From IMG/VR virus record IMGVR_UViG_3300033053_000011, positions 1 to 44,022 of that record: a stretch of 44,022 nt of DNA; one strand, 5' to 3'. The notes under the pieces are model-generated. The model did no database searches, was not told where the DNA came from, and saw nothing but the letters and a program-made list of their open reading frames with translations. The translations under genes and the position numbers were made by a program. How positions within the stretch are numbered: the stretch's first letter is position 1; each line of letters begins with the position of its first letter. This DNA is from a virus. This document shows, one piece after another, positions 1 through 44,022 of this stretch.

Positions 1-1126
1 CGAGGCCGATGCCATCGAGTTCGACTTCAGCGCCGTCGCCGTGCTTCAAGAGGCCGAAGACAGCAAGTGGACCCGTGAGCAGGGCCAGCTCACCGCAGGT
101 GCAATCACCATCAACGAGTGGCGGAAGCGCCAGGGCTTGGACCCGGTGGCTTGGGGCGACGCACCTTTCAGTGCCGTGGCCAGCATCGCGCCAGGTGCTG
201 ACACCACTTCGACCTCCAATGCGCAGAATCCCACGCAGGATGGCCAGGAAGGCCCCGACCTACCCCCAGATGACGGCTCGGTCAAGTCTGCGGTCAAACG
301 CGCACTGCTGGCCATCAAGGCTGTGAATCCTGCCATTCAGAAGTCCATCGAATACGGCTCACCCGAGCACGAGGCTGCGTTCAAGGCATTCGACCGTCGC
401 GCCAAGCGCCATGAGAAGCGGTTTGCTGACGCGGTCCGTGGGCTGATGGAAGACCAGAAGGCTGCGCTCATCAAGGCTTACAGCGCCAAGTCCGCTGCCG
501 GTCTCAAGGCCGTGGACCCGGATGACCCGTTTGACATCGACATCTGGGCTGCGGCCTTCAAGGATGCCATGCACGACCACTACGAGTGGATCACCCAAGA
601 CGCAGGCGACGCGCTGTTTGATGAGATCAAGTTCCAGGGCTCGTGGGACATCTCCAACCCCAAGGTGGCCGAGTTCATCAGCACCCGTGCCCAACGATTC
701 GCCAAGGCCGTCACCGAGACGACCTGGACCAAGCTCAAGGAAGCGCTCAGCGAAGGCCAGCAGGCCGGTGAGGGCATTCCTCAGCTGATGGAGCGGGTTG
801 AGGCGACGATGGGCACCCGCATCGCATCGAGCCCTGAGGTCATCGCCCGCACTGAGGTCATCGGCGCACTGAATGGCGGCGCGTTGCTCGCTGCCAAGAC
901 TTCCGGAGTTGTCAAGGGCAAGAAGTGGATTGCGGCGCTGGACCAGCGGACCCGTGAAAGCCACGTCGATGCTCACACCGAGTACCAGGCCAACCCCATC
1001 CCGCTGGATGATGACTTCGTTGTGGGGTCTGGGACGGGTCCGTGCCCAGGGTCGCTTGGCTCGGCTGAGGAAGACATCCAGTGCCGGTGCAGCCTCGGGT
1101 GGGTCGTTGATGATGGCGAGGATTAG
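1..1126 (+). CDS. Portal C-terminus fused to MuF-like head morphogenesis domain (5' partial)
   Basis: The frame is open from the left edge, so the start lies outside the window and about 374 codons are visible. The first visible part, with ITINEWRKRQGLDPV, resembles the C-terminal end of phage portal proteins, the ring through which DNA is packaged. The rest looks like the Mu F / SPP1 gp7 minor head protein family: an ARTEV motif, then W-A-x-LDQRTRESH, and a closing cysteine pair in DIQCRCSLGWV. A portal and a head-morphogenesis protein therefore appear to be joined in one chain; in many phages they are two adjacent genes. Prohead protease and major capsid follow, as expected for a head module. 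Portal identity rests on the short tail only; MuF identity is firmer. Confidence 0.8.
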   Translation, partial: EADAIEFDFSAVAVLQEAEDSKWTREQGQLTAGAITINEWRKRQGLDPVAWGDAPFSAVASIAPGADTTSTSNAQNPTQDGQEGPDLPPDDGSVKSAVKRALLAIKAVNPAIQKSIEYGSPEHEAAFKAFDRRAKRHEKRFADAVRGLMEDQKAALIKAYSAKSAAGLKAVDPDDPFDIDIWAAAFKDAMHDHYEWITQDAGDALFDEIKFQGSWDISNPKVAEFISTRAQRFAKAVTETTWTKLKEALSEGQQAGEGIPQLMERVEATMGTRIASSPEVIARTEVIGALNGGALLAAKTSGVVKGKKWIAALDQRTRESHVDAHTEYQANPIPLDDDFVVGSGTGPCPGSLGSAEEDIQCRCSLGWVVDDGED

Positions 1127-1164
1127 GTCATAGCCTGAAAATGTGAAAAACACAACAAAAAGGC

Positions 1165-1194
1165 TTGACTGATCGCTGGGAAAGGTCTCATAAT
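1165..1194 (+). promoter_or_regulatory. Sigma70-type promoter before head genes
   Basis: TTGACT at 1165-1170 and CATAAT at 1189-1194 are separated by 18 bases, in an AT-richer stretch following the portal-MuF stop codon. It shares the CTTGACT -35 core with the promoters at 19525 and 21698. The -10 box overlaps the annotated ATG at 1193, so transcripts starting here would lack that start codon. Confidence 0.55.
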
Positions 1195-1450
1195 GAAGGT
1201 TGAACCATTGGCATTTCGCCGTAATGTTGACAACTCCATAGTTTTGTTGGGCCAATGGCAGCGTAGTGTTGCGCTCGCCATCCAACTCTTGGAGTCACCA
1301 GACGCCGAAGCAACCGGCATCAAGGTCGATGGAGACTACATCACCATCGTCGTCAGCAACGGCCGAGCCGAGTACCGTATCACCGAACGTGGGGTGTTGA
1401 GCGTCAACGCTGAGTTGGTGTGGGGAAGCGTCGAAAGGGCTGAGGCATGA
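1193..1450 (+). CDS. Small hypothetical protein between portal and protease
   Basis: An 85-residue protein of unknown function. It contains an alternating hydrophobic segment (GIKVDGDYITIVVSNGRAEY) that looks like beta strands. The ATG at 1193 has AAAGG eight bases upstream, a usable ribosome site, but it lies inside a predicted -10 box, so either the message comes by read-through from upstream or translation starts at a later codon. Its stop overlaps the protease start (ATGA at 1447-1450), implying translational coupling to the head genes. It is not recognised as any named family. Confidence 0.6.
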   Translation: MKVEPLAFRRNVDNSIVLLGQWQRSVALAIQLLESPDAEATGIKVDGDYITIVVSNGRAEYRITERGVLSVNAELVWGSVERAEA

Positions 1451-2559
1451 AGGCAGATAAGGCGATTAACGCACTGCTGGTTGAGACCAAGGCCAACGAT
1501 GCTGGCGACGAAGTGTTTTACTTCCAAGCTTCCGTGGGCACCAAGGACCGAGACGGCGAGATTGTCACCGTTGACGGCTGGCAGTTCGACAACTTCCTGA
1601 AGAACCCAGTGTTCATGACCTTCCACGACTACGAGACGTGGCCGGTTGGCAAGGTCGTGTCGCTTGAGCCCAACGCCATCGGCTTCACGATTGGCGTTGT
1701 GTTCGACGTTGAAGACCCGGAAGCCGTCAAGGTCATGAGGAAGTACCAGAATGGCTTCCTCAACTGCGTCTCGGTCGGCTTCCTTCGGCTGGAGACGACC
1801 GGCAAGCGCGTAGGCAAGGACTGGGTGACGACCAAGAAGGAACTGTTGGAGGTGTCCGCAGTCCCCATCCCGGCGCACCCTGATGCGACGATGATCCGCA
1901 AAGACATCGAGGGATTGGAGGACCGAGTGAAGGGCAACAAGGCTGTGGACTTCGCCACTTCGCTGGCGCTGGACCAGGCCCGCAGCAACCTCTGGGACCG
2001 CAAGTGGGTCATCGAGCGTGCGCTGGAGCGGGCCAATGACAGCGTCATGGAAGACGGCGACCTGGACCGGGAAGCCAAGCTGGCGGCCATCGCCGGCAAC
2101 TTCGAGCAGTTTGGCCAGGCCATGCTCGGCTGGTACGGCGACTACATCAACGTCAAGACGCTTGCGGAAGCCGCTGGCGTCAAGATGGTCCAGCCGACCA
2201 AGCCCAGCGAGACGGCCGGCACCGAGACGACCGAAGACCAGCCTGCCGAGACCGGCGTGAAGGCTGGTCGCTCCATCAGCAAGAAGAATGCTGAGGCCAT
2301 CAGTGAGTGCGTCAGCACCATCGAGGAGTGCATGAGCATGCTTGGCGAGGCAAAGACGGCTCTCAGCGGTCTCGTGGCGGACGACAAGGCAGAAGGCGAT
2401 GCTGGCGACGGCAAGCCTGCGGCCGAAGGCGACGGCACCCCCAAGGAAGACGCCGGTGCGACCGGCCAGAAGTCGGCCACCGATGGTGGCGAGGTGGCAG
2501 TTGGCGATGACATCCTGTCCGCGCTGACTGCGTTCGTTGGCAACAAGGAGGCCAAGTAA
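1447..2559 (+). CDS. HK97-type prohead protease with C-terminal scaffold-like extension
   Basis: This 370-residue protein carries the HK97 prohead serine protease fold (family U35), which cleaves scaffold or capsid extensions during maturation. Likely catalytic residues are His60 in FHDYETWPVGK, Ser109 in NCVSVGF and Glu135 in LLEVSAVPIPAHPDA. Their spacing nearly matches HK97 (His65, Ser114, Glu139). Residues after about 190 are Ala/Glu/Lys/Gly-rich and probably helical or disordered, which suggests a scaffold segment carried on the protease; that is inference. It starts inside the stop of the upstream small gene and ends by sharing one base with the capsid gene start, so the head genes are tightly coupled. 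Confidence 0.9.
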   Translation: MKADKAINALLVETKANDAGDEVFYFQASVGTKDRDGEIVTVDGWQFDNFLKNPVFMTFHDYETWPVGKVVSLEPNAIGFTIGVVFDVEDPEAVKVMRKYQNGFLNCVSVGFLRLETTGKRVGKDWVTTKKELLEVSAVPIPAHPDATMIRKDIEGLEDRVKGNKAVDFATSLALDQARSNLWDRKWVIERALERANDSVMEDGDLDREAKLAAIAGNFEQFGQAMLGWYGDYINVKTLAEAAGVKMVQPTKPSETAGTETTEDQPAETGVKAGRSISKKNAEAISECVSTIEECMSMLGEAKTALSGLVADDKAEGDAGDGKPAAEGDGTPKEDAGATGQKSATDGGEVAVGDDILSALTAFVGNKEAK

Positions 2560-4031
2560 TGAAGCTCAACAACATCGAGCAGCTGCTGACGGACGTGGCT
2601 CAGCGGCTCCAGGGCATTCCCGAGAATGTCTTGGGTGAAAAGCAGATTCGCGACATCTTCCAGTCCATGTGGGACGCCGCGATGGCGGACCCTGAGCTGG
2701 GCCGCAAGATGCGCTTCCAGGATTCGCCGGACGTGCTCCAGGGCTCGAAGTTTGCCCGTTGGGGTCTCGGTGTCGCTGACATCGAGTTCCTCTACGACAT
2801 GCAGTCGGCTCTCAAGGGCCAGCGCCGGTCGGATGGCAGCGCCTACACCGGCCCCAGCGACCAGCTGGAGAATGCCTTCAAGGCCATCTCGGATGCCTGC
2901 TACATCAGCCAGGAAGAAATCCGCCGCATCGACGGCCAGGCCATCGAGGGCATGTTCCCTCGCGTCTCGAAGGCTGCCATGAAGTCCTACGAGCGTGCGC
3001 TCAAGGCCATGGACACCGCTGAGTCCGGCTACGGCCAGCAGCTGGTGGGCGCGCAGTACGTCGGTGAGCTCTGGGAGGCTGCGCGGCGTGAGTCCCGCAT
3101 CTTCAACCAGCTGACGGCCTTCGAGATGACCAGCCCTTCGGCCTACCTGCCGGTGGAGGTGGACATCCCTGAGATGTTGTTCGTTGGTGAGTCCACCAGC
3201 CCGACTGCGTTCACCAGCCCCTACGCCACCTCCAAGACCGGCTCGCAGCGCGTCCAGGTCGATGCCAAGAAGTTCATCATCCACCAGGTGTGGAGCGGTG
3301 AGCTGGAGGAAGACGCCATCGTGCCCTTCATCCCCTTCCTGCGTGCGCAGGCGGCCAAGGCCATCGCCCACTACACGGATTCGCTGGTCCTCAACGGTGA
3401 CACCACCAACGCGGCGACCGGCAACATCAACCTGGACGACGCGGACCCGGCCGACACCAAGCACTACCTGGCCTTCGACGGCATCCGCCACGCCGCTATG
3501 GTGGACAACACCGCCAACGCGGTGGACTGTGCCGGCGCGGTCACCTACCGCCAGCTCACCAAGCTGCGCGGCCTGATGGTCGATGCGGCCCGGTTCGTGG
3601 ATTGGGGCCACCCGGCTGACCCCAATGACCTCATCTTCTGCTCGGATGTCGATACGGCTGACCGTATTGCTGAGCTCGATGAGGTTCTCACCATGGACAA
3701 GTACGGCGCGAATGCCACTGTCCTCAACGGTGAGGTGGCCAAGATTGGTCGGAACCCGCTCTGCGTCTCGCTGGCCCACAGCAAGACCGAGGCGGATGGC
3801 AAGGTCAGCACGACCGCTGCCAACAACACCAAGGGCCAGGTCACGGCGTTCAACCGGAAGGGCTTCGTGCCCGGCTGGCGGCGTCGCGTCAAGCTGGAGG
3901 TGGAGCGCATCCCCGGCACCGACCAGACCCGCATGGTCTACTCGATGCGCATGGGCATGGGTCGGTTCACCCCGACCGGGAATGCCAACGCCATCGAGGC
4001 TGCGGCCTGCCTCTACAACATCACGGTCTAG
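2559..4031 (+). CDS. Major capsid protein (HK97-fold)
   Basis: This 490-residue protein lies directly after the prohead protease and is the best candidate for the major capsid subunit. It is long for an HK97-fold protein, with about 150 extra N-terminal residues before the region rich in aromatic and beta-forming segments (YLPVEVDIPEMLFVGEST; KKFIIHQVWSGELEED). The ending RMVYSMRMGMGRF followed by AACLYNITV is typical of the capsid C-terminal strand. The N-terminal part may be a scaffold-like delta domain or an inserted domain; sequence alone does not decide. Codons are strongly GC-ending, consistent with high expression. A hairpin follows the stop codon. Confidence 0.85.
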   Translation: MKLNNIEQLLTDVAQRLQGIPENVLGEKQIRDIFQSMWDAAMADPELGRKMRFQDSPDVLQGSKFARWGLGVADIEFLYDMQSALKGQRRSDGSAYTGPSDQLENAFKAISDACYISQEEIRRIDGQAIEGMFPRVSKAAMKSYERALKAMDTAESGYGQQLVGAQYVGELWEAARRESRIFNQLTAFEMTSPSAYLPVEVDIPEMLFVGESTSPTAFTSPYATSKTGSQRVQVDAKKFIIHQVWSGELEEDAIVPFIPFLRAQAAKAIAHYTDSLVLNGDTTNAATGNINLDDADPADTKHYLAFDGIRHAAMVDNTANAVDCAGAVTYRQLTKLRGLMVDAARFVDWGHPADPNDLIFCSDVDTADRIAELDEVLTMDKYGANATVLNGEVAKIGRNPLCVSLAHSKTEADGKVSTTAANNTKGQVTAFNRKGFVPGWRRRVKLEVERIPGTDQTRMVYSMRMGMGRFTPTGNANAIEAAACLYNITV

Positions 4032-4047
4032 GCAGCCAGCGACGCGC

Positions 4048-4083
4048 ATTGGGGAAGGGGTGTCAATCCCCTTCCCCAATTTT
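4048..4083 (+). terminator. Hairpin after major capsid gene
   Basis: Perfect 13-bp arms at 4048-4060 (ATTGGGGAAGGGG) and 4068-4080, a 7-base loop, then TTT. The U-tract is short, so it may act as a partial terminator or as a 3' stabiliser of the capsid message. Confidence 0.65.
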
Positions 4084-4100
4084 GAAGAGGGTTTCAAACC

Positions 4101-4532
4101 ATGCAATTGGAAGGAATCATTGCGAAGGGCCAGCTGGTTGGGCTTCACTTCATGCAGGATGCTGTCGCTGCCTCGCAGACGGACGCTCAGCTGCCCGTCA
4201 TCGAGAGTGGCGCCACCTCCGGCACGACCGGCGTGGACGGCTACACCATGCCCTTCGACGGCTCGATTGTGGGCGTCAGCTACGTCTTGAGCGCAGCGGC
4301 GACCGCAGGCACCCTGTCGATTGGCGCGACCGTCAATGGCACCGAGAAGACCGACCCCACGCTGAGCGTCACCACCGGCACGTCCGGCAGCGACAAGGCC
4401 ACGCGTGAGGCGTCTCGCTTCGTTGCCGGCGACAAGATTGGTGCTGAGATCACCACCTCTGCGGACTGGGATGGCATCAACTCCGACCTGGGCGTGGTCG
4501 TGTGGGCGCTTCTCAACATCGAGGGCATCTAA
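4101..4532 (+). CDS. Putative head decoration protein
   Basis: This 143-residue protein lies immediately after the capsid gene, the usual place of decoration or capsid-stabilising proteins. The sequence is rich in Gly, Ala, Thr and Ser with repeated short beta-like segments (DGSIVGVSYVLSA; AGTLSIGATVNGTE), with no signal peptide or membrane segment. GAGGG lies upstream of the ATG. The role is inferred from position and composition; no named family was recognised. Confidence 0.65.
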   Translation: MQLEGIIAKGQLVGLHFMQDAVAASQTDAQLPVIESGATSGTTGVDGYTMPFDGSIVGVSYVLSAAATAGTLSIGATVNGTEKTDPTLSVTTGTSGSDKATREASRFVAGDKIGAEITTSADWDGINSDLGVVVWALLNIEGI

Positions 4533-4534
4533 CC

Positions 4535-4816
4535 ATGGGCCTTCGCTGCGTTTCGGCCTACAAGTCGGTCTACAAGTTCAAACAGGTCGTCATCGACCCT
4601 GGCCAGACGGTCGAAGGCGACGCAGAGCTAGAAGCCTTCCTGCTGGCCGATTCGCCTGGCTCGTTTGAGCCGATGGTCGATTCCCCCAGCCAGCCTTCCA
4701 AGGTGCCTTCCGTGGCCACCGAGTTGGGCGAGAATGGCAGCGCTAAGGCCATCGAATCCGCGCCTGCGGACAAGATGGTGAAGCGTCCGGTCGGAAAGAA
4801 GGCCAAGAATGGCTAG
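4535..4816 (+). CDS. Small hypothetical structural-module protein
   Basis: A 93-residue protein starting at the ATG three bases after the upstream stop, with GAGGG in front. A longer GTG start at 4502 is possible but overlaps the upstream gene. The N-terminal half has the pattern VVIDPGQTVEGDAELEAFL, similar in style to the small protein at 6600-6770 (RVEPGEVVSDLPANAIEALL), suggesting a shared small fold. The C-terminal half is Ser/Ala/Lys-rich and probably disordered, ending in a basic tail. Function unknown. Confidence 0.6.
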   Translation: MGLRCVSAYKSVYKFKQVVIDPGQTVEGDAELEAFLLADSPGSFEPMVDSPSQPSKVPSVATELGENGSAKAIESAPADKMVKRPVGKKAKNG

Positions 4817-5090
4817 CAAACTCAGTCAAGTCGCCGCTTCCGCCAAGGTTGCGGATGGTCGGGTGTGGTTGAAGAGCATCACGTTGGCTGCTGGGGCTGA
4901 CGCCGCTTCTGTCGTTGTCGATGATTCGACCGATGGAAGCGGCTCGGACCTGCTGACGCTCAAGGCTGCAGCCGGCACGACCGCCACCTGGCGGTCTGGC
5001 GATAAGCAGGGTGTGTTCTTCGGAACCGCTCTGTACGCCGCCATCACTGGAACTGCGCCTGCCGTGAGCTTCGAGTACGAGCAGGGATAG
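4809..5090 (+). CDS. Small beta-rich capsid or tail accessory protein
   Basis: A 93-residue protein whose start overlaps the end of the preceding gene by eight bases. It has the pattern W-L-K-S-I-T-L-AAGADAASVVVDDSTDG followed by LTLKAAAGTTATW, a compact beta-rich arrangement found in small head-associated phage proteins. No catalytic motif or membrane segment is visible. Position between decoration candidate and connector supports a minor virion role; the exact one is unknown. Confidence 0.6.
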   Translation: MASKLSQVAASAKVADGRVWLKSITLAAGADAASVVVDDSTDGSGSDLLTLKAAAGTTATWRSGDKQGVFFGTALYAAITGTAPAVSFEYEQG

Positions 5091-5107
5091 GGGTTGGAGG
5101 TTGAGCC

Positions 5108-5704
5108 ATGCCTATCACAAATGGGTATGCCACACTGGCTGAGCTCAAGGCTCGGCTCAACATCACCGACACCGCAGACGATGCTGTGCTGGAAGCGGTC
5201 ATCACGGCCGCTTCCCGCTCCATCGATGCCGACACCGGCCGGCAATTCTTCGCCACGACGGCGACCCGCTACTTCACCGCTGATAGCTCTTATCTAGTGT
5301 TCATCGATGATTTGCTGTCGATTACCAGCCTGAAGGCTGATCTTGACGGCGACCGAGTGCACGAGGACACCTGGAGCAGCAGCGATTACGACCTTGAGCC
5401 CTACAATGGGGCCAGCCAGAGCATCCAAGAGCCCTACACCCGCATCCGGCTGCGTCCGCGCAGCAACAAATACTTCCCGACCTTCCGCCACGGCGTTGAG
5501 GTCGTTGGGTCGTGGGGCTTTGCAGCGACCGCGCCTGCGCCGGTCAACGAAGCCTGCCTGATCCAAGCTGCTCGGCTCTTCAAGCGCAAGGATGCGCCGT
5601 TTGGCGTCCTGGGGACGCCTGAGCTTGGCGTCGTGCGCCTCCCCAAGCTTGACATGGACGTGCGCCAGCTGCTGGCCCCGTTCGTGCGCTACGAGGTGCT
5701 TTGA
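5108..5704 (+). CDS. Head-tail connector protein (HK97 gp6-like)
   Basis: This 198-residue protein begins with the pattern ATLAELKARLNITDTADD, followed by LEAVITAASRSIDADTGR, characteristic of the HK97 gp6 / phage QLRG family of connectors that form a ring below the portal. GGAGG precedes the ATG. The C-terminal half continues with RLRPRSNKYFP and an Ala-rich helix (NEACLIQAARLFKRKDAP). Order fits: capsid, decoration, connector, tail completion, tail terminator. Confidence 0.85.
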   Translation: MPITNGYATLAELKARLNITDTADDAVLEAVITAASRSIDADTGRQFFATTATRYFTADSSYLVFIDDLLSITSLKADLDGDRVHEDTWSSSDYDLEPYNGASQSIQEPYTRIRLRPRSNKYFPTFRHGVEVVGSWGFAATAPAPVNEACLIQAARLFKRKDAPFGVLGTPELGVVRLPKLDMDVRQLLAPFVRYEVL

Positions 5705-5706
5705 CG

Positions 5707-6207
5707 ATGAACAAAGGCTTCAAGTTCAGGCCTCCCAGCCTTTCCCGGCTTGAGCACCTTGCGAGTGGCGGGAAGTCGGGCATGATTGCGACCGAGTTGC
5801 GCACGGCCTTCGAGGCGTCCGGCTTCATCGTTGAGGATGAGGCCCGGAACCGTGCGCCGGTCAACATGGGCATGCTCAAAAACTCCATCACTCACGAGGT
5901 GGATAGCAGCTCAATGCCCAGGTTCGTTGAGGTCGGCACCAACCTCTTCTATGCGCCGTACGTCCATAACGGCCGGAAGCCTGGAAAGATGCCGCCAGTG
6001 GAGCCGCTGAAGGCTTGGGTTGAGCGGAAGCAGCTCAAGGACGAAGACGGTGAGCCACTCAGCGCCTGGGCCGTGGCCATGAGCATCAAGAAGAAGGGCA
6101 TCAAACCTAAGCCCTACCTGACTGGTGCGCTCGAAGCCAAGCAGCGCAGCGTCTTCCGGCAGTTCGACAAGGCACTTGATAGGGTTCAAGCACAATGGCA
6201 CGACTAG
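5707..6207 (+). CDS. HK97 gp10-like tail completion protein
   Basis: A 166-residue protein from the ATG at 5707; a TTG at 5701 overlapping the upstream stop would add two residues. It has the gp10-like pattern of an N-terminal helix with RNRAPVNMGMLKNSI, then a beta segment FVEVGTNLFYAPYVHNGRKPG and a basic region ending in PYLTGALE. Proteins of this family join head and tail in long-tailed phages. Its 3' end overlaps the next gene by 13 bases. Confidence 0.85.
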   Translation: MNKGFKFRPPSLSRLEHLASGGKSGMIATELRTAFEASGFIVEDEARNRAPVNMGMLKNSITHEVDSSSMPRFVEVGTNLFYAPYVHNGRKPGKMPPVEPLKAWVERKQLKDEDGEPLSAWAVAMSIKKKGIKPKPYLTGALEAKQRSVFRQFDKALDRVQAQWHD

Positions 6208-6599
6208 CTGACATCCGAAACGGACTGGCCACCAGCCTTGCAGCCATCACCGGCCTGCGCGTCCACAAGACGATTCCGGACCAGGTGGCTGTGCCTGCGG
6301 CCATCATCGGCCTTCCCGAGATTGAGTACGACCTGGCGATGCGTGGGACCGCCAGCAAGTTCACCATCCCCGTGCGCATCTACGCCTCGAAAGCCAGTGA
6401 GCGTGCGGCTCAAGAGAAGGTAGATGAGTTCATGGAGGCGTCCGGCGACAAGTCGGTCAAGCAGGCCATCGAGACGGACCCGAGCCTTGCTGGCGCGGCC
6501 CACACCGTGCGCGTCTCTGCGGCCAAGGGGTATGGGGTTTACGCCGTTGGTGGGGTTGACTACCTTGGCGTTGAGTTCGTTGTGGAGGTGGTGGCCTAG
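6195..6599 (+). CDS. Tail terminator or minor tail protein
   Basis: A 134-residue protein following the gp10-like gene, the normal place of the tail terminator that caps the tube and meets the head. The pattern DIRNGLATSLAAITGLRVHKTIPDQVAVPAAIIG, read in two parts, with a C-terminal strand LGVEFVVEVVA matches the style of gpU-like proteins in siphoviruses. Assignment depends on position and general fold pattern. It is followed at once by a 56-codon gene. Confidence 0.75.
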   Translation: MARLADIRNGLATSLAAITGLRVHKTIPDQVAVPAAIIGLPEIEYDLAMRGTASKFTIPVRIYASKASERAAQEKVDEFMEASGDKSVKQAIETDPSLAGAAHTVRVSAAKGYGVYAVGGVDYLGVEFVVEVVA

Positions 6600-6770
6600 A
6601 TGGCTAAGAAGTATCGAGCCTTGAACGGCCTGAATTACCCGGTCAAGGGCAAAGAAAAGCGGGTGGAGCCGGGTGAGGTCGTCTCGGACCTTCCGGCCAA
6701 CGCCATCGAAGCCTTGCTCAAGCAAGGCGACATCGAGCCTGTGGGCGATGAGAAGGGTGGTGAGGCGTAA
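6600..6770 (+). CDS. 56-residue connector-region protein
   Basis: A short gene with ATG one base after the upstream stop codon; its own stop overlaps the next start (TAATG). The protein has the pattern KRVEPGEVVSDLPANAIEALL, then KQGDIEPV, typical of small phage proteins encoded before tail tube genes and often found in connector regions. Conserved Pro-Gly and the helix LPANAIEALL resemble the protein at 4535. Its position makes it likely real; function unknown. Confidence 0.7.
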   Translation: MAKKYRALNGLNYPVKGKEKRVEPGEVVSDLPANAIEALLKQGDIEPVGDEKGGEA

Positions 6771-7477
6771 TGTCCTTCCAGCACGGGAAGTCTTCGGTCA
6801 TCCTGGTCAATGAGTTCAACCTGTCGGCCTACTTCCGTGGGATTGAGACCGGCAAGAGTGTGGAATCGCATGACACCACGGTGTTTGGGCAGGGCTCGAA
6901 GACCTATCTGCCTGGCCTCAAGGATGGCACGCTGTCGCTTGATGGCCTCTGGGATGGCGCGTCCGGTGCCATCGATGAGAAGGCCAACACGATGCTCGGG
7001 TCTGCGTCCGGCCAGCTCATCACGGTTGCGCCTGCTGGCTTTGCGGTCGGCAATCGCTGCGACCTTCTGGCCAGCCGCTTCACCAGCTACAACGTCTCGG
7101 ACCCGGTTGGAGACCTCGTTTCCATCGCGCTGGACTGCCAGGCTGATGGCGGGATTGATGGCGGCGTCTGCCTCAACGACCTTGCGACGGCCGTGGTTGC
7201 GGCTGGCAACGGCTCCAATGTGGACAACGGCGCGGCCACGACCAACGGCTACTCGGCCATCCTCCACGTCGTGAGCTTCACCGGCACCACGGCGACCATC
7301 AAGGCGCAGCACTCCACGGACGGCTCCACTTTCTCGGACCTTGCGACGTTCACGGCTGCGACTGCGGCCACGTCCGAGCGTAAGACCGGGACTGGGACGG
7401 TCAACCGCTATCTGCGCTACAACATCGCAGGCACCTTCACTTCGATCACGTTCGCACTGGCGCTGGCAAGGCGCTAA
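6770..7477 (+). CDS. Tail-tube-like protein with C-terminal extra domain
   Basis: A 235-residue protein whose first 125 residues are clearly related to the next gene: both begin MxFQHGKS and share xTYLPGLKDxTxSLxGxWD and NVSDPVGDLV-type blocks. That part is tail-tube-like. Residues from about 127 form a second domain with TATIKAQHSTDGSTFSDLAT and RYLRYNIAGTF, a beta-sandwich type often added to phage tube proteins and displayed on the tail surface. It may be the decorated tube form or a minor tube protein. Confidence 0.75.
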   Translation: MSFQHGKSSVILVNEFNLSAYFRGIETGKSVESHDTTVFGQGSKTYLPGLKDGTLSLDGLWDGASGAIDEKANTMLGSASGQLITVAPAGFAVGNRCDLLASRFTSYNVSDPVGDLVSIALDCQADGGIDGGVCLNDLATAVVAAGNGSNVDNGAATTNGYSAILHVVSFTGTTATIKAQHSTDGSTFSDLATFTAATAATSERKTGTGTVNRYLRYNIAGTFTSITFALALARR

Positions 7478-7506
7478 CACACCCCAAGGGATGAAAGGAG
7501 ACGGCA

Positions 7507-7938
7507 ATGGCCTTCCAGCACGGTAAATCCACCCAGTTCACCCTCGATAACGGCGCGGGCACCCCCACCGACATCTCGGCCTACGTTGACAACGTGGACT
7601 TCCCGCTGTCCATCGAGACCCATGAGACCACGACCTTTGGTGATTCCGCCAAAGATTATCTGCCCGGTCTCAAGGATGCCACCATCTCGCTGTCCGGCAA
7701 GTGGGACCCCACGCTGGACGCGCACCTCGGGACCATCTACAACAACGGCGGTGGCCTGACGACGGGCAACGGCTCGCTGTCGTTCGTCTTCGGTCCGGCC
7801 GGCAGCACTTCCGGCAACATCAAGTACAGCGGTGAGTGCTTCCTGACCAGCTTCAGCGTCTCGGACCCGGTTGGCGACCTTGTCACCTGGTCGGCTGACC
7901 TCCAGGTGACCGGCGCTGTCACCCGTGGAACCTACTAA
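7507..7938 (+). CDS. Tail tube (major tail) protein
   Basis: A 143-residue protein with a strong ribosome site (GAAAGGAG). The blocks SIETHETTTFGDSAKDYLPG and SFSVSDPVGDLVTWSADLQV correspond to SVESHDTTVFG and SYNVSDPVGDLVSIALD in the preceding gene, so the two are tandem paralogs. Its size and position before the tail chaperones favour it as the main tube subunit. It has no extra C-terminal domain. Which paralog forms most of the tube cannot be told from sequence. Confidence 0.75.
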   Translation: MAFQHGKSTQFTLDNGAGTPTDISAYVDNVDFPLSIETHETTTFGDSAKDYLPGLKDATISLSGKWDPTLDAHLGTIYNNGGGLTTGNGSLSFVFGPAGSTSGNIKYSGECFLTSFSVSDPVGDLVTWSADLQVTGAVTRGTY

Positions 7939-7969
7939 ACCCACCACCTGACCACAAAGGAGACCACCA

Positions 7970-8377
7970 ATGAGCCTTCGTAACCGCATCCTGGCCGCTC
8001 GTGACCTCAAGTCCGATGTGATGGACATCCCGGAATGGGACGGCGTCACCATCGAGGTGCGAGGCATGAGCGGACGGGTCCGCGCCAAGTTCATCGAGAC
8101 CATGTTTGAGAAGGGTCTCACCAACGAGCAGGACCAGGCCAAGATGGGCGCTGCCATGATTCCGTTGTTCCCCGAGTTCGTGCTGGACGCGGTGTGCGAC
8201 CCTTCGACGGGTGAGCGCGTCTTCGAGGCTGGAGACCTCGATGAGCTGCTGCGCAAGAACGGCGCGGTGCTTGAGCGCATCGCCTTGAAGGTCATCGAGC
8301 TCAGCGGCCTGAGCAACCAGGGCACCGACAAGAACGGCCAACCCATCAACGCGGTGGACGCTGCCGCAAAAAACTGA
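7970..8377 (+). CDS. Tail assembly chaperone, upstream product (G-like)
   Basis: A 135-residue protein between tail tube and tape measure, the fixed place of tail chaperones that bind the tape measure during tail assembly. It begins NRILAARDLKSDVMDIPEW, then MSGRVRAKFIETMFEKG, a pattern common in these proteins. The gene ends with codons GCA AAA AAC TGA, so the slippery heptamer A AAA AAC touches the stop codon. Ribosomes that slip back one base continue into the next frame. AAAGGAG precedes the ATG. Confidence 0.85.
   Translation: MSLRNRILAARDLKSDVMDIPEWDGVTIEVRGMSGRVRAKFIETMFEKGLTNEQDQAKMGAAMIPLFPEFVLDAVCDPSTGERVFEAGDLDELLRKNGAVLERIALKVIELSGLSNQGTDKNGQPINAVDAAAKN
8368..8374 (+). promoter_or_regulatory. 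-1 programmed frameshift slippery site
   Basis: The heptamer A AAA AAC is in the correct zero-frame phase (GCA AAA AAC) directly before TGA at 8375-8377. A -1 slip makes CTG the next codon and joins the 135-residue chaperone to the 61-residue downstream frame, giving about 197 residues. This is the lambda G/GT arrangement. Confidence 0.85.
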
Positions 8378-8562
8378 TGCTGCATCCCGAGCGGCGAGCC
8401 TACTTTGAGCTTGCTGAAAAGCTCGGGATGCCAGTCAGCGAGCTGTTAGACAGGGTAAGCTCGGCCGAGTTGACTGAGTGGTTTGGGCTGTGGAAGGTCC
8501 GCAACGTCGAAGCCAAGCAGCAAGAGGCTCGGAACAAGGGCAAGGGAAGGCGTAGCCGATGA
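8377..8562 (+). CDS. Tail assembly chaperone, frameshift extension (T-like)
   Basis: A 61-codon frame in the -1 register relative to the upstream chaperone, with the pattern FELAEKLGMPVSELLDRVSS and ending in a basic tail KGKGRRSR. Expected expression is as the C-terminal part of a fused GT-type protein through the slip at 8368-8374. An ATG at 8377 overlapping the upstream TGA could also give a separate protein. Short Glu/Leu helical T-like domains ahead of the tape measure are typical. The stop overlaps the tape measure start (ATGA). Confidence 0.8.
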   Translation: MLHPERRAYFELAEKLGMPVSELLDRVSSAELTEWFGLWKVRNVEAKQQEARNKGKGRRSR

Positions 8563-11486
8563 GCGTTTACAACCTGCTGGTCAAGATTGGAGGCGATGCC
8601 CAAGGCGTCCAGAAGGCGCTGGAGGGCACGGTCAACGGCGTCAAGGACGCCTTCGGCCGCATCGGTGAGATTGCCACCGGCAACCTCGTGTCGGATGCGC
8701 TTTCCAACATTGGCGGCGCGATGGTGGACTATGTCAAGGACACCATTGACGCCTTGGGCAAGGTTGAATCCATCAACGCTCAGACGGCTGCAGCCCTCAA
8801 GTCAACCGGAGGTGCTGCCGGCGTCACCGCTGAGCACATCTCCGAGTTGGCTGGCCACCTGGAGCGCATGACCGGCATCGAGGCCGAAGGCATCCAGCAA
8901 GGCCAGAACCTGCTTTTGACCTTTACCAACATCAAGAATGGTGTCGGCGCGGGCAATGACATCTTCGACCAGACCACCAAAATCATGGTGGACATGGCGA
9001 CGGCCATGGGTACGGATGTCAAGGGTGGCGCAATCCAGCTCGGGAAGGCCCTCAACGACCCCATCCAAGGTGTGAGTGCGCTGTCCCGAGTGGGCGTCAC
9101 CTTCGATGAGCAGACCAAGAGCACCATCAAGTCCCTGGTTGAGTCCGGCAAGACCATGGACGCCCAGAAGATCATCCTGGCTGAGCTCAACAAAGAGTTT
9201 GGCGGCTCGGCTGAAGCCGTGGGCAAGACCCTTCCAATGGAGCTCAAGAAGCTGGAAAACGCCTACGGCGACGTTGGTGAGGCCATTCTAGGTGAGTCGG
9301 TGCCTGCGCTTAAAGCCTTCGTCAGCGTGACGACCGGCGTGCTGTCTGGCATTGCGGACACCATCTCATCCAAGGGCCTCGGTGGGGCCATCGCCTCGGT
9401 CTTCTCACCAGAGGTCACGGCCGTCATCATCGGCATCGCAACCGCACTTACCGCGTCGTTTGCGCCTGCCGCCATCACGGCGGCAACGGCCTTCACCACC
9501 TCGATGATTCCGGCCATCACCGCAGCCGTAGCAGCCGCTGCGCCTTTCATCGCTGCTGGCGCGGCCATTGCTGGCGCGGCCTACCTCATCATGAAGAATT
9601 GGGGGCCAATCAGCGGCTTCTTCACTGGGCTTTGGAACGGCGTGTTGGGCGGCATCCAAGGCTTCGTCAACAAGTTCAGCGGGGCCTTCGGCTTCATCGG
9701 CAAGATTGTCGAGACCGTGATGGACTTCGTCAAGGACAAGCTCAAGTTCGTCTGGGGCTTGCTGCCTGAGGGCTTCCGCAGCGCCATCGAAGGGGCCACA
9801 GCCAACCTCGGGAAGCTGCCGACCTTCGTGGCCGGAACCGTTGACACCGTCAAGACGACCGTGACCCAGGGCTTCGCAAGCATTGGCGGTGCGATGGGTG
9901 GTCCGGTCCAGCAGGGCGCAGCGGCCGTCTCCACGGCCATGGGCGGAACCGTCAAGAAGGTCCAAGAGCACACCGCCGCCATCAAGACGGCCGTTATGAC
10001 CAACTTCGCTGGCGTCTTCGCTGAGATGCGCCAGATTGATGGTGAGGCGGCTTTCTTCGGTGACACCACCGCCGCCCTGCAAAAGAAGATCAACGCAGCG
10101 GCTGAGGGCATCCGGAAGGCGATGGCCTTCACCGGACCGATGACCGCAGCCCAGGCCAAAGACTTCGAGCAGCTGAAGCGCATCTACAAAGACCTCACAG
10201 ACCAGCTGGCAGCAGTCAAGACGCCCACCGTGGATGTGCAGGCCGTGCTTAAGGACATGGAGACCTCGCTTAGCAACGCTGGCGAGGCCGCAAAGGTTTG
10301 GGGCGACAGCACTGGTGGCGTTGAAGAGAAGCAGCGCATTCTCAAGGATGTGATTGACAAGCTCATTCCCACGCTCGGCTCCAACAGCGACGTCATCTCA
10401 GGCCTCAAGCAGAGGTACGATGACCTCGGAAGTGGTGTTGACAAGGCCAAGAAGCCGTTTGACAAGTTCAAGAGCAGCACTACTGACTTGCTTCAGGCCG
10501 TCAAGGGGCTGCAGGATGGTGTGGCGACCATCGGGAAGGCGTTTGGCATCGAGCTGAATGACCCGGTCTCGCAGGGCATCGTCAACTTCGGCAACGCCGC
10601 GCTGTCCGTCTTCCAGGTCACCACCTCGGTCCAGTCCCTGCTTCCGGCGCTGGCCGGCATGGCGACCTCGATTGGCAGCGTGGTCATCCCAGCCGTCATG
10701 GGCGCAGCCACCGCCATCGGAACGGCGCTGATGGGTGCGCTCGGGACGATGGCCGGAATCATCACAACCACGGTCATCCCGGTCGTCTGGGGCTTCACGG
10801 CCGCGCTGCTAGCCAACCCAATCTTCTGGATTCCGGCCGTCATCGCGGCTGCGATTGTGGCTATCGCTGCGATTGCGCGCTACTGGGACCAAATCACCGG
10901 CTTCCTCGGTGCTGCCTGGAACGGCATGGTTGAAGGGCTCAAGGGCGCAATCCAGGCCTTCCCTGACTTCATGAAGGGCTTGTGGGACGGCATCGTGAGC
11001 ACGGCCAAGGGTGTCTGGGAAGGGCTTGCCGGCTTCATCAAGACCCTCTGGGACGGCATCATGGCCATCCTCAAGGCACCTTACAACCTCATCATCACCG
11101 GCATCAACTGGGTAATCGAGGGCTTGAACAAGATTCAGGTCAAGATTCCCGACTGGGTGCCGGGAATCGGCGGCAAGGGCTTTGGCATCAACATCCCGAC
11201 CATCCCCTACCTGGCGGATGGTGGTATTGCCGTTGGTCCGACCCAAGCCATGATTGGTGAGGGTGGAGACCCGGAAGCCGTCCTGCCGCTCAACCAATCG
11301 ACCTTCGATGCTCTGGGTGCTGCCATTGCTGCTTCCCTTGGCCAGCAAGGCGGGTCTAAGTCGGGTGACACCCATTTCCACATCACGATTCAGGCAGGGG
11401 CCTTCCTGGGCGACGAAGCCCAAGCAGACGAATACGCCCGACAGATTGGGATTCGTCTCAACCGGATGCAGCTGCGGACCACGTAA
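8559..11486 (+). CDS. Tail tape measure protein
   Basis: At 975 residues this is among the longest genes in the tail block, and it follows the G/GT chaperones directly. The protein sets tail length and is injected with the DNA. The N-terminus (VKIGGDAQGVQKALEG) resembles other tape measures. Two long hydrophobic regions, about 284-341 and 707-770, could insert into the host membrane. The C-terminus carries YLADGGIAVGPTQAMIGEGG and DPEAVLPLN, a hallmark near the end of many tape measures. At roughly 1.5 angstrom per residue, the family rule, the tail would be near 150 nm; this is an estimate. Confidence 0.92.
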   Translation: MSVYNLLVKIGGDAQGVQKALEGTVNGVKDAFGRIGEIATGNLVSDALSNIGGAMVDYVKDTIDALGKVESINAQTAAALKSTGGAAGVTAEHISELAGHLERMTGIEAEGIQQGQNLLLTFTNIKNGVGAGNDIFDQTTKIMVDMATAMGTDVKGGAIQLGKALNDPIQGVSALSRVGVTFDEQTKSTIKSLVESGKTMDAQKIILAELNKEFGGSAEAVGKTLPMELKKLENAYGDVGEAILGESVPALKAFVSVTTGVLSGIADTISSKGLGGAIASVFSPEVTAVIIGIATALTASFAPAAITAATAFTTSMIPAITAAVAAAAPFIAAGAAIAGAAYLIMKNWGPISGFFTGLWNGVLGGIQGFVNKFSGAFGFIGKIVETVMDFVKDKLKFVWGLLPEGFRSAIEGATANLGKLPTFVAGTVDTVKTTVTQGFASIGGAMGGPVQQGAAAVSTAMGGTVKKVQEHTAAIKTAVMTNFAGVFAEMRQIDGEAAFFGDTTAALQKKINAAAEGIRKAMAFTGPMTAAQAKDFEQLKRIYKDLTDQLAAVKTPTVDVQAVLKDMETSLSNAGEAAKVWGDSTGGVEEKQRILKDVIDKLIPTLGSNSDVISGLKQRYDDLGSGVDKAKKPFDKFKSSTTDLLQAVKGLQDGVATIGKAFGIELNDPVSQGIVNFGNAALSVFQVTTSVQSLLPALAGMATSIGSVVIPAVMGAATAIGTALMGALGTMAGIITTTVIPVVWGFTAALLANPIFWIPAVIAAAIVAIAAIARYWDQITGFLGAAWNGMVEGLKGAIQAFPDFMKGLWDGIVSTAKGVWEGLAGFIKTLWDGIMAILKAPYNLIITGINWVIEGLNKIQVKIPDWVPGIGGKGFGINIPTIPYLADGGIAVGPTQAMIGEGGDPEAVLPLNQSTFDALGAAIAASLGQQGGSKSGDTHFHITIQAGAFLGDEAQADEYARQIGIRLNRMQLRTT

Positions 11487-11500
11487 AGGGGTGAAACTCA

Positions 11501-11848
11501 ATGGCCGCCACAATAACAGTCGCAGGATGGGGCCTCTATCCAGCTGAAGTCCAGGTCACCCCGATGCTCATCGGTGGAGGCATCAACCGTTCCATCAACG
11601 GCAAGGGCTTCCGGAAGGTCTTGGGCGAGAAGCAGAAGGTTGAAATGCTGTGGCCGGTGCTCACCGCTGAAGAGGCCCAAGACCTTCGCATCGTGTGGAC
11701 GGCCGCAAAGCAAGGAACCGTCACCATCTCGTGCTCGGACCCGTACGTGTCCGGAACCTTCCTGCTGGCCGACCCTGAGTTCAAGTTCAAGCGAATCGAA
11801 GGCAGCAACAGCCTTTACGCCGGTTCGATGACCTTCGAGGAACAGTAG
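11501..11848 (+). CDS. Small tail protein after tape measure
   Basis: A 115-residue protein starting 14 bases after the tape measure stop with an AGGGGTGA ribosome site. It is beta-rich (ITVAGWGLYPAEVQVTPM; GTVTISCSDPYVSGTFLLAD), without membrane segment or signal peptide. Siphoviruses carry distal tail or hub-adapter proteins here, but this one is short for a full Dit. No named family recognised; virion role inferred from place. Confidence 0.65.
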   Translation: MAATITVAGWGLYPAEVQVTPMLIGGGINRSINGKGFRKVLGEKQKVEMLWPVLTAEEAQDLRIVWTAAKQGTVTISCSDPYVSGTFLLADPEFKFKRIEGSNSLYAGSMTFEEQ

Positions 11849-11850
11849 TC

Positions 11851-14800
11851 ATGGCCATCACGACCACAACCGCGCTGCAAACCGTCATCCGGTCTGGCCT
11901 TGACACCTCAACCATCAAGGTCGAAGTGCTCTTCAGCGGCTCAACCTACACCGACATCAGCGACTACGTGTTGCCTGGTGCGTCCGGCCGCAGCGAGGAA
12001 GTGGACAGCATCAGCGGCGGCACCAACGCCAATACGGCGACCCTGACGCTGCTTAATGACGACGGACGTTTCAGCCCCAAGAATACGTCCGGACCCTACT
12101 ACGGCCTGCTTACACCCAACAAACCCATCAAGATCAGCATCGTAGTTGGCTCGGACAGCATCCCGCTGTTTGTTGGCGTCACCGGACCGTGGACGCCGAA
12201 GGCTCGCAGCCGCCAGTGCTCGCTCCAGTGCTTCGATACCGCCAAGCTGTTGAAGGCCAAAGAGATTGCGGCTGAGCTGGTTTGGAACCCTTCGGCACCG
12301 GCCACCGGCCGGACCTTCAACTGGGTCTTCGAGCGCGCAGCCTGGCTCGCTGGCGTGCGCTGGAACTACGTTGAGACGTACGCTGCTGAGTACGCCAACA
12401 CTTCCCAGACCAATGACGACGGCACGACGACCTCAATCACGCATGCCGCCTACAACACGGGCCTCACGACCGCCATCTACCGCAATGGCGGGTCGTCCGG
12501 AACCATCACCATGCGCGTGGACCTCATCCGCTCGGCCAGCGGTGCGCTGTACCTTCCGGCCACGTGGCTCGAAGGGCAGGGCCTTGACGTCATCGCCAAG
12601 CTGGCGGAAGTGGTTGATGGCAGGGTTTTCTTCGACGCTCAGGGTGCGCTGCGGCTTCGTTCCAGGATGTTCGTTGGCGATAGCAGCACGGCCGTTGAGA
12701 CCGTGACCATTGACAACCTGGAAGACGCAGCCTATACCCAGAACTTCGACGGCAACAAGCTGGCCCCGCTGGTCAACAAGGTCACCGTCAAGTCTCAACC
12801 CTTCAAGATTCCGACCAACGCTGACGGCTCGGTGGCAGAGACCACCGTGAACTTCCCGACCGACCGCTACACGTGGGCGACGATGGCCGCAGCCGCAGTC
12901 TATCCTGGGGCTTCGGACCCGGATGAGTTCCTGACGCTCAGTGACCAGAAGATTCTCAAGGACACCGGCTACCCGGCCGCAGCCAACCTCTGGCCCACGA
13001 GCGCCACCACGGCCGCGCCGGACGTTGAGCTTGGCTCATCCGGCATCAGCTGGGATACCGGCTATCCAGTCTACTACACAGACTTCGTCAAGATCAAGGC
13101 CAAGAACAACGCCAGTGAGGAAGCCAAGCTCACCAACATCGCGCTGACCTGCCGGATGGCGGTGCGTGCGGCCGAGATTTTGGCCAAGCACAAGGACCAG
13201 ACCTCAATTGAAGCCTTCGGCCAGTTTGATAAGAGCATCGACAACAGCTTCATCCCCACTGCCCTCCACGCTCGGAACCTCGCAGACTGGCACATCACCA
13301 ACGGGAAGGACATCAAAGACATCCTCACCCTGCCCATGATGCACGCTCTGCCTTGGGTTGAGTGCGGCGATACCCTCTCAGTCTCAGAGGCCTCCACAAA
13401 CATCATCCCGACCCCAACCAACTTCGTGGTCCGAGCCTTCAATTGGAAGTTCGACAACAACGCCTATAACGCCAGCTTTGAGGTGGCACCTGTGTCTCCG
13501 GTCTTTAGCCTATCCTCAGTGGTAACGGGCATCACACTTATCGCCAACAGCAACAACTTCGGACTGGCCAAGGATAGTCTTCCCTTCCCGGCCGTGGCTG
13601 GCGTTGGCAAGCAGATTGGGCTTCGCAACATCCCGGCCTTCACCCAGCTCACCACTTCGGCTCGGAAGCTCAACAACTCAACCATTGGAACCGGCTCGGT
13701 GTCTGGCTTTACCTTCTACAAGGGCTATCTATTTGCGGCTACGAGCAACGGCTACATCTGGATGATCGACCCGATGAGCCTGACGACCGTGCGGACGTAC
13801 TACCTTGGGGCTGGCTATGCCATGCTTGACGCCAAGGTTTACGCCACTTCGACGGCTGGAACGTTGTATATGACTGGCATTTCGTCTACAAGCACGGCCG
13901 TCGTGCTGTGGTTTGACTTGGATGCGGCCGTCAACAACACCATCGTCAACGTGGCTCCGACCGCTCTGACGCTCGGTACGGACTTCGGTGTCAAGGTCGA
14001 TTTGGCTGCGCTTTCGACCAATCCTTGCTATAACAGCCGCTTCCTCCACCTCACCGGCACCAAGCTCTACATCAGCTCGAAGAACAACGCCTCACTCGGC
14101 AACTACCACGGCCGGTTGACGCGGGTGGACGTTGCTGCGCGCACCACGGTTACGACGGTTGAGGTCAACGTCCAGACCACGGCCGCCAACTATTACGACG
14201 GCACGGCGCAGGTCTTGGCTCAGGATACCGACAACGTCTGGATGCTGTTTCAGGGCAACCCGGCCGGAATCTTCCTGACGGCCAACGCGGCCATCGGGGC
14301 CACCAGCGTGTCCATCTCTTCAACTTCCGGCTTCCGAGCCGGTCAATGGGTGCGTCTCGACACCAGCTACACCGAGACGGCCAACGCGGAATGGGTCCAA
14401 ATCGACACCATCCCGAGCGGCACCCAGCTCAACTTCAAGACCGCCATCACGAAGGCTCGGACCAGCGGCGTGGATGCGGTGTTTGGCGAGAATGCGACGC
14501 TGGCCAGCTACAAGGTCTCAACCGGCGTCGTAACCACGACCATCATTGACGATGGCTACCGCGTCCAGGGCCTCGGGTACGACGGCCAGCAGCTTTGGGT
14601 GACCTTCCGCAACAAGTTGGTCAAGTACCGTCCCTTCGGCGGCACCCCGACCAAGACGGCCTCATATGGCGCGGTTGGGGATAGCTCGGGCACCTGCTTC
14701 TTTGACGGTACGTACATTTGGTGGATTCGCGCTGGCTCGGCCACGCAGCTGGACCCGCGCAACGCCATCCCGGTCGGGGCCTTCGGAACGGACAGCACCA

Positions 14801-14898
14801 GCGGCGGCATCGGCCTATTCTACGGCGGAAACGTACTGTTTGGTGGGGCTTCCGGCAACGCCTACCAGGTTCCGCGCTGGTCCAGCATGCTTCTGTGA
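11851..14898 (+). CDS. Large tail tip / hub protein with propeller-like C-terminal half
   Basis: A 1015-residue protein. The N-terminal 560 residues begin with a distal-tail-like segment (LDTSTIKVEVLFSGSTYTDI; SGGTNANTATLTLLNDDGRF) and contain PWTPKARSRQCSLQCFDTAKLL, typical of hub or Tal-like tail tip proteins that close the tube and hold fibres. From about 610 to the end are repeated beta segments with aromatic ends (GYLFAATSNGYIWMIDP; LWVTFRNKLVKYRPFGG) that look like beta-propeller blades, possibly an adhesin. The propeller call is by pattern only. Start chosen at the ATG two bases after the previous stop, preceded by GAGGA. Confidence 0.75.
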   Translation: MAITTTTALQTVIRSGLDTSTIKVEVLFSGSTYTDISDYVLPGASGRSEEVDSISGGTNANTATLTLLNDDGRFSPKNTSGPYYGLLTPNKPIKISIVVGSDSIPLFVGVTGPWTPKARSRQCSLQCFDTAKLLKAKEIAAELVWNPSAPATGRTFNWVFERAAWLAGVRWNYVETYAAEYANTSQTNDDGTTTSITHAAYNTGLTTAIYRNGGSSGTITMRVDLIRSASGALYLPATWLEGQGLDVIAKLAEVVDGRVFFDAQGALRLRSRMFVGDSSTAVETVTIDNLEDAAYTQNFDGNKLAPLVNKVTVKSQPFKIPTNADGSVAETTVNFPTDRYTWATMAAAAVYPGASDPDEFLTLSDQKILKDTGYPAAANLWPTSATTAAPDVELGSSGISWDTGYPVYYTDFVKIKAKNNASEEAKLTNIALTCRMAVRAAEILAKHKDQTSIEAFGQFDKSIDNSFIPTALHARNLADWHITNGKDIKDILTLPMMHALPWVECGDTLSVSEASTNIIPTPTNFVVRAFNWKFDNNAYNASFEVAPVSPVFSLSSVVTGITLIANSNNFGLAKDSLPFPAVAGVGKQIGLRNIPAFTQLTTSARKLNNSTIGTGSVSGFTFYKGYLFAATSNGYIWMIDPMSLTTVRTYYLGAGYAMLDAKVYATSTAGTLYMTGISSTSTAVVLWFDLDAAVNNTIVNVAPTALTLGTDFGVKVDLAALSTNPCYNSRFLHLTGTKLYISSKNNASLGNYHGRLTRVDVAARTTVTTVEVNVQTTAANYYDGTAQVLAQDTDNVWMLFQGNPAGIFLTANAAIGATSVSISSTSGFRAGQWVRLDTSYTETANAEWVQIDTIPSGTQLNFKTAITKARTSGVDAVFGENATLASYKVSTGVVTTTIIDDGYRVQGLGYDGQQLWVTFRNKLVKYRPFGGTPTKTASYGAVGDSSGTCFFDGTYIWWIRAGSATQLDPRNAIPVGAFGTDSTSGGIGLFYGGNVLFGGASGNAYQVPRWSSMLL

Positions 14899-14908
14899 GG
14901 TGAAGGCC

Positions 14909-15094
14909 ATGATCAAATACCGCTGCTCCAATCCCGACTGTGGCGCCGTGCTGGACGAAGACCCGCAAGGCCACTGCCCGTCTTGCGTCTCGGAAGATGG
15001 TGCTGGTTGGTCAACAGAAAGGGTCGAAATACCTGACTCTTTGGGTTACAATCAATCTGAGACCGTCGCGCCGATTGTGATTGAACACTCGTAA
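14909..15094 (+). CDS. 61-residue zinc-ribbon protein in tail module
   Basis: A short gene from the ATG at 14909, preceded by GAGGTGAAGG. The same frame is open further upstream but that part lies within the tail-tip gene. The protein begins MIKYRCSNPDCGAVLDEDP and continues to HCPSC, giving a CX4C and CX2C pair that can bind one zinc ion. A zinc ribbon among virion genes is unusual; it could be an assembly factor or a small virion component. Function unknown. Confidence 0.65.
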   Translation: MIKYRCSNPDCGAVLDEDPQGHCPSCVSEDGAGWSTERVEIPDSLGYNQSETVAPIVIEHS

Positions 15095-15106
15095 AGGGGC
15101 TCAAAC

Positions 15107-17761
15107 GTGTATACAGCAGCAAATGCCACCGTCCAAGTCATTGACCCCATCGACGGCGTCACGGTCCTGGCGACCGTCAGCGGAAAGGACATCTCCATCA
15201 GTGAGAAGCCGAGCACCATCGAGCGTCAGCACGCCCGGTCCATGGCGATTGGTGCGCCCGTCGTGCGGCGTCGCGCCAGCATCTCGATGAAGCAAAACAC
15301 CGAGACCCTTGCGCTCATCAACATCTTGAAGGCGTGGCAGACAGGATTCACTTACTATGCCTTGGCTTCCGACCTCAAAGGTGTCCGCTATCATCATCCT
15401 CACCTGAAGATCACGCTGGACGGGACGACCGACCAGGTGGTGATGGCCTACGACTGCAAGCTGTCCGATTGGTCGCTCGGCTTGACGGTTGGTGGAGGTC
15501 CGGCCAACGAATCTTTCAGCATCGACGCTCTTGGTGGTCTCGGGACGGGCCGTGAAGAGCATGGCGTGCGCGGCGTCCGCTCCATCGCCTTCCATCGGAC
15601 CGGAAGCGCAACCCACACCAGCACGTCGCACGTCCTAGTGACTGCTTCGGATGGCCAGGGCAGGTTCGGATTGCCTGGAACAACTGGGCTTCGCAACCTT
15701 TATTCTGCCTCAAACAATCTTCTTTCCTCAGTCTGGACCAAGGACGGATTCACCGTAACCAAGGCAGGGACTTACAACGGCTCTGATACGTTCATCCTCG
15801 TGCGCTCTGCGACTGAAAACTGGCGAGGTTGCAACCAAGCAAAAACACTCAAAAACGGGAAGACCTACACCTTGTCCGCCAGATTCAAGGCAGGCTCTGC
15901 AAATCCACGGTTGGAGGTCTATAACGGCGCGGCTCCAACTCTTTACGTGTGGGGAAACTTCAACCTTGCCACTGGTTCTGTCGGGTCTCTGGCGTCTTCC
16001 GGCTCGGTCTCTGGCGCGTCTTCGGCCATCGTCGCAGAAAGCGACGGTTGGTACAAGTGCTCCATCACATTCACCGTCACCGCAACCCTTGGCGGCTCCG
16101 TAGGCGTCAAGCTTCAAACCAGCGGCTCGACAATTGGTGAGACTGTCTATGTCTGCAAACCGCAATTCGAGGAAGCCTCCAGCGTCAGCGAATACCAGGA
16201 AACTGCAGTCATCACTGCTCCGACAGTCTCTGTGTCGGCGCTGAATGGCGCGGGTCTGGCGGTTGAGGGCAGCAGCTCCAACCTTTATGATCCTGCGCAA
16301 AACAATCCGGATGTTACGAGCTCAACCGACACCGTGAATGGTGTCTCTCAAACGATTTACCAGCTTGACGCTCGTACGAACGCCAGTTATGAGGACTTCC
16401 AGACCGGCGTATACTACAACGTCGCAAGTGCGTCTTCAACCTACACCATCTCATTCTGGGCCAAGTGGACTGATTTTCCCAGCTTCGACATCCTTTGCTA
16501 TGACTCTGCCACGACGCTTCTTGGTTCCGCCACCAAGACTTGGCTGTATCAGCCTTCCCCCAACTCGGGACAGTACCAGTATTACGCTCTAAGGGTCACT
16601 TTCCCTGCAAACACGACCAAGTGCGAATTCTTCCGCTGGTGGTACGATTCAACCGACGACACCAACTGGGGCAATCTTTGTCAAGTTCAGCTGGAGAATA
16701 ACCCATTCCCCACCAGCTATATGACGCCTTTGACGAGCCGCAATGCAGATGTCATCGGCATCGTGAGCCCGCACAACCTGCTCAAGTACAGCGAGGAGTT
16801 AGACAACGCGGTTTGGCTTCAAAATAGCGTGACGCCCACCGCTAACTCAATCGCTGGCCCTGACAACACTACTACGGCCGACACGTTGACCAAGACGGCG
16901 GCCACGAACAAGAACATCAAGCAAACGATCACCGGAAACGCCGTGTTCTACACGTTCTCGGTGTGGTTGAAGGCGGGCACGCTCACATCAGCCGATCTCT
17001 TGATCTACGACGAGACGACGGCTGGCACGCTATCAGCGTTTACGACTGTCCAGCTGACAAGCGCCTGGCAGCGCTTCACCGTGGTTTCCACCACGAAGCC
17101 CACCGCCGGGGATTCTGTGTCCGCTTACATCTACCCAGATCGCAACGGCGCGACGTCGGGCACAATCTATGCCTGGGGCGCTCAGTTGGTCGAAGGGAAC
17201 CACCCCGGCATCTACGTCCGCACCGCCGATAGGGCAATCAGCAAGCCCGTGGATGGCGGAATCGACCCTGCTTGGCAGCAAAATGGCTACGTTGAGTTCG
17301 ATTTGCTGCCGCCGCCTGTGTCTGCGGCCAAAAGTTTCGGATATTTCGCAGCGCCGTTCACCTACAACAGCGCCTCAAACCCGCTCCAGTTTGGGCGCGC
17401 GGACTACTCCGGAGCCACGGACTTTGATGTTTGGTTCGCTCGGACCCACAATGGCGTCACAGGCTCCAACAGCATCGCAGGTCTGTCTTACTTCAAGAAG
17501 TCAAGTTTTGATTTTGGCAAGCACCGATGGCGTCTTGAGTGGATGAATTACACTCTCAACGGCGTCCGAGTGGTGAAGCACAACCTTTACTTCGACGGAA
17601 CGCTTGTCAGTTCGCAAGATGCAGCATCGTTGTTTGGCGCAACTGCTTGGACTGACATCGACTTGACCAAGCTCATAAGCAACGGAAGTGTCTTTGCCAT
17701 CATCTCCAACCTCGTACTCGGCTACCCGACCCTGCCGGATGGCGCCATCGTAGACCTGTAA
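15107..17761 (+). CDS. Tail fibre / receptor-binding protein with repeated carbohydrate-binding-like domains
   Basis: An 884-residue protein translated from a GTG start with AAAGGGG upstream. Residues 1-165 look like a virion-attachment domain. Three later segments, near 196 (NLLSSVWTKDGF), 388 (SSNLYDPAQNNPDV) and 555 (NLLKYSEELDNAVWLQNS), open beta-sandwich domains of the kind seen in phage adhesins with carbohydrate-binding-module folds. The final part from about 720 (GYVEFDLLPPPV) resembles a LamG/concanavalin-like domain. It is the best candidate for host recognition. Between about 15680 and 17700 codon choice looks less GC-biased by eye, consistent with modular exchange. Confidence 0.75.
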   Translation: MYTAANATVQVIDPIDGVTVLATVSGKDISISEKPSTIERQHARSMAIGAPVVRRRASISMKQNTETLALINILKAWQTGFTYYALASDLKGVRYHHPHLKITLDGTTDQVVMAYDCKLSDWSLGLTVGGGPANESFSIDALGGLGTGREEHGVRGVRSIAFHRTGSATHTSTSHVLVTASDGQGRFGLPGTTGLRNLYSASNNLLSSVWTKDGFTVTKAGTYNGSDTFILVRSATENWRGCNQAKTLKNGKTYTLSARFKAGSANPRLEVYNGAAPTLYVWGNFNLATGSVGSLASSGSVSGASSAIVAESDGWYKCSITFTVTATLGGSVGVKLQTSGSTIGETVYVCKPQFEEASSVSEYQETAVITAPTVSVSALNGAGLAVEGSSSNLYDPAQNNPDVTSSTDTVNGVSQTIYQLDARTNASYEDFQTGVYYNVASASSTYTISFWAKWTDFPSFDILCYDSATTLLGSATKTWLYQPSPNSGQYQYYALRVTFPANTTKCEFFRWWYDSTDDTNWGNLCQVQLENNPFPTSYMTPLTSRNADVIGIVSPHNLLKYSEELDNAVWLQNSVTPTANSIAGPDNTTTADTLTKTAATNKNIKQTITGNAVFYTFSVWLKAGTLTSADLLIYDETTAGTLSAFTTVQLTSAWQRFTVVSTTKPTAGDSVSAYIYPDRNGATSGTIYAWGAQLVEGNHPGIYVRTADRAISKPVDGGIDPAWQQNGYVEFDLLPPPVSAAKSFGYFAAPFTYNSASNPLQFGRADYSGATDFDVWFARTHNGVTGSNSIAGLSYFKKSSFDFGKHRWRLEWMNYTLNGVRVVKHNLYFDGTLVSSQDAASLFGATAWTDIDLTKLISNGSVFAIISNLVLGYPTLPDGAIVDL

Positions 17762-17788
17762 CGCACTCGACGCTGAAAGGACAGCCAA

Positions 17789-18016
17789 ATGACGACGCAG
17801 AAAACCATCGACCCGCTTGAGCTAGTCCTCAGCGAGATACGGGAAGTCAAAGAGACCGTCAAGGAACTGGACCATGCCATCCGTGGCAATGGCAAGCCAG
17901 GCCTCAATCAGCGGGTGGCCCTGCTGGAGCAGTGGCGGACGATTGTGGTGGCTGCGCTACTCGCCGGTCTTCCGATGGTCTGGGATTGGGTGAAGCACTC
18001 GCTCAACTGGAAGTGA
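17789..18016 (+). CDS. XhlA-like lysis accessory protein (coiled coil plus one membrane segment)
   Basis: A 75-residue protein with a heptad-like helix (LVLSEIREVKETVKELDHAI) and then one hydrophobic segment, TIVVAALLAGLPMVWDWV, near the C-terminus. This layout matches the XhlA/hemolysin family that accompanies holins. GAAAGGA lies before the ATG. It opens the lysis block and could be a holin partner or antiholin. No direct test possible from sequence. Confidence 0.7.
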   Translation: MTTQKTIDPLELVLSEIREVKETVKELDHAIRGNGKPGLNQRVALLEQWRTIVVAALLAGLPMVWDWVKHSLNWK

Positions 18017-18029
18017 TGGAGGTGAAACG

Positions 18030-18266
18030 ATGAATCTGCCTGAGTTCGTGCGAGATGAGACCAGCCGTGAGTCCATCAGTCGCCTGCTTCCGCTGGTCAC
18101 GTGCCTGGTAATGCTCTTGGTCGTTGCGGCCGTCTCGGTCCTGCGGCGTGAGCTCGTGGCCATTCCGGATTCCTGGGTGGCCTTCTTTGGTGTGACGGCC
18201 ACCATGTACGGTGCTGCGAAGGGGCTGCAGCTCGGTCTCGGCCAGAAAGGACAGGCCAATGAGTAA
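18030..18266 (+). CDS. Putative holin
   Basis: A 78-residue protein with two hydrophobic stretches (LLPLVTCLVMLLVVAAVSVL and SWVAFFGVTATMYGAAKGL) joined by a short charged turn. Small two-span membrane proteins immediately before an endolysin are usually holins, which set lysis time by opening the inner membrane. GGAGGTGAAACG before the ATG is a near-perfect ribosome site. The 3' end overlaps the endolysin start by eight bases. Confidence 0.75.
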   Translation: MNLPEFVRDETSRESISRLLPLVTCLVMLLVVAAVSVLRRELVAIPDSWVAFFGVTATMYGAAKGLQLGLGQKGQANE

Positions 18267-18774
18267 GCAAATGCAGATGCCGCCTAATGGCGGGAAGACC
18301 TACCTCACCACGGAAGCCGAGTTGGCGCGGTTCAACATCGACAAGGAAGATGCGTGGTGCCACGAGGATGGCGACCGCTCCAAGCCGTGCGCCGATTGCG
18401 GCGGACGCATCTACATCCACTTCCGCCTGGCGGAAGCCTTCTTCATCGTCAGGACGGCGCTTGGCCTTCCAATCAAGTGGTCTTCCGGCTATCGCTGCCT
18501 GGAGAAGCAGGAACGGCTCTACCGCAACGCCTCGCAAGAGGAACGTGACCAGGGCCTCGTGGCCAAGCCTGGCACGTCGCCGCACCATCGCGGCGCAGGC
18601 GACTGGGTGAAGCCTGACCGATTCGCCAACCCGACCGAGTGGGGCAAGTTCATCGTCAGCACCCTCAAGGAATACGGCCGCGCCGTCCGTGTCGGATGCC
18701 TGCGATACCGCAGTTTTGCCCACGTGGACGTGCTCAATGAGTTGGACGGGAAGCCGTCCGGAATCAGGTGGTAG
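18259..18774 (+). CDS. Endolysin, M15 / VanY-type peptidase
   Basis: A 171-residue enzyme, start at ATG 18259 with CAGAAAGGA upstream; an in-frame earlier start overlaps the holin and has no better site. The zinc motif region SPHHRGAGDW and the later HVDV match the SxHxxGxAxD and HxD metal ligands of the M15 family, which cuts peptidoglycan peptide cross-links. An unusual N-terminal segment has WCHEDGDRSKPCADCGG with several cysteines, perhaps a small metal site. No wall-binding domain, as common for Gram-negative phages. It lies between holin and spanin-like genes. Confidence 0.85.
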   Translation: MSKQMQMPPNGGKTYLTTEAELARFNIDKEDAWCHEDGDRSKPCADCGGRIYIHFRLAEAFFIVRTALGLPIKWSSGYRCLEKQERLYRNASQEERDQGLVAKPGTSPHHRGAGDWVKPDRFANPTEWGKFIVSTLKEYGRAVRVGCLRYRSFAHVDVLNELDGKPSGIRW

Positions 18775-18776
18775 AG

Positions 18777-19451
18777 ATGGACCGCGTGAAGGCTCTCACT
18801 TGGGGTGGCGGTCTGCTGCTCTCGATTCTGGTCTGGCTGGCCATTTTCGCTGGGGTACGGTCCTGCCATGGGCCTTCGGACCTTCGGCCGACCAACCCAC
18901 CTTCCCGGCCAAGGGAAGCCACTCAGGTGGCCACCGCTTCCGCAGCGGTCTCGGCCGTGTCCACCAACAACGTTCGCATCACGGTCAAGAAGGCTCGGCC
19001 TGATGCGGGCAAGGCGATGCGTTCGGATGGTGGTCCCGAGCGCATCGCCACCCCTTTGTCGTCTTCCAGCGTTGAGTTGGATGACGGCTCGGATGCTGTG
19101 GTCATCGAGGTTTCCACGACAACTACGGCCCAAGCCACCACGAGCGCACAGGCGGAATCGTCCGCACGCGAGACGCAACCGGAATCGGCTCAGCCGGACC
19201 ATGGACGGCTTGGCGTGCTCATCGGAACCATGCCCGGTGTGTTTGCGGCCAGCTTCCAGCTTGGAAGCGTCGTCATCCCGCCATCCGTGGTCGGCATGCC
19301 AATCGAAGTTGGTGCGGACATCGAGCTAAACCATGAGCACGCGGGCGTCGCTCTCACGGCCGGTGGGAAGGGCTTTGTGGCCGGTGTGGCCTGGAGCCGA
19401 TGGGACCTGCGTGCGCAGGGCCTCGGGATTGGCGTAGGGTTGCGCTTCTGA
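18777..19451 (+). CDS. Membrane-anchored lysis protein, possible spanin
   Basis: A 224-residue protein with an N-terminal hydrophobic helix (GGGLLLSILVWLAIFAGV), followed by a long Ser/Thr/Ala-rich linker (about 40-140) and a C-terminal domain ending GIGVGLRF, an outer-membrane-like ending. Its position after the endolysin and this topology suggest it spans the periplasm like a spanin. It is not a clear Rz homolog: the linker is not a strong coiled coil and no lipobox is evident. ATG 18777 is preferred because AGGTGG lies upstream; GTG 18768 is an alternative. Confidence 0.55.
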   Translation: MDRVKALTWGGGLLLSILVWLAIFAGVRSCHGPSDLRPTNPPSRPREATQVATASAAVSAVSTNNVRITVKKARPDAGKAMRSDGGPERIATPLSSSSVELDDGSDAVVIEVSTTTTAQATTSAQAESSARETQPESAQPDHGRLGVLIGTMPGVFAASFQLGSVVIPPSVVGMPIEVGADIELNHEHAGVALTAGGKGFVAGVAWSRWDLRAQGLGIGVGLRF

Positions 19452-19462
19452 GGCTGCGGCCG

Positions 19463-19502
19463 TTGGGGTTGCCGGCAGACGCTGGTGGCCCCAAAATTTT
19501 TT
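19463..19502 (+). terminator. Strong rho-independent terminator after lysis block
   Basis: A 14-bp stem including some G-U pairs: arms at 19463-19476 and 19481-19494, loop AGAC, followed by AATTTTTT. It ends the late transcription unit just before the next promoter. Confidence 0.85.
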
Positions 19503-19524
19503 CAAAAAACTTTGTCGAAAATGC

Positions 19525-19553
19525 TTGACTTTTGCGGACATTCGAGGGATAAT
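19525..19553 (+). promoter_or_regulatory. Strong sigma70-type promoter
   Basis: TTGACT (19525-19530), 17-base spacer, GATAAT (19548-19553). It lies 22 bases after the late terminator, with an A/T-rich upstream stretch that could act as an UP element. The upstream bases resemble those of the promoter at 21112. Confidence 0.85.
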
Positions 19554-19610
19554 GTTCATATGGAAGGCGACGCCACCAACCGACAGAAAGCAGAAAGGAA
19601 GGAAAACCCA

Positions 19611-19781
19611 ATGATCAAGAACAGCGCAGGCATCCAGGCCGTCCATGCCGAGACCAACTACGCCATCCGGGCGTTGGAGCGGATGGAGAAGGCCCACGGT
19701 GAGTTCCGGATGGACATCGTCAAGGCTGAGTTCGCAGTCCTCAAGCACCACCTGGAAGTGGTCGCTGAGCTCACCAAGTAG
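19611..19781 (+). CDS. 56-residue hypothetical protein
   Basis: The ATG at 19611 follows CAGAAAGGAAGG and lies about 50 bases after the predicted transcription start. An upstream in-frame start at 19485 falls in the terminator and ahead of the promoter, so it is rejected. The protein is helical and charged (NYAIRALERMEKAHGEFRMD; FAVLKHHLEVVAELTK). No known family. First gene of an early-type transcription unit. Confidence 0.7.
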   Translation: MIKNSAGIQAVHAETNYAIRALERMEKAHGEFRMDIVKAEFAVLKHHLEVVAELTK

Positions 19782-19792
19782 CTCGAAGCCCA

Positions 19793-19814
19793 GCCGGGAG
19801 GGCCAAGTCCCGGC
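19793..19814 (+). promoter_or_regulatory. Leader hairpin upstream of ribosome site
   Basis: GCCGGGA (19793-19799) pairs with TCCCGGC (19808-19814) over an 8-base loop. It lies 14 bases before the AACTCAGAAAGGA site of the next gene. Without a U-tract it is more likely a leader, processing or stability element than a terminator. Confidence 0.5.
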
Positions 19815-19828
19815 ACCCCTTCCCTCAA

Positions 19829-19841
19829 AACTCAGAAAGGA
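19829..19841 (+). repeat. 13-mer ribosome-site repeat, exact copy
   Basis: AACTCAGAAAGGA, ending seven bases before the ATG at 19849. Confidence 0.85.
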
Positions 19842-19848
19842 CAACACG

Positions 19849-20034
19849 ATGGACCGCAGTGTGTATACCAAAGCCGAGCGACTGGCCTGGGTCGCGTACT
19901 GGATGGCCGAGCAGCGTTACGGCCTGAAGCTGGACCGGGTTGGCGGCTACACGGTCAACGGCGTTGGAGCCAACGGGAAGTCCTGGCACCCGCTGCTCAA
20001 GAAGACCGGCAACCACTGGCGCTCCACCCTCTAA
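19849..20034 (+). CDS. 61-residue hypothetical protein
   Basis: Start ATG 19849 is fixed by the 13-mer ribosome site just upstream; the frame is open further left inside the previous gene and is not used. The protein is basic and aromatic (RLAWVAYWMAEQRYGLKLDR; GGYTVNGVGANGKSWHPLL). No catalytic motif, metal ligands or membrane segment. Probably an early small protein; function unknown. Confidence 0.65.
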   Translation: MDRSVYTKAERLAWVAYWMAEQRYGLKLDRVGGYTVNGVGANGKSWHPLLKKTGNHWRSTL

Positions 20035-20053
20035 GTCCGTCCCAAACACCTAC

Positions 20054-20066
20054 AACTCAGAAAGGA
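20054..20066 (+). repeat. 13-mer ribosome-site repeat, exact copy
   Basis: AACTCAGAAAGGA directly upstream of the DUF2786 gene at 20074; no hairpin was seen in this leader. Confidence 0.85.
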
Positions 20067-20073
20067 AACCACG

Positions 20074-21054
20074 ATGACCGACATCATGAACCCTGAAATG
20101 CAGACCGTCATTGAGCGCGTCAAGAAGCTGCTGGCCCTCGCATCCAACAACCCCAACGAAAACGAGGCTGCAGCCGCCAGCGCCAAGGCCATGAAGATGC
20201 TCGAAGACTGGAACTTGGACGTGGCGACGGTCGAAGCCTCCAGCAAGAAGGCAACCGGCGTGGAGCGCAGCGACGCCAAGACCTTCGGTGGCTTCTACAA
20301 GTGGCAGACCGCCATCTGGACGGCCGTGGCTGAGCTCAACTTCTGCATGTACTGGCGGGTCAAGGGTCAAGGCCGAGACAAGTGGGACAGCTTCAGCTAT
20401 AGCCACCGAGTGCTTGGCCGCAAGGAAAACGTCATCAGCACTGAGGTGATGGCTGAGTACCTCCAGCAGACCGTGGAGCGGCTGGCCCAGGAACGGTCGA
20501 AGGCGCAAGGTGTCGGACCTCTGAGCCGTGAGATCATCGCCTACCGGGAAGGCATGGCAAGCCGTCTCGTGGAGCGGCTCAACGACCTGCGCCGGAAGCG
20601 GCTGGCCGAAGACGAAGCCAAGCGCAAGGCCGAGCAGGCCAAGTACGGCGCGGACCATCCCAGCACCAGCACGGCCGTCGTGCTCCAGGATGTCATCAAC
20701 AATGAGCGCGACCTCAACCAAGACTTCCTCTACGGCTGGGAACCCGGCACGACCGCACGACGCCGTGCTCAGTGGCGAGCCGAGTGGGCCGCAGAAGAGC
20801 AGCGCCAGCGTGAGTGGGAGGCGGCTCATCCAGAGGAAGCCGCAGCCAAGAAGGCTAAGGAAGCCAAGGAACGGGCCAAGCAGCAGGCCAAGTGGGACAA
20901 GAAGTGGGAACGGCAGAGCCGTCGCAGCCGAGCCGAGACGCCGGAAGAAAAGCGGCGCAGCCTCGATGAGTACTGGGAAGGTCGTGAGAAGGCCAACGAC
21001 ATCGGCCTGGACCAACAGCTGAAGCGTGGTGACGACCACAACCGGCTCAAGTAA
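20074..21054 (+). CDS. DUF2786-domain protein with charged coiled-coil tail
   Basis: A 326-residue protein. The N-terminus (VIERVKKLLALASNNPNENE, then AAAASAKAMKMLEDWNLD) matches the DUF2786 pattern found in phages and bacteria; its function is unknown. Residues about 70-200 form a second conserved region. From about 180 the protein is highly charged with many Glu, Lys and Arg (EAAAKKAKEAKERAKQQAKW), predicted as a long helix. It may bind nucleic acid or act as an adaptor. The last gene before a hairpin. Confidence 0.75.
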   Translation: MTDIMNPEMQTVIERVKKLLALASNNPNENEAAAASAKAMKMLEDWNLDVATVEASSKKATGVERSDAKTFGGFYKWQTAIWTAVAELNFCMYWRVKGQGRDKWDSFSYSHRVLGRKENVISTEVMAEYLQQTVERLAQERSKAQGVGPLSREIIAYREGMASRLVERLNDLRRKRLAEDEAKRKAEQAKYGADHPSTSTAVVLQDVINNERDLNQDFLYGWEPGTTARRRAQWRAEWAAEEQRQREWEAAHPEEAAAKKAKEAKERAKQQAKWDKKWERQSRRSRAETPEEKRRSLDEYWEGREKANDIGLDQQLKRGDDHNRLK

Positions 21055-21061
21055 GACCCGC

Positions 21062-21091
21062 TGGCCCTGCCGACTTCGGTTGGTGGGGCCA
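21062..21091 (+). terminator. Hairpin with TTCG tetraloop
   Basis: A 13-bp stem (three G-U pairs) capped by TTCG, arms at 21062-21074 and 21079-21091, followed by AACTTTCTTC. The U-tract is weak but the stem is very stable and it precedes a new promoter. Confidence 0.7.
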
Positions 21092-21111
21092 AACTTTCTT
21101 CAAGAAAAGTG

Positions 21112-21140
21112 TTGACTTTTCCAAGCAAGTGGAGGATAAT
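21112..21140 (+). promoter_or_regulatory. Strong sigma70-type promoter
   Basis: TTGACT (21112-21117), 17-base spacer, GATAAT (21135-21140). The stretch before it (AACTTTCTTCAAGAAAAG) resembles the one before the 19525 promoter, so both may belong to one promoter class. Confidence 0.85.
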
Positions 21141-21181
21141 AGATTTGTCGGGAGCGAGACGCGACCGGCCGAGACACTCAA

Positions 21182-21194
21182 AACTCAGAAAGGA
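21182..21194 (+). repeat. 13-mer ribosome-site repeat, exact copy
   Basis: AACTCAGAAAGGA, eight bases before the ATG at 21203. Confidence 0.85.
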
Positions 21195-21202
21195 CACCAA
21201 TC

Positions 21203-21394
21203 ATGACCAACAAGATGACCGTCAAGGAAGCCACCAAGACCCTCCAGCAGCACGGCGTCGCGCTCAAGCGGACCGAGTTCAATGAGTTCCGGGTCAACTT
21301 CAAGCACGGAACCGAGGCGACGGCCTACTACACGGACGACCTGATTGACGCGGTCAACACCGGCATCGACATGGCCACCCGCAAGGCCTGCTAG
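21203..21394 (+). CDS. Conserved small phage protein (AYYTDDLIDAV motif)
   Basis: A 63-residue protein with KTLQQHGVALKRTEFNEFRV followed by TEATAYYTDDLIDAVNTGID, a pattern recalled from many proteobacterial phages, usually annotated as hypothetical. It appears to form a small alpha/beta fold. First gene after the 21112 promoter, so likely early and strongly transcribed. Function unknown. Confidence 0.75.
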   Translation: MTNKMTVKEATKTLQQHGVALKRTEFNEFRVNFKHGTEATAYYTDDLIDAVNTGIDMATRKAC

Positions 21395-21414
21395 GACTGA
21401 GAAAGGACGCAACA

Positions 21415-21687
21415 ATGAGCCGCATCAAGACCCTCACCGCCAACCTCCAGGCCGCTGTCACCGAGACCGGCCATGAGCTTCCCGAGGCCATCACCCGCCA
21501 GCTGGACGGACTTCTGATGGTGGCCCTCCAGCGGTCCGGCTTCAAGCTGGCCGACATCATCCCTCAACTGTCCACCCACGAGCCGTGCGAAGACTGCGGC
21601 GACCAGCACGACCCGTCCCGCATCTCGTGTGAAGACGTGGCTGAGATTCGCAGCGCAGAGCGGAAGGCCTGGGACGCCAACCCGTAA
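21415..21687 (+). CDS. 90-residue hypothetical protein with Cys pairs
   Basis: The ribosome site GACTGAGAAAGGA at 21395-21407 is a one-to-two-base variant of the 13-mer. The protein has a helical N-terminal half (ITRQLDGLLMVALQRSGFKL) and a CEDCGDQHDPSRISCED segment with three cysteines and a histidine that might bind metal. No family recognised. It shares the transcription unit of the preceding small gene. Confidence 0.65.
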   Translation: MSRIKTLTANLQAAVTETGHELPEAITRQLDGLLMVALQRSGFKLADIIPQLSTHEPCEDCGDQHDPSRISCEDVAEIRSAERKAWDANP

Positions 21688-21697
21688 CGCCAGCCGC

Positions 21698-21726
21698 TTG
21701 ACTTCCTCAGCCGGAAGGCGCATACT
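21698..21726 (+). promoter_or_regulatory. Sigma70-type promoter
   Basis: TTGACT (21698-21703), 17-base spacer, CATACT (21721-21726), immediately after the stop of the previous gene. The -10 is weaker than in the two promoters before it. Confidence 0.7.
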
Positions 21727-21732
21727 CGAAGT

Positions 21733-21793
21733 TGCGGGGCCCAAGTCGAAGACGGAAGCCCCGCACCCCACCGAGCCAGGCGGTTCACCTGGC
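21733..21793 (+). promoter_or_regulatory. Structured leader with two hairpins
   Basis: TGCGGGGC (21733-21740) pairs with 21758-21765, and GCCAGG (21775-21780) pairs with CCTGGC (21788-21793). Both lie between the 21698 promoter and a ribosome site at 21799-21812, so the leader RNA begins with consecutive stem-loops. Confidence 0.55.
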
Positions 21794-21822
21794 GTCAGAA
21801 CTTCAGAAAGGACGGAAAACCA

Positions 21823-22389
21823 ATGACCAACACCAAGTTCAGCGTCGCTCGGGACCACAACCAGCACTTCGTCACGCTCCAAGGCGACCACACCCCCATC
21901 GGCTACGTCAAGTACGCCTACGGCCGTGGCTGGGAGGCACGCAACATCAACGATGAGCAGGTGGGCACCTGGGTCAAGGGCAAGGACGCCGCCATCCAGC
22001 AGCTCATCAAGGGTCACGGGAAGGCCGGCACGACCTTCAAGGCGTCCGAGCCCAGCGCGACGGCCGAGCGGAAGACCGAGCGCGAGGCGACGCCGGAAGC
22101 CAAGCAGCAGCCCGACATCACGCCTGAAGAGGTCTACGGCGGTGCCCTGCCGAACGTCAAGAAGTCCCAGCCGCAGCCCAAGGTTGCGCCGAAGGCCCAG
22201 CAGATGGACGGCGCGGTGGAGACGGCGCGGACCAACGCCACGGTGGCCTTGTTCCAGCTGTCCGGCGCACTCGGCATCAAGGCCAGCAGCCTTCTCAACA
22301 ACGGCGACGCCGAAGGGGCCAAGGCCGCTCTCAACGAGCTCAACGCCGTCGTGGCGCTCTACGACCAGCTCAAGACCATCATCGGCTAG
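21823..22389 (+). CDS. 188-residue hypothetical protein
   Basis: The ATG is preceded by AACTTCAGAAAGGA, a one-base-insertion form of the 13-mer. Residues 1-65 look like a compact domain (FSVARDHNQHFVTLQG; GYVKYAYGRGWEARNI), residues 70-125 are Glu/Lys/Pro-rich and likely disordered, and the C-terminal 60 residues form helices (TARTNATVALFQLSGALGIK). No catalytic motif seen. It has its own promoter and hairpin leader, suggesting separate control. Confidence 0.65.
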   Translation: MTNTKFSVARDHNQHFVTLQGDHTPIGYVKYAYGRGWEARNINDEQVGTWVKGKDAAIQQLIKGHGKAGTTFKASEPSATAERKTEREATPEAKQQPDITPEEVYGGALPNVKKSQPQPKVAPKAQQMDGAVETARTNATVALFQLSGALGIKASSLLNNGDAEGAKAALNELNAVVALYDQLKTIIG

Positions 22390-22397
22390 GCATCACG

Positions 22398-22424
22398 AGG
22401 GGCACGGCCAGGCGTCGTGCCCCT
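22398..22424 (+). promoter_or_regulatory. Intercistronic hairpin
   Basis: AGGGGCACG (22398-22406) pairs perfectly with CGTGCCCCT (22416-22424). It lies eight bases before CCAGAAAGGA and could insulate or protect the downstream message. Confidence 0.55.
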
Positions 22425-22449
22425 TCCCTCCACCAGAAAGGAACCACCA

Positions 22450-22656
22450 ATGCCCAAACCCAACACCGGCATCCACATCTCCATCGGCACCGAGGTCCGC
22501 TTCACCAAGGACAACGCCATCCGGCAGGGCAAGGTCACCAAGGTCTTCAGGAACGGCAAGCTGCAGGTGCGCGTGCTGGTTCCGGACCCCAACGCCATCG
22601 GCTTCGTCAAGCCCAAGCTCTACTCCGTCCACCTCAATGACGTGACCTTCCTGTAA
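22450..22656 (+). CDS. 68-residue SH3-like hypothetical protein
   Basis: Start ATG 22450 is set by CAGAAAGGA nine bases upstream. The protein is beta-rich: ISIGTEVRFTKDNAIRQGKV, then KVFRNGKLQVRVLV, reminiscent of a small KOW or SH3-like barrel as used for RNA or protein contacts. This is by pattern only. Followed nine bases later by a GTG-started gene. Confidence 0.6.
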   Translation: MPKPNTGIHISIGTEVRFTKDNAIRQGKVTKVFRNGKLQVRVLVPDPNAIGFVKPKLYSVHLNDVTFL

Positions 22657-22665
22657 GGACCAACC

Positions 22666-22863
22666 GTGAACCAAACCAAGAAGACCATCATAGACCCGCC
22701 AAACCGCTACGACCACCGAGACGCCTGGACCGCAACCGTCATCACAGAGGAAGGGAATAAGACCTACAGCCACCACCGGCTCAGCCAGCTCATGAAGACG
22801 GTCCGAGCGACCGAAGGCAACATCACCGTATACCACCGAGACGGCACCCGATTCGACATCTGA
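22666..22863 (+). CDS. 65-residue hypothetical protein
   Basis: GTG start at 22666 with TAAGGA upstream. The protein contains YDHRDAWTATVITEEGNKTY, a likely beta hairpin, then HHRLSQLMKTVRATEGNIT and a closing VYHRDGTRFDI. No metal or catalytic site is clear. The stop is 12 bases before the lipoprotein start, so the two are probably co-translated. Confidence 0.6.
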   Translation: MNQTKKTIIDPPNRYDHRDAWTATVITEEGNKTYSHHRLSQLMKTVRATEGNITVYHRDGTRFDI

Positions 22864-22875
22864 GGAGGCTTCGAC

Positions 22876-23352
22876 ATGAACAAACTGGCTTGCTTCGCAC
22901 TTCTTGCCCTGGTCGGCTGCGCTCAGCAGCCTTCTGTCTCGCCGGTCGTGGCGGTGAGCGGTCTCGCTTCCGAGCCGATGGCCGCGTCAACACCGGTGTC
23001 CACGCCCGTCCCGACCGAGGCCCCAACGCCGGCACCGACCACCAAGGGCAGTGCCACGATGACCATCAAGTGGCCTGACCGCACCATTCAGCTCATTCCG
23101 CAGTCCACGACTGAGCTGTACATCGCGGCCTACCGGGAAGGCGAGGCAACGCCGGAAGCGTCAGCCAGCGTCGTGCGTCCGGTTGACGCGGCCACGTCCA
23201 GCGTCACCCTGCGGCTCGAAGCCGGCACCAAGTCCATCGAGGTCCAAGCCTGGGACGCCAGCCGGTCGGTCGTGGCGCTCGGGACGGCTTCCGTGGCCAT
23301 CTTGCCCAACCAGGTGAGCAGCGTCCGCATCACGCTCATCCCGACCAACTAA
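22876..23352 (+). CDS. Phage-encoded lipoprotein
   Basis: A 158-residue protein with a type II signal: basic start, hydrophobic core CFALLALVGC and lipobox L-V-G-C with Cys15 as the lipidated residue. A Thr/Pro/Ala-rich linker follows (about 25-55), then a beta-rich domain (TMTIKWPDRTIQLIPQSTTE; SVTLRLEAGTKSIEVQAWD) resembling an immunoglobulin-like sandwich. Exported to the envelope after lipidation. Early phage lipoproteins can block receptors against superinfection (T5 Llp is the known model) or serve in lysis. GAGGAGG precedes the ATG. Last gene before a strong terminator. Confidence 0.8.
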   Translation: MNKLACFALLALVGCAQQPSVSPVVAVSGLASEPMAASTPVSTPVPTEAPTPAPTTKGSATMTIKWPDRTIQLIPQSTTELYIAAYREGEATPEASASVVRPVDAATSSVTLRLEAGTKSIEVQAWDASRSVVALGTASVAILPNQVSSVRITLIPTN

Positions 23353-23376
23353 GCCGCAGGCGACGCCTCGAAGACC

Positions 23377-23414
23377 AAGACCGGCCACCAAAGCGGTGGC
23401 CGGTCTTCTTTGTT
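23377..23414 (+). terminator. Strong rho-independent terminator between convergent units
   Basis: Perfect 13-bp arms AAGACCGGCCACC (23377-23389) and its complement (23395-23407), loop AAAGC, tail CTTTGTT. It separates the plus-strand early unit from the minus-strand operon and may stop transcripts from both sides. Confidence 0.85.
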
Positions 23415-23416
23415 GG

Positions 23417-23563
23417 CTAGGATTGGTGAGGTTGTTTGCGGCTTGCGGCCAGCATCCGGCCGATGAGGGTGTCTGGGTCTTCGGTCAAGACCATGCCGGG
23501 ATGGGCCATCAGCAGCTGGTCGATGACCGAAGACGGCCGCTGCGCTTCCTTCGGCTCATCCAT
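23417..23563 (-). CDS. 48-residue hypothetical protein
   Basis: A short gene on the minus strand that overlaps the 3' end of the MazG-like gene by eight bases, with GGTGGAG directly before its ATG. The predicted protein starts MDEPKEAQRPSSVIDQLLMA and continues with a second helix around IGRMLAASRK. It is the last gene of the minus-strand operon. No function can be given; the overlap and ribosome site support translation. Confidence 0.6.
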   Translation of the reverse strand: MDEPKEAQRPSSVIDQLLMAHPGMVLTEDPDTLIGRMLAASRKQPHQS

Positions 23564-24116
23564 GCTCCACCTCATCGACCCGCGCCATGCTGTGCTTGGG
23601 ACTGAAGCCGTCCGGATACCGCGTCAGCAGCTTGGTGACGTTGGCGGCCAGCACTTCGGACTGCGTGATGGCGTGCTTCTGGCAGAGCAGGTCCACCTGA
23701 TAGAGCACCGCGCCGATGCTTTTGGCCAGGCCAATGTACTCCAAAGGGTGGTCGTGACCATAAACCTTCTTGATGGTCTCGCCAACTTCCTTGGCACTGA
23801 TGACGATTGCCATTGCCCACTCGTGGTCGTCCCAGCCGTAGGTGCCGTCAACGCCATGCAAGGCGTCCGAGCCCAGCATCATGGCTCGCTCCAGCTCCAT
23901 CCCGTGGAGCGTAAGCAAGGCAGCGCCATACCAGTAGACATCACCGGCTTCCTTGATGATGAGGTGGCGCGGAACTTCGGCCGAATCGAAGAATAAAGCC
24001 ATCAGCTCAACAGCCTCATCCACGAAGCCGAGCCCACTCACGGTGCACAGCTGGTCGTGCGGCAAGGCCGTGTTGAGGGTCCGAGCTGCAGCTTGCTGGT
24101 AAGTTGTGGTGTTCAT
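23556..24116 (-). CDS. MazG-like nucleotide pyrophosphohydrolase
   Basis: A 186-residue protein from the ATG at 24116, preceded by GGAGGA. Longer in-frame starts lack this site. It carries the metal-binding pattern of all-alpha NTP pyrophosphatases: FVDEAVELM and KEAGDVYWY, corresponding to ExxE and ExxD. Such enzymes hydrolyse (d)NTPs to monophosphates, and phage copies are thought to change the nucleotide pool or ppGpp level in the host. It is downstream of dCMP deaminase, in line with nucleotide metabolism. Substrate unknown. Confidence 0.75.
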   Translation of the reverse strand: MNTTTYQQAAARTLNTALPHDQLCTVSGLGFVDEAVELMALFFDSAEVPRHLIIKEAGDVYWYGAALLTLHGMELERAMMLGSDALHGVDGTYGWDDHEWAMAIVISAKEVGETIKKVYGHDHPLEYIGLAKSIGAVLYQVDLLCQKHAITQSEVLAANVTKLLTRYPDGFSPKHSMARVDEVEHG

Positions 24117-24133
24117 TGATTTTCCTCCAATCT

Positions 24134-24679
24134 TCAATGGCGGCAGTCAACGCAGACGCCATCCGTGTCTATCGAATGCCTGTGAAGCCCACAAACGGCG
24201 CATTCACCGGCAAGAAGGCTCAGCTGACCAGGCAACGCGCCTGGCTTTGCGTCCACCTTGGCCTCGCAAACCAGCTCAACGCCAGCTTCCTTGAACATCG
24301 TCACGGCCGTCTTGAAGACCTCATCTGGCATTGAGGTCTTCCCGTCGCCGCAAACCACACGAGCGACACCCGCGTTGATGAGCATGCGGGCGCAGACGTT
24401 GCAGCACAGGTGCGTGACGTAGACCGTGGACCCAAGAAGTGTGTCCCGAGCCGCGTGCGCCACCAGGTTTTCTTCCGCGTGCGCCGTCCAAAGGTACTTC
24501 TCTGGCCTCGCCATGCGGGTTGCATGGTCCTTGACGCCACGAGGCAGGCCGTTGAAGCCGGTTTCCAGGACGCGATTGGCCGTATCCACAGCCACCGCGC
24601 CAACTTGAGTGCTTGGGTCCTTGGACCATCCGGCCACCAGTCGGGCCAGGTCGAAGAATCGTTGAGTCCATCTTGCCAT
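24134..24679 (-). CDS. Deoxycytidylate (dCMP) deaminase
   Basis: A 181-residue enzyme converting dCMP to dUMP, feeding thymidylate synthesis by the phage ThyX. ATG 24679 has AAAGGTGAG upstream, while a GTG four codons earlier is less well placed. The start FFDLARLVAGWSKDPSTQVG is typical of the family. Zinc ligands are in TAHAEENLV and CCNVCARML; the usual motif is PCxxC, so the Pro is replaced by Cys here. The C-terminus adds ECAVCGLHRHSIDTD and CVDCRH, a possible second zinc ribbon not present in standard enzymes. Confidence 0.88.
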   Translation of the reverse strand: MARWTQRFFDLARLVAGWSKDPSTQVGAVAVDTANRVLETGFNGLPRGVKDHATRMARPEKYLWTAHAEENLVAHAARDTLLGSTVYVTHLCCNVCARMLINAGVARVVCGDGKTSMPDEVFKTAVTMFKEAGVELVCEAKVDAKPGALPGQLSLLAGECAVCGLHRHSIDTDGVCVDCRH

Positions 24680-24724
24680 CAGGGTGCTCACCTTTCATGC
24701 CTAGCTGGCCATTCTTCCACAGGT

Positions 24725-24767
24725 TAGGTACGTCCATGGGACTTTCTACGTCCAGGGGTAGGTACGT
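24725..24767 (-). repeat. TACGT direct repeats in leader of dCMP deaminase
   Basis: On the plus strand TAGGTACGT occurs at 24725-24733 and 24759-24767, with a third TACGT at 24747-24751 followed by the same TCCA as the first. The 116-base stretch 24692-24807 shows no supported gene, and these repeats sit about 45 bases upstream of the deaminase start. Possible operator; low confidence. Confidence 0.35.
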
Positions 24768-24807
24768 GGGCTTCCTGGCCATCCTACGAGGTCCGCTGAC
24801 CTCAGCT

Positions 24808-25041
24808 TTAATCTGCGCCGTCCAAATCTCCAAATGCAGCCTCAATCATCGCCACATCGATGGCCTCAAATTGTTGCGCCGCATCCTTCTCCATCCCCAT
24901 GATAACCTCTCGCACCACGGACCGTCTCACACCGGCCTGGAGCATCCTGTCCCGAGCGGCCACCACGAGGATTGAGACGGCTTCCGCTCGGACGCGGCCG
25001 GCAATCGCTTTGAGCTGTTTGATGTCGTCTTCAGACAGCAC
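24808..25041 (-). CDS. 77-residue helical hypothetical protein
   Basis: GTG start at 25041 with TGGAG six bases upstream. The protein is helical and charged (SEDDIKQLKAIAGRVRAEAV; SVVREVIMGMEKDAAQQFEA). It may be a small DNA-binding or adaptor protein, but no clear helix-turn-helix is seen. It is the first gene after the inverted-repeat region at 25071-25183, so it could be controlled from there. Confidence 0.6.
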   Translation of the reverse strand: MLSEDDIKQLKAIAGRVRAEAVSILVVAARDRMLQAGVRRSVVREVIMGMEKDAAQQFEAIDVAMIEAAFGDLDGAD

Positions 25042-25070
25042 AAAAACTCCATTCTAACATCATCGCACGC

Positions 25071-25183
25071 CGGTCCGTGTGGGTCCGTGCTGCCTTTAGT
25101 AACCCTTCGGAAATAAAAATAAGCGTCTTAACTTAATTTAATTATCCTGCTTAACGGGATAGAGCACGGACCCACACGGACCG
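25071..25183. repeat. Perfect 21-bp inverted repeat flanking AT-rich core
   Basis: The left arm 25071-25091 (CGGTCCGTGTGGGTCCGTGC plus T) has its exact complement at 25163-25183. Each arm contains GGTCCGTG twice, nine bases apart. The 71 bases between include a long A/T run around 25110-25146. The whole structure lies in the 150-base gap between the 77-residue gene and the SNF2 helicase. Candidates: replication origin with iteron-like boxes, protein-binding operator pair, or an RNA structure. Confidence 0.6.
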
Positions 25184-25191
25184 AGCCGTGC

Positions 25192-26982
25192 TTAGCGTGT
25201 GGAAAACAAGGCAAGTCCACGGTCGATGATGGTCTCAGCCACGTCTTTCTTGTTGGTGAGTGCGCTGATGACCGCTTCGTCCACGGTATCCTTGGCGGCG
25301 ATGTTGATGTAGGTGACGCTCTTGGTCTGACCGATGCGGTGCGCACGGTCTTCCGACTGCAAGCGGTCTCGAAGGCTGAAGTTGTTTGAGAAGTAGATGA
25401 CATAGCTGGCCGAAACCAGCGTGATGCCCGTGCCACCGGCCTGCTGGTTGCCTATGAACACCTGCGCGTCGCCTCGCTCGAAGTTTTCAATGGCGTCCAC
25501 CCGGTCGGTCTTCGAGACGCCGCCATGGTATTCGACACACTTGATGCCTTCGGACGCCAGCCGAGCCGCAATGTCCTCAATCTCAACCCGGTATCGAGCC
25601 CAGACAATGACCTTCTCACCGGCTTCCGTGATGGCCCGCACGCGGTCCGCCAGCAGCTCCAGCTTGGGGTTGTCGCCTTCGATGCGGACCGGCTCTGGGG
25701 CGTCCGGATGGATGTAGTAGCCGCTGGTGATTTGGGCCAGCTTCGAGACGGCGACCAGCTTGTTGATTGGCGTTTCGTCGCCTTGGAAGACCAGCCGGCA
25801 TTCGTCTTCGGCCTTCCGGTAGACTTCCCGCTGCTCAGGTGTGAGGTCAAACAGCACCGTCTTGTAGACCTTCTCAGGCAGGTCCAGGCACTCGGACTTG
25901 AGAACCCGGAAACTGTGCGGCGCGATGAGGCTTGACAGCTTGTCAAGGTTCCGGAACTTGGGAAGACCTGCCTTGTCACGCTCAACGATTTGCGGGATGC
26001 GGTTGGGGTTGAAGGCCGCACCGAGCCGCTGGCTGTAACCACTGCAGATGCTGTCGATGCAAGCAATTGCGCGCAGCGCCTGAGCCTTCTTGGTGCCGGG
26101 TGCGGCCGGTCCAGGCTGGAAAAGGGCTCTGAGGTTGCGCACGCCGGTCAACATCCGCTCGTAATCGCCACCCTCGTGCGCCTCGTGGACGATGGACATG
26201 GCCTCGATGGGCTCGGAACGTCCGTTTGCGTAGACCAGCTTGCGCAGTTCCTGCTCGGCTTCCGCAAGTGTGGACCGCTCACCGTCGCTCAGCTGGACCT
26301 TCTTGGAGACGATGCCTTGGATGAGGTGGTGGTTGGCCGGAAGCAGCTCAGCGTACTCGGCCTTGAAGGCGTAGAAGCTGGTCGTACCAAGGATTGAGGT
26401 GTCAAGGAAGCTGAATTGGCTGAAGGCGTCGAACGGCGCATTGTTGATGGGGGTGCCGGACATGATGCGTCGCCACTTTGAGCTGGCCTTGAGCTTCATC
26501 AGGGCCTTCGTGCGTGCTGCGGTCGGGTTTTTGACGGCGTCCGATTCGTCGCAAACGATCATCGGACGCATCCCAGATTTGATGAACCGCTCGGCAAACT
26601 CAAAGCCTCGCTTGGTTTGCAGGGCTTCCCAGTTCATCGTGAGCACCCGTAGCTCGCCATCTCCAGGCTTCAAGAGGCCGTCCAGCTGAGCCTTCTCAGC
26701 CTTCCCGGCCCCAGCATTCCACGCACCGGCCTTGAACCGCACCCAGTCGGGCATGTGCTTGGGAAGCTCCAGGCGGGTCCAGTTGGTATGGACGCCGTTG
26801 GGTGCGAAGACCAAGGCAACATCACAATCTCCAGACCCCCAGAGGTCCGCGATGTTGTTGATGATGATCCAGGTCTTCCCTGTGCCCATGTCGGCCAGCA
26901 ATGCGAAGTAGTCTTTGCGGCCGAAACGGTTGAGGCACTCCAGCTGGTGCTTGTATGGCTTGGTCTTAAACTTGGTCGTCAT
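25192..26982 (-). CDS. SNF2-family DNA helicase/translocase
   Basis: A 596-residue protein from ATG 26982 (or one codon earlier, GTG). Motif I is LLADMGTGKTW; motif II is VCDESDAVKN, a DESD form of DEAH; motif III MSGTPINN; motif V around GNQQAGGTGITLVSA; motif VI SEDRAHRIGQ. These define the SNF2/DEAD-like superfamily 2, which moves on double-stranded DNA and remodels protein-DNA complexes. In phages it lies with replication genes and may help fork restart or recombination. It overlaps the upstream tiny gene by one base. Confidence 0.9.
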   Translation of the reverse strand: MTTKFKTKPYKHQLECLNRFGRKDYFALLADMGTGKTWIIINNIADLWGSGDCDVALVFAPNGVHTNWTRLELPKHMPDWVRFKAGAWNAGAGKAEKAQLDGLLKPGDGELRVLTMNWEALQTKRGFEFAERFIKSGMRPMIVCDESDAVKNPTAARTKALMKLKASSKWRRIMSGTPINNAPFDAFSQFSFLDTSILGTTSFYAFKAEYAELLPANHHLIQGIVSKKVQLSDGERSTLAEAEQELRKLVYANGRSEPIEAMSIVHEAHEGGDYERMLTGVRNLRALFQPGPAAPGTKKAQALRAIACIDSICSGYSQRLGAAFNPNRIPQIVERDKAGLPKFRNLDKLSSLIAPHSFRVLKSECLDLPEKVYKTVLFDLTPEQREVYRKAEDECRLVFQGDETPINKLVAVSKLAQITSGYYIHPDAPEPVRIEGDNPKLELLADRVRAITEAGEKVIVWARYRVEIEDIAARLASEGIKCVEYHGGVSKTDRVDAIENFERGDAQVFIGNQQAGGTGITLVSASYVIYFSNNFSLRDRLQSEDRAHRIGQTKSVTYINIAAKDTVDEAVISALTNKKDVAETIIDRGLALFSTR

Positions 26983-27146
26983 CACTTCTTCAATCCCTTT
27001 CTAAGTGCCTGAAGAGCGCCGTGATTGGTTTTGCGGTATGGGCCAACTTCTCCACATGCGCAGCACTCGGCTCGGACCATGGGCGGCTCGTTGTAAGTGC
27101 CGTTATTCCTGAATTTCACGGCCAACGATTCGTGCTTGCAGTTCAT
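26982..27146 (-). CDS. 54-residue zinc-finger-like protein
   Basis: ATG 27146 overlaps the upstream stop codon (ATGA), so it is coupled to the nuclease gene. The protein begins MNCKHESLAVKFRNN and has ECCACGEVGPYRKTNHGAL, giving a Cys-His start and a CxxC that may bind zinc. The basic C-terminus (ALRKGLKK) suggests nucleic acid contact. The small open frame is in a tightly packed replication operon. Function unknown. Confidence 0.6.
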   Translation of the reverse strand: MNCKHESLAVKFRNNGTYNEPPMVRAECCACGEVGPYRKTNHGALQALRKGLKK

Positions 27147-27571
27147 CGCATCAACGCCTCTCGCATGTAAACCCACTGCTGCTTGTCTTTGATGGGCTTG
27201 ACGCAGCTCCAAACAGCATTGTCAAGCAGTTCCGGCACGGTCATGTCGTTGATGTGGTCGGCCAAAGAGCCGGAAAGCAGCATCCATCGCTTGTCGGTGA
27301 CGATGAGGATGTAGGCGCGGCCACCCGCACGGCGCTGCCGAAGGAACCAATTGCGCTGATGCATTGACAGCTTGTGGTTGGAGCCAAAGAGCGGCGTGTC
27401 AGGCCGCTTTGGTTCCCTGGGAGACTTCTGCTCAATCCAGCCTTCGACGCCACCGAAGCAGTAGTTGACGTCCGGCATCCCAACAACCATCACATTTTCG
27501 ATGCGGTCAAGCCGGTCACCCGGTTGCGGGACGTTGGTTTTGAACGCCTTGTAGTCAACAGATTCAGCCAT
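27143..27571 (-). CDS. Putative PD-(D/E)XK (VRR-NUC-like) nuclease
   Basis: A 142-residue protein with ATG 27571 after GGAGG; a longer in-frame start inside the polymerase gene is less likely. GMPDVNYCFGGVEGWIEQK supplies the D...ExK core of PD-(D/E)XK nucleases, and LSMHQRNWFLRQRRAGG resembles the conserved Q-helix of VRR-NUC-type enzymes. Likely a structure-specific or resolvase-like nuclease acting on replication intermediates. It overlaps the 3' end of the polymerase gene by eight bases. Confidence 0.75.
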   Translation of the reverse strand: MAESVDYKAFKTNVPQPGDRLDRIENVMVVGMPDVNYCFGGVEGWIEQKSPREPKRPDTPLFGSNHKLSMHQRNWFLRQRRAGGRAYILIVTDKRWMLLSGSLADHINDMTVPELLDNAVWSCVKPIKDKQQWVYMREALMR

Positions 27572-30323
27572 CAAGACGCCTCCACTTCGAGATGAACGCA
27601 TACCGGATGCCGTTGAAGAATTTGGCCCTGACAAGCAGGTGAGACCCAATAGGCACCTGCTCTAGCAGTTCCTTCCCGATGCGCAGATAGTCGAAACGGT
27701 TGATGCGGCCACCGATCAGCCCGGTGTCGTCTCGCAGCCGAACGTCCAAGAAGTCCAGCTGGCCCGTCTCAACCTTCCCGTTGCGCTTCTTGATGAGCAT
27801 GTCTTCATTGATGTTGCGGCTATTCTTGTGGACCAATTCCCCGATGAAGACCCGCTCGCAGCCGTGGTCCATCCCTTCGGTCAGCTCAGCGATGTCCACG
27901 ACCTTGCTCATGATGCCGTGCGCACGAGGATTGGCGTAGAGGTCGCCGTAGAGCCGGTGCATGGGGAAGATGTCCCCAAACACGTTTTCGGCCTTCTGGA
28001 TGGTCTCAATCTGCTTGGGGGTGAGCTTTCCGGCGTCCCGAGCCTCGATGAGCTTTGCGGCCTTCGATTCCCCGATGCCCTTGAGAGCGAGGAAGCCGCC
28101 ATACAGCTTGCCGTCCTGGACCGACCAGTTGAGCTTCGACCGCTCCAGGTCAAAGGGCACGTACTCAACGCCTTCCCGCACCATTTCCTTGAGCAGCTCA
28201 ACCGCGCTGTCTTCGTCCTTGGCGTTGCGAAGGTTGGTGGCCGCAAACTCCAACGGGTAGTGGGACTTGAGGTAGGCCGTCCAGTACGAGATGACGGCGT
28301 AGCTGTAGGTGTGGGCCTTGTTCATCTGCCACGCACCCATGGTCTGGATGAGCTCCCAAACCTCGCGTGCGGCCTTCTCAGGGATGTCCTGAGCCATTGC
28401 GCCTTCCAGGAACTGGCCAAAGAAGGTGTTGAAGAACTCTTGGCCCATGCGCTTGGAGATGGACTTGCGGATGAAGGCCGTTTCCTTCCACCCAAACTTC
28501 CCGATGTCTCGGACGATGGCTAGGGTGTGCTCTTGGTAGAGCGGCAGGCCGTACGTCTCGGCCATCAACGCCTCAATCTTGGGGTGAATGGGCTCGTAGT
28601 GCGCGCCGTTGTGGCGCTCCACGTACTTCGAGGTGACGCCGGAAGCGAACGGACCCGGCCGAGCCAGAGCCGTCGCCGCGTCCACCTCGTTGATGGACTT
28701 GAACTCAATGGACTGGGCCAACGACCGCAGCGCGTTGCCCTCAAACTGGAAGATTCCACACATTCTTCCTTCGTTGAAGATGTCGAAGGTGGCCTGATCG
28801 TCCAGCGGAAGGTTATACCAGTCGATGGGCACGCCGCTGTCTTCCAACACGCTGAGCGTCCGAAGGCCCAAGACGTCAATCTTGAGCAGCCCCAGGTGCT
28901 CGGCCGAGTTTTTATCCAGGTGCGCGATGCCGTCAGCATCGACCGTGCAGTAGTTGTTAATCCGGTCGTTACAGACCAGCAGCCCAGCCGCGTGGGTTCC
29001 GGTGTGGGAGGCGTGCCCCTCCAGCAACGCTGCGGCCGCTGCCTGTGGGTAGAGCCGCATGAACTCACGGCCAGGCTCGGTATCGTTGAGGGTGTCTTCC
29101 AGGCAGTTGTTGGCTCGGGAGTCAGCGACGGCTCGCTCAATCATCGCAACCTTGACGGCCGCAGTGGCCGAAGGTGGGATGTTGAGAGCCTTGCAGACCT
29201 GGATGAGAGCGGACTTGGGCTTGAACTGCGCGACCGTCCCGATGTGGGCGACGTTGTCAGCGCCATACTTCTCAGCCATGTACTCGAAGACGATGTGGCG
29301 CTTGTCGTCGGGAAAGTCCAGGTCAATGTCAGGCAGGTCCGTGCGCGAGACGTCAATGAACCGCTCGAAGTAGAGCCTGGGCGGAATCGGGTCAATCTCG
29401 GTGATGCGGGACGTGTAGCAGACCAAGCTGCCGGCCGCAGAGCCACGGGAAGGCCCAACCAGCATGTGCTTCTTGGCGTGATGGACCATGTCAGACACCA
29501 CCAGGAAGTAGCTTTCAAAGTCTTTGGACCTGATGAGGTCAAGCTCGTACTGGAGCCGGTCCTCATACTCTTGGGTCCAGGTTGCCTCAAGACCGCGATT
29601 CTTGATGCCTTCCCGGCAGACGGCTTCGAGGTTCCCAGGGAAGTGGATCATTGGGGCCTTCGGCAGCTCAAGCTCAGCGCACGACGCTGCGATGGCCTCA
29701 AGCTCAGGCGTCACCTCGATGTCGATGATGTGCTGAGGCGACGGCTTGAGGCTGGACCGACTGGCAAACTCAAACGCCTGCTTGTCTTCCGGGTAAGCGA
29801 AGGCGTTATCAGCCGTCTCCACAAGCCGAAGGCCGTGCTGCTGGGCCATTGAACGCTTCCGAGCATTGAGGATGCGGGACGCGGGATTGAGGTCCAGCAC
29901 CGCGCCAGCTTCCAAAAGGAAGTCGGCATCAGTGATGTCGCCGGCAAACTTGATGATGGCATCGCTCATCGCCAGCACGTCGCGCCGGTAGAGCCTCGGA
30001 AGCTTGCCGGACCGCGTTGAAACGGTCTGGTGGTGCGCCTTCGAGGTGGCCCGGTAAAGCTCGCTCAGGCCTTCCGTGGTCCGAGCCAGGAACCACATGC
30101 GCTGCGTCCCGTCATCGTCCGATACCACAAGGTCCACGCCAAGCAAAGGTTGGATGCCGGCTTCCTTGCAGGCTTTGAACCATGGCACGTGGCCCCAAGT
30201 GCTGTTTTGGTCAACGATTCCGGCCGCTGTTACGCCCATCTCTTTGAGCCGCTGGACGACCCTCTTGAGCGGTGCGAACGTCTGACCGAAGGTGTATTCA
30301 GTCTTGATGCGTAGCTGAATCAT
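27564..30323 (-). CDS. DNA polymerase III alpha-like (family C) replicative polymerase
   Basis: A 919-residue protein, shorter than the roughly 1160 residues of E. coli DnaE. The N-terminal PHP-like domain begins LRIKTEYTFGQTFAP; the first His of the PHP metal site is replaced by Lys, so that domain is probably inactive. The palm has GPSRGSAAGSLVCY, two catalytic Asp in PDIDLDFPDDKR (about 331 and 333) and a third in LLKIDVLGLR (about 484). Late regions contain a helix-hairpin-helix (GIGESKAAKLI) and an OB-like end. The tau-binding C-terminus is missing, so it may work without the host clamp loader. Gene precedes the nuclease and follows the exonuclease. Confidence 0.93.
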   Translation of the reverse strand: MIQLRIKTEYTFGQTFAPLKRVVQRLKEMGVTAAGIVDQNSTWGHVPWFKACKEAGIQPLLGVDLVVSDDDGTQRMWFLARTTEGLSELYRATSKAHHQTVSTRSGKLPRLYRRDVLAMSDAIIKFAGDITDADFLLEAGAVLDLNPASRILNARKRSMAQQHGLRLVETADNAFAYPEDKQAFEFASRSSLKPSPQHIIDIEVTPELEAIAASCAELELPKAPMIHFPGNLEAVCREGIKNRGLEATWTQEYEDRLQYELDLIRSKDFESYFLVVSDMVHHAKKHMLVGPSRGSAAGSLVCYTSRITEIDPIPPRLYFERFIDVSRTDLPDIDLDFPDDKRHIVFEYMAEKYGADNVAHIGTVAQFKPKSALIQVCKALNIPPSATAAVKVAMIERAVADSRANNCLEDTLNDTEPGREFMRLYPQAAAAALLEGHASHTGTHAAGLLVCNDRINNYCTVDADGIAHLDKNSAEHLGLLKIDVLGLRTLSVLEDSGVPIDWYNLPLDDQATFDIFNEGRMCGIFQFEGNALRSLAQSIEFKSINEVDAATALARPGPFASGVTSKYVERHNGAHYEPIHPKIEALMAETYGLPLYQEHTLAIVRDIGKFGWKETAFIRKSISKRMGQEFFNTFFGQFLEGAMAQDIPEKAAREVWELIQTMGAWQMNKAHTYSYAVISYWTAYLKSHYPLEFAATNLRNAKDEDSAVELLKEMVREGVEYVPFDLERSKLNWSVQDGKLYGGFLALKGIGESKAAKLIEARDAGKLTPKQIETIQKAENVFGDIFPMHRLYGDLYANPRAHGIMSKVVDIAELTEGMDHGCERVFIGELVHKNSRNINEDMLIKKRNGKVETGQLDFLDVRLRDDTGLIGGRINRFDYLRIGKELLEQVPIGSHLLVRAKFFNGIRYAFISKWRRLDG

Positions 30324-30550
30324 GCTTTATTCCTCACTTCCACCAGATGCTCACCGCAGAGATGTGGGTCAGCATGCTTTCCCCGGTCGGAGTATGGGTG
30401 GCAAATCGGCTTCCCGCAATGCTTTGTCAGGGTCAACTGGTAGCCAAACGGCGTCTCGGTCGTGACCTTCCCGAGCGGCTTGACGCAGCCTTGCGGCCAC
30501 GTCTCGCTGCGTTTCCTTGGGAGATGGTGGCCCGTCTTACGCTTGGCCAT
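30320..30550 (-). CDS. 76-residue Cys/His-rich protein
   Basis: ATG 30550 has GGGGG upstream and the stop overlaps the polymerase start (ATGA). The protein is basic and includes WPQGCVKPLG, KHCGKPICHPYSDRGKH and HLCGEH, i.e. four Cys and several His, suggesting a zinc-binding fold. It sits between exonuclease and polymerase, so a role as polymerase accessory or DNA-binding factor is possible. No family recognised. Confidence 0.6.
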   Translation of the reverse strand: MAKRKTGHHLPRKRSETWPQGCVKPLGKVTTETPFGYQLTLTKHCGKPICHPYSDRGKHADPHLCGEHLVEVRNKA

Positions 30551-30551
30551 G

Positions 30552-31094
30552 CTAGACCCCCATAATCTGTTGGAAAAACTTGTCTGCAACCAAGACCTCG
30601 TATAACGCCTTCACGTCATCAAGGGCTCGGTGCGTCTGCGCAAGAGGCCGCAGCAAAACCGTCTCGTAGAGCTCAGTAAGCTTGGGCCGATGGCCAAACA
30701 ATGGAAGGTACTCTTGCACCGTGCAGATGGTCTCGCTGGGCCACGGGAAGTCTTCGCACGCCAGCCGCTCCAGCTCATAGCGCAGCAGCGCGGAATCGAA
30801 CGGTGCATTGTGGCAGATGAGAAGGTCCGAGCCGGTGAAGAAGTCCCTCAGCTGGGGCAGCACTTCCGCAAACGTCGGCTGGTCAACGAGGTCCGCATTG
30901 GTGATGCCGGTGATCTTGGTGATCTTCTCAGCGATGTCCATGCCGGGATTGATGAGCTGGCTGAGCTCAGCGATGATGCCGGTTTCATCGACCACGATGG
31001 CTCCAACCTCGATGATGCGGGGCTGCTTATCGAGCGGTGCAAGCGAGGGCAACGTCAGGTCCGTGGTTTCTGTGTCGAAAATGATTGCTTTCAT
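30552..31094 (-). CDS. DnaQ-like 3'-5' exonuclease (DEDDh family)
   Basis: A 180-residue protein with ATG 31094 following AGAGG. The DEDDh motifs are present: Exo I IIFDTETTDL (Asp7, Glu9), Exo II CHNAPFDSALL, Exo III QTHRALDDV with the catalytic His. This is the fold of DNA polymerase III epsilon, so it likely proofreads for the phage DnaE-like polymerase encoded downstream in the same operon. It has no visible clamp-binding motif or extra C-terminal domain. Confidence 0.9.
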   Translation of the reverse strand: MKAIIFDTETTDLTLPSLAPLDKQPRIIEVGAIVVDETGIIAELSQLINPGMDIAEKITKITGITNADLVDQPTFAEVLPQLRDFFTGSDLLICHNAPFDSALLRYELERLACEDFPWPSETICTVQEYLPLFGHRPKLTELYETVLLRPLAQTHRALDDVKALYEVLVADKFFQQIMGV

Positions 31095-31096
31095 GG

Positions 31097-31396
31097 CTAC
31101 CTCTTGACTTCGTAGGTCATCTTCTCCATCATGGCCGAGTAAACCATCATATCGTGGGCGGAATCCTTGTGGCCGCCCTTCCCGATGTTGTTGCAATACC
31201 GGGCCAGCTTGGTGACGATGTTGTGGACCAGCATAAGCTGGCTGAAATCCTGGTCGTTGTTGACGGTGATGCCATCGGGAAACAGCGCGGCCAGCACCTT
31301 GCCGTGATGCAGGTACGCGCCACCATAGGCGCTGTTGCGTTGACGGAAGGTCGCCACTGCGTCTTCCATGATTTGGTCAATTTCACGCGGGTCCAT
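31097..31396 (-). CDS. Small all-alpha phage protein (DUF1599/DUF6378-like)
   Basis: A 99-residue protein starting at ATG 31396, directly behind GGAGGATAAC. The pattern RNSAYGGAYLHHGKVLAALF, then MLVHNIVTKLARY and GGHKDSAHDMMVYSAMM, matches a phage family of small helical proteins related in layout to nucleotide pyrophosphohydrolases and to domains linked to nucleotide modification. The match is from memory of the pattern. It is placed between SDR and exonuclease in the replication operon. Substrate unknown. Confidence 0.65.
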   Translation of the reverse strand: MDPREIDQIMEDAVATFRQRNSAYGGAYLHHGKVLAALFPDGITVNNDQDFSQLMLVHNIVTKLARYCNNIGKGGHKDSAHDMMVYSAMMEKMTYEVKR

Positions 31397-31407
31397 GTTA
31401 TCCTCCA

Positions 31408-32085
31408 TCAAATTCCGTACGGCAAGACGCAACCGGTGAGATACTTGTGGTTTTCCTTGCTACTAAGCAGGAAGGCGATGAAACGGGCCACGAGGTGTGG
31501 CGGCGTCTCTTCACCGGTCAGAAGGTTGCGGGCCTGCATCTCCCACATCTCATCGCGGTTCCAGCCGCGCAGCCGCATCACCTGCTCATCGACGGACCGG
31601 CTCATTTCGGTGTCGTGCAGCTTGTTGGGGGCCACGCCGAAGACCGTGATGCCGTACTTCCGGGTCAGTTCCCGAGCCAGCTGCTGGGTCATCAGATGGG
31701 CTGCAGCCTTGCTGGCGCCATACGCAAGGGTGCACGTCATCGGCCGGAAGGCCGCATCACTGATGATGTTGACGACCGTTCCACGGGTCCGGATGAGCGA
31801 CGGCAAGCACGCCTGGGTCATCAGGTAGATGCCCTTGGCATTGGTGCCCATCACGGCGTCCCATTCGCCTTCCGGCAGGTCGCTGAGCCAGTTGAGGATG
31901 TCGATGCCGGCGTTGTTGATGAGTACGTCAACATCAGGAAGGTTGGCCAGGAACTCGATGTTGGGACGGCGCACATCCAGGCCGTGCGCAAGGTCGTAGC
32001 CGAAGACGCTGTGGCCATCTGCGGTCAACGTCTCGGCCAATATGGCCCCAAGCCCAGTGCTGGAGCCGGTCACAAGGATGTTCAT
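31408..32085 (-). CDS. Short-chain dehydrogenase/reductase (SDR)
   Basis: A 225-residue oxidoreductase. The NAD(P)-binding motif TGSSTGLG is at residues 6-13, NNAG is near 60, and the catalytic YGASK is preceded by a serine in ISDAAF. These are the classic SDR features, so it is probably active. It is co-operonic with ThyX and a HAD phosphatase; such an enzyme is unusual in a phage replication operon and may change a cofactor, a sugar nucleotide or a DNA base precursor. Substrate cannot be inferred. Its start overlaps the HAD stop (ATGA). Confidence 0.88.
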   Translation of the reverse strand: MNILVTGSSTGLGAILAETLTADGHSVFGYDLAHGLDVRRPNIEFLANLPDVDVLINNAGIDILNWLSDLPEGEWDAVMGTNAKGIYLMTQACLPSLIRTRGTVVNIISDAAFRPMTCTLAYGASKAAAHLMTQQLARELTRKYGITVFGVAPNKLHDTEMSRSVDEQVMRLRGWNRDEMWEMQARNLLTGEETPPHLVARFIAFLLSSKENHKYLTGCVLPYGI

Positions 32086-32561
32086 ATGGTTTCCCCCTTC
32101 GGCTTGCCGTAGGTCGTGTTGGTGTGGATGTGGCGGACTTCGGCCGGAAGCCCAAGGCTGCGGTACATCTCGATGATGTCAGGACGGTCATCGTAGCAGC
32201 ACTCGATGACCGAGGCATCACCGCCGCGCGCCTCGATGAGCCGCTGGATGGCGTCACGCTTGAGCTCAACGCTTCCGCGCCGGTCGCCGTACGGCCGCAT
32301 GTAGAGGGCGTCTGCCTGGATGCCGTTGCGCTCCAGCCAGACCTTGGTGATGACCTCGTAGGCTTCCGGCCGAGCGGTGATGACGGCGATGGGACCAGCA
32401 TACGACACGAGGTCGTGGTTGCCAACCCTGTCAAACGCGCTCAGCATGTGGTAGTCGTTGAAGCGAAGGAAGTTGCTGAGCATATCCCAGCGGATATGCC
32501 CTATGCGCCACTCATCGTCGCTTATACAGTTATCCAGGTCAAGCACTCGAAACGGCTTCAT
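32082..32561 (-). CDS. HAD-superfamily phosphatase (PNKP-like)
   Basis: A 159-residue protein with the HAD motifs: VLDLDNCISDD near the start (nucleophile Asp8), ITARPEAY as motif II (usually T/S), a Lys in VELKRDAI and CYDDRPDII as the acidic motif. This resembles the 3'-phosphatase domain of polynucleotide kinases or a small nucleotidase. Possible roles are DNA end healing or dephosphorylation of nucleotides. It is translationally coupled to both neighbours by overlapping stop and start codons. Confidence 0.8.
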   Translation of the reverse strand: MKPFRVLDLDNCISDDEWRIGHIRWDMLSNFLRFNDYHMLSAFDRVGNHDLVSYAGPIAVITARPEAYEVITKVWLERNGIQADALYMRPYGDRRGSVELKRDAIQRLIEARGGDASVIECCYDDRPDIIEMYRSLGLPAEVRHIHTNTTYGKPKGETI

Positions 32562-33283
32562 TACTTGCTTCCCTTCCTCATCTGGTCCACGATTTTGAGC
32601 AGCTGGCCCTTCTTGAGCAGGTCGCCGCCAAACTCACGCTCGGCAAACGCCTCAATCTCAGCGAAGTGGTCCCGTCCCTGCTGGAACAAGAACAACTCAG
32701 CCCACGGGTGGACCTCCAGCACGGCGTCCGCCATGCCGTTGACGACCTTCTGGTACTCGGACTGCGTGCGGCCGCCGGTCCGGCTCTTGACCAGCTCAGA
32801 GAAGGTCCGAAGGTTGAACTTGCAGACGATGTTGGTGGCGATGTTGGTCGGCAGCAGACCTCGGGCATCCTCGGGAGGCTGACCGATGCTGACGAGACGG
32901 TTGTAGCCGCTGCGGATTTGGGCGTTGGTCTCGTTGATGATGGCAACGGCTTCCGGGTCCGCCAGATTGCGGTCGGTGAACACGTAGTCGTACCCGCCCA
33001 TATCCAAGACCCGCATGGTCTGCTGGGCGTAGCTTCCGGCTCGGGTGCGGACCTGCTGATGGGTGTAGGCACGGCTGACGCCTTCCACGAGGAAGACGTA
33101 CTCAACAAATTCCCAGCTGCTGGGGATGGTGTTGGCCATGTAACGAAGCTCTTCAAGCTTCTTGGCTTCCGGCCAAGCCTTGATATCGGCCAGCAGGTTG
33201 GGGCTCATGGTGAGCCGGGTGGCCTTCGTGAACAGCAGAAGCTCAGCGGCGTCCGGCGTATGGCTGATGAGAGTGACTTTCAA
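32561..33283 (-). CDS. thyX: Flavin-dependent thymidylate synthase ThyX
   Basis: A 240-residue enzyme making dTMP from dUMP with FAD, methylene-tetrahydrofolate and NADPH. The ThyX signature is RTRAGSYAQQTMR (residues 79-91), a variant of the common RHRxxSxNxxSxR, with Thr for His, Ala for Asn and Thr for Ser. The C-terminal part (LLPTNIATNIVCKFNLRTF) agrees with the family. A TTG start is used; GGAGGA is eight bases upstream. It pairs with the dCMP deaminase further along the operon. First gene of this minus-strand operon after a terminator. Confidence 0.9.
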   Translation of the reverse strand: MKVTLISHTPDAAELLLFTKATRLTMSPNLLADIKAWPEAKKLEELRYMANTIPSSWEFVEYVFLVEGVSRAYTHQQVRTRAGSYAQQTMRVLDMGGYDYVFTDRNLADPEAVAIINETNAQIRSGYNRLVSIGQPPEDARGLLPTNIATNIVCKFNLRTFSELVKSRTGGRTQSEYQKVVNGMADAVLEVHPWAELFLFQQGRDHFAEIEAFAEREFGGDLLKKGQLLKIVDQMRKGSK

Positions 33284-33305
33284 GGGTTCCTCCAGTCTTG
33301 CAAAG

Positions 33306-33339
33306 AAGGCGGCACCAGCACTCCAGCCGGTGCCGCCTT
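33306..33339 (-). terminator. Terminator between minus-strand operons
   Basis: Perfect 11-bp arms at 33306-33316 and 33329-33339 (AAGGCGGCACC and complement), 12-base loop, and CTTTGC on the minus strand after the stem. It follows the DUF932 gene and precedes thyX, with a modest T-run, so some read-through to the replication operon is possible. Confidence 0.65.
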
Positions 33340-33357
33340 GCGGGAAGGCTTGGGGGC

Positions 33358-34356
33358 TTAAGCCGCCAACGCCAGCAGGTCGTTGGCGATGGTGACCTTG
33401 AACTTGGCGCGGTCCGTGAGGTGCGCACGCTCAAATGCTCGGCTCTTGTCGGTCTTGCCGCCAGCCTCGTGGTCGAAGTACTGGGTGACGGCGTTGATGA
33501 GGCCCCAGCCGGTGCCCTTGGCGCTGGCGAAGTCCGCACCCAACGCCTCGCCATCGTAGAGCCGGATGATGCGGCGCAGAAGCAGCGAGCTGTCCATGAT
33601 TTGGTCTCGGCTGAGCTCGTTGCCGTCCTTGTCGGTCCACTCGGCCTTGAGGTTGCGGGCCACGAGGTCGATGGCCTGGTCACGGTCAAGCTTGAGCATG
33701 GCAAGTCGCTCCACATTCTCAGCGAAACGCTCCCACGCATCCGTGACGATGCCCAGCTGGGACTTGACCGAACCAGCGTCAAACTGAGCGTTGTGCGGGA
33801 CGCGGATGTTTGCCTTGCGGCCGTCGTCACCGATGCTCATCCGAAGGGTGTTGTTGCAGACCACTCGGACGCTGGTGAAGTGCGCAGCCGTCGCCATCGA
33901 GCCGTCGCACGAGGTCGCCATCAGCAGGTAGGGCTTGACCTCATCCTCGCCACCAAGCTTGAAGCTGTCGCCGCACCGGGCCAAGGCCCAGAACTTGCGG
34001 CCGCCAAACAGGCACCCGGCCGTCTCCATCTGGAAGCCGTGGTCAGCGATGAGATCACGGAAGAACTCCATCACCTCGGACGGCTGGACCACCTTGTAGT
34101 CGGTGCTGACGACGCTCAGCGGCGTCTTGGCGTCGCTGCGGTAGAGCACGCGCCGGTCGTCGTAGCCACGGACGGTGCCAGTGTCGTCGGTGTAGTTGAG
34201 CAGCGCGGTGTTGATGGTCCAGGCCATCCCGGCTTCCTCAGCCCAGACCTCCAGCGGTGCGCCGTCCGTCAGCTGCGAGCCGAGACCGTGCCAAGGGGTG
34301 GACCCGACATACGCCATGTTGGCGCGGCCGTTGGTCATGTCAAGTTCGTGAGCCAT
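33358..34356 (-). CDS. DUF932 phage/plasmid-like protein
   Basis: A 332-residue protein. ATG 34356 follows the 13-mer ribosome site, so the longer in-frame start is rejected. The sequence has STPWHGLGSQLTDG at the beginning, VVSTDYKVVQPSEVMEFF and RVVCNNTLRMS, which match DUF932 (TIGR03299-type) proteins of phages and plasmids; their function is unknown, though a DNA-related role is often supposed. Internal residues AERLAMLKLDRDQAIDLVAR-like helices are not catalytic. It ends in a terminator. Confidence 0.85.
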   Translation of the reverse strand: MAHELDMTNGRANMAYVGSTPWHGLGSQLTDGAPLEVWAEEAGMAWTINTALLNYTDDTGTVRGYDDRRVLYRSDAKTPLSVVSTDYKVVQPSEVMEFFRDLIADHGFQMETAGCLFGGRKFWALARCGDSFKLGGEDEVKPYLLMATSCDGSMATAAHFTSVRVVCNNTLRMSIGDDGRKANIRVPHNAQFDAGSVKSQLGIVTDAWERFAENVERLAMLKLDRDQAIDLVARNLKAEWTDKDGNELSRDQIMDSSLLLRRIIRLYDGEALGADFASAKGTGWGLINAVTQYFDHEAGGKTDKSRAFERAHLTDRAKFKVTIANDLLALAA

Positions 34357-34366
34357 GATGATGTTG

Positions 34367-34379
34367 TCCTTTCTGAGTT
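34367..34379 (-). repeat. 13-mer ribosome-site repeat, exact copy (minus strand)
   Basis: AACTCAGAAAGGA on the minus strand, ten bases before the ATG of the DUF932 gene. Confidence 0.85.
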
Positions 34380-34402
34380 TTTGGGCGATGATGGGGTTGA
34401 GA

Positions 34403-34426
34403 TGGGGGTGGATAGCCGCACCCCCA
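34403..34426 (-). promoter_or_regulatory. Leader hairpin before DUF932 gene
   Basis: TGGGGGTG and CACCCCCA form a perfect 8-bp stem with an 8-base loop between the zinc-ribbon gene and the ribosome site. Same arrangement as the hairpins at 19793, 21733 and 22398. Confidence 0.55.
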
Positions 34427-34442
34427 ACGGCTAGCATGCCGT

Positions 34443-35219
34443 CTACGAGACGACGCTGAAGTTGTAGGCGCGTCCATCCAGCCGGAAGGTCGCAAAACCT
34501 TCCTTCTTGACCTTCATGCGGAAGCCGATGTGGCGGCTGAGGGGCAGGTCCAGGGCCTGGAATGCGGCCTTGACCGAGCGGTAGGTGCCGTAGCCCTCAA
34601 CGGCGACGTTGGTGCGCATGGCGCGTGCCTCGGCAACCTCGGGATTCTTCCAAGAGTTGGCGATGGCCTCTGCGCGTTGTTCCTTCTTGGTCTGAGGGTC
34701 GAAGACCTCACCGTTGGCCAGCCAGTACTCGGTCACGCAGTGCTGGCAGGTGCGGCGCTTGTCGCCGGCAACGGTGTTGGGGAGGCCCGCAGGCGTCTGG
34801 TCTTCGGTCTGGCCGCACTTGGGGCACTTGGCCTCGATGGGCTCGGCCTTCGTCTTCTTGGACTTCCGGACCTTGGGCTGCTTGGGCTGGGCTTCCTGGC
34901 CAACCTCGTTGGCCTCGTGCGCATCCTCGGTCGGCTCGGTCTCGGCCGTCTCAGCCTCGGTCTCGGCCACCGGCTCGGAAGGCTCGGACGCTTCCGCCTG
35001 CTCCACCGGCACCTCAGCGGCGTCCGGCTGGGTCTCGGCCACCGGCTCGGAAGGCTCAGAGGAACCGAACAACGCGGCCTGGTTGGCGGCGTTGCGAGCA
35101 GCGGCCAGCTGCTTCTCACCAGCAGCGCGGCTGCTGAACTTCTTGACCGACTTGCCAGTGAGCGCGTTGTACTCAGCCAGCATCTCGGCCGTGGTCATCT
35201 CGGAAATGGTCTTGGTCAT
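34443..35219 (-). CDS. Zinc-ribbon protein with acidic linker
   Basis: A 258-residue protein starting at ATG 35219 after AACTTAGAAAGGA. Domains: an N-terminal helical part (MLAEYNALTGKSVKKFSSRA), an acidic Glu/Ala/Pro linker about 55-125 containing two copies of SEPSEPVAET, a basic stretch KVRKSKKTK, a zinc ribbon CPKCG...CQHC near 130-160, and a C-terminal conserved region (NVAVEGYGTYRSVKAAFQAL). This suggests a DNA-binding or transcription-related protein, which is inference. The repeat in the linker may vary between relatives. Confidence 0.65.
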   Translation of the reverse strand: MTKTISEMTTAEMLAEYNALTGKSVKKFSSRAAGEKQLAAARNAANQAALFGSSEPSEPVAETQPDAAEVPVEQAEASEPSEPVAETEAETAETEPTEDAHEANEVGQEAQPKQPKVRKSKKTKAEPIEAKCPKCGQTEDQTPAGLPNTVAGDKRRTCQHCVTEYWLANGEVFDPQTKKEQRAEAIANSWKNPEVAEARAMRTNVAVEGYGTYRSVKAAFQALDLPLSRHIGFRMKVKKEGFATFRLDGRAYNFSVVS

Positions 35220-35228
35220 TGGTTTTCG

Positions 35229-35285
35229 TCCTTTCTAAGTTCTGCCGGCCAAGCGACCGTGAACCTATTATTCCCTGGAACTTGC
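35229..35285 (-). promoter_or_regulatory. Possible promoter and ribosome site before zinc-ribbon gene
   Basis: On the minus strand GAATAAT lies about 20 bases after a T-rich stretch and before AACTTAGAAAGGA at 35241-35229. The -10 is good, but the -35 (TTTTCT) is poor. The 78-base gap 35220-35297 holds nothing else seen. Confidence 0.35.
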
Positions 35286-35297
35286 AAAAAGAAAACC

Positions 35298-36188
35298 CTA
35301 CCTCGCTTGCAGCTTCCGCAAATCGTACAAAGAGGTTCCCATCAGCTTCTTGAGCACGGCGAGGTCTGAAATGATGTCGTCAAGCAGAATCTGGCGCCAG
35401 GTTCCGTAGCGACCCAGCGAGAACACGCTGTACCGCTGCGTGAGGTCGTAGATGAAGTGGCGACGCCAATCTTCAGGAATTTTTGCGATTTTTCCAAAAT
35501 TTTGTTGAATTTTTTCGACCGCCACGCAGTCCCTTTCCTCTAAGGCAAAGGCGTTGAAGAAGTCGTAAGTGTCGGCTTCATTGGCGTACTCGGCAATCAA
35601 GAGGTCGCCGGTCAGGCTGACCCGGTAGAGGCTTGTCTCACGGCTCGGGAAGTAGACTGTCTGGTGGACGTCAGCACCCGGAACCCGCCACCGCTTGACG
35701 GTGATGGGCTCGTGCTTGAAGTCGGGCATGCCCGTGGCCCCGACCATCCGCGCCACCACGGGCATCGGAAGGGTGCTGATGGCTGGTTCGTCGCTGCCCA
35801 TCAGTTCCTCAGCCGTCACCCGGTGGTTCCAGGTCACACGACCACCGCACCGCTCACGCAGCTGCTCCAGGAAGTCGGCAGGTGCGATGAAGCGGTCCGC
35901 TGATTCGAGGTTCCAGATGCTGCGGTCCGCCAGCTTCCCGATGACCTTCTGCGAGTAGGCGTTGGCCAGCGCGATGTTGGGCTGGACGAATCGGCCGTCA
36001 TCCCAGATGCCTTTGTGCACGCGGACCTTCTTGAAGTCGATGCCCACGGCGTCGCCAACGTTGGGCGTGCGGAAACGCAAGACGGCCTTGTGCTGGGCTT
36101 GGTCTTCCGGGCCAGCCTCGAAGATACGTGCGGTCTGAAACACACTGCCTGCCAACAATCCGGCGATGCCTGCTCCGTAGATTTTCAT
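35298..36188 (-). CDS. FAD-binding oxidoreductase-like protein
   Basis: A 296-residue protein with an N-terminal dinucleotide motif YGAGIAGLLAG and an acidic residue ending the second strand (RIFEAGPE). A C-terminal segment, RYSVFSLGRYGTWRQILLDD, resembles the flavin-contacting end of UDP-galactopyranose mutase and amine-oxidase-type enzymes. The middle (HKAVLRFRTPNVGDAVG) is conserved in phage copies as recalled. Substrate unknown. It has the 13-mer ribosome site and the divergent promoter at 36232. No partner enzyme for a sugar or base pathway is seen beside it. Confidence 0.7.
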   Translation of the reverse strand: MKIYGAGIAGLLAGSVFQTARIFEAGPEDQAQHKAVLRFRTPNVGDAVGIDFKKVRVHKGIWDDGRFVQPNIALANAYSQKVIGKLADRSIWNLESADRFIAPADFLEQLRERCGGRVTWNHRVTAEELMGSDEPAISTLPMPVVARMVGATGMPDFKHEPITVKRWRVPGADVHQTVYFPSRETSLYRVSLTGDLLIAEYANEADTYDFFNAFALEERDCVAVEKIQQNFGKIAKIPEDWRRHFIYDLTQRYSVFSLGRYGTWRQILLDDIISDLAVLKKLMGTSLYDLRKLQAR

Positions 36189-36199
36189 GCGATGTTCAA

Positions 36200-36212
36200 T
36201 CCTTTCTGAGTT
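36200..36212 (-). repeat. 13-mer ribosome-site repeat, exact copy (minus strand)
   Basis: AACTCAGAAAGGA on the minus strand, ahead of the flavoprotein ATG at 36188. Confidence 0.85.
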
Positions 36213-36231
36213 TTCCGCTCTTGGCCCTCTT

Positions 36232-36261
36232 ATTATCGCCCACGGGAAGCCAATCGGGCAA
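36232..36261 (-). promoter_or_regulatory. Leftward promoter of divergent pair
   Basis: On the minus strand TTGCCC (36261-36256), 18-base spacer, GATAAT (36237-36232). It drives the flavoprotein and downstream minus genes. Its -35 region lies in the inverted repeat GGCAAGCG/CGCTTGCC. Confidence 0.65.
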
Positions 36262-36295
36262 GCGTCTGTCGAGAATTTTTCAACAATCGCTTGCC
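36257..36295. repeat. Inverted repeat linking two divergent -35 elements
   Basis: GGCAAGCG (36257-36264) and CGCTTGCC (36288-36295) are exact complements separated by 23 A/T-rich bases. Each contains the -35 of one divergent promoter. Confidence 0.65.
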
Positions 36296-36320
36296 TTTCC
36301 GGCTCAAGGCAGGGAATAAT
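36291..36320 (+). promoter_or_regulatory. Rightward promoter of divergent pair
   Basis: TTGCCT (36291-36296), 18-base spacer, AATAAT (36315-36320) on the plus strand, about 43 bases before the first ATG. It would start the right-arm early operon. Confidence 0.65.
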
Positions 36321-36362
36321 CGTTGAGGTTCGACCAACCGAGAAAGATTGAGAGCTTCAGAA

Positions 36363-36707
36363 ATGCCAAAAGTCTTCATTACACAAGTCCCTCATCGTCG
36401 AGACCCAGACACCGGCGCATTCGTCCCCAGCGTCAACATTTCGCCTGCGGCTGAGCACGGTGAGTTGGTGGTCATGATGCCGCCCAGGGCCTCATTCTTC
36501 GCCACCAACGACCTGGTGAGCCAGCTGCGCGAGCACCTTGCGGACTACAGCTATGAGGCCGGTGACAGCATCGTCGCGCTGGGTGACCCCACGGTCATCG
36601 CCGTCGCCTTCGCCATCCTTGGCGATATGCACGGCCGCTTCATCGTCCTGAAGTGGGACAAGAACATCGGCCGCTACATCGCCAGCCACGTTGAGGTCTG
36701 GGACTGA
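36363..36707 (+). CDS. Conserved early phage protein
   Basis: A 114-residue protein with TQVPHRRDPDTGAFVPSVNI, PAAEHGELVVMMPPRASFF and IVALGDPTVIAVAFAIL, a pattern remembered from many proteobacterial siphoviruses, always annotated as hypothetical. ATG 36363 is chosen over an upstream TTG; the ribosome site is weak (GAGAAAG). First gene of the rightward operon behind the divergent promoter. Function unknown. Confidence 0.75.
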   Translation: MPKVFITQVPHRRDPDTGAFVPSVNISPAAEHGELVVMMPPRASFFATNDLVSQLREHLADYSYEAGDSIVALGDPTVIAVAFAILGDMHGRFIVLKWDKNIGRYIASHVEVWD

Positions 36708-37075
36708 TGCTGGAAGGGCATCACGCCGTGGCCGAGCGCCAGGCCCTCCAAGACCGAAACGCCTTGCTGGAAGCCTGCGTCCACGTCCTGCGTGGGACCT
36801 TGATGGCCCTTGTCCACGCCAAAGACTGGAAAGACCGTTACGGGAAGGATGAGACCTACCGGCGTCTCCAGCCGGATGCGTGGCGCGACGCTCGTGCGGC
36901 CATCAAATTCACTGAGCAAGCGGCTTCCGACCTTGCTGCTGCGCAGACCCATCTCCTGGCCTCTGCAAATGTGTTGGCCCAGGCTCGTGGCACTTCGGAT
37001 GAGGAAGCCGCTTGGGACGCCTTCCTGGCCAACCTAGCCACGCTAAACGACATCCAGAAAGGGTCCGACCGATGA
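36707..37075 (+). CDS. 122-residue helical hypothetical protein
   Basis: The start shares a base with the upstream stop (TGATG). The protein is mostly helical, with ERQALQDRNALLEACVHVL and AAIKFTEQAASDLAAAQTHL. No catalytic residues or metal sites. It overlaps the next gene by four bases. Probably an early accessory protein; no family recognised. Confidence 0.65.
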   Translation: MLEGHHAVAERQALQDRNALLEACVHVLRGTLMALVHAKDWKDRYGKDETYRRLQPDAWRDARAAIKFTEQAASDLAAAQTHLLASANVLAQARGTSDEEAAWDAFLANLATLNDIQKGSDR

Positions 37076-37281
37076 CGAAGCACACCCAGGTCTGCAACTT
37101 CTGCCGGAAGACCGTGGACGGCAAGGGCGTCGTGGCGTCGCCTGGCGTGATGATTTGCGCGCCGTGCGCCCGTGCGGCCCAGGCCCAGGTTGACTACGAC
37201 GGCGTGGCCGGACCCTTCGAGGTCATCGAGGGTGGAGCCGGTCCGCTGGCGGTGGTCGATGGCGGGAAGACCGATGCCTGA
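37072..37281 (+). CDS. Standalone ClpX-type zinc-finger protein
   Basis: A 69-residue protein with VCNFCRKTVDGKGVVASPG then VMICAPCARA. The four cysteines (8, 11, 29, 32) give CX2C-X17-CX2C, close to the N-terminal zinc domain of ClpX, which dimerises and binds substrates and adaptors. Here it occurs alone without the ATPase. It could be a decoy or adaptor for host Clp protease; that is inference. ATG overlaps the upstream stop, with CAGAAAGGG upstream. Confidence 0.7.
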   Translation: MTKHTQVCNFCRKTVDGKGVVASPGVMICAPCARAAQAQVDYDGVAGPFEVIEGGAGPLAVVDGGKTDA

Positions 37282-37504
37282 TTGCTGCTCACACGAGATG
37301 GACGCCGCAATGCTGCGTCAGGCACTGGACGATGAGCGCAACCTGCGACGCGCCGAAGGCGTTGAGCACGATGCGACCGTGCTGGTGCTGGAGAAGGCGT
37401 TGATGATGGCCTTGGAGGACAACCATCTCAACCCTGACATGGCCGCCAGCTACATCCGTCGCGCTGAGATTGAGCTTGGCGCCAAGTCCCTGATGCTGGA
37501 ATAG
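37274..37504 (+). CDS. 76-residue helical hypothetical protein
   Basis: ATG 37274 overlaps the end of the zinc-finger gene; a longer frame to the left is shadow. The protein is a likely helical hairpin (AAMLRQALDDERNLRRAEG; ATVLVLEKALMMALEDN) with Cys pair PDCCSHE at the start. No recognised function. GGGAAGA lies before the ATG. Confidence 0.6.
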   Translation: MPDCCSHEMDAAMLRQALDDERNLRRAEGVEHDATVLVLEKALMMALEDNHLNPDMAASYIRRAEIELGAKSLMLE

Positions 37505-37520
37505 CAAGCATTGCAGCTAC

Positions 37521-37533
37521 AACTCAGAAAGGA
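37521..37533 (+). repeat. 13-mer ribosome-site repeat, exact copy
   Basis: AACTCAGAAAGGA in the short gap before the ATG at 37542. Confidence 0.85.
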
Positions 37534-37541
37534 AGGCCCCA

Positions 37542-37724
37542 ATGAAAGTGACCGGAAGCTGCGCCAAGTGCGGCCGCAGCTTCAACATGACCTGGAAAGA
37601 CCACCCGGAAGACAAGAACATCATCATTAGCTACCGGATGCCGTGCCCGCGCTGCCTCGGGACGGCCGAGATGCGCAGCGCCGCAGAGCCGGAAAGCCTC
37701 AGAACTCAGAAAGGACAACAATGA
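37542..37724 (+). CDS. 60-residue zinc-ribbon protein
   Basis: The protein has GSCAKCGRSFNMTWKDHPED, then MPCPRCLGTAE, a clear CX2C...CX2C zinc ribbon. The final residues are encoded by the next gene's ribosome site, since the 13-mer at 37703 lies inside this coding frame. Likely nucleic-acid or protein binding; function unknown. Confidence 0.7.
   Translation: MKVTGSCAKCGRSFNMTWKDHPEDKNIIISYRMPCPRCLGTAEMRSAAEPESLRTQKGQQ
37703..37715 (+). repeat. 13-mer ribosome-site repeat, exact copy within a gene
   Basis: AACTCAGAAAGGA lies inside the zinc-ribbon coding region, before the ATG at 37721. Confidence 0.85.
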
Positions 37725-38074
37725 TCAAGCGTCTCATCAAACGAATCTTGGGCATCACCAAGCTTGAAGCCTACATCAACCAGCTGGAGCAGGCCAACGA
37801 CCAGTTGGAGCGTCAGCGGTTGAGCCTCGTGGCCCGTTGCGCCGCGCTGGAGACGGCCATCAAGTTTGGCGGTGAGCGTTGCGATGACATCGTGGCCATG
37901 CTTGGGCCGTACGAAGACCGCAGCACGCGGACCATCTGGCAGAATGACAAGTACGTCCTGTCGGTCTGGCCCCATGGCGGGGTGCAGCTTGAGGCTCGGC
38001 CGTTCCTCGCACCGTTCATCCAGACCCACGGCCATCACAACCTCATCCCTAACTCAGAAAGGAGCAGCATTTGA
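37721..38074 (+). CDS. 117-residue coiled-coil protein
   Basis: ATG 37721 overlaps the stop of the zinc-ribbon gene; the open frame to its left is not used. The N-terminus is basic (IKRLIKRILGITKLEAYINQ), followed by a heptad-like helix LEQANDQLERQRLSLVARC and a C-terminal beta part (DKYVLSVWPHGGVQLEA). Could be an early DNA-associated or host-takeover factor. No family recognised. Its 3' end carries the ribosome site of the next gene. Confidence 0.65.
   Translation: MIKRLIKRILGITKLEAYINQLEQANDQLERQRLSLVARCAALETAIKFGGERCDDIVAMLGPYEDRSTRTIWQNDKYVLSVWPHGGVQLEARPFLAPFIQTHGHHNLIPNSERSSI
38051..38063 (+). repeat. 13-mer ribosome-site repeat, exact copy
   Basis: AACTCAGAAAGGA before the TTG start at 38071, inside the end of the coiled-coil gene. 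Confidence 0.85.
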
Positions 38075-38571
38075 ACGTTGAACAGATTGTGGCCCTGGCC
38101 AATGCCTTGGTCTCGGCTGACCGAGACGTGGAGTTGGCTGAGACCCAGCTCAAAGCAGCCAAGGAGCAGGCCCGCAGACTGCGTGAAGAGACCATCCCGG
38201 CCGCCATGCAGGAATTGGGAATCGACCAGCTGGTGCTGGAGACCGGCTTCAAGCTCACCATCAAGCAGGACGTGTACGCCTCCATTCCGGCCGAGCGCAA
38301 GGTTGAAGCCTTCGACTGGCTGGAGCGCAACGGCTTTGGTGGGCTCATCAAGGTCGATGTCACCACGAAGTTCGGCAAAGGTGACTTCGAGACCGCCAAG
38401 CGGCTCGTGGCTGAGCTCCAGCAGCGCGGCCTGACGCCGGACATCAACCAGTCCGTGCACGCCCAGACCCTCAAAGCCTTCCTGCGCGAGCAGCTGGCCA
38501 GCGCCACCAACATCCCGCTGGAGCTGTTTGGCGCCCAACCCGTGTGGACCGCAAAGCTCAGCAGCAAGTAG
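38071..38571 (+). CDS. Conserved phage protein near ssDNA-binding gene
   Basis: A 166-residue protein using a TTG start, located by the 13-mer. The N-terminal half is a long helix (VELAETQLKAAKEQARRLRE) and the middle is beta-rich (LVLETGFKLTIKQDVYASIP), ending with IPLELFGAQPVWTAKL. Relatives stand next to putative ssDNA-binding proteins in other phages (recalled, not searched). No enzyme motif. The function is likely in replication. Confidence 0.65.
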   Translation: MNVEQIVALANALVSADRDVELAETQLKAAKEQARRLREETIPAAMQELGIDQLVLETGFKLTIKQDVYASIPAERKVEAFDWLERNGFGGLIKVDVTTKFGKGDFETAKRLVAELQQRGLTPDINQSVHAQTLKAFLREQLASATNIPLELFGAQPVWTAKLSSK

Positions 38572-38605
38572 CTGAGCCCATTTGAAAGGATAAGGACAAC
38601 TCAAA

Positions 38606-39385
38606 ATGGCTGACAAGAAGACGACTGCCGTGACCAAGGTTGAAGAGCCGGTCAACGCGCTGGCTGACGCCGGTTTGATGGCTGACATGATGGCGGATGC
38701 CGGTGCCGGTCTCGAAGGGACGGACCGCTCCAGCTACGCCATCCCCTTCCTCACCATCCTCCAGGGCCTCAGCCCGCAGCTGGAGACCGTGGACGCGGCC
38801 AAGCCCGGCAAGTTCATCAACACCATCACCAACGAGGTCTTCACCGAGGTCTTGGTGGTGCCCTGCGCCTACCAGCGCCGGTACCTGCGTTGGGCCCCGC
38901 GCAGCGAGGGTGGCGGCTTCAAGGGTGAGTTCAACCCGGTCGATGTGGAGACCGGCAAGGTTGACGGCGTCACGACCAACAGCGAAGGTCGCCTGGTCAT
39001 CGGCTCGGATGAGCTCAAGGACACCCGCAACCACTTCGTCCTGGCTCAGACGGCCGAAGGCGTCTGGCAGCCTGCGCTGCTGTCGCTGAGCAGCACCCAG
39101 ATCAAGAAGTCGAAGCGCTGGATGAGCCGCATCCAGGGCATCGAGCTCAAGGCCCCCAACGGCAAGACCTTCGTGCCGCCCAGCTTCAGCCACGTCTACA
39201 AGCTCACGACCGTCAAGGAAAAGAACAACAAGGGTGAGTGGTACGGGTTGGAGGTTGAGCTGGTCTCGCCGGTCTCGGACCCGGAACTGTACGCCAAGGC
39301 CAAGGCTTTCCATGCCCAGGTCGTGGCCGGTGACATCGAGGTCCAGCAGCCGGTCCAGGACGCCACCGCTGAGGAAGGCTTCTAG
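38606..39385 (+). CDS. Putative ssDNA-binding protein
   Basis: A 259-residue protein with an acidic, flexible start and a conserved core: AIPFLTILQGLSPQLE, EVLVVPCAYQRRYLRWAPR and LSLSSTQIKKSKRWMS, ending in an acidic tail (QDATAEEGF). Acidic C-termini are common in ssDNA-binding proteins for contact with replication partners. It lies just before the Prim-Pol gene. OB-fold cannot be proven by eye, so the function is a context-based inference. Confidence 0.6.
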   Translation: MADKKTTAVTKVEEPVNALADAGLMADMMADAGAGLEGTDRSSYAIPFLTILQGLSPQLETVDAAKPGKFINTITNEVFTEVLVVPCAYQRRYLRWAPRSEGGGFKGEFNPVDVETGKVDGVTTNSEGRLVIGSDELKDTRNHFVLAQTAEGVWQPALLSLSSTQIKKSKRWMSRIQGIELKAPNGKTFVPPSFSHVYKLTTVKEKNNKGEWYGLEVELVSPVSDPELYAKAKAFHAQVVAGDIEVQQPVQDATAEEGF

Positions 39386-39398
39386 GCCATCGCGGTTT

Positions 39399-39435
39399 GG
39401 CAGGCCTGCCGTAATGGTGGGCCTGCCTGACTTTT
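39399..39435 (+). terminator. Hairpin before Prim-Pol gene
   Basis: GGCAGGCC (39399-39406) pairs with GGCCTGCC (39420-39427) over a 13-base loop, then TGACTTTT. Possible partial terminator; no new promoter was seen before the primase gene, so read-through is likely. Confidence 0.55.
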
Positions 39436-39469
39436 ACGTGACCGTGAATCGCGCAACCTAGGAGACACC

Positions 39470-41647
39470 ATGAAAACGTTCCAACAACAGGTCTACGACG
39501 CAGCGCAGACCTGCATCAAGCGAGGATGGTACGTCTTTCCGCTCCATACGGTCGATGACGACGGCAAGTGCTCGTGCGGCCGAGACGCCTGCGGCGACGC
39601 CGGCAAGCATCCTCGCGTTGGCCGTGGCCTCAAGGAAGCCAGCCGAGACGCAGCCCAAATCGAGACCTGGTTTGGTCCGGACGCGCCACCCAGCAACATC
39701 GCCATCGTCACCGGTGAGGTCTCGGGCATCACCGTCCTGGACATCGACATCGGACCGGGAAAGCTGGGGGCTGAGAGCTGGGCTGAGGCCATCAAGGACC
39801 ACGGTGAGCCGCAGACACTAATGGCGCAGACCGGAAGCGGCGGCAATCACGTCATCTTCCAGTACAACTCGGCCTTGAAGACGGCCAGCAACGTGCTCGG
39901 GAAGGGCGTGGACTGCCGGAATGATGGCGGCTACATCGTTGCGCCTCCCAGCCGCCACCGCTCGGGTGGAAGGTATGAGTGGCTCAACCCCGATGAGGCC
40001 ATCGCCATCCTGCCTGCGCACCTCAGCCGTCGCAAGGAAAACCGTGGCCGCCCCAAGAAAGACGACATGTACCGTGGCCGCTACGCCATCGGCCAGGTCC
40101 GGACCATGCTTGAGGTCGTGCCGGCTGATGACCGAGACCTCTGGCGCCACGTCGGCATCATCCTGGGCCGTGAGTTCAACCGCTCGGACGAAGCCTGGGA
40201 AGTCTACGTTGAGTGGTCCAACAAGTACCAGGGCAAGAAGGGTCGGAACCACGATGAAATCATGCACGAAGCCTTCCATGAGCTCAGCCAGCAGCAGGCC
40301 GACAAGGAACTGACGCTTGGAACCATCGTGAAGGCTGCGCTGGACAACGGTTGGAGCCCCAAGGCTGGCGAGGTTCCGCTGGGCAACTTCGTCTACTACG
40401 GACCCGGCAACAACTACATCTACCGGCCCACTGGAGCCTTCTGGGTCGCTGCGGCGGTGGATGCTGCGGTCTCGCAGGTCAACGAGAATGGCAAGCTGGT
40501 GCGGGCCTCGGATTGGCTCAAGCTCAACCAACTGGCCACGTCGATGACCTCGGACCCTGCCGTTGACGAAGACTACCTCAAGGGCCACGACTGCCGGAAT
40601 GGCGAGATTGTGGCGGTGCCTGGCGCTGCCATGTTCAATGCCTACCGGAAGCCGACCATTGAGCTTGGCGACGCCTCGCTTGCGTGGCCGTTCCTGCGGC
40701 ATGTGGAGAAAATCTTCAACAAGCCTGGGGATGCTGATCAGTTCCTGAATTACATGGCCCACAGGGTCCAGAAACCGTGGGAAAAACCACGTTTCGCCCT
40801 ACTCATTGCTGGAGGACAAGGCGTTGGGAAAGACACTGCTATCGAGTTTTGCTGCCCGGCTATTGGCGTCTGGAACGTTGCGAACATCGACCCTGCGGCG
40901 TTCGACCAGTCGTTCAATGAGTATGCGGCTTCGACGTTGGTGCGAATCAGTGAAGCGGCGAATCTTCACGAGATGTCGAAGTGGGCATTCAACGAGCGCA
41001 CCAAGGTCTTGATTGCTGGGTCGCCGGACGTGATGGCGATCAACCCCAAATACGGCCAGAAATTCACTGTCCGCATGCATTGCGGCGTCATCATCACGAC
41101 CAACCACCTGGCCTCGGGCATCTACATCCCTCCAGACGACCGAAGGTACGACGTCATGGAGTGCGCTACGATGGGCGAGATGGGGCTATCCGATGACCGG
41201 ATGAGGCGCGAGTACTTCAGCGACCTTTGGGACTGGTTCCTGGCCAACGGAGGTGCGTCTCATGTGGCCGCGTACTTGACCCAACGAGACCTTTCCGGCT
41301 TCTCAGCGTCCAACGGCCAGCGGAAGACGGCTGCGCACGAGACGGTGGTTGCGGCCGGAATGAGCAACGACCACTGGCTTGATGATATTCTGGATGAGCT
41401 GGAGCGGCCGGAAGCCGTCCGAGCCGACTGGATTGTGACGAAGGCCGTGGCGATGGGCGAGAAAGACATGGAGGTGAAGCGCAAACTCAGCAACGCCATC
41501 GGCCGCATCGGCTACACCATCTTCAAGAACCCAGCGACGAAGGATGGCCGCTGGAAGATCAAGGGCAAGAATGTGACGGTGTATGTGAAGGTGGGCACGC
41601 CATCGACCTACAACCCAGTCACCGAGCTAGATAAGGACCCATTCTAA
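39470..41647 (+). CDS. Prim-Pol / D5-like helicase replication protein
   Basis: A 725-residue fusion. The N-terminal archaeo-eukaryotic primase-like (Prim-Pol) domain has VLDIDIGPGK (about 90-99, catalytic Asp pair), TGSGGNHVIFQY (about 121) and DGGYIVAPPSRH; a Cys-rich loop CSCGRDACGD lies at 36-46. The C-terminal half is an SF3/D5-like helicase: LLIAGGQGVGKDT is Walker A (about 447) and VRISEAANLHE a likely Walker B. It probably primes and unwinds DNA for the phage polymerase. GGAGA before ATG. Confidence 0.88.
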   Translation: MKTFQQQVYDAAQTCIKRGWYVFPLHTVDDDGKCSCGRDACGDAGKHPRVGRGLKEASRDAAQIETWFGPDAPPSNIAIVTGEVSGITVLDIDIGPGKLGAESWAEAIKDHGEPQTLMAQTGSGGNHVIFQYNSALKTASNVLGKGVDCRNDGGYIVAPPSRHRSGGRYEWLNPDEAIAILPAHLSRRKENRGRPKKDDMYRGRYAIGQVRTMLEVVPADDRDLWRHVGIILGREFNRSDEAWEVYVEWSNKYQGKKGRNHDEIMHEAFHELSQQQADKELTLGTIVKAALDNGWSPKAGEVPLGNFVYYGPGNNYIYRPTGAFWVAAAVDAAVSQVNENGKLVRASDWLKLNQLATSMTSDPAVDEDYLKGHDCRNGEIVAVPGAAMFNAYRKPTIELGDASLAWPFLRHVEKIFNKPGDADQFLNYMAHRVQKPWEKPRFALLIAGGQGVGKDTAIEFCCPAIGVWNVANIDPAAFDQSFNEYAASTLVRISEAANLHEMSKWAFNERTKVLIAGSPDVMAINPKYGQKFTVRMHCGVIITTNHLASGIYIPPDDRRYDVMECATMGEMGLSDDRMRREYFSDLWDWFLANGGASHVAAYLTQRDLSGFSASNGQRKTAAHETVVAAGMSNDHWLDDILDELERPEAVRADWIVTKAVAMGEKDMEVKRKLSNAIGRIGYTIFKNPATKDGRWKIKGKNVTVYVKVGTPSTYNPVTELDKDPF

Positions 41648-42054
41648 TGGCCAGAAAGACCCGCAAACATCAAGGCCCAAAGGTCAAGGTCCGCATGGAT
41701 TGGCTTAACTCTGGCGGCATCAAGGAACTGAGCGTCACCGCCAAGCGCAAAGGCAGGAAGAAGAAGGCTTTGACGGCCAGCTTCTGGTTCAAGATGCCGG
41801 GATGGGATGCTTGGCGGAAGTTCCAGACCCAGCGAGACACGCCGTGGCATCGCAAGCAGCGACGGGTGGCCGCTCGGAAGACGCCGTGGCGCAGGATTGA
41901 CGCCGCCAAGATCACCGTAAACGGCGACTACGCCACACTTTCCAACCTCACGCTGGAGGCGCGAACCAACTCAGAAAGGAAGAAAGCTAGTGAAGACCAG
42001 CAATTTGAACCGTTACACCTACTATCTCACAGACGGAATCGACATCGGCATTGA
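41647..42054 (+). CDS. 135-residue basic hypothetical protein
   Basis: The start shares a base with the primase stop. The protein is very basic (RKTRKHQGPKVKVRMDW; TAKRKGRKKKALTASFWFK) with several Trp, suggesting nucleic-acid binding. Its last 20 codons overlap the next gene by 65 bases and include the ribosome site 13-mer of that gene, so its true C-terminus may be less conserved. No family recognised. Confidence 0.6.
   Translation: MARKTRKHQGPKVKVRMDWLNSGGIKELSVTAKRKGRKKKALTASFWFKMPGWDAWRKFQTQRDTPWHRKQRRVAARKTPWRRIDAAKITVNGDYATLSNLTLEARTNSERKKASEDQQFEPLHLLSHRRNRHRH
41968..41980 (+). repeat. 13-mer ribosome-site repeat, exact copy within a gene
   Basis: AACTCAGAAAGGA inside the basic protein gene, before the GTG start at 41990. 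Confidence 0.85.
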
Positions 42055-42223
42055 GACGCTCAGGCTCAAGCTAAGGCAGGCAGGCCACAAGGTCTCCAAG
42101 AGCGACATCGTGTTGGGCTTCCTGAGCCAGTCGCTGGCTTGGGCCAACCAGTCTGAGGTCGATGTTGAGACCGTCGTGCGCCGCATCGAGCGGGGCAGGG
42201 AAGACGCGGGGTTGACCGAATGA
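41990..42223 (+). CDS. 77-residue hypothetical protein
   Basis: GTG start set by the 13-mer upstream. The protein begins with a short strand (RYTYYLTDGIDIGIETLRLK) and continues with helices (VSKSDIVLGFLSQSLAWANQ), a layout similar to ribbon-helix-helix regulators, but not certain. It could be a small transcription factor. The stop overlaps the next start (ATGA). Confidence 0.6.
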   Translation: MKTSNLNRYTYYLTDGIDIGIETLRLKLRQAGHKVSKSDIVLGFLSQSLAWANQSEVDVETVVRRIERGREDAGLTE

Positions 42224-42507
42224 AGCGCATATTCAAGTTCGTCCTGGATTTGCAGGATGAGGTGACCCGTGAAATCCATGCAGGGGCAAGGTTTCTGAGC
42301 GTTGATGAGCAGCAAGGCAGCATCGTAGCCTACTTCATGATCAACGAAGGTGTGCCGATGGAGTTGAACCGCTTCCGCATCGTAGGGACGGGACAACCGT
42401 GTGACGATGTCGCCAGCATGAACTTCCTCGGAACGGTCAAGATGGCAGGCGGACGCTTGATGTTCCATGTCTTTCACGACCCTAATCCAGTAGAGGTGCG
42501 GCCGTGA
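42220..42507 (+). CDS. Conserved phage protein (DUF7352-like)
   Basis: A 95-residue beta-rich protein with LDLQDEVTREIHAGARFLSV, a VDEQQGSIVAYFMINE strand pair, VGTGQPCDD and MFHVFHDPNPVE. Proteins of this pattern are common in early regions of proteobacterial phages; function unknown (family name given from memory of the pattern). It is coupled by overlap to both neighbours. Confidence 0.7.
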   Translation: MKRIFKFVLDLQDEVTREIHAGARFLSVDEQQGSIVAYFMINEGVPMELNRFRIVGTGQPCDDVASMNFLGTVKMAGGRLMFHVFHDPNPVEVRP

Positions 42508-42680
42508 GCCTCGTGCTGGATATGATTCTGGTCGAAGGCGTGTGGATGTGGGACGTTGAGGCGTTGGGCATCCCATTCGACCGAGACGCCGCTGAGGCTG
42601 CGGCTGAGCCGAAGGCCGAGACGCCGGTGAAGGATGCGCCTAAGCATGTCAATTGCAAGTCGAAAGTGGGTTGGGTATGA
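42504..42680 (+). CDS. 58-residue hypothetical protein
   Basis: A GTG start overlaps the upstream stop (GTGA), and the stop overlaps the next start (ATGA). The protein starts MSLVLDMILVEGVWMWDVEA, then becomes Ala/Glu/Pro/Lys-rich. The pattern of overlapping stop/start codons in this whole stretch supports its reality. No known function. Confidence 0.55.
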   Translation: MSLVLDMILVEGVWMWDVEALGIPFDRDAAEAAAEPKAETPVKDAPKHVNCKSKVGWV

Positions 42681-42850
42681 GCGAAGACGAAGACCCGGTT
42701 GCGAGATACGACCGGCTGGCTGAGGCTTTCCGGCGTGAGACGGGGCTGATGGCCCCAGGCAAGGACATCCCGGCCGCGTGCGGTGGCGATGACGACGATG
42801 AGACGCGGATGCGGCGATGGATTGATTGGCTGAAAGCGAGGAACGAATGA
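42677..42850 (+). CDS. Small acidic protein, paralog of the next gene
   Basis: A 57-residue protein from ATG 42677. YDRLAEAFRRETGLMAPGKD and TRMRRWIDWLKARNE correspond to YEQLAEQFKAETG and VRMQAWVRFLKSRRD in the following gene, so these are tandem paralogs. The middle has a GGDDDDE acidic run. Helical; function unknown. Confidence 0.65.
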   Translation: MSEDEDPVARYDRLAEAFRRETGLMAPGKDIPAACGGDDDDETRMRRWIDWLKARNE

Positions 42851-43020
42851 GGGTCTTGCCAATCGAGCAGCACTACGAGCAGCTGGCTGAGCAGTTCAAG
42901 GCCGAGACCGGCCTGGAAGCCTCGCGCAACAACAAGAAGACGATGCCGCTGCGAGGCGGATATGAATACGAGGTGCGGATGCAGGCCTGGGTCCGCTTCC
43001 TCAAATCGAGGCGAGACTGA
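42847..43020 (+). CDS. Small protein, paralog of the preceding gene
   Basis: A 57-residue protein from ATG 42847, overlapping the preceding stop by four bases. The two helices EQHYEQLAEQFKAETGL and EVRMQAWVRFLKSRRD align with the preceding protein, but the middle is basic/neutral instead of acidic, so the copies have diverged in charge. Function unknown. Confidence 0.65.
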   Translation: MRVLPIEQHYEQLAEQFKAETGLEASRNNKKTMPLRGGYEYEVRMQAWVRFLKSRRD

Positions 43021-43262
43021 TGATTGAAGAGTATGACAAGGCCGTGGATGACCACCTGACGGGCGATTGCGACCCTGCGGTGTGCTTCTGGTGCCGGTGC
43101 GGCAACGGTCGGAAGACTAGCGATGGAGAAAACACTGATGAAACCAGTAATGCAGACGATCACCGTGGACCAAATCACCGGCTACTGGGACTTCGTCAAG
43201 CGGTCCGTGCCCGGCAACTGCTTCCAGGCTTGCGTTGCGTCCATCATGGAGATGCCGATTGA
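43020..43262 (+). CDS. Small Cys-rich protein with long out-of-frame overlap
   Basis: Starts in the upstream stop (TGATG). The first 30 residues (DDHLTGDCDPAVCFWCRCGN) have three or four Cys and look like a small metal-binding fold; the frame then continues for about 50 residues across the start of the cysteine-peptidase-like gene in another register. The last part is low-complexity and may not be conserved. Only the N-terminal part seems truly selected. Confidence 0.45.
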   Translation: MIEEYDKAVDDHLTGDCDPAVCFWCRCGNGRKTSDGENTDETSNADDHRGPNHRLLGLRQAVRARQLLPGLRCVHHGDAD

Positions 43263-43536
43263 GGCAGTTCCACACTTCATGCTGTTTGACCCCTGGGTGG
43301 ATGCCTTCTACGCCTGGATGAAGCAGATGGGCTACCAGGTGGACTTCACTGTTGACGCAGATGAGGTGCCCAAGGACACCTTCTACATCCTGTCGGGACG
43401 CTCACCGCGTGGCAACTTCGACCATGCAGTTGTGGCCTTCAATGGCGAGACGGTGCACGACCCGCACCCGGCTGGTGGCGGCGTCTTGTCTTTCACCGAT
43501 GCCATCTGGGCGAAACGCATTGAGGAAGCGGATTAG
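43138..43536 (+). CDS. Cysteine-peptidase-like protein
   Basis: A 132-residue protein from ATG 43138 (GGAG ten bases upstream; an ATG at 43123 is possible). It has NCFQACVASIMEMPIEAVPH, a Cys helix as in papain or C39-like folds, and later GNFDHAVVAFNGETVHDPHP with a His and Asp/Asn. These give the Cys-His-(Asp) order of papain-like peptidases or transglutaminase-like enzymes. Relatives are common in phages and unstudied to my knowledge. It may process or modify a host protein; inference. Confidence 0.7.
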   Translation: MKPVMQTITVDQITGYWDFVKRSVPGNCFQACVASIMEMPIEAVPHFMLFDPWVDAFYAWMKQMGYQVDFTVDADEVPKDTFYILSGRSPRGNFDHAVVAFNGETVHDPHPAGGGVLSFTDAIWAKRIEEAD

Positions 43537-43747
43537 AGGCCAACTGACTCAAAAACAAGCCTCAAATGCAGGCAGTCACACAATCGTGGACTTTGTGTTG
43601 TTGGATGGCCGAACCTATGTGAATGGGGGTCGATGGGCTTCCTGGGCCGTACAAATGGGTTTAAACACATTGGACCGGAAGTGTTGATGACGACATAATC
43701 TCCACGATGGGACCTGGCTGAAATGTTGACGACGAAAGGAATTGAAC
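43537..43747 (+). other. Gap without a supported gene
   Basis: A 211-base gap. One frame is open up to 43687 (end DGRTYVNGGRWASWAVQMGL...), but it lacks a good start and ribosome site, so it could be a remnant or a small gene of about 33 codons from GTG at 43587. A promoter-like pair is at 43670-43699. Confidence 0.4.
43670..43699 (+). promoter_or_regulatory. Possible promoter
   Basis: TTGGAC (43670-43675), 18-base spacer, CATAAT (43694-43699), 49 bases before the next ATG. Confidence 0.45.
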
Positions 43748-44022
43748 ATGGACTTGACGGATAACCGGCCGGAAGCTCACTGCTGTGTGCATTCCAATCC
43801 GCCTGACGAGCGGGTGCGCTGTCTCTGCGCATGTCACGAGACGGTCATGGGGCCTTCTGGGCTGCCGGCGTCTGAGTTTGCGCCGAAGGGGTTGATGAGG
43901 CTGACGGACTTGGTCAAAATGGAGGCCGATGAGCGAACGGCCGATGGGCCGCAGGTGATTGTCTCGAAGGCCGAGTATGACCGGCTGAAGGCAGGCGAGA
44001 CGCGGACTGCGGACCTGATGGC
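43748..44022 (+). CDS. Cys/His-rich hypothetical protein (3' partial)
   Basis: ATG 43748 after AAAGGA; the frame is open to the right edge for 91 codons and continues beyond. The protein contains HCCVHSNPPDERVRCLCACH, a dense Cys/His group that may bind zinc, then FAPKGLMRLTDLVKMEADER and KAEYDRLKAG. It is probably a regulatory or DNA-contacting early protein. C-terminus unseen, so no family can be given. Confidence 0.6.
   Translation, partial: MDLTDNRPEAHCCVHSNPPDERVRCLCACHETVMGPSGLPASEFAPKGLMRLTDLVKMEADERTADGPQVIVSKAEYDRLKAGETRTADLM

Follow-up and report, generated by a model that had tools for sequence, protein, structure and literature searches.

The 113-bp element at positions 25071–25183 (no strand assigned) of the window, by which the whole 44,022-bp linear IMG/VR virus record analysed here is meant, is very probably, as judged from sequence comparison, a phage replication origin of the pRN1 type, as used by initiators in which Prim-Pol is fused to an SF3/D5-type helicase and, at the C-terminus, to a winged helix. 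This assignment is supported by the anatomy of the element, its conservation as a normally single-copy element, its location bias, the spacing of its boxes and the covariation of its arms with the winged-helix-like segment of the initiator. The original prediction of a candidate origin, in which iteron-like boxes flank an AT-rich region for unwinding, has gained comparative support for the function that it proposed, and the call now stands on normally one element per relative, its usual place behind the Prim-Pol gene, the C-terminal covariation and the anatomy of pRN1.

The left arm (CGGTCCGTGTGGGTCCGTGCT, 25071–25091, + strand) and the right arm (25163–25183, − strand), its perfect complement, pair at 21 of 21 positions and enclose a 71-bp core (25092–25162, no strand assigned), the predicted unwinding region, which has 66% A+T versus 40% for the window. 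The box GGTCCGTG occurs twice per arm at a spacing of 10 bp, at 25072–25079 and 25082–25089 in the left arm and at 25165–25172 and 25175–25182 on the − strand in the right arm. The perfect 21-bp inverted repeat with 71 bases between its arms, the doubled box and the A/T-rich core were thus all as first described, and the claim that such a structure is unlikely by chance was upheld as well: the chance expectation of a perfect 21-bp inverted repeat within 300 bp is ∼6 × 10−6, the second-longest perfect inverted repeat of the window measures 13 bp, and the score of the element was reached by none of 12 composition-preserving reshuffles. The search for the box elsewhere, suggested with the prediction, yielded 11 copies of GGTCCGTG in the window (2.4 expected), seven of them single copies outside the element (433, 1037, 24916, 29336, 31058, 33411 and 43202), for which codon usage or weak secondary sites are options; the doubled form, searched over the whole window, is confined to the two arms. 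Folded as single-stranded DNA, the element scored a z of −7.9, as against −7.9 for the pRN1 origin and −12.2 for the BPP-1 element.

As first described, the element fits inside a gene-free gap (25042–25191) beside the SNF2 helicase, flanked by two genes on the − strand, namely a 77-aa ORF (24808–25041) and the SNF2-type helicase gene (25192–26985), whose stop codon adjoins the element. The SNF2 protein, compared with relatives only, has an extra segment of ∼95 residues that is also present in L001–L003 and L024 and missing from most other relatives. Within the replication gene cluster lies a FabG-like short-chain dehydrogenase gene (31408–32085) with relatives in G010, G012 and G013. A recurrent leader, AACTCAGAAAGGA, precedes genes at 19823–19846, 20048–20071, 21176–21199 and 37697–37720, and on the − strand at 34362–34386; similar leaders are found in relatives and were read as a common translation or transcription signal.

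The predicted initiator is encoded 14 kb from the element (39470–41647, + strand) and comprises a Prim-Pol domain (residues 12–183; PF09250, E = 1 × 10−32), PriCT_2 (213–290), a DUF5906/D5-type helicase (448–559; PF19263, E = 5 × 10−12) and a C-terminal winged-helix-like domain, and it matches the solved NrS-1 polymerase in the helicase region. The predicted topology of the C-terminus fits a winged helix in a model of moderate confidence (pLDDT 75), and its structure matches were mostly winged helices, singly insignificant (E at least 0.13).

Conservation in relatives, for which the original prediction had asked, was found: 26 relatives of the Prim-Pol/helicase have a comparable structure, normally one each and with an AT-rich core of 47–101 bp, in which the arms vary between phages yet remain self-complementary and the anatomy is kept. 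The genes shared are those of the replication module, not structural genes. Homologous structures likewise follow the SNF2 gene in G009 (L013) and G001 (L015), with GGCCGTGT replacing GGTCCGTG; G002 (L069) is an additional case, and pattern searches located the element at other positions in L033, L061, L116, L122 and L125. When nine elements are aligned, 88% of the arm cells pair and both sides have changed in 8 of 21 pairs, the outer box core being invariant and the mismatches concentrated in the inner box. Scanning the contigs of 13 relatives for doubled CCGTGT revealed in nine exactly one forward and one reverse match, which together make up the element; in G001 the element is accompanied by weak matches with two mismatches, and the right inner box of G004 is degenerate. 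No doubled-CCGTGT element occurred in three of these contigs (G010, G012 and G013), each of which has one structure of like shape with other arms, such as TCGGGCCTATGCT in G010; the cores of G010 and G011 are similar.

General scans, which used neither in-arm doubling, location nor covariation, detected more such elements in other relatives, e.g. in G019 with arm CGTTCCGTGCTTTCCGCGCT (20/20). Most of the relatives' elements beat reshuffled genomes, those of G005, where two candidates tied, and G014 not clearly; a different inverted repeat outscored the element in G002 and in G011, and recognition there rested on the CCGTGT arms. By general scan and reshuffle comparison, five relatives were without a convincing element. 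Since complementary arms and an AT-rich core were the marks by which many elements were identified, these two features are not counted as independent evidence. G017 is the exception to one element per genome, having two with near-identical arms (5718–5844 and 49850–49988).

Location was assessed on fresh loci fetched by the primase protein alone, 24 of them new, and in 13 of these 24 the structure lay close behind the primase gene, L201 and L208 among the out-of-sample loci being near-copies of contigs already in the set. Examples are L221 (arms 23/23, +26 bp behind the primase gene), L228 (20/20, TCCGAGCT doubled at 9 bp) and L220 (29/29). Overall, 20 of 27 elements lie behind the initiator gene at a distance of no more than 1.5 kb, where random placement would give 2.8; the 27 include the window's own element and come only from contigs with a recognised element. 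Cumulative GC skew, another suggested check, gave no consistent support: in the window its minimum falls 0.5 kb away from the element, in G002 a maximum lies near the element, and no extreme was seen at the element in G001 and G011. Given this inconsistency between relatives, GC skew was rejected as a proof.

Outside the relatives, a search of 84,980 genomes of bacteria and archaea with the arm pattern TGGCCGTGTG, which leaves out the way the window's arms are spelled, gave ten matches, none of them with an AT-rich core. The elements of L125 and L015 searched against annotated phage DNA, and that of L125 against plasmids, gave weak or low-complexity AT matches only. In cultured phages whose replication module is partly related, no AT-cored element of this kind was found behind the primase, as examined in Pam3, in the fetched parts of Carpasina and CN1 and in the primase region of JD001; CN1 has a long inverted repeat (34802–34972) whose core, relative to the others, is not AT-rich. 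A pattern match at L038 5408–5425 resembles the acceptor-end region of a tmRNA-like gene and was judged by eye to be unrelated to the element.

The only peak of in-arm box doubling lies at 9–10 bp. Among 25 distinct arm families, in-arm matches of at least 6/7 occurred at an offset of 9 in nine families and of 10 in five, whereas the other offsets from 5 to 14 occurred in 0–1 families each, with 0.07–0.37 expected per offset (combined p = 2 × 10−17 for doubling at 9–10 bp, 14/25 arm families). No strong doubling was detected in 11 of the 25 arm families, and the B-type arms are among those without clear doubling.

A second regularity ties the arms to one part of the initiator. Across 25 phages, arm similarity tracked the similarity of residues 641–717 (41390–41620 of the window, + strand) with a partial r of 0.35 after correction for helicase identity, a value equalled in 0 of 3000 permutations (p < 0.001) by a test that handles relatedness through helicase identity only. 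Over the same 25 phages the other primase segments gave partial r values of −0.13 to 0.14, and eight control proteins (SNF2, Pol III alpha, ThyX, exonuclease, three Pam3-like proteins and a phrog_4828 protein) did not exceed 0.08. Residues 361–451 were also raised in a coarser earlier test on 14 phages, for which the larger set gives no strong support. Single cases run the same way: the helicase domain of L220 is ∼85% identical to that of several relatives, yet its arms are unrelated and its C-terminus is 56–59% identical, and conversely G004 and G011, at 69% in the helicase and 68% in the C-terminus, have matching arms. No protein common to G008 and the window was detected, yet beside the G008 element a 270-aa protein with the C-terminal domain is encoded; the best primase match of this domain is G006, and a 22-base stretch is common to the G008 arm and the G006 right arm. 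The likely box reader, as far as these comparisons indicate, is the Prim-Pol/helicase 14 kb away and not the adjacent SNF2 protein, which is an unlikely reader because it has no positive covariation with arm sequence.

Stand-alone proteins of ∼90–235 aa that contain the winged-helix-like domain of the primase C-terminus, and whose genes often follow directly behind that of the primase, were observed in G001 (29769–30149), G012 (51038–51424), G013 (2290–3092), G014 (32820–33206), G015 (18076–18462) and G016 (28552–28938), and also in L199, L204, L207, L217, L218 and L220; they are possible regulators or partners at the element's boxes.

Such paralogues, present in many relatives, bear on a different reading, in which the element is an operator whose paired boxes are bound by a regulator, possibly the stand-alone winged-helix protein, that controls nearby promoters, maybe with origin and operator combined. 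The pairing and symmetry of the boxes would suit it, as would the position of elements at operon boundaries (between divergent operons in G004, G005 and G006) and the promoter-like sequences after the element in L013, L015 and L069. However, the window's element is without a promoter-like site, the promoters concerned vary between relatives and occur also where relatives have no element there, an operator has no need of a long AT-rich core of constrained length, and the pRN1 counterpart is needed in cis for replication and can be moved (PMC4234260). We hold an operator to be unlikely.

Action at the RNA level, as a long transcript hairpin serving as terminator or regulatory RNA, would agree with arms that keep complementarity while their sequence changes and with the folding of the element strand, far better than that of shuffles (z = −7.3). 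It is very improbable nonetheless, since several copies lie between divergent operons, Rfam gave no match near the gathering score, and an RNA would not be expected to have boxes doubled in phase with the helix or to covary with a protein domain; a terminator-only role, which the original prediction had named as fatal to itself, is opposed by the loop of 71 nt and by the failure to find a terminator-like site (a short-loop GC-rich hairpin followed by a T-run) in the element. The varying position between relatives and the proximity of some copies to the small terminase gene (G005) might instead recall a mobile palindromic (MITE-like) element or a packaging site, a reading that we find scarcely credible: there is normally one copy per genome, the bacterial and archaeal matches to TGGCCGTGTG have no AT-rich core, and the bias to positions behind the primase gene largely disfavours it.

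For the preferred reading, a replication origin, we infer binding, melting, priming and bidirectionality, as well as the share of box recognition versus the hairpin. The winged helix of the initiator (∼residues 641–717) would bind the four GGTCCGTG boxes, two per arm and on one helical face, which would probably place two initiator rings face to face; two helicase rings would thus assemble facing each other over the core and open its 71 AT-rich base pairs, possibly helped by hairpin extrusion of the perfect arms. The Prim-Pol domain could then synthesise primers on the opened strands for extension by the Pol III-alpha-like polymerase of the phage, and two forks would result. More broadly, we lean towards one origin design common to Prim-Pol/SF3-helicase/winged-helix initiators, whether of archaeal plasmids or of phages that belong to several bacterial groups, i.e. 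two inverted box pairs at 9–10 bp around an AT-rich core of 50–100 bp, in which the boxes, not the hairpin alone, would form the specificity code read by the winged helix, and box and domain would change together to give private origins despite ∼85% helicase identity. If so, a sequence rule (perfect arms, a box doubled at 9–10 bp, an AT-rich core, usually behind the primase gene) would find origins class-wide, where those of most phages are unmapped; the pRN1 stem-loop would be reinterpreted as inverted iteron pairs; a probable reader domain would be named, one whose binding motif the pRN1 study had been unable to identify; and the phages would provide initiators and origins matched by nature, in which replication specificity and incompatibility could be tested.

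Stem-loop origins for this initiator class are already published; the doubled boxes, the covariation with the initiator and the displacement beside the SNF2 helicase in the window are apparently new, and no report of doubled boxes was found among the titles and abstracts listed for later open-licence work or in one later pRN1 paper. The NrS-1 polymerase is a Prim-Pol/helicase fusion like that of the window, with sequence similarity in the helicase region, and two recognition sites, one per strand, have been suggested as its origin (PMC7102993, PMC8718748); each is a single site of 8 nt, recognised through the priming part, whereas the window has doubled boxes. SaPI-type initiators bind origin repeats via the C-terminal domain, with the origin directly downstream of the gene; in SaPI Rep and SCCmec Cch2 this domain reads short repeats, and two hexamers have been proposed (PMC7581432). 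SaPI origins are clusters of short iterons by the same account, while the window has a perfect inverted repeat; set against SaPI-type iterons, its four boxes stand two per arm, and the arms covary with the C-terminal segment of the initiator.

Nearer counterparts are found in phages. Bordetella phage BPP-1, also with a Prim-Pol/D5 initiator, has ∼470 bp behind its primase gene an element (NC_005357 26607–26710, locus L246 1108–1211) with perfect 22/22 arms, a 60-bp AT-rich core and TTGCCTCGT doubled at 9 bp, apparently distinct from the stem-loop drawn for BIP-1, which adjoins position 27,177 (PMC4234260). Acinetobacter phage 4316 (19/19), Burkholderia phage BcepC6B (20/20) and Mycobacterium phage BarrelRoll show a like design 48–155 bp behind their primase genes; their initiators have D5/DUF5906 domains in common, with a related AEP domain in BcepC6B instead of Prim-Pol and no Prim-Pol match reported for BarrelRoll.

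The closest model is the Sulfolobus plasmid pRN1, whose ORF904, like the window initiator, combines Prim-Pol with a D5/DUF5906 helicase; ORF904 ends in a winged helix (PMC4234260), a fold that is predicted for the C-terminus in the window. The pRN1 origin was mapped to a stem-loop of 100 bp that lies 54 bp behind orf904 and which with the replication operon is necessary and sufficient, is needed in cis and works when moved (PMC4234260); for that reason a location behind the initiator gene was not treated as essential. The study describes the origin as lacking iteron structure, reports no specific initiator binding and records one stem mutant rescued by restored symmetry, which favours the hairpin over box sequence. 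By our measurement, the pRN1 origin has 21/21 arms, a loop of 58 bp, 78% A+T, and TGTCCA doubled at 9 bp, a doubling that we did not find described there. In pRN2, pHEN7, pIT3 and pXZ1, for whose plasmid family stem-loops are reported (PMC4234260), an ungapped scan gave no clear doubled-box element. The pRN1 origin, genetically tested, lies directly downstream of its initiator gene, whereas the window's element, a predicted origin, lies 14 kb off beside SNF2; both have perfect 21/21 arms, an AT-rich loop (58 versus 71 bp) and a box doubled in each arm (9 versus 10 bp). The pRN1 stem-loop, a kind of origin that was proposed for Bordetella phage BIP-1 too, is conserved in structure and not in sequence (PMC4234260), and this same feature, a conserved structure with varying sequence, is present in the family of the window.
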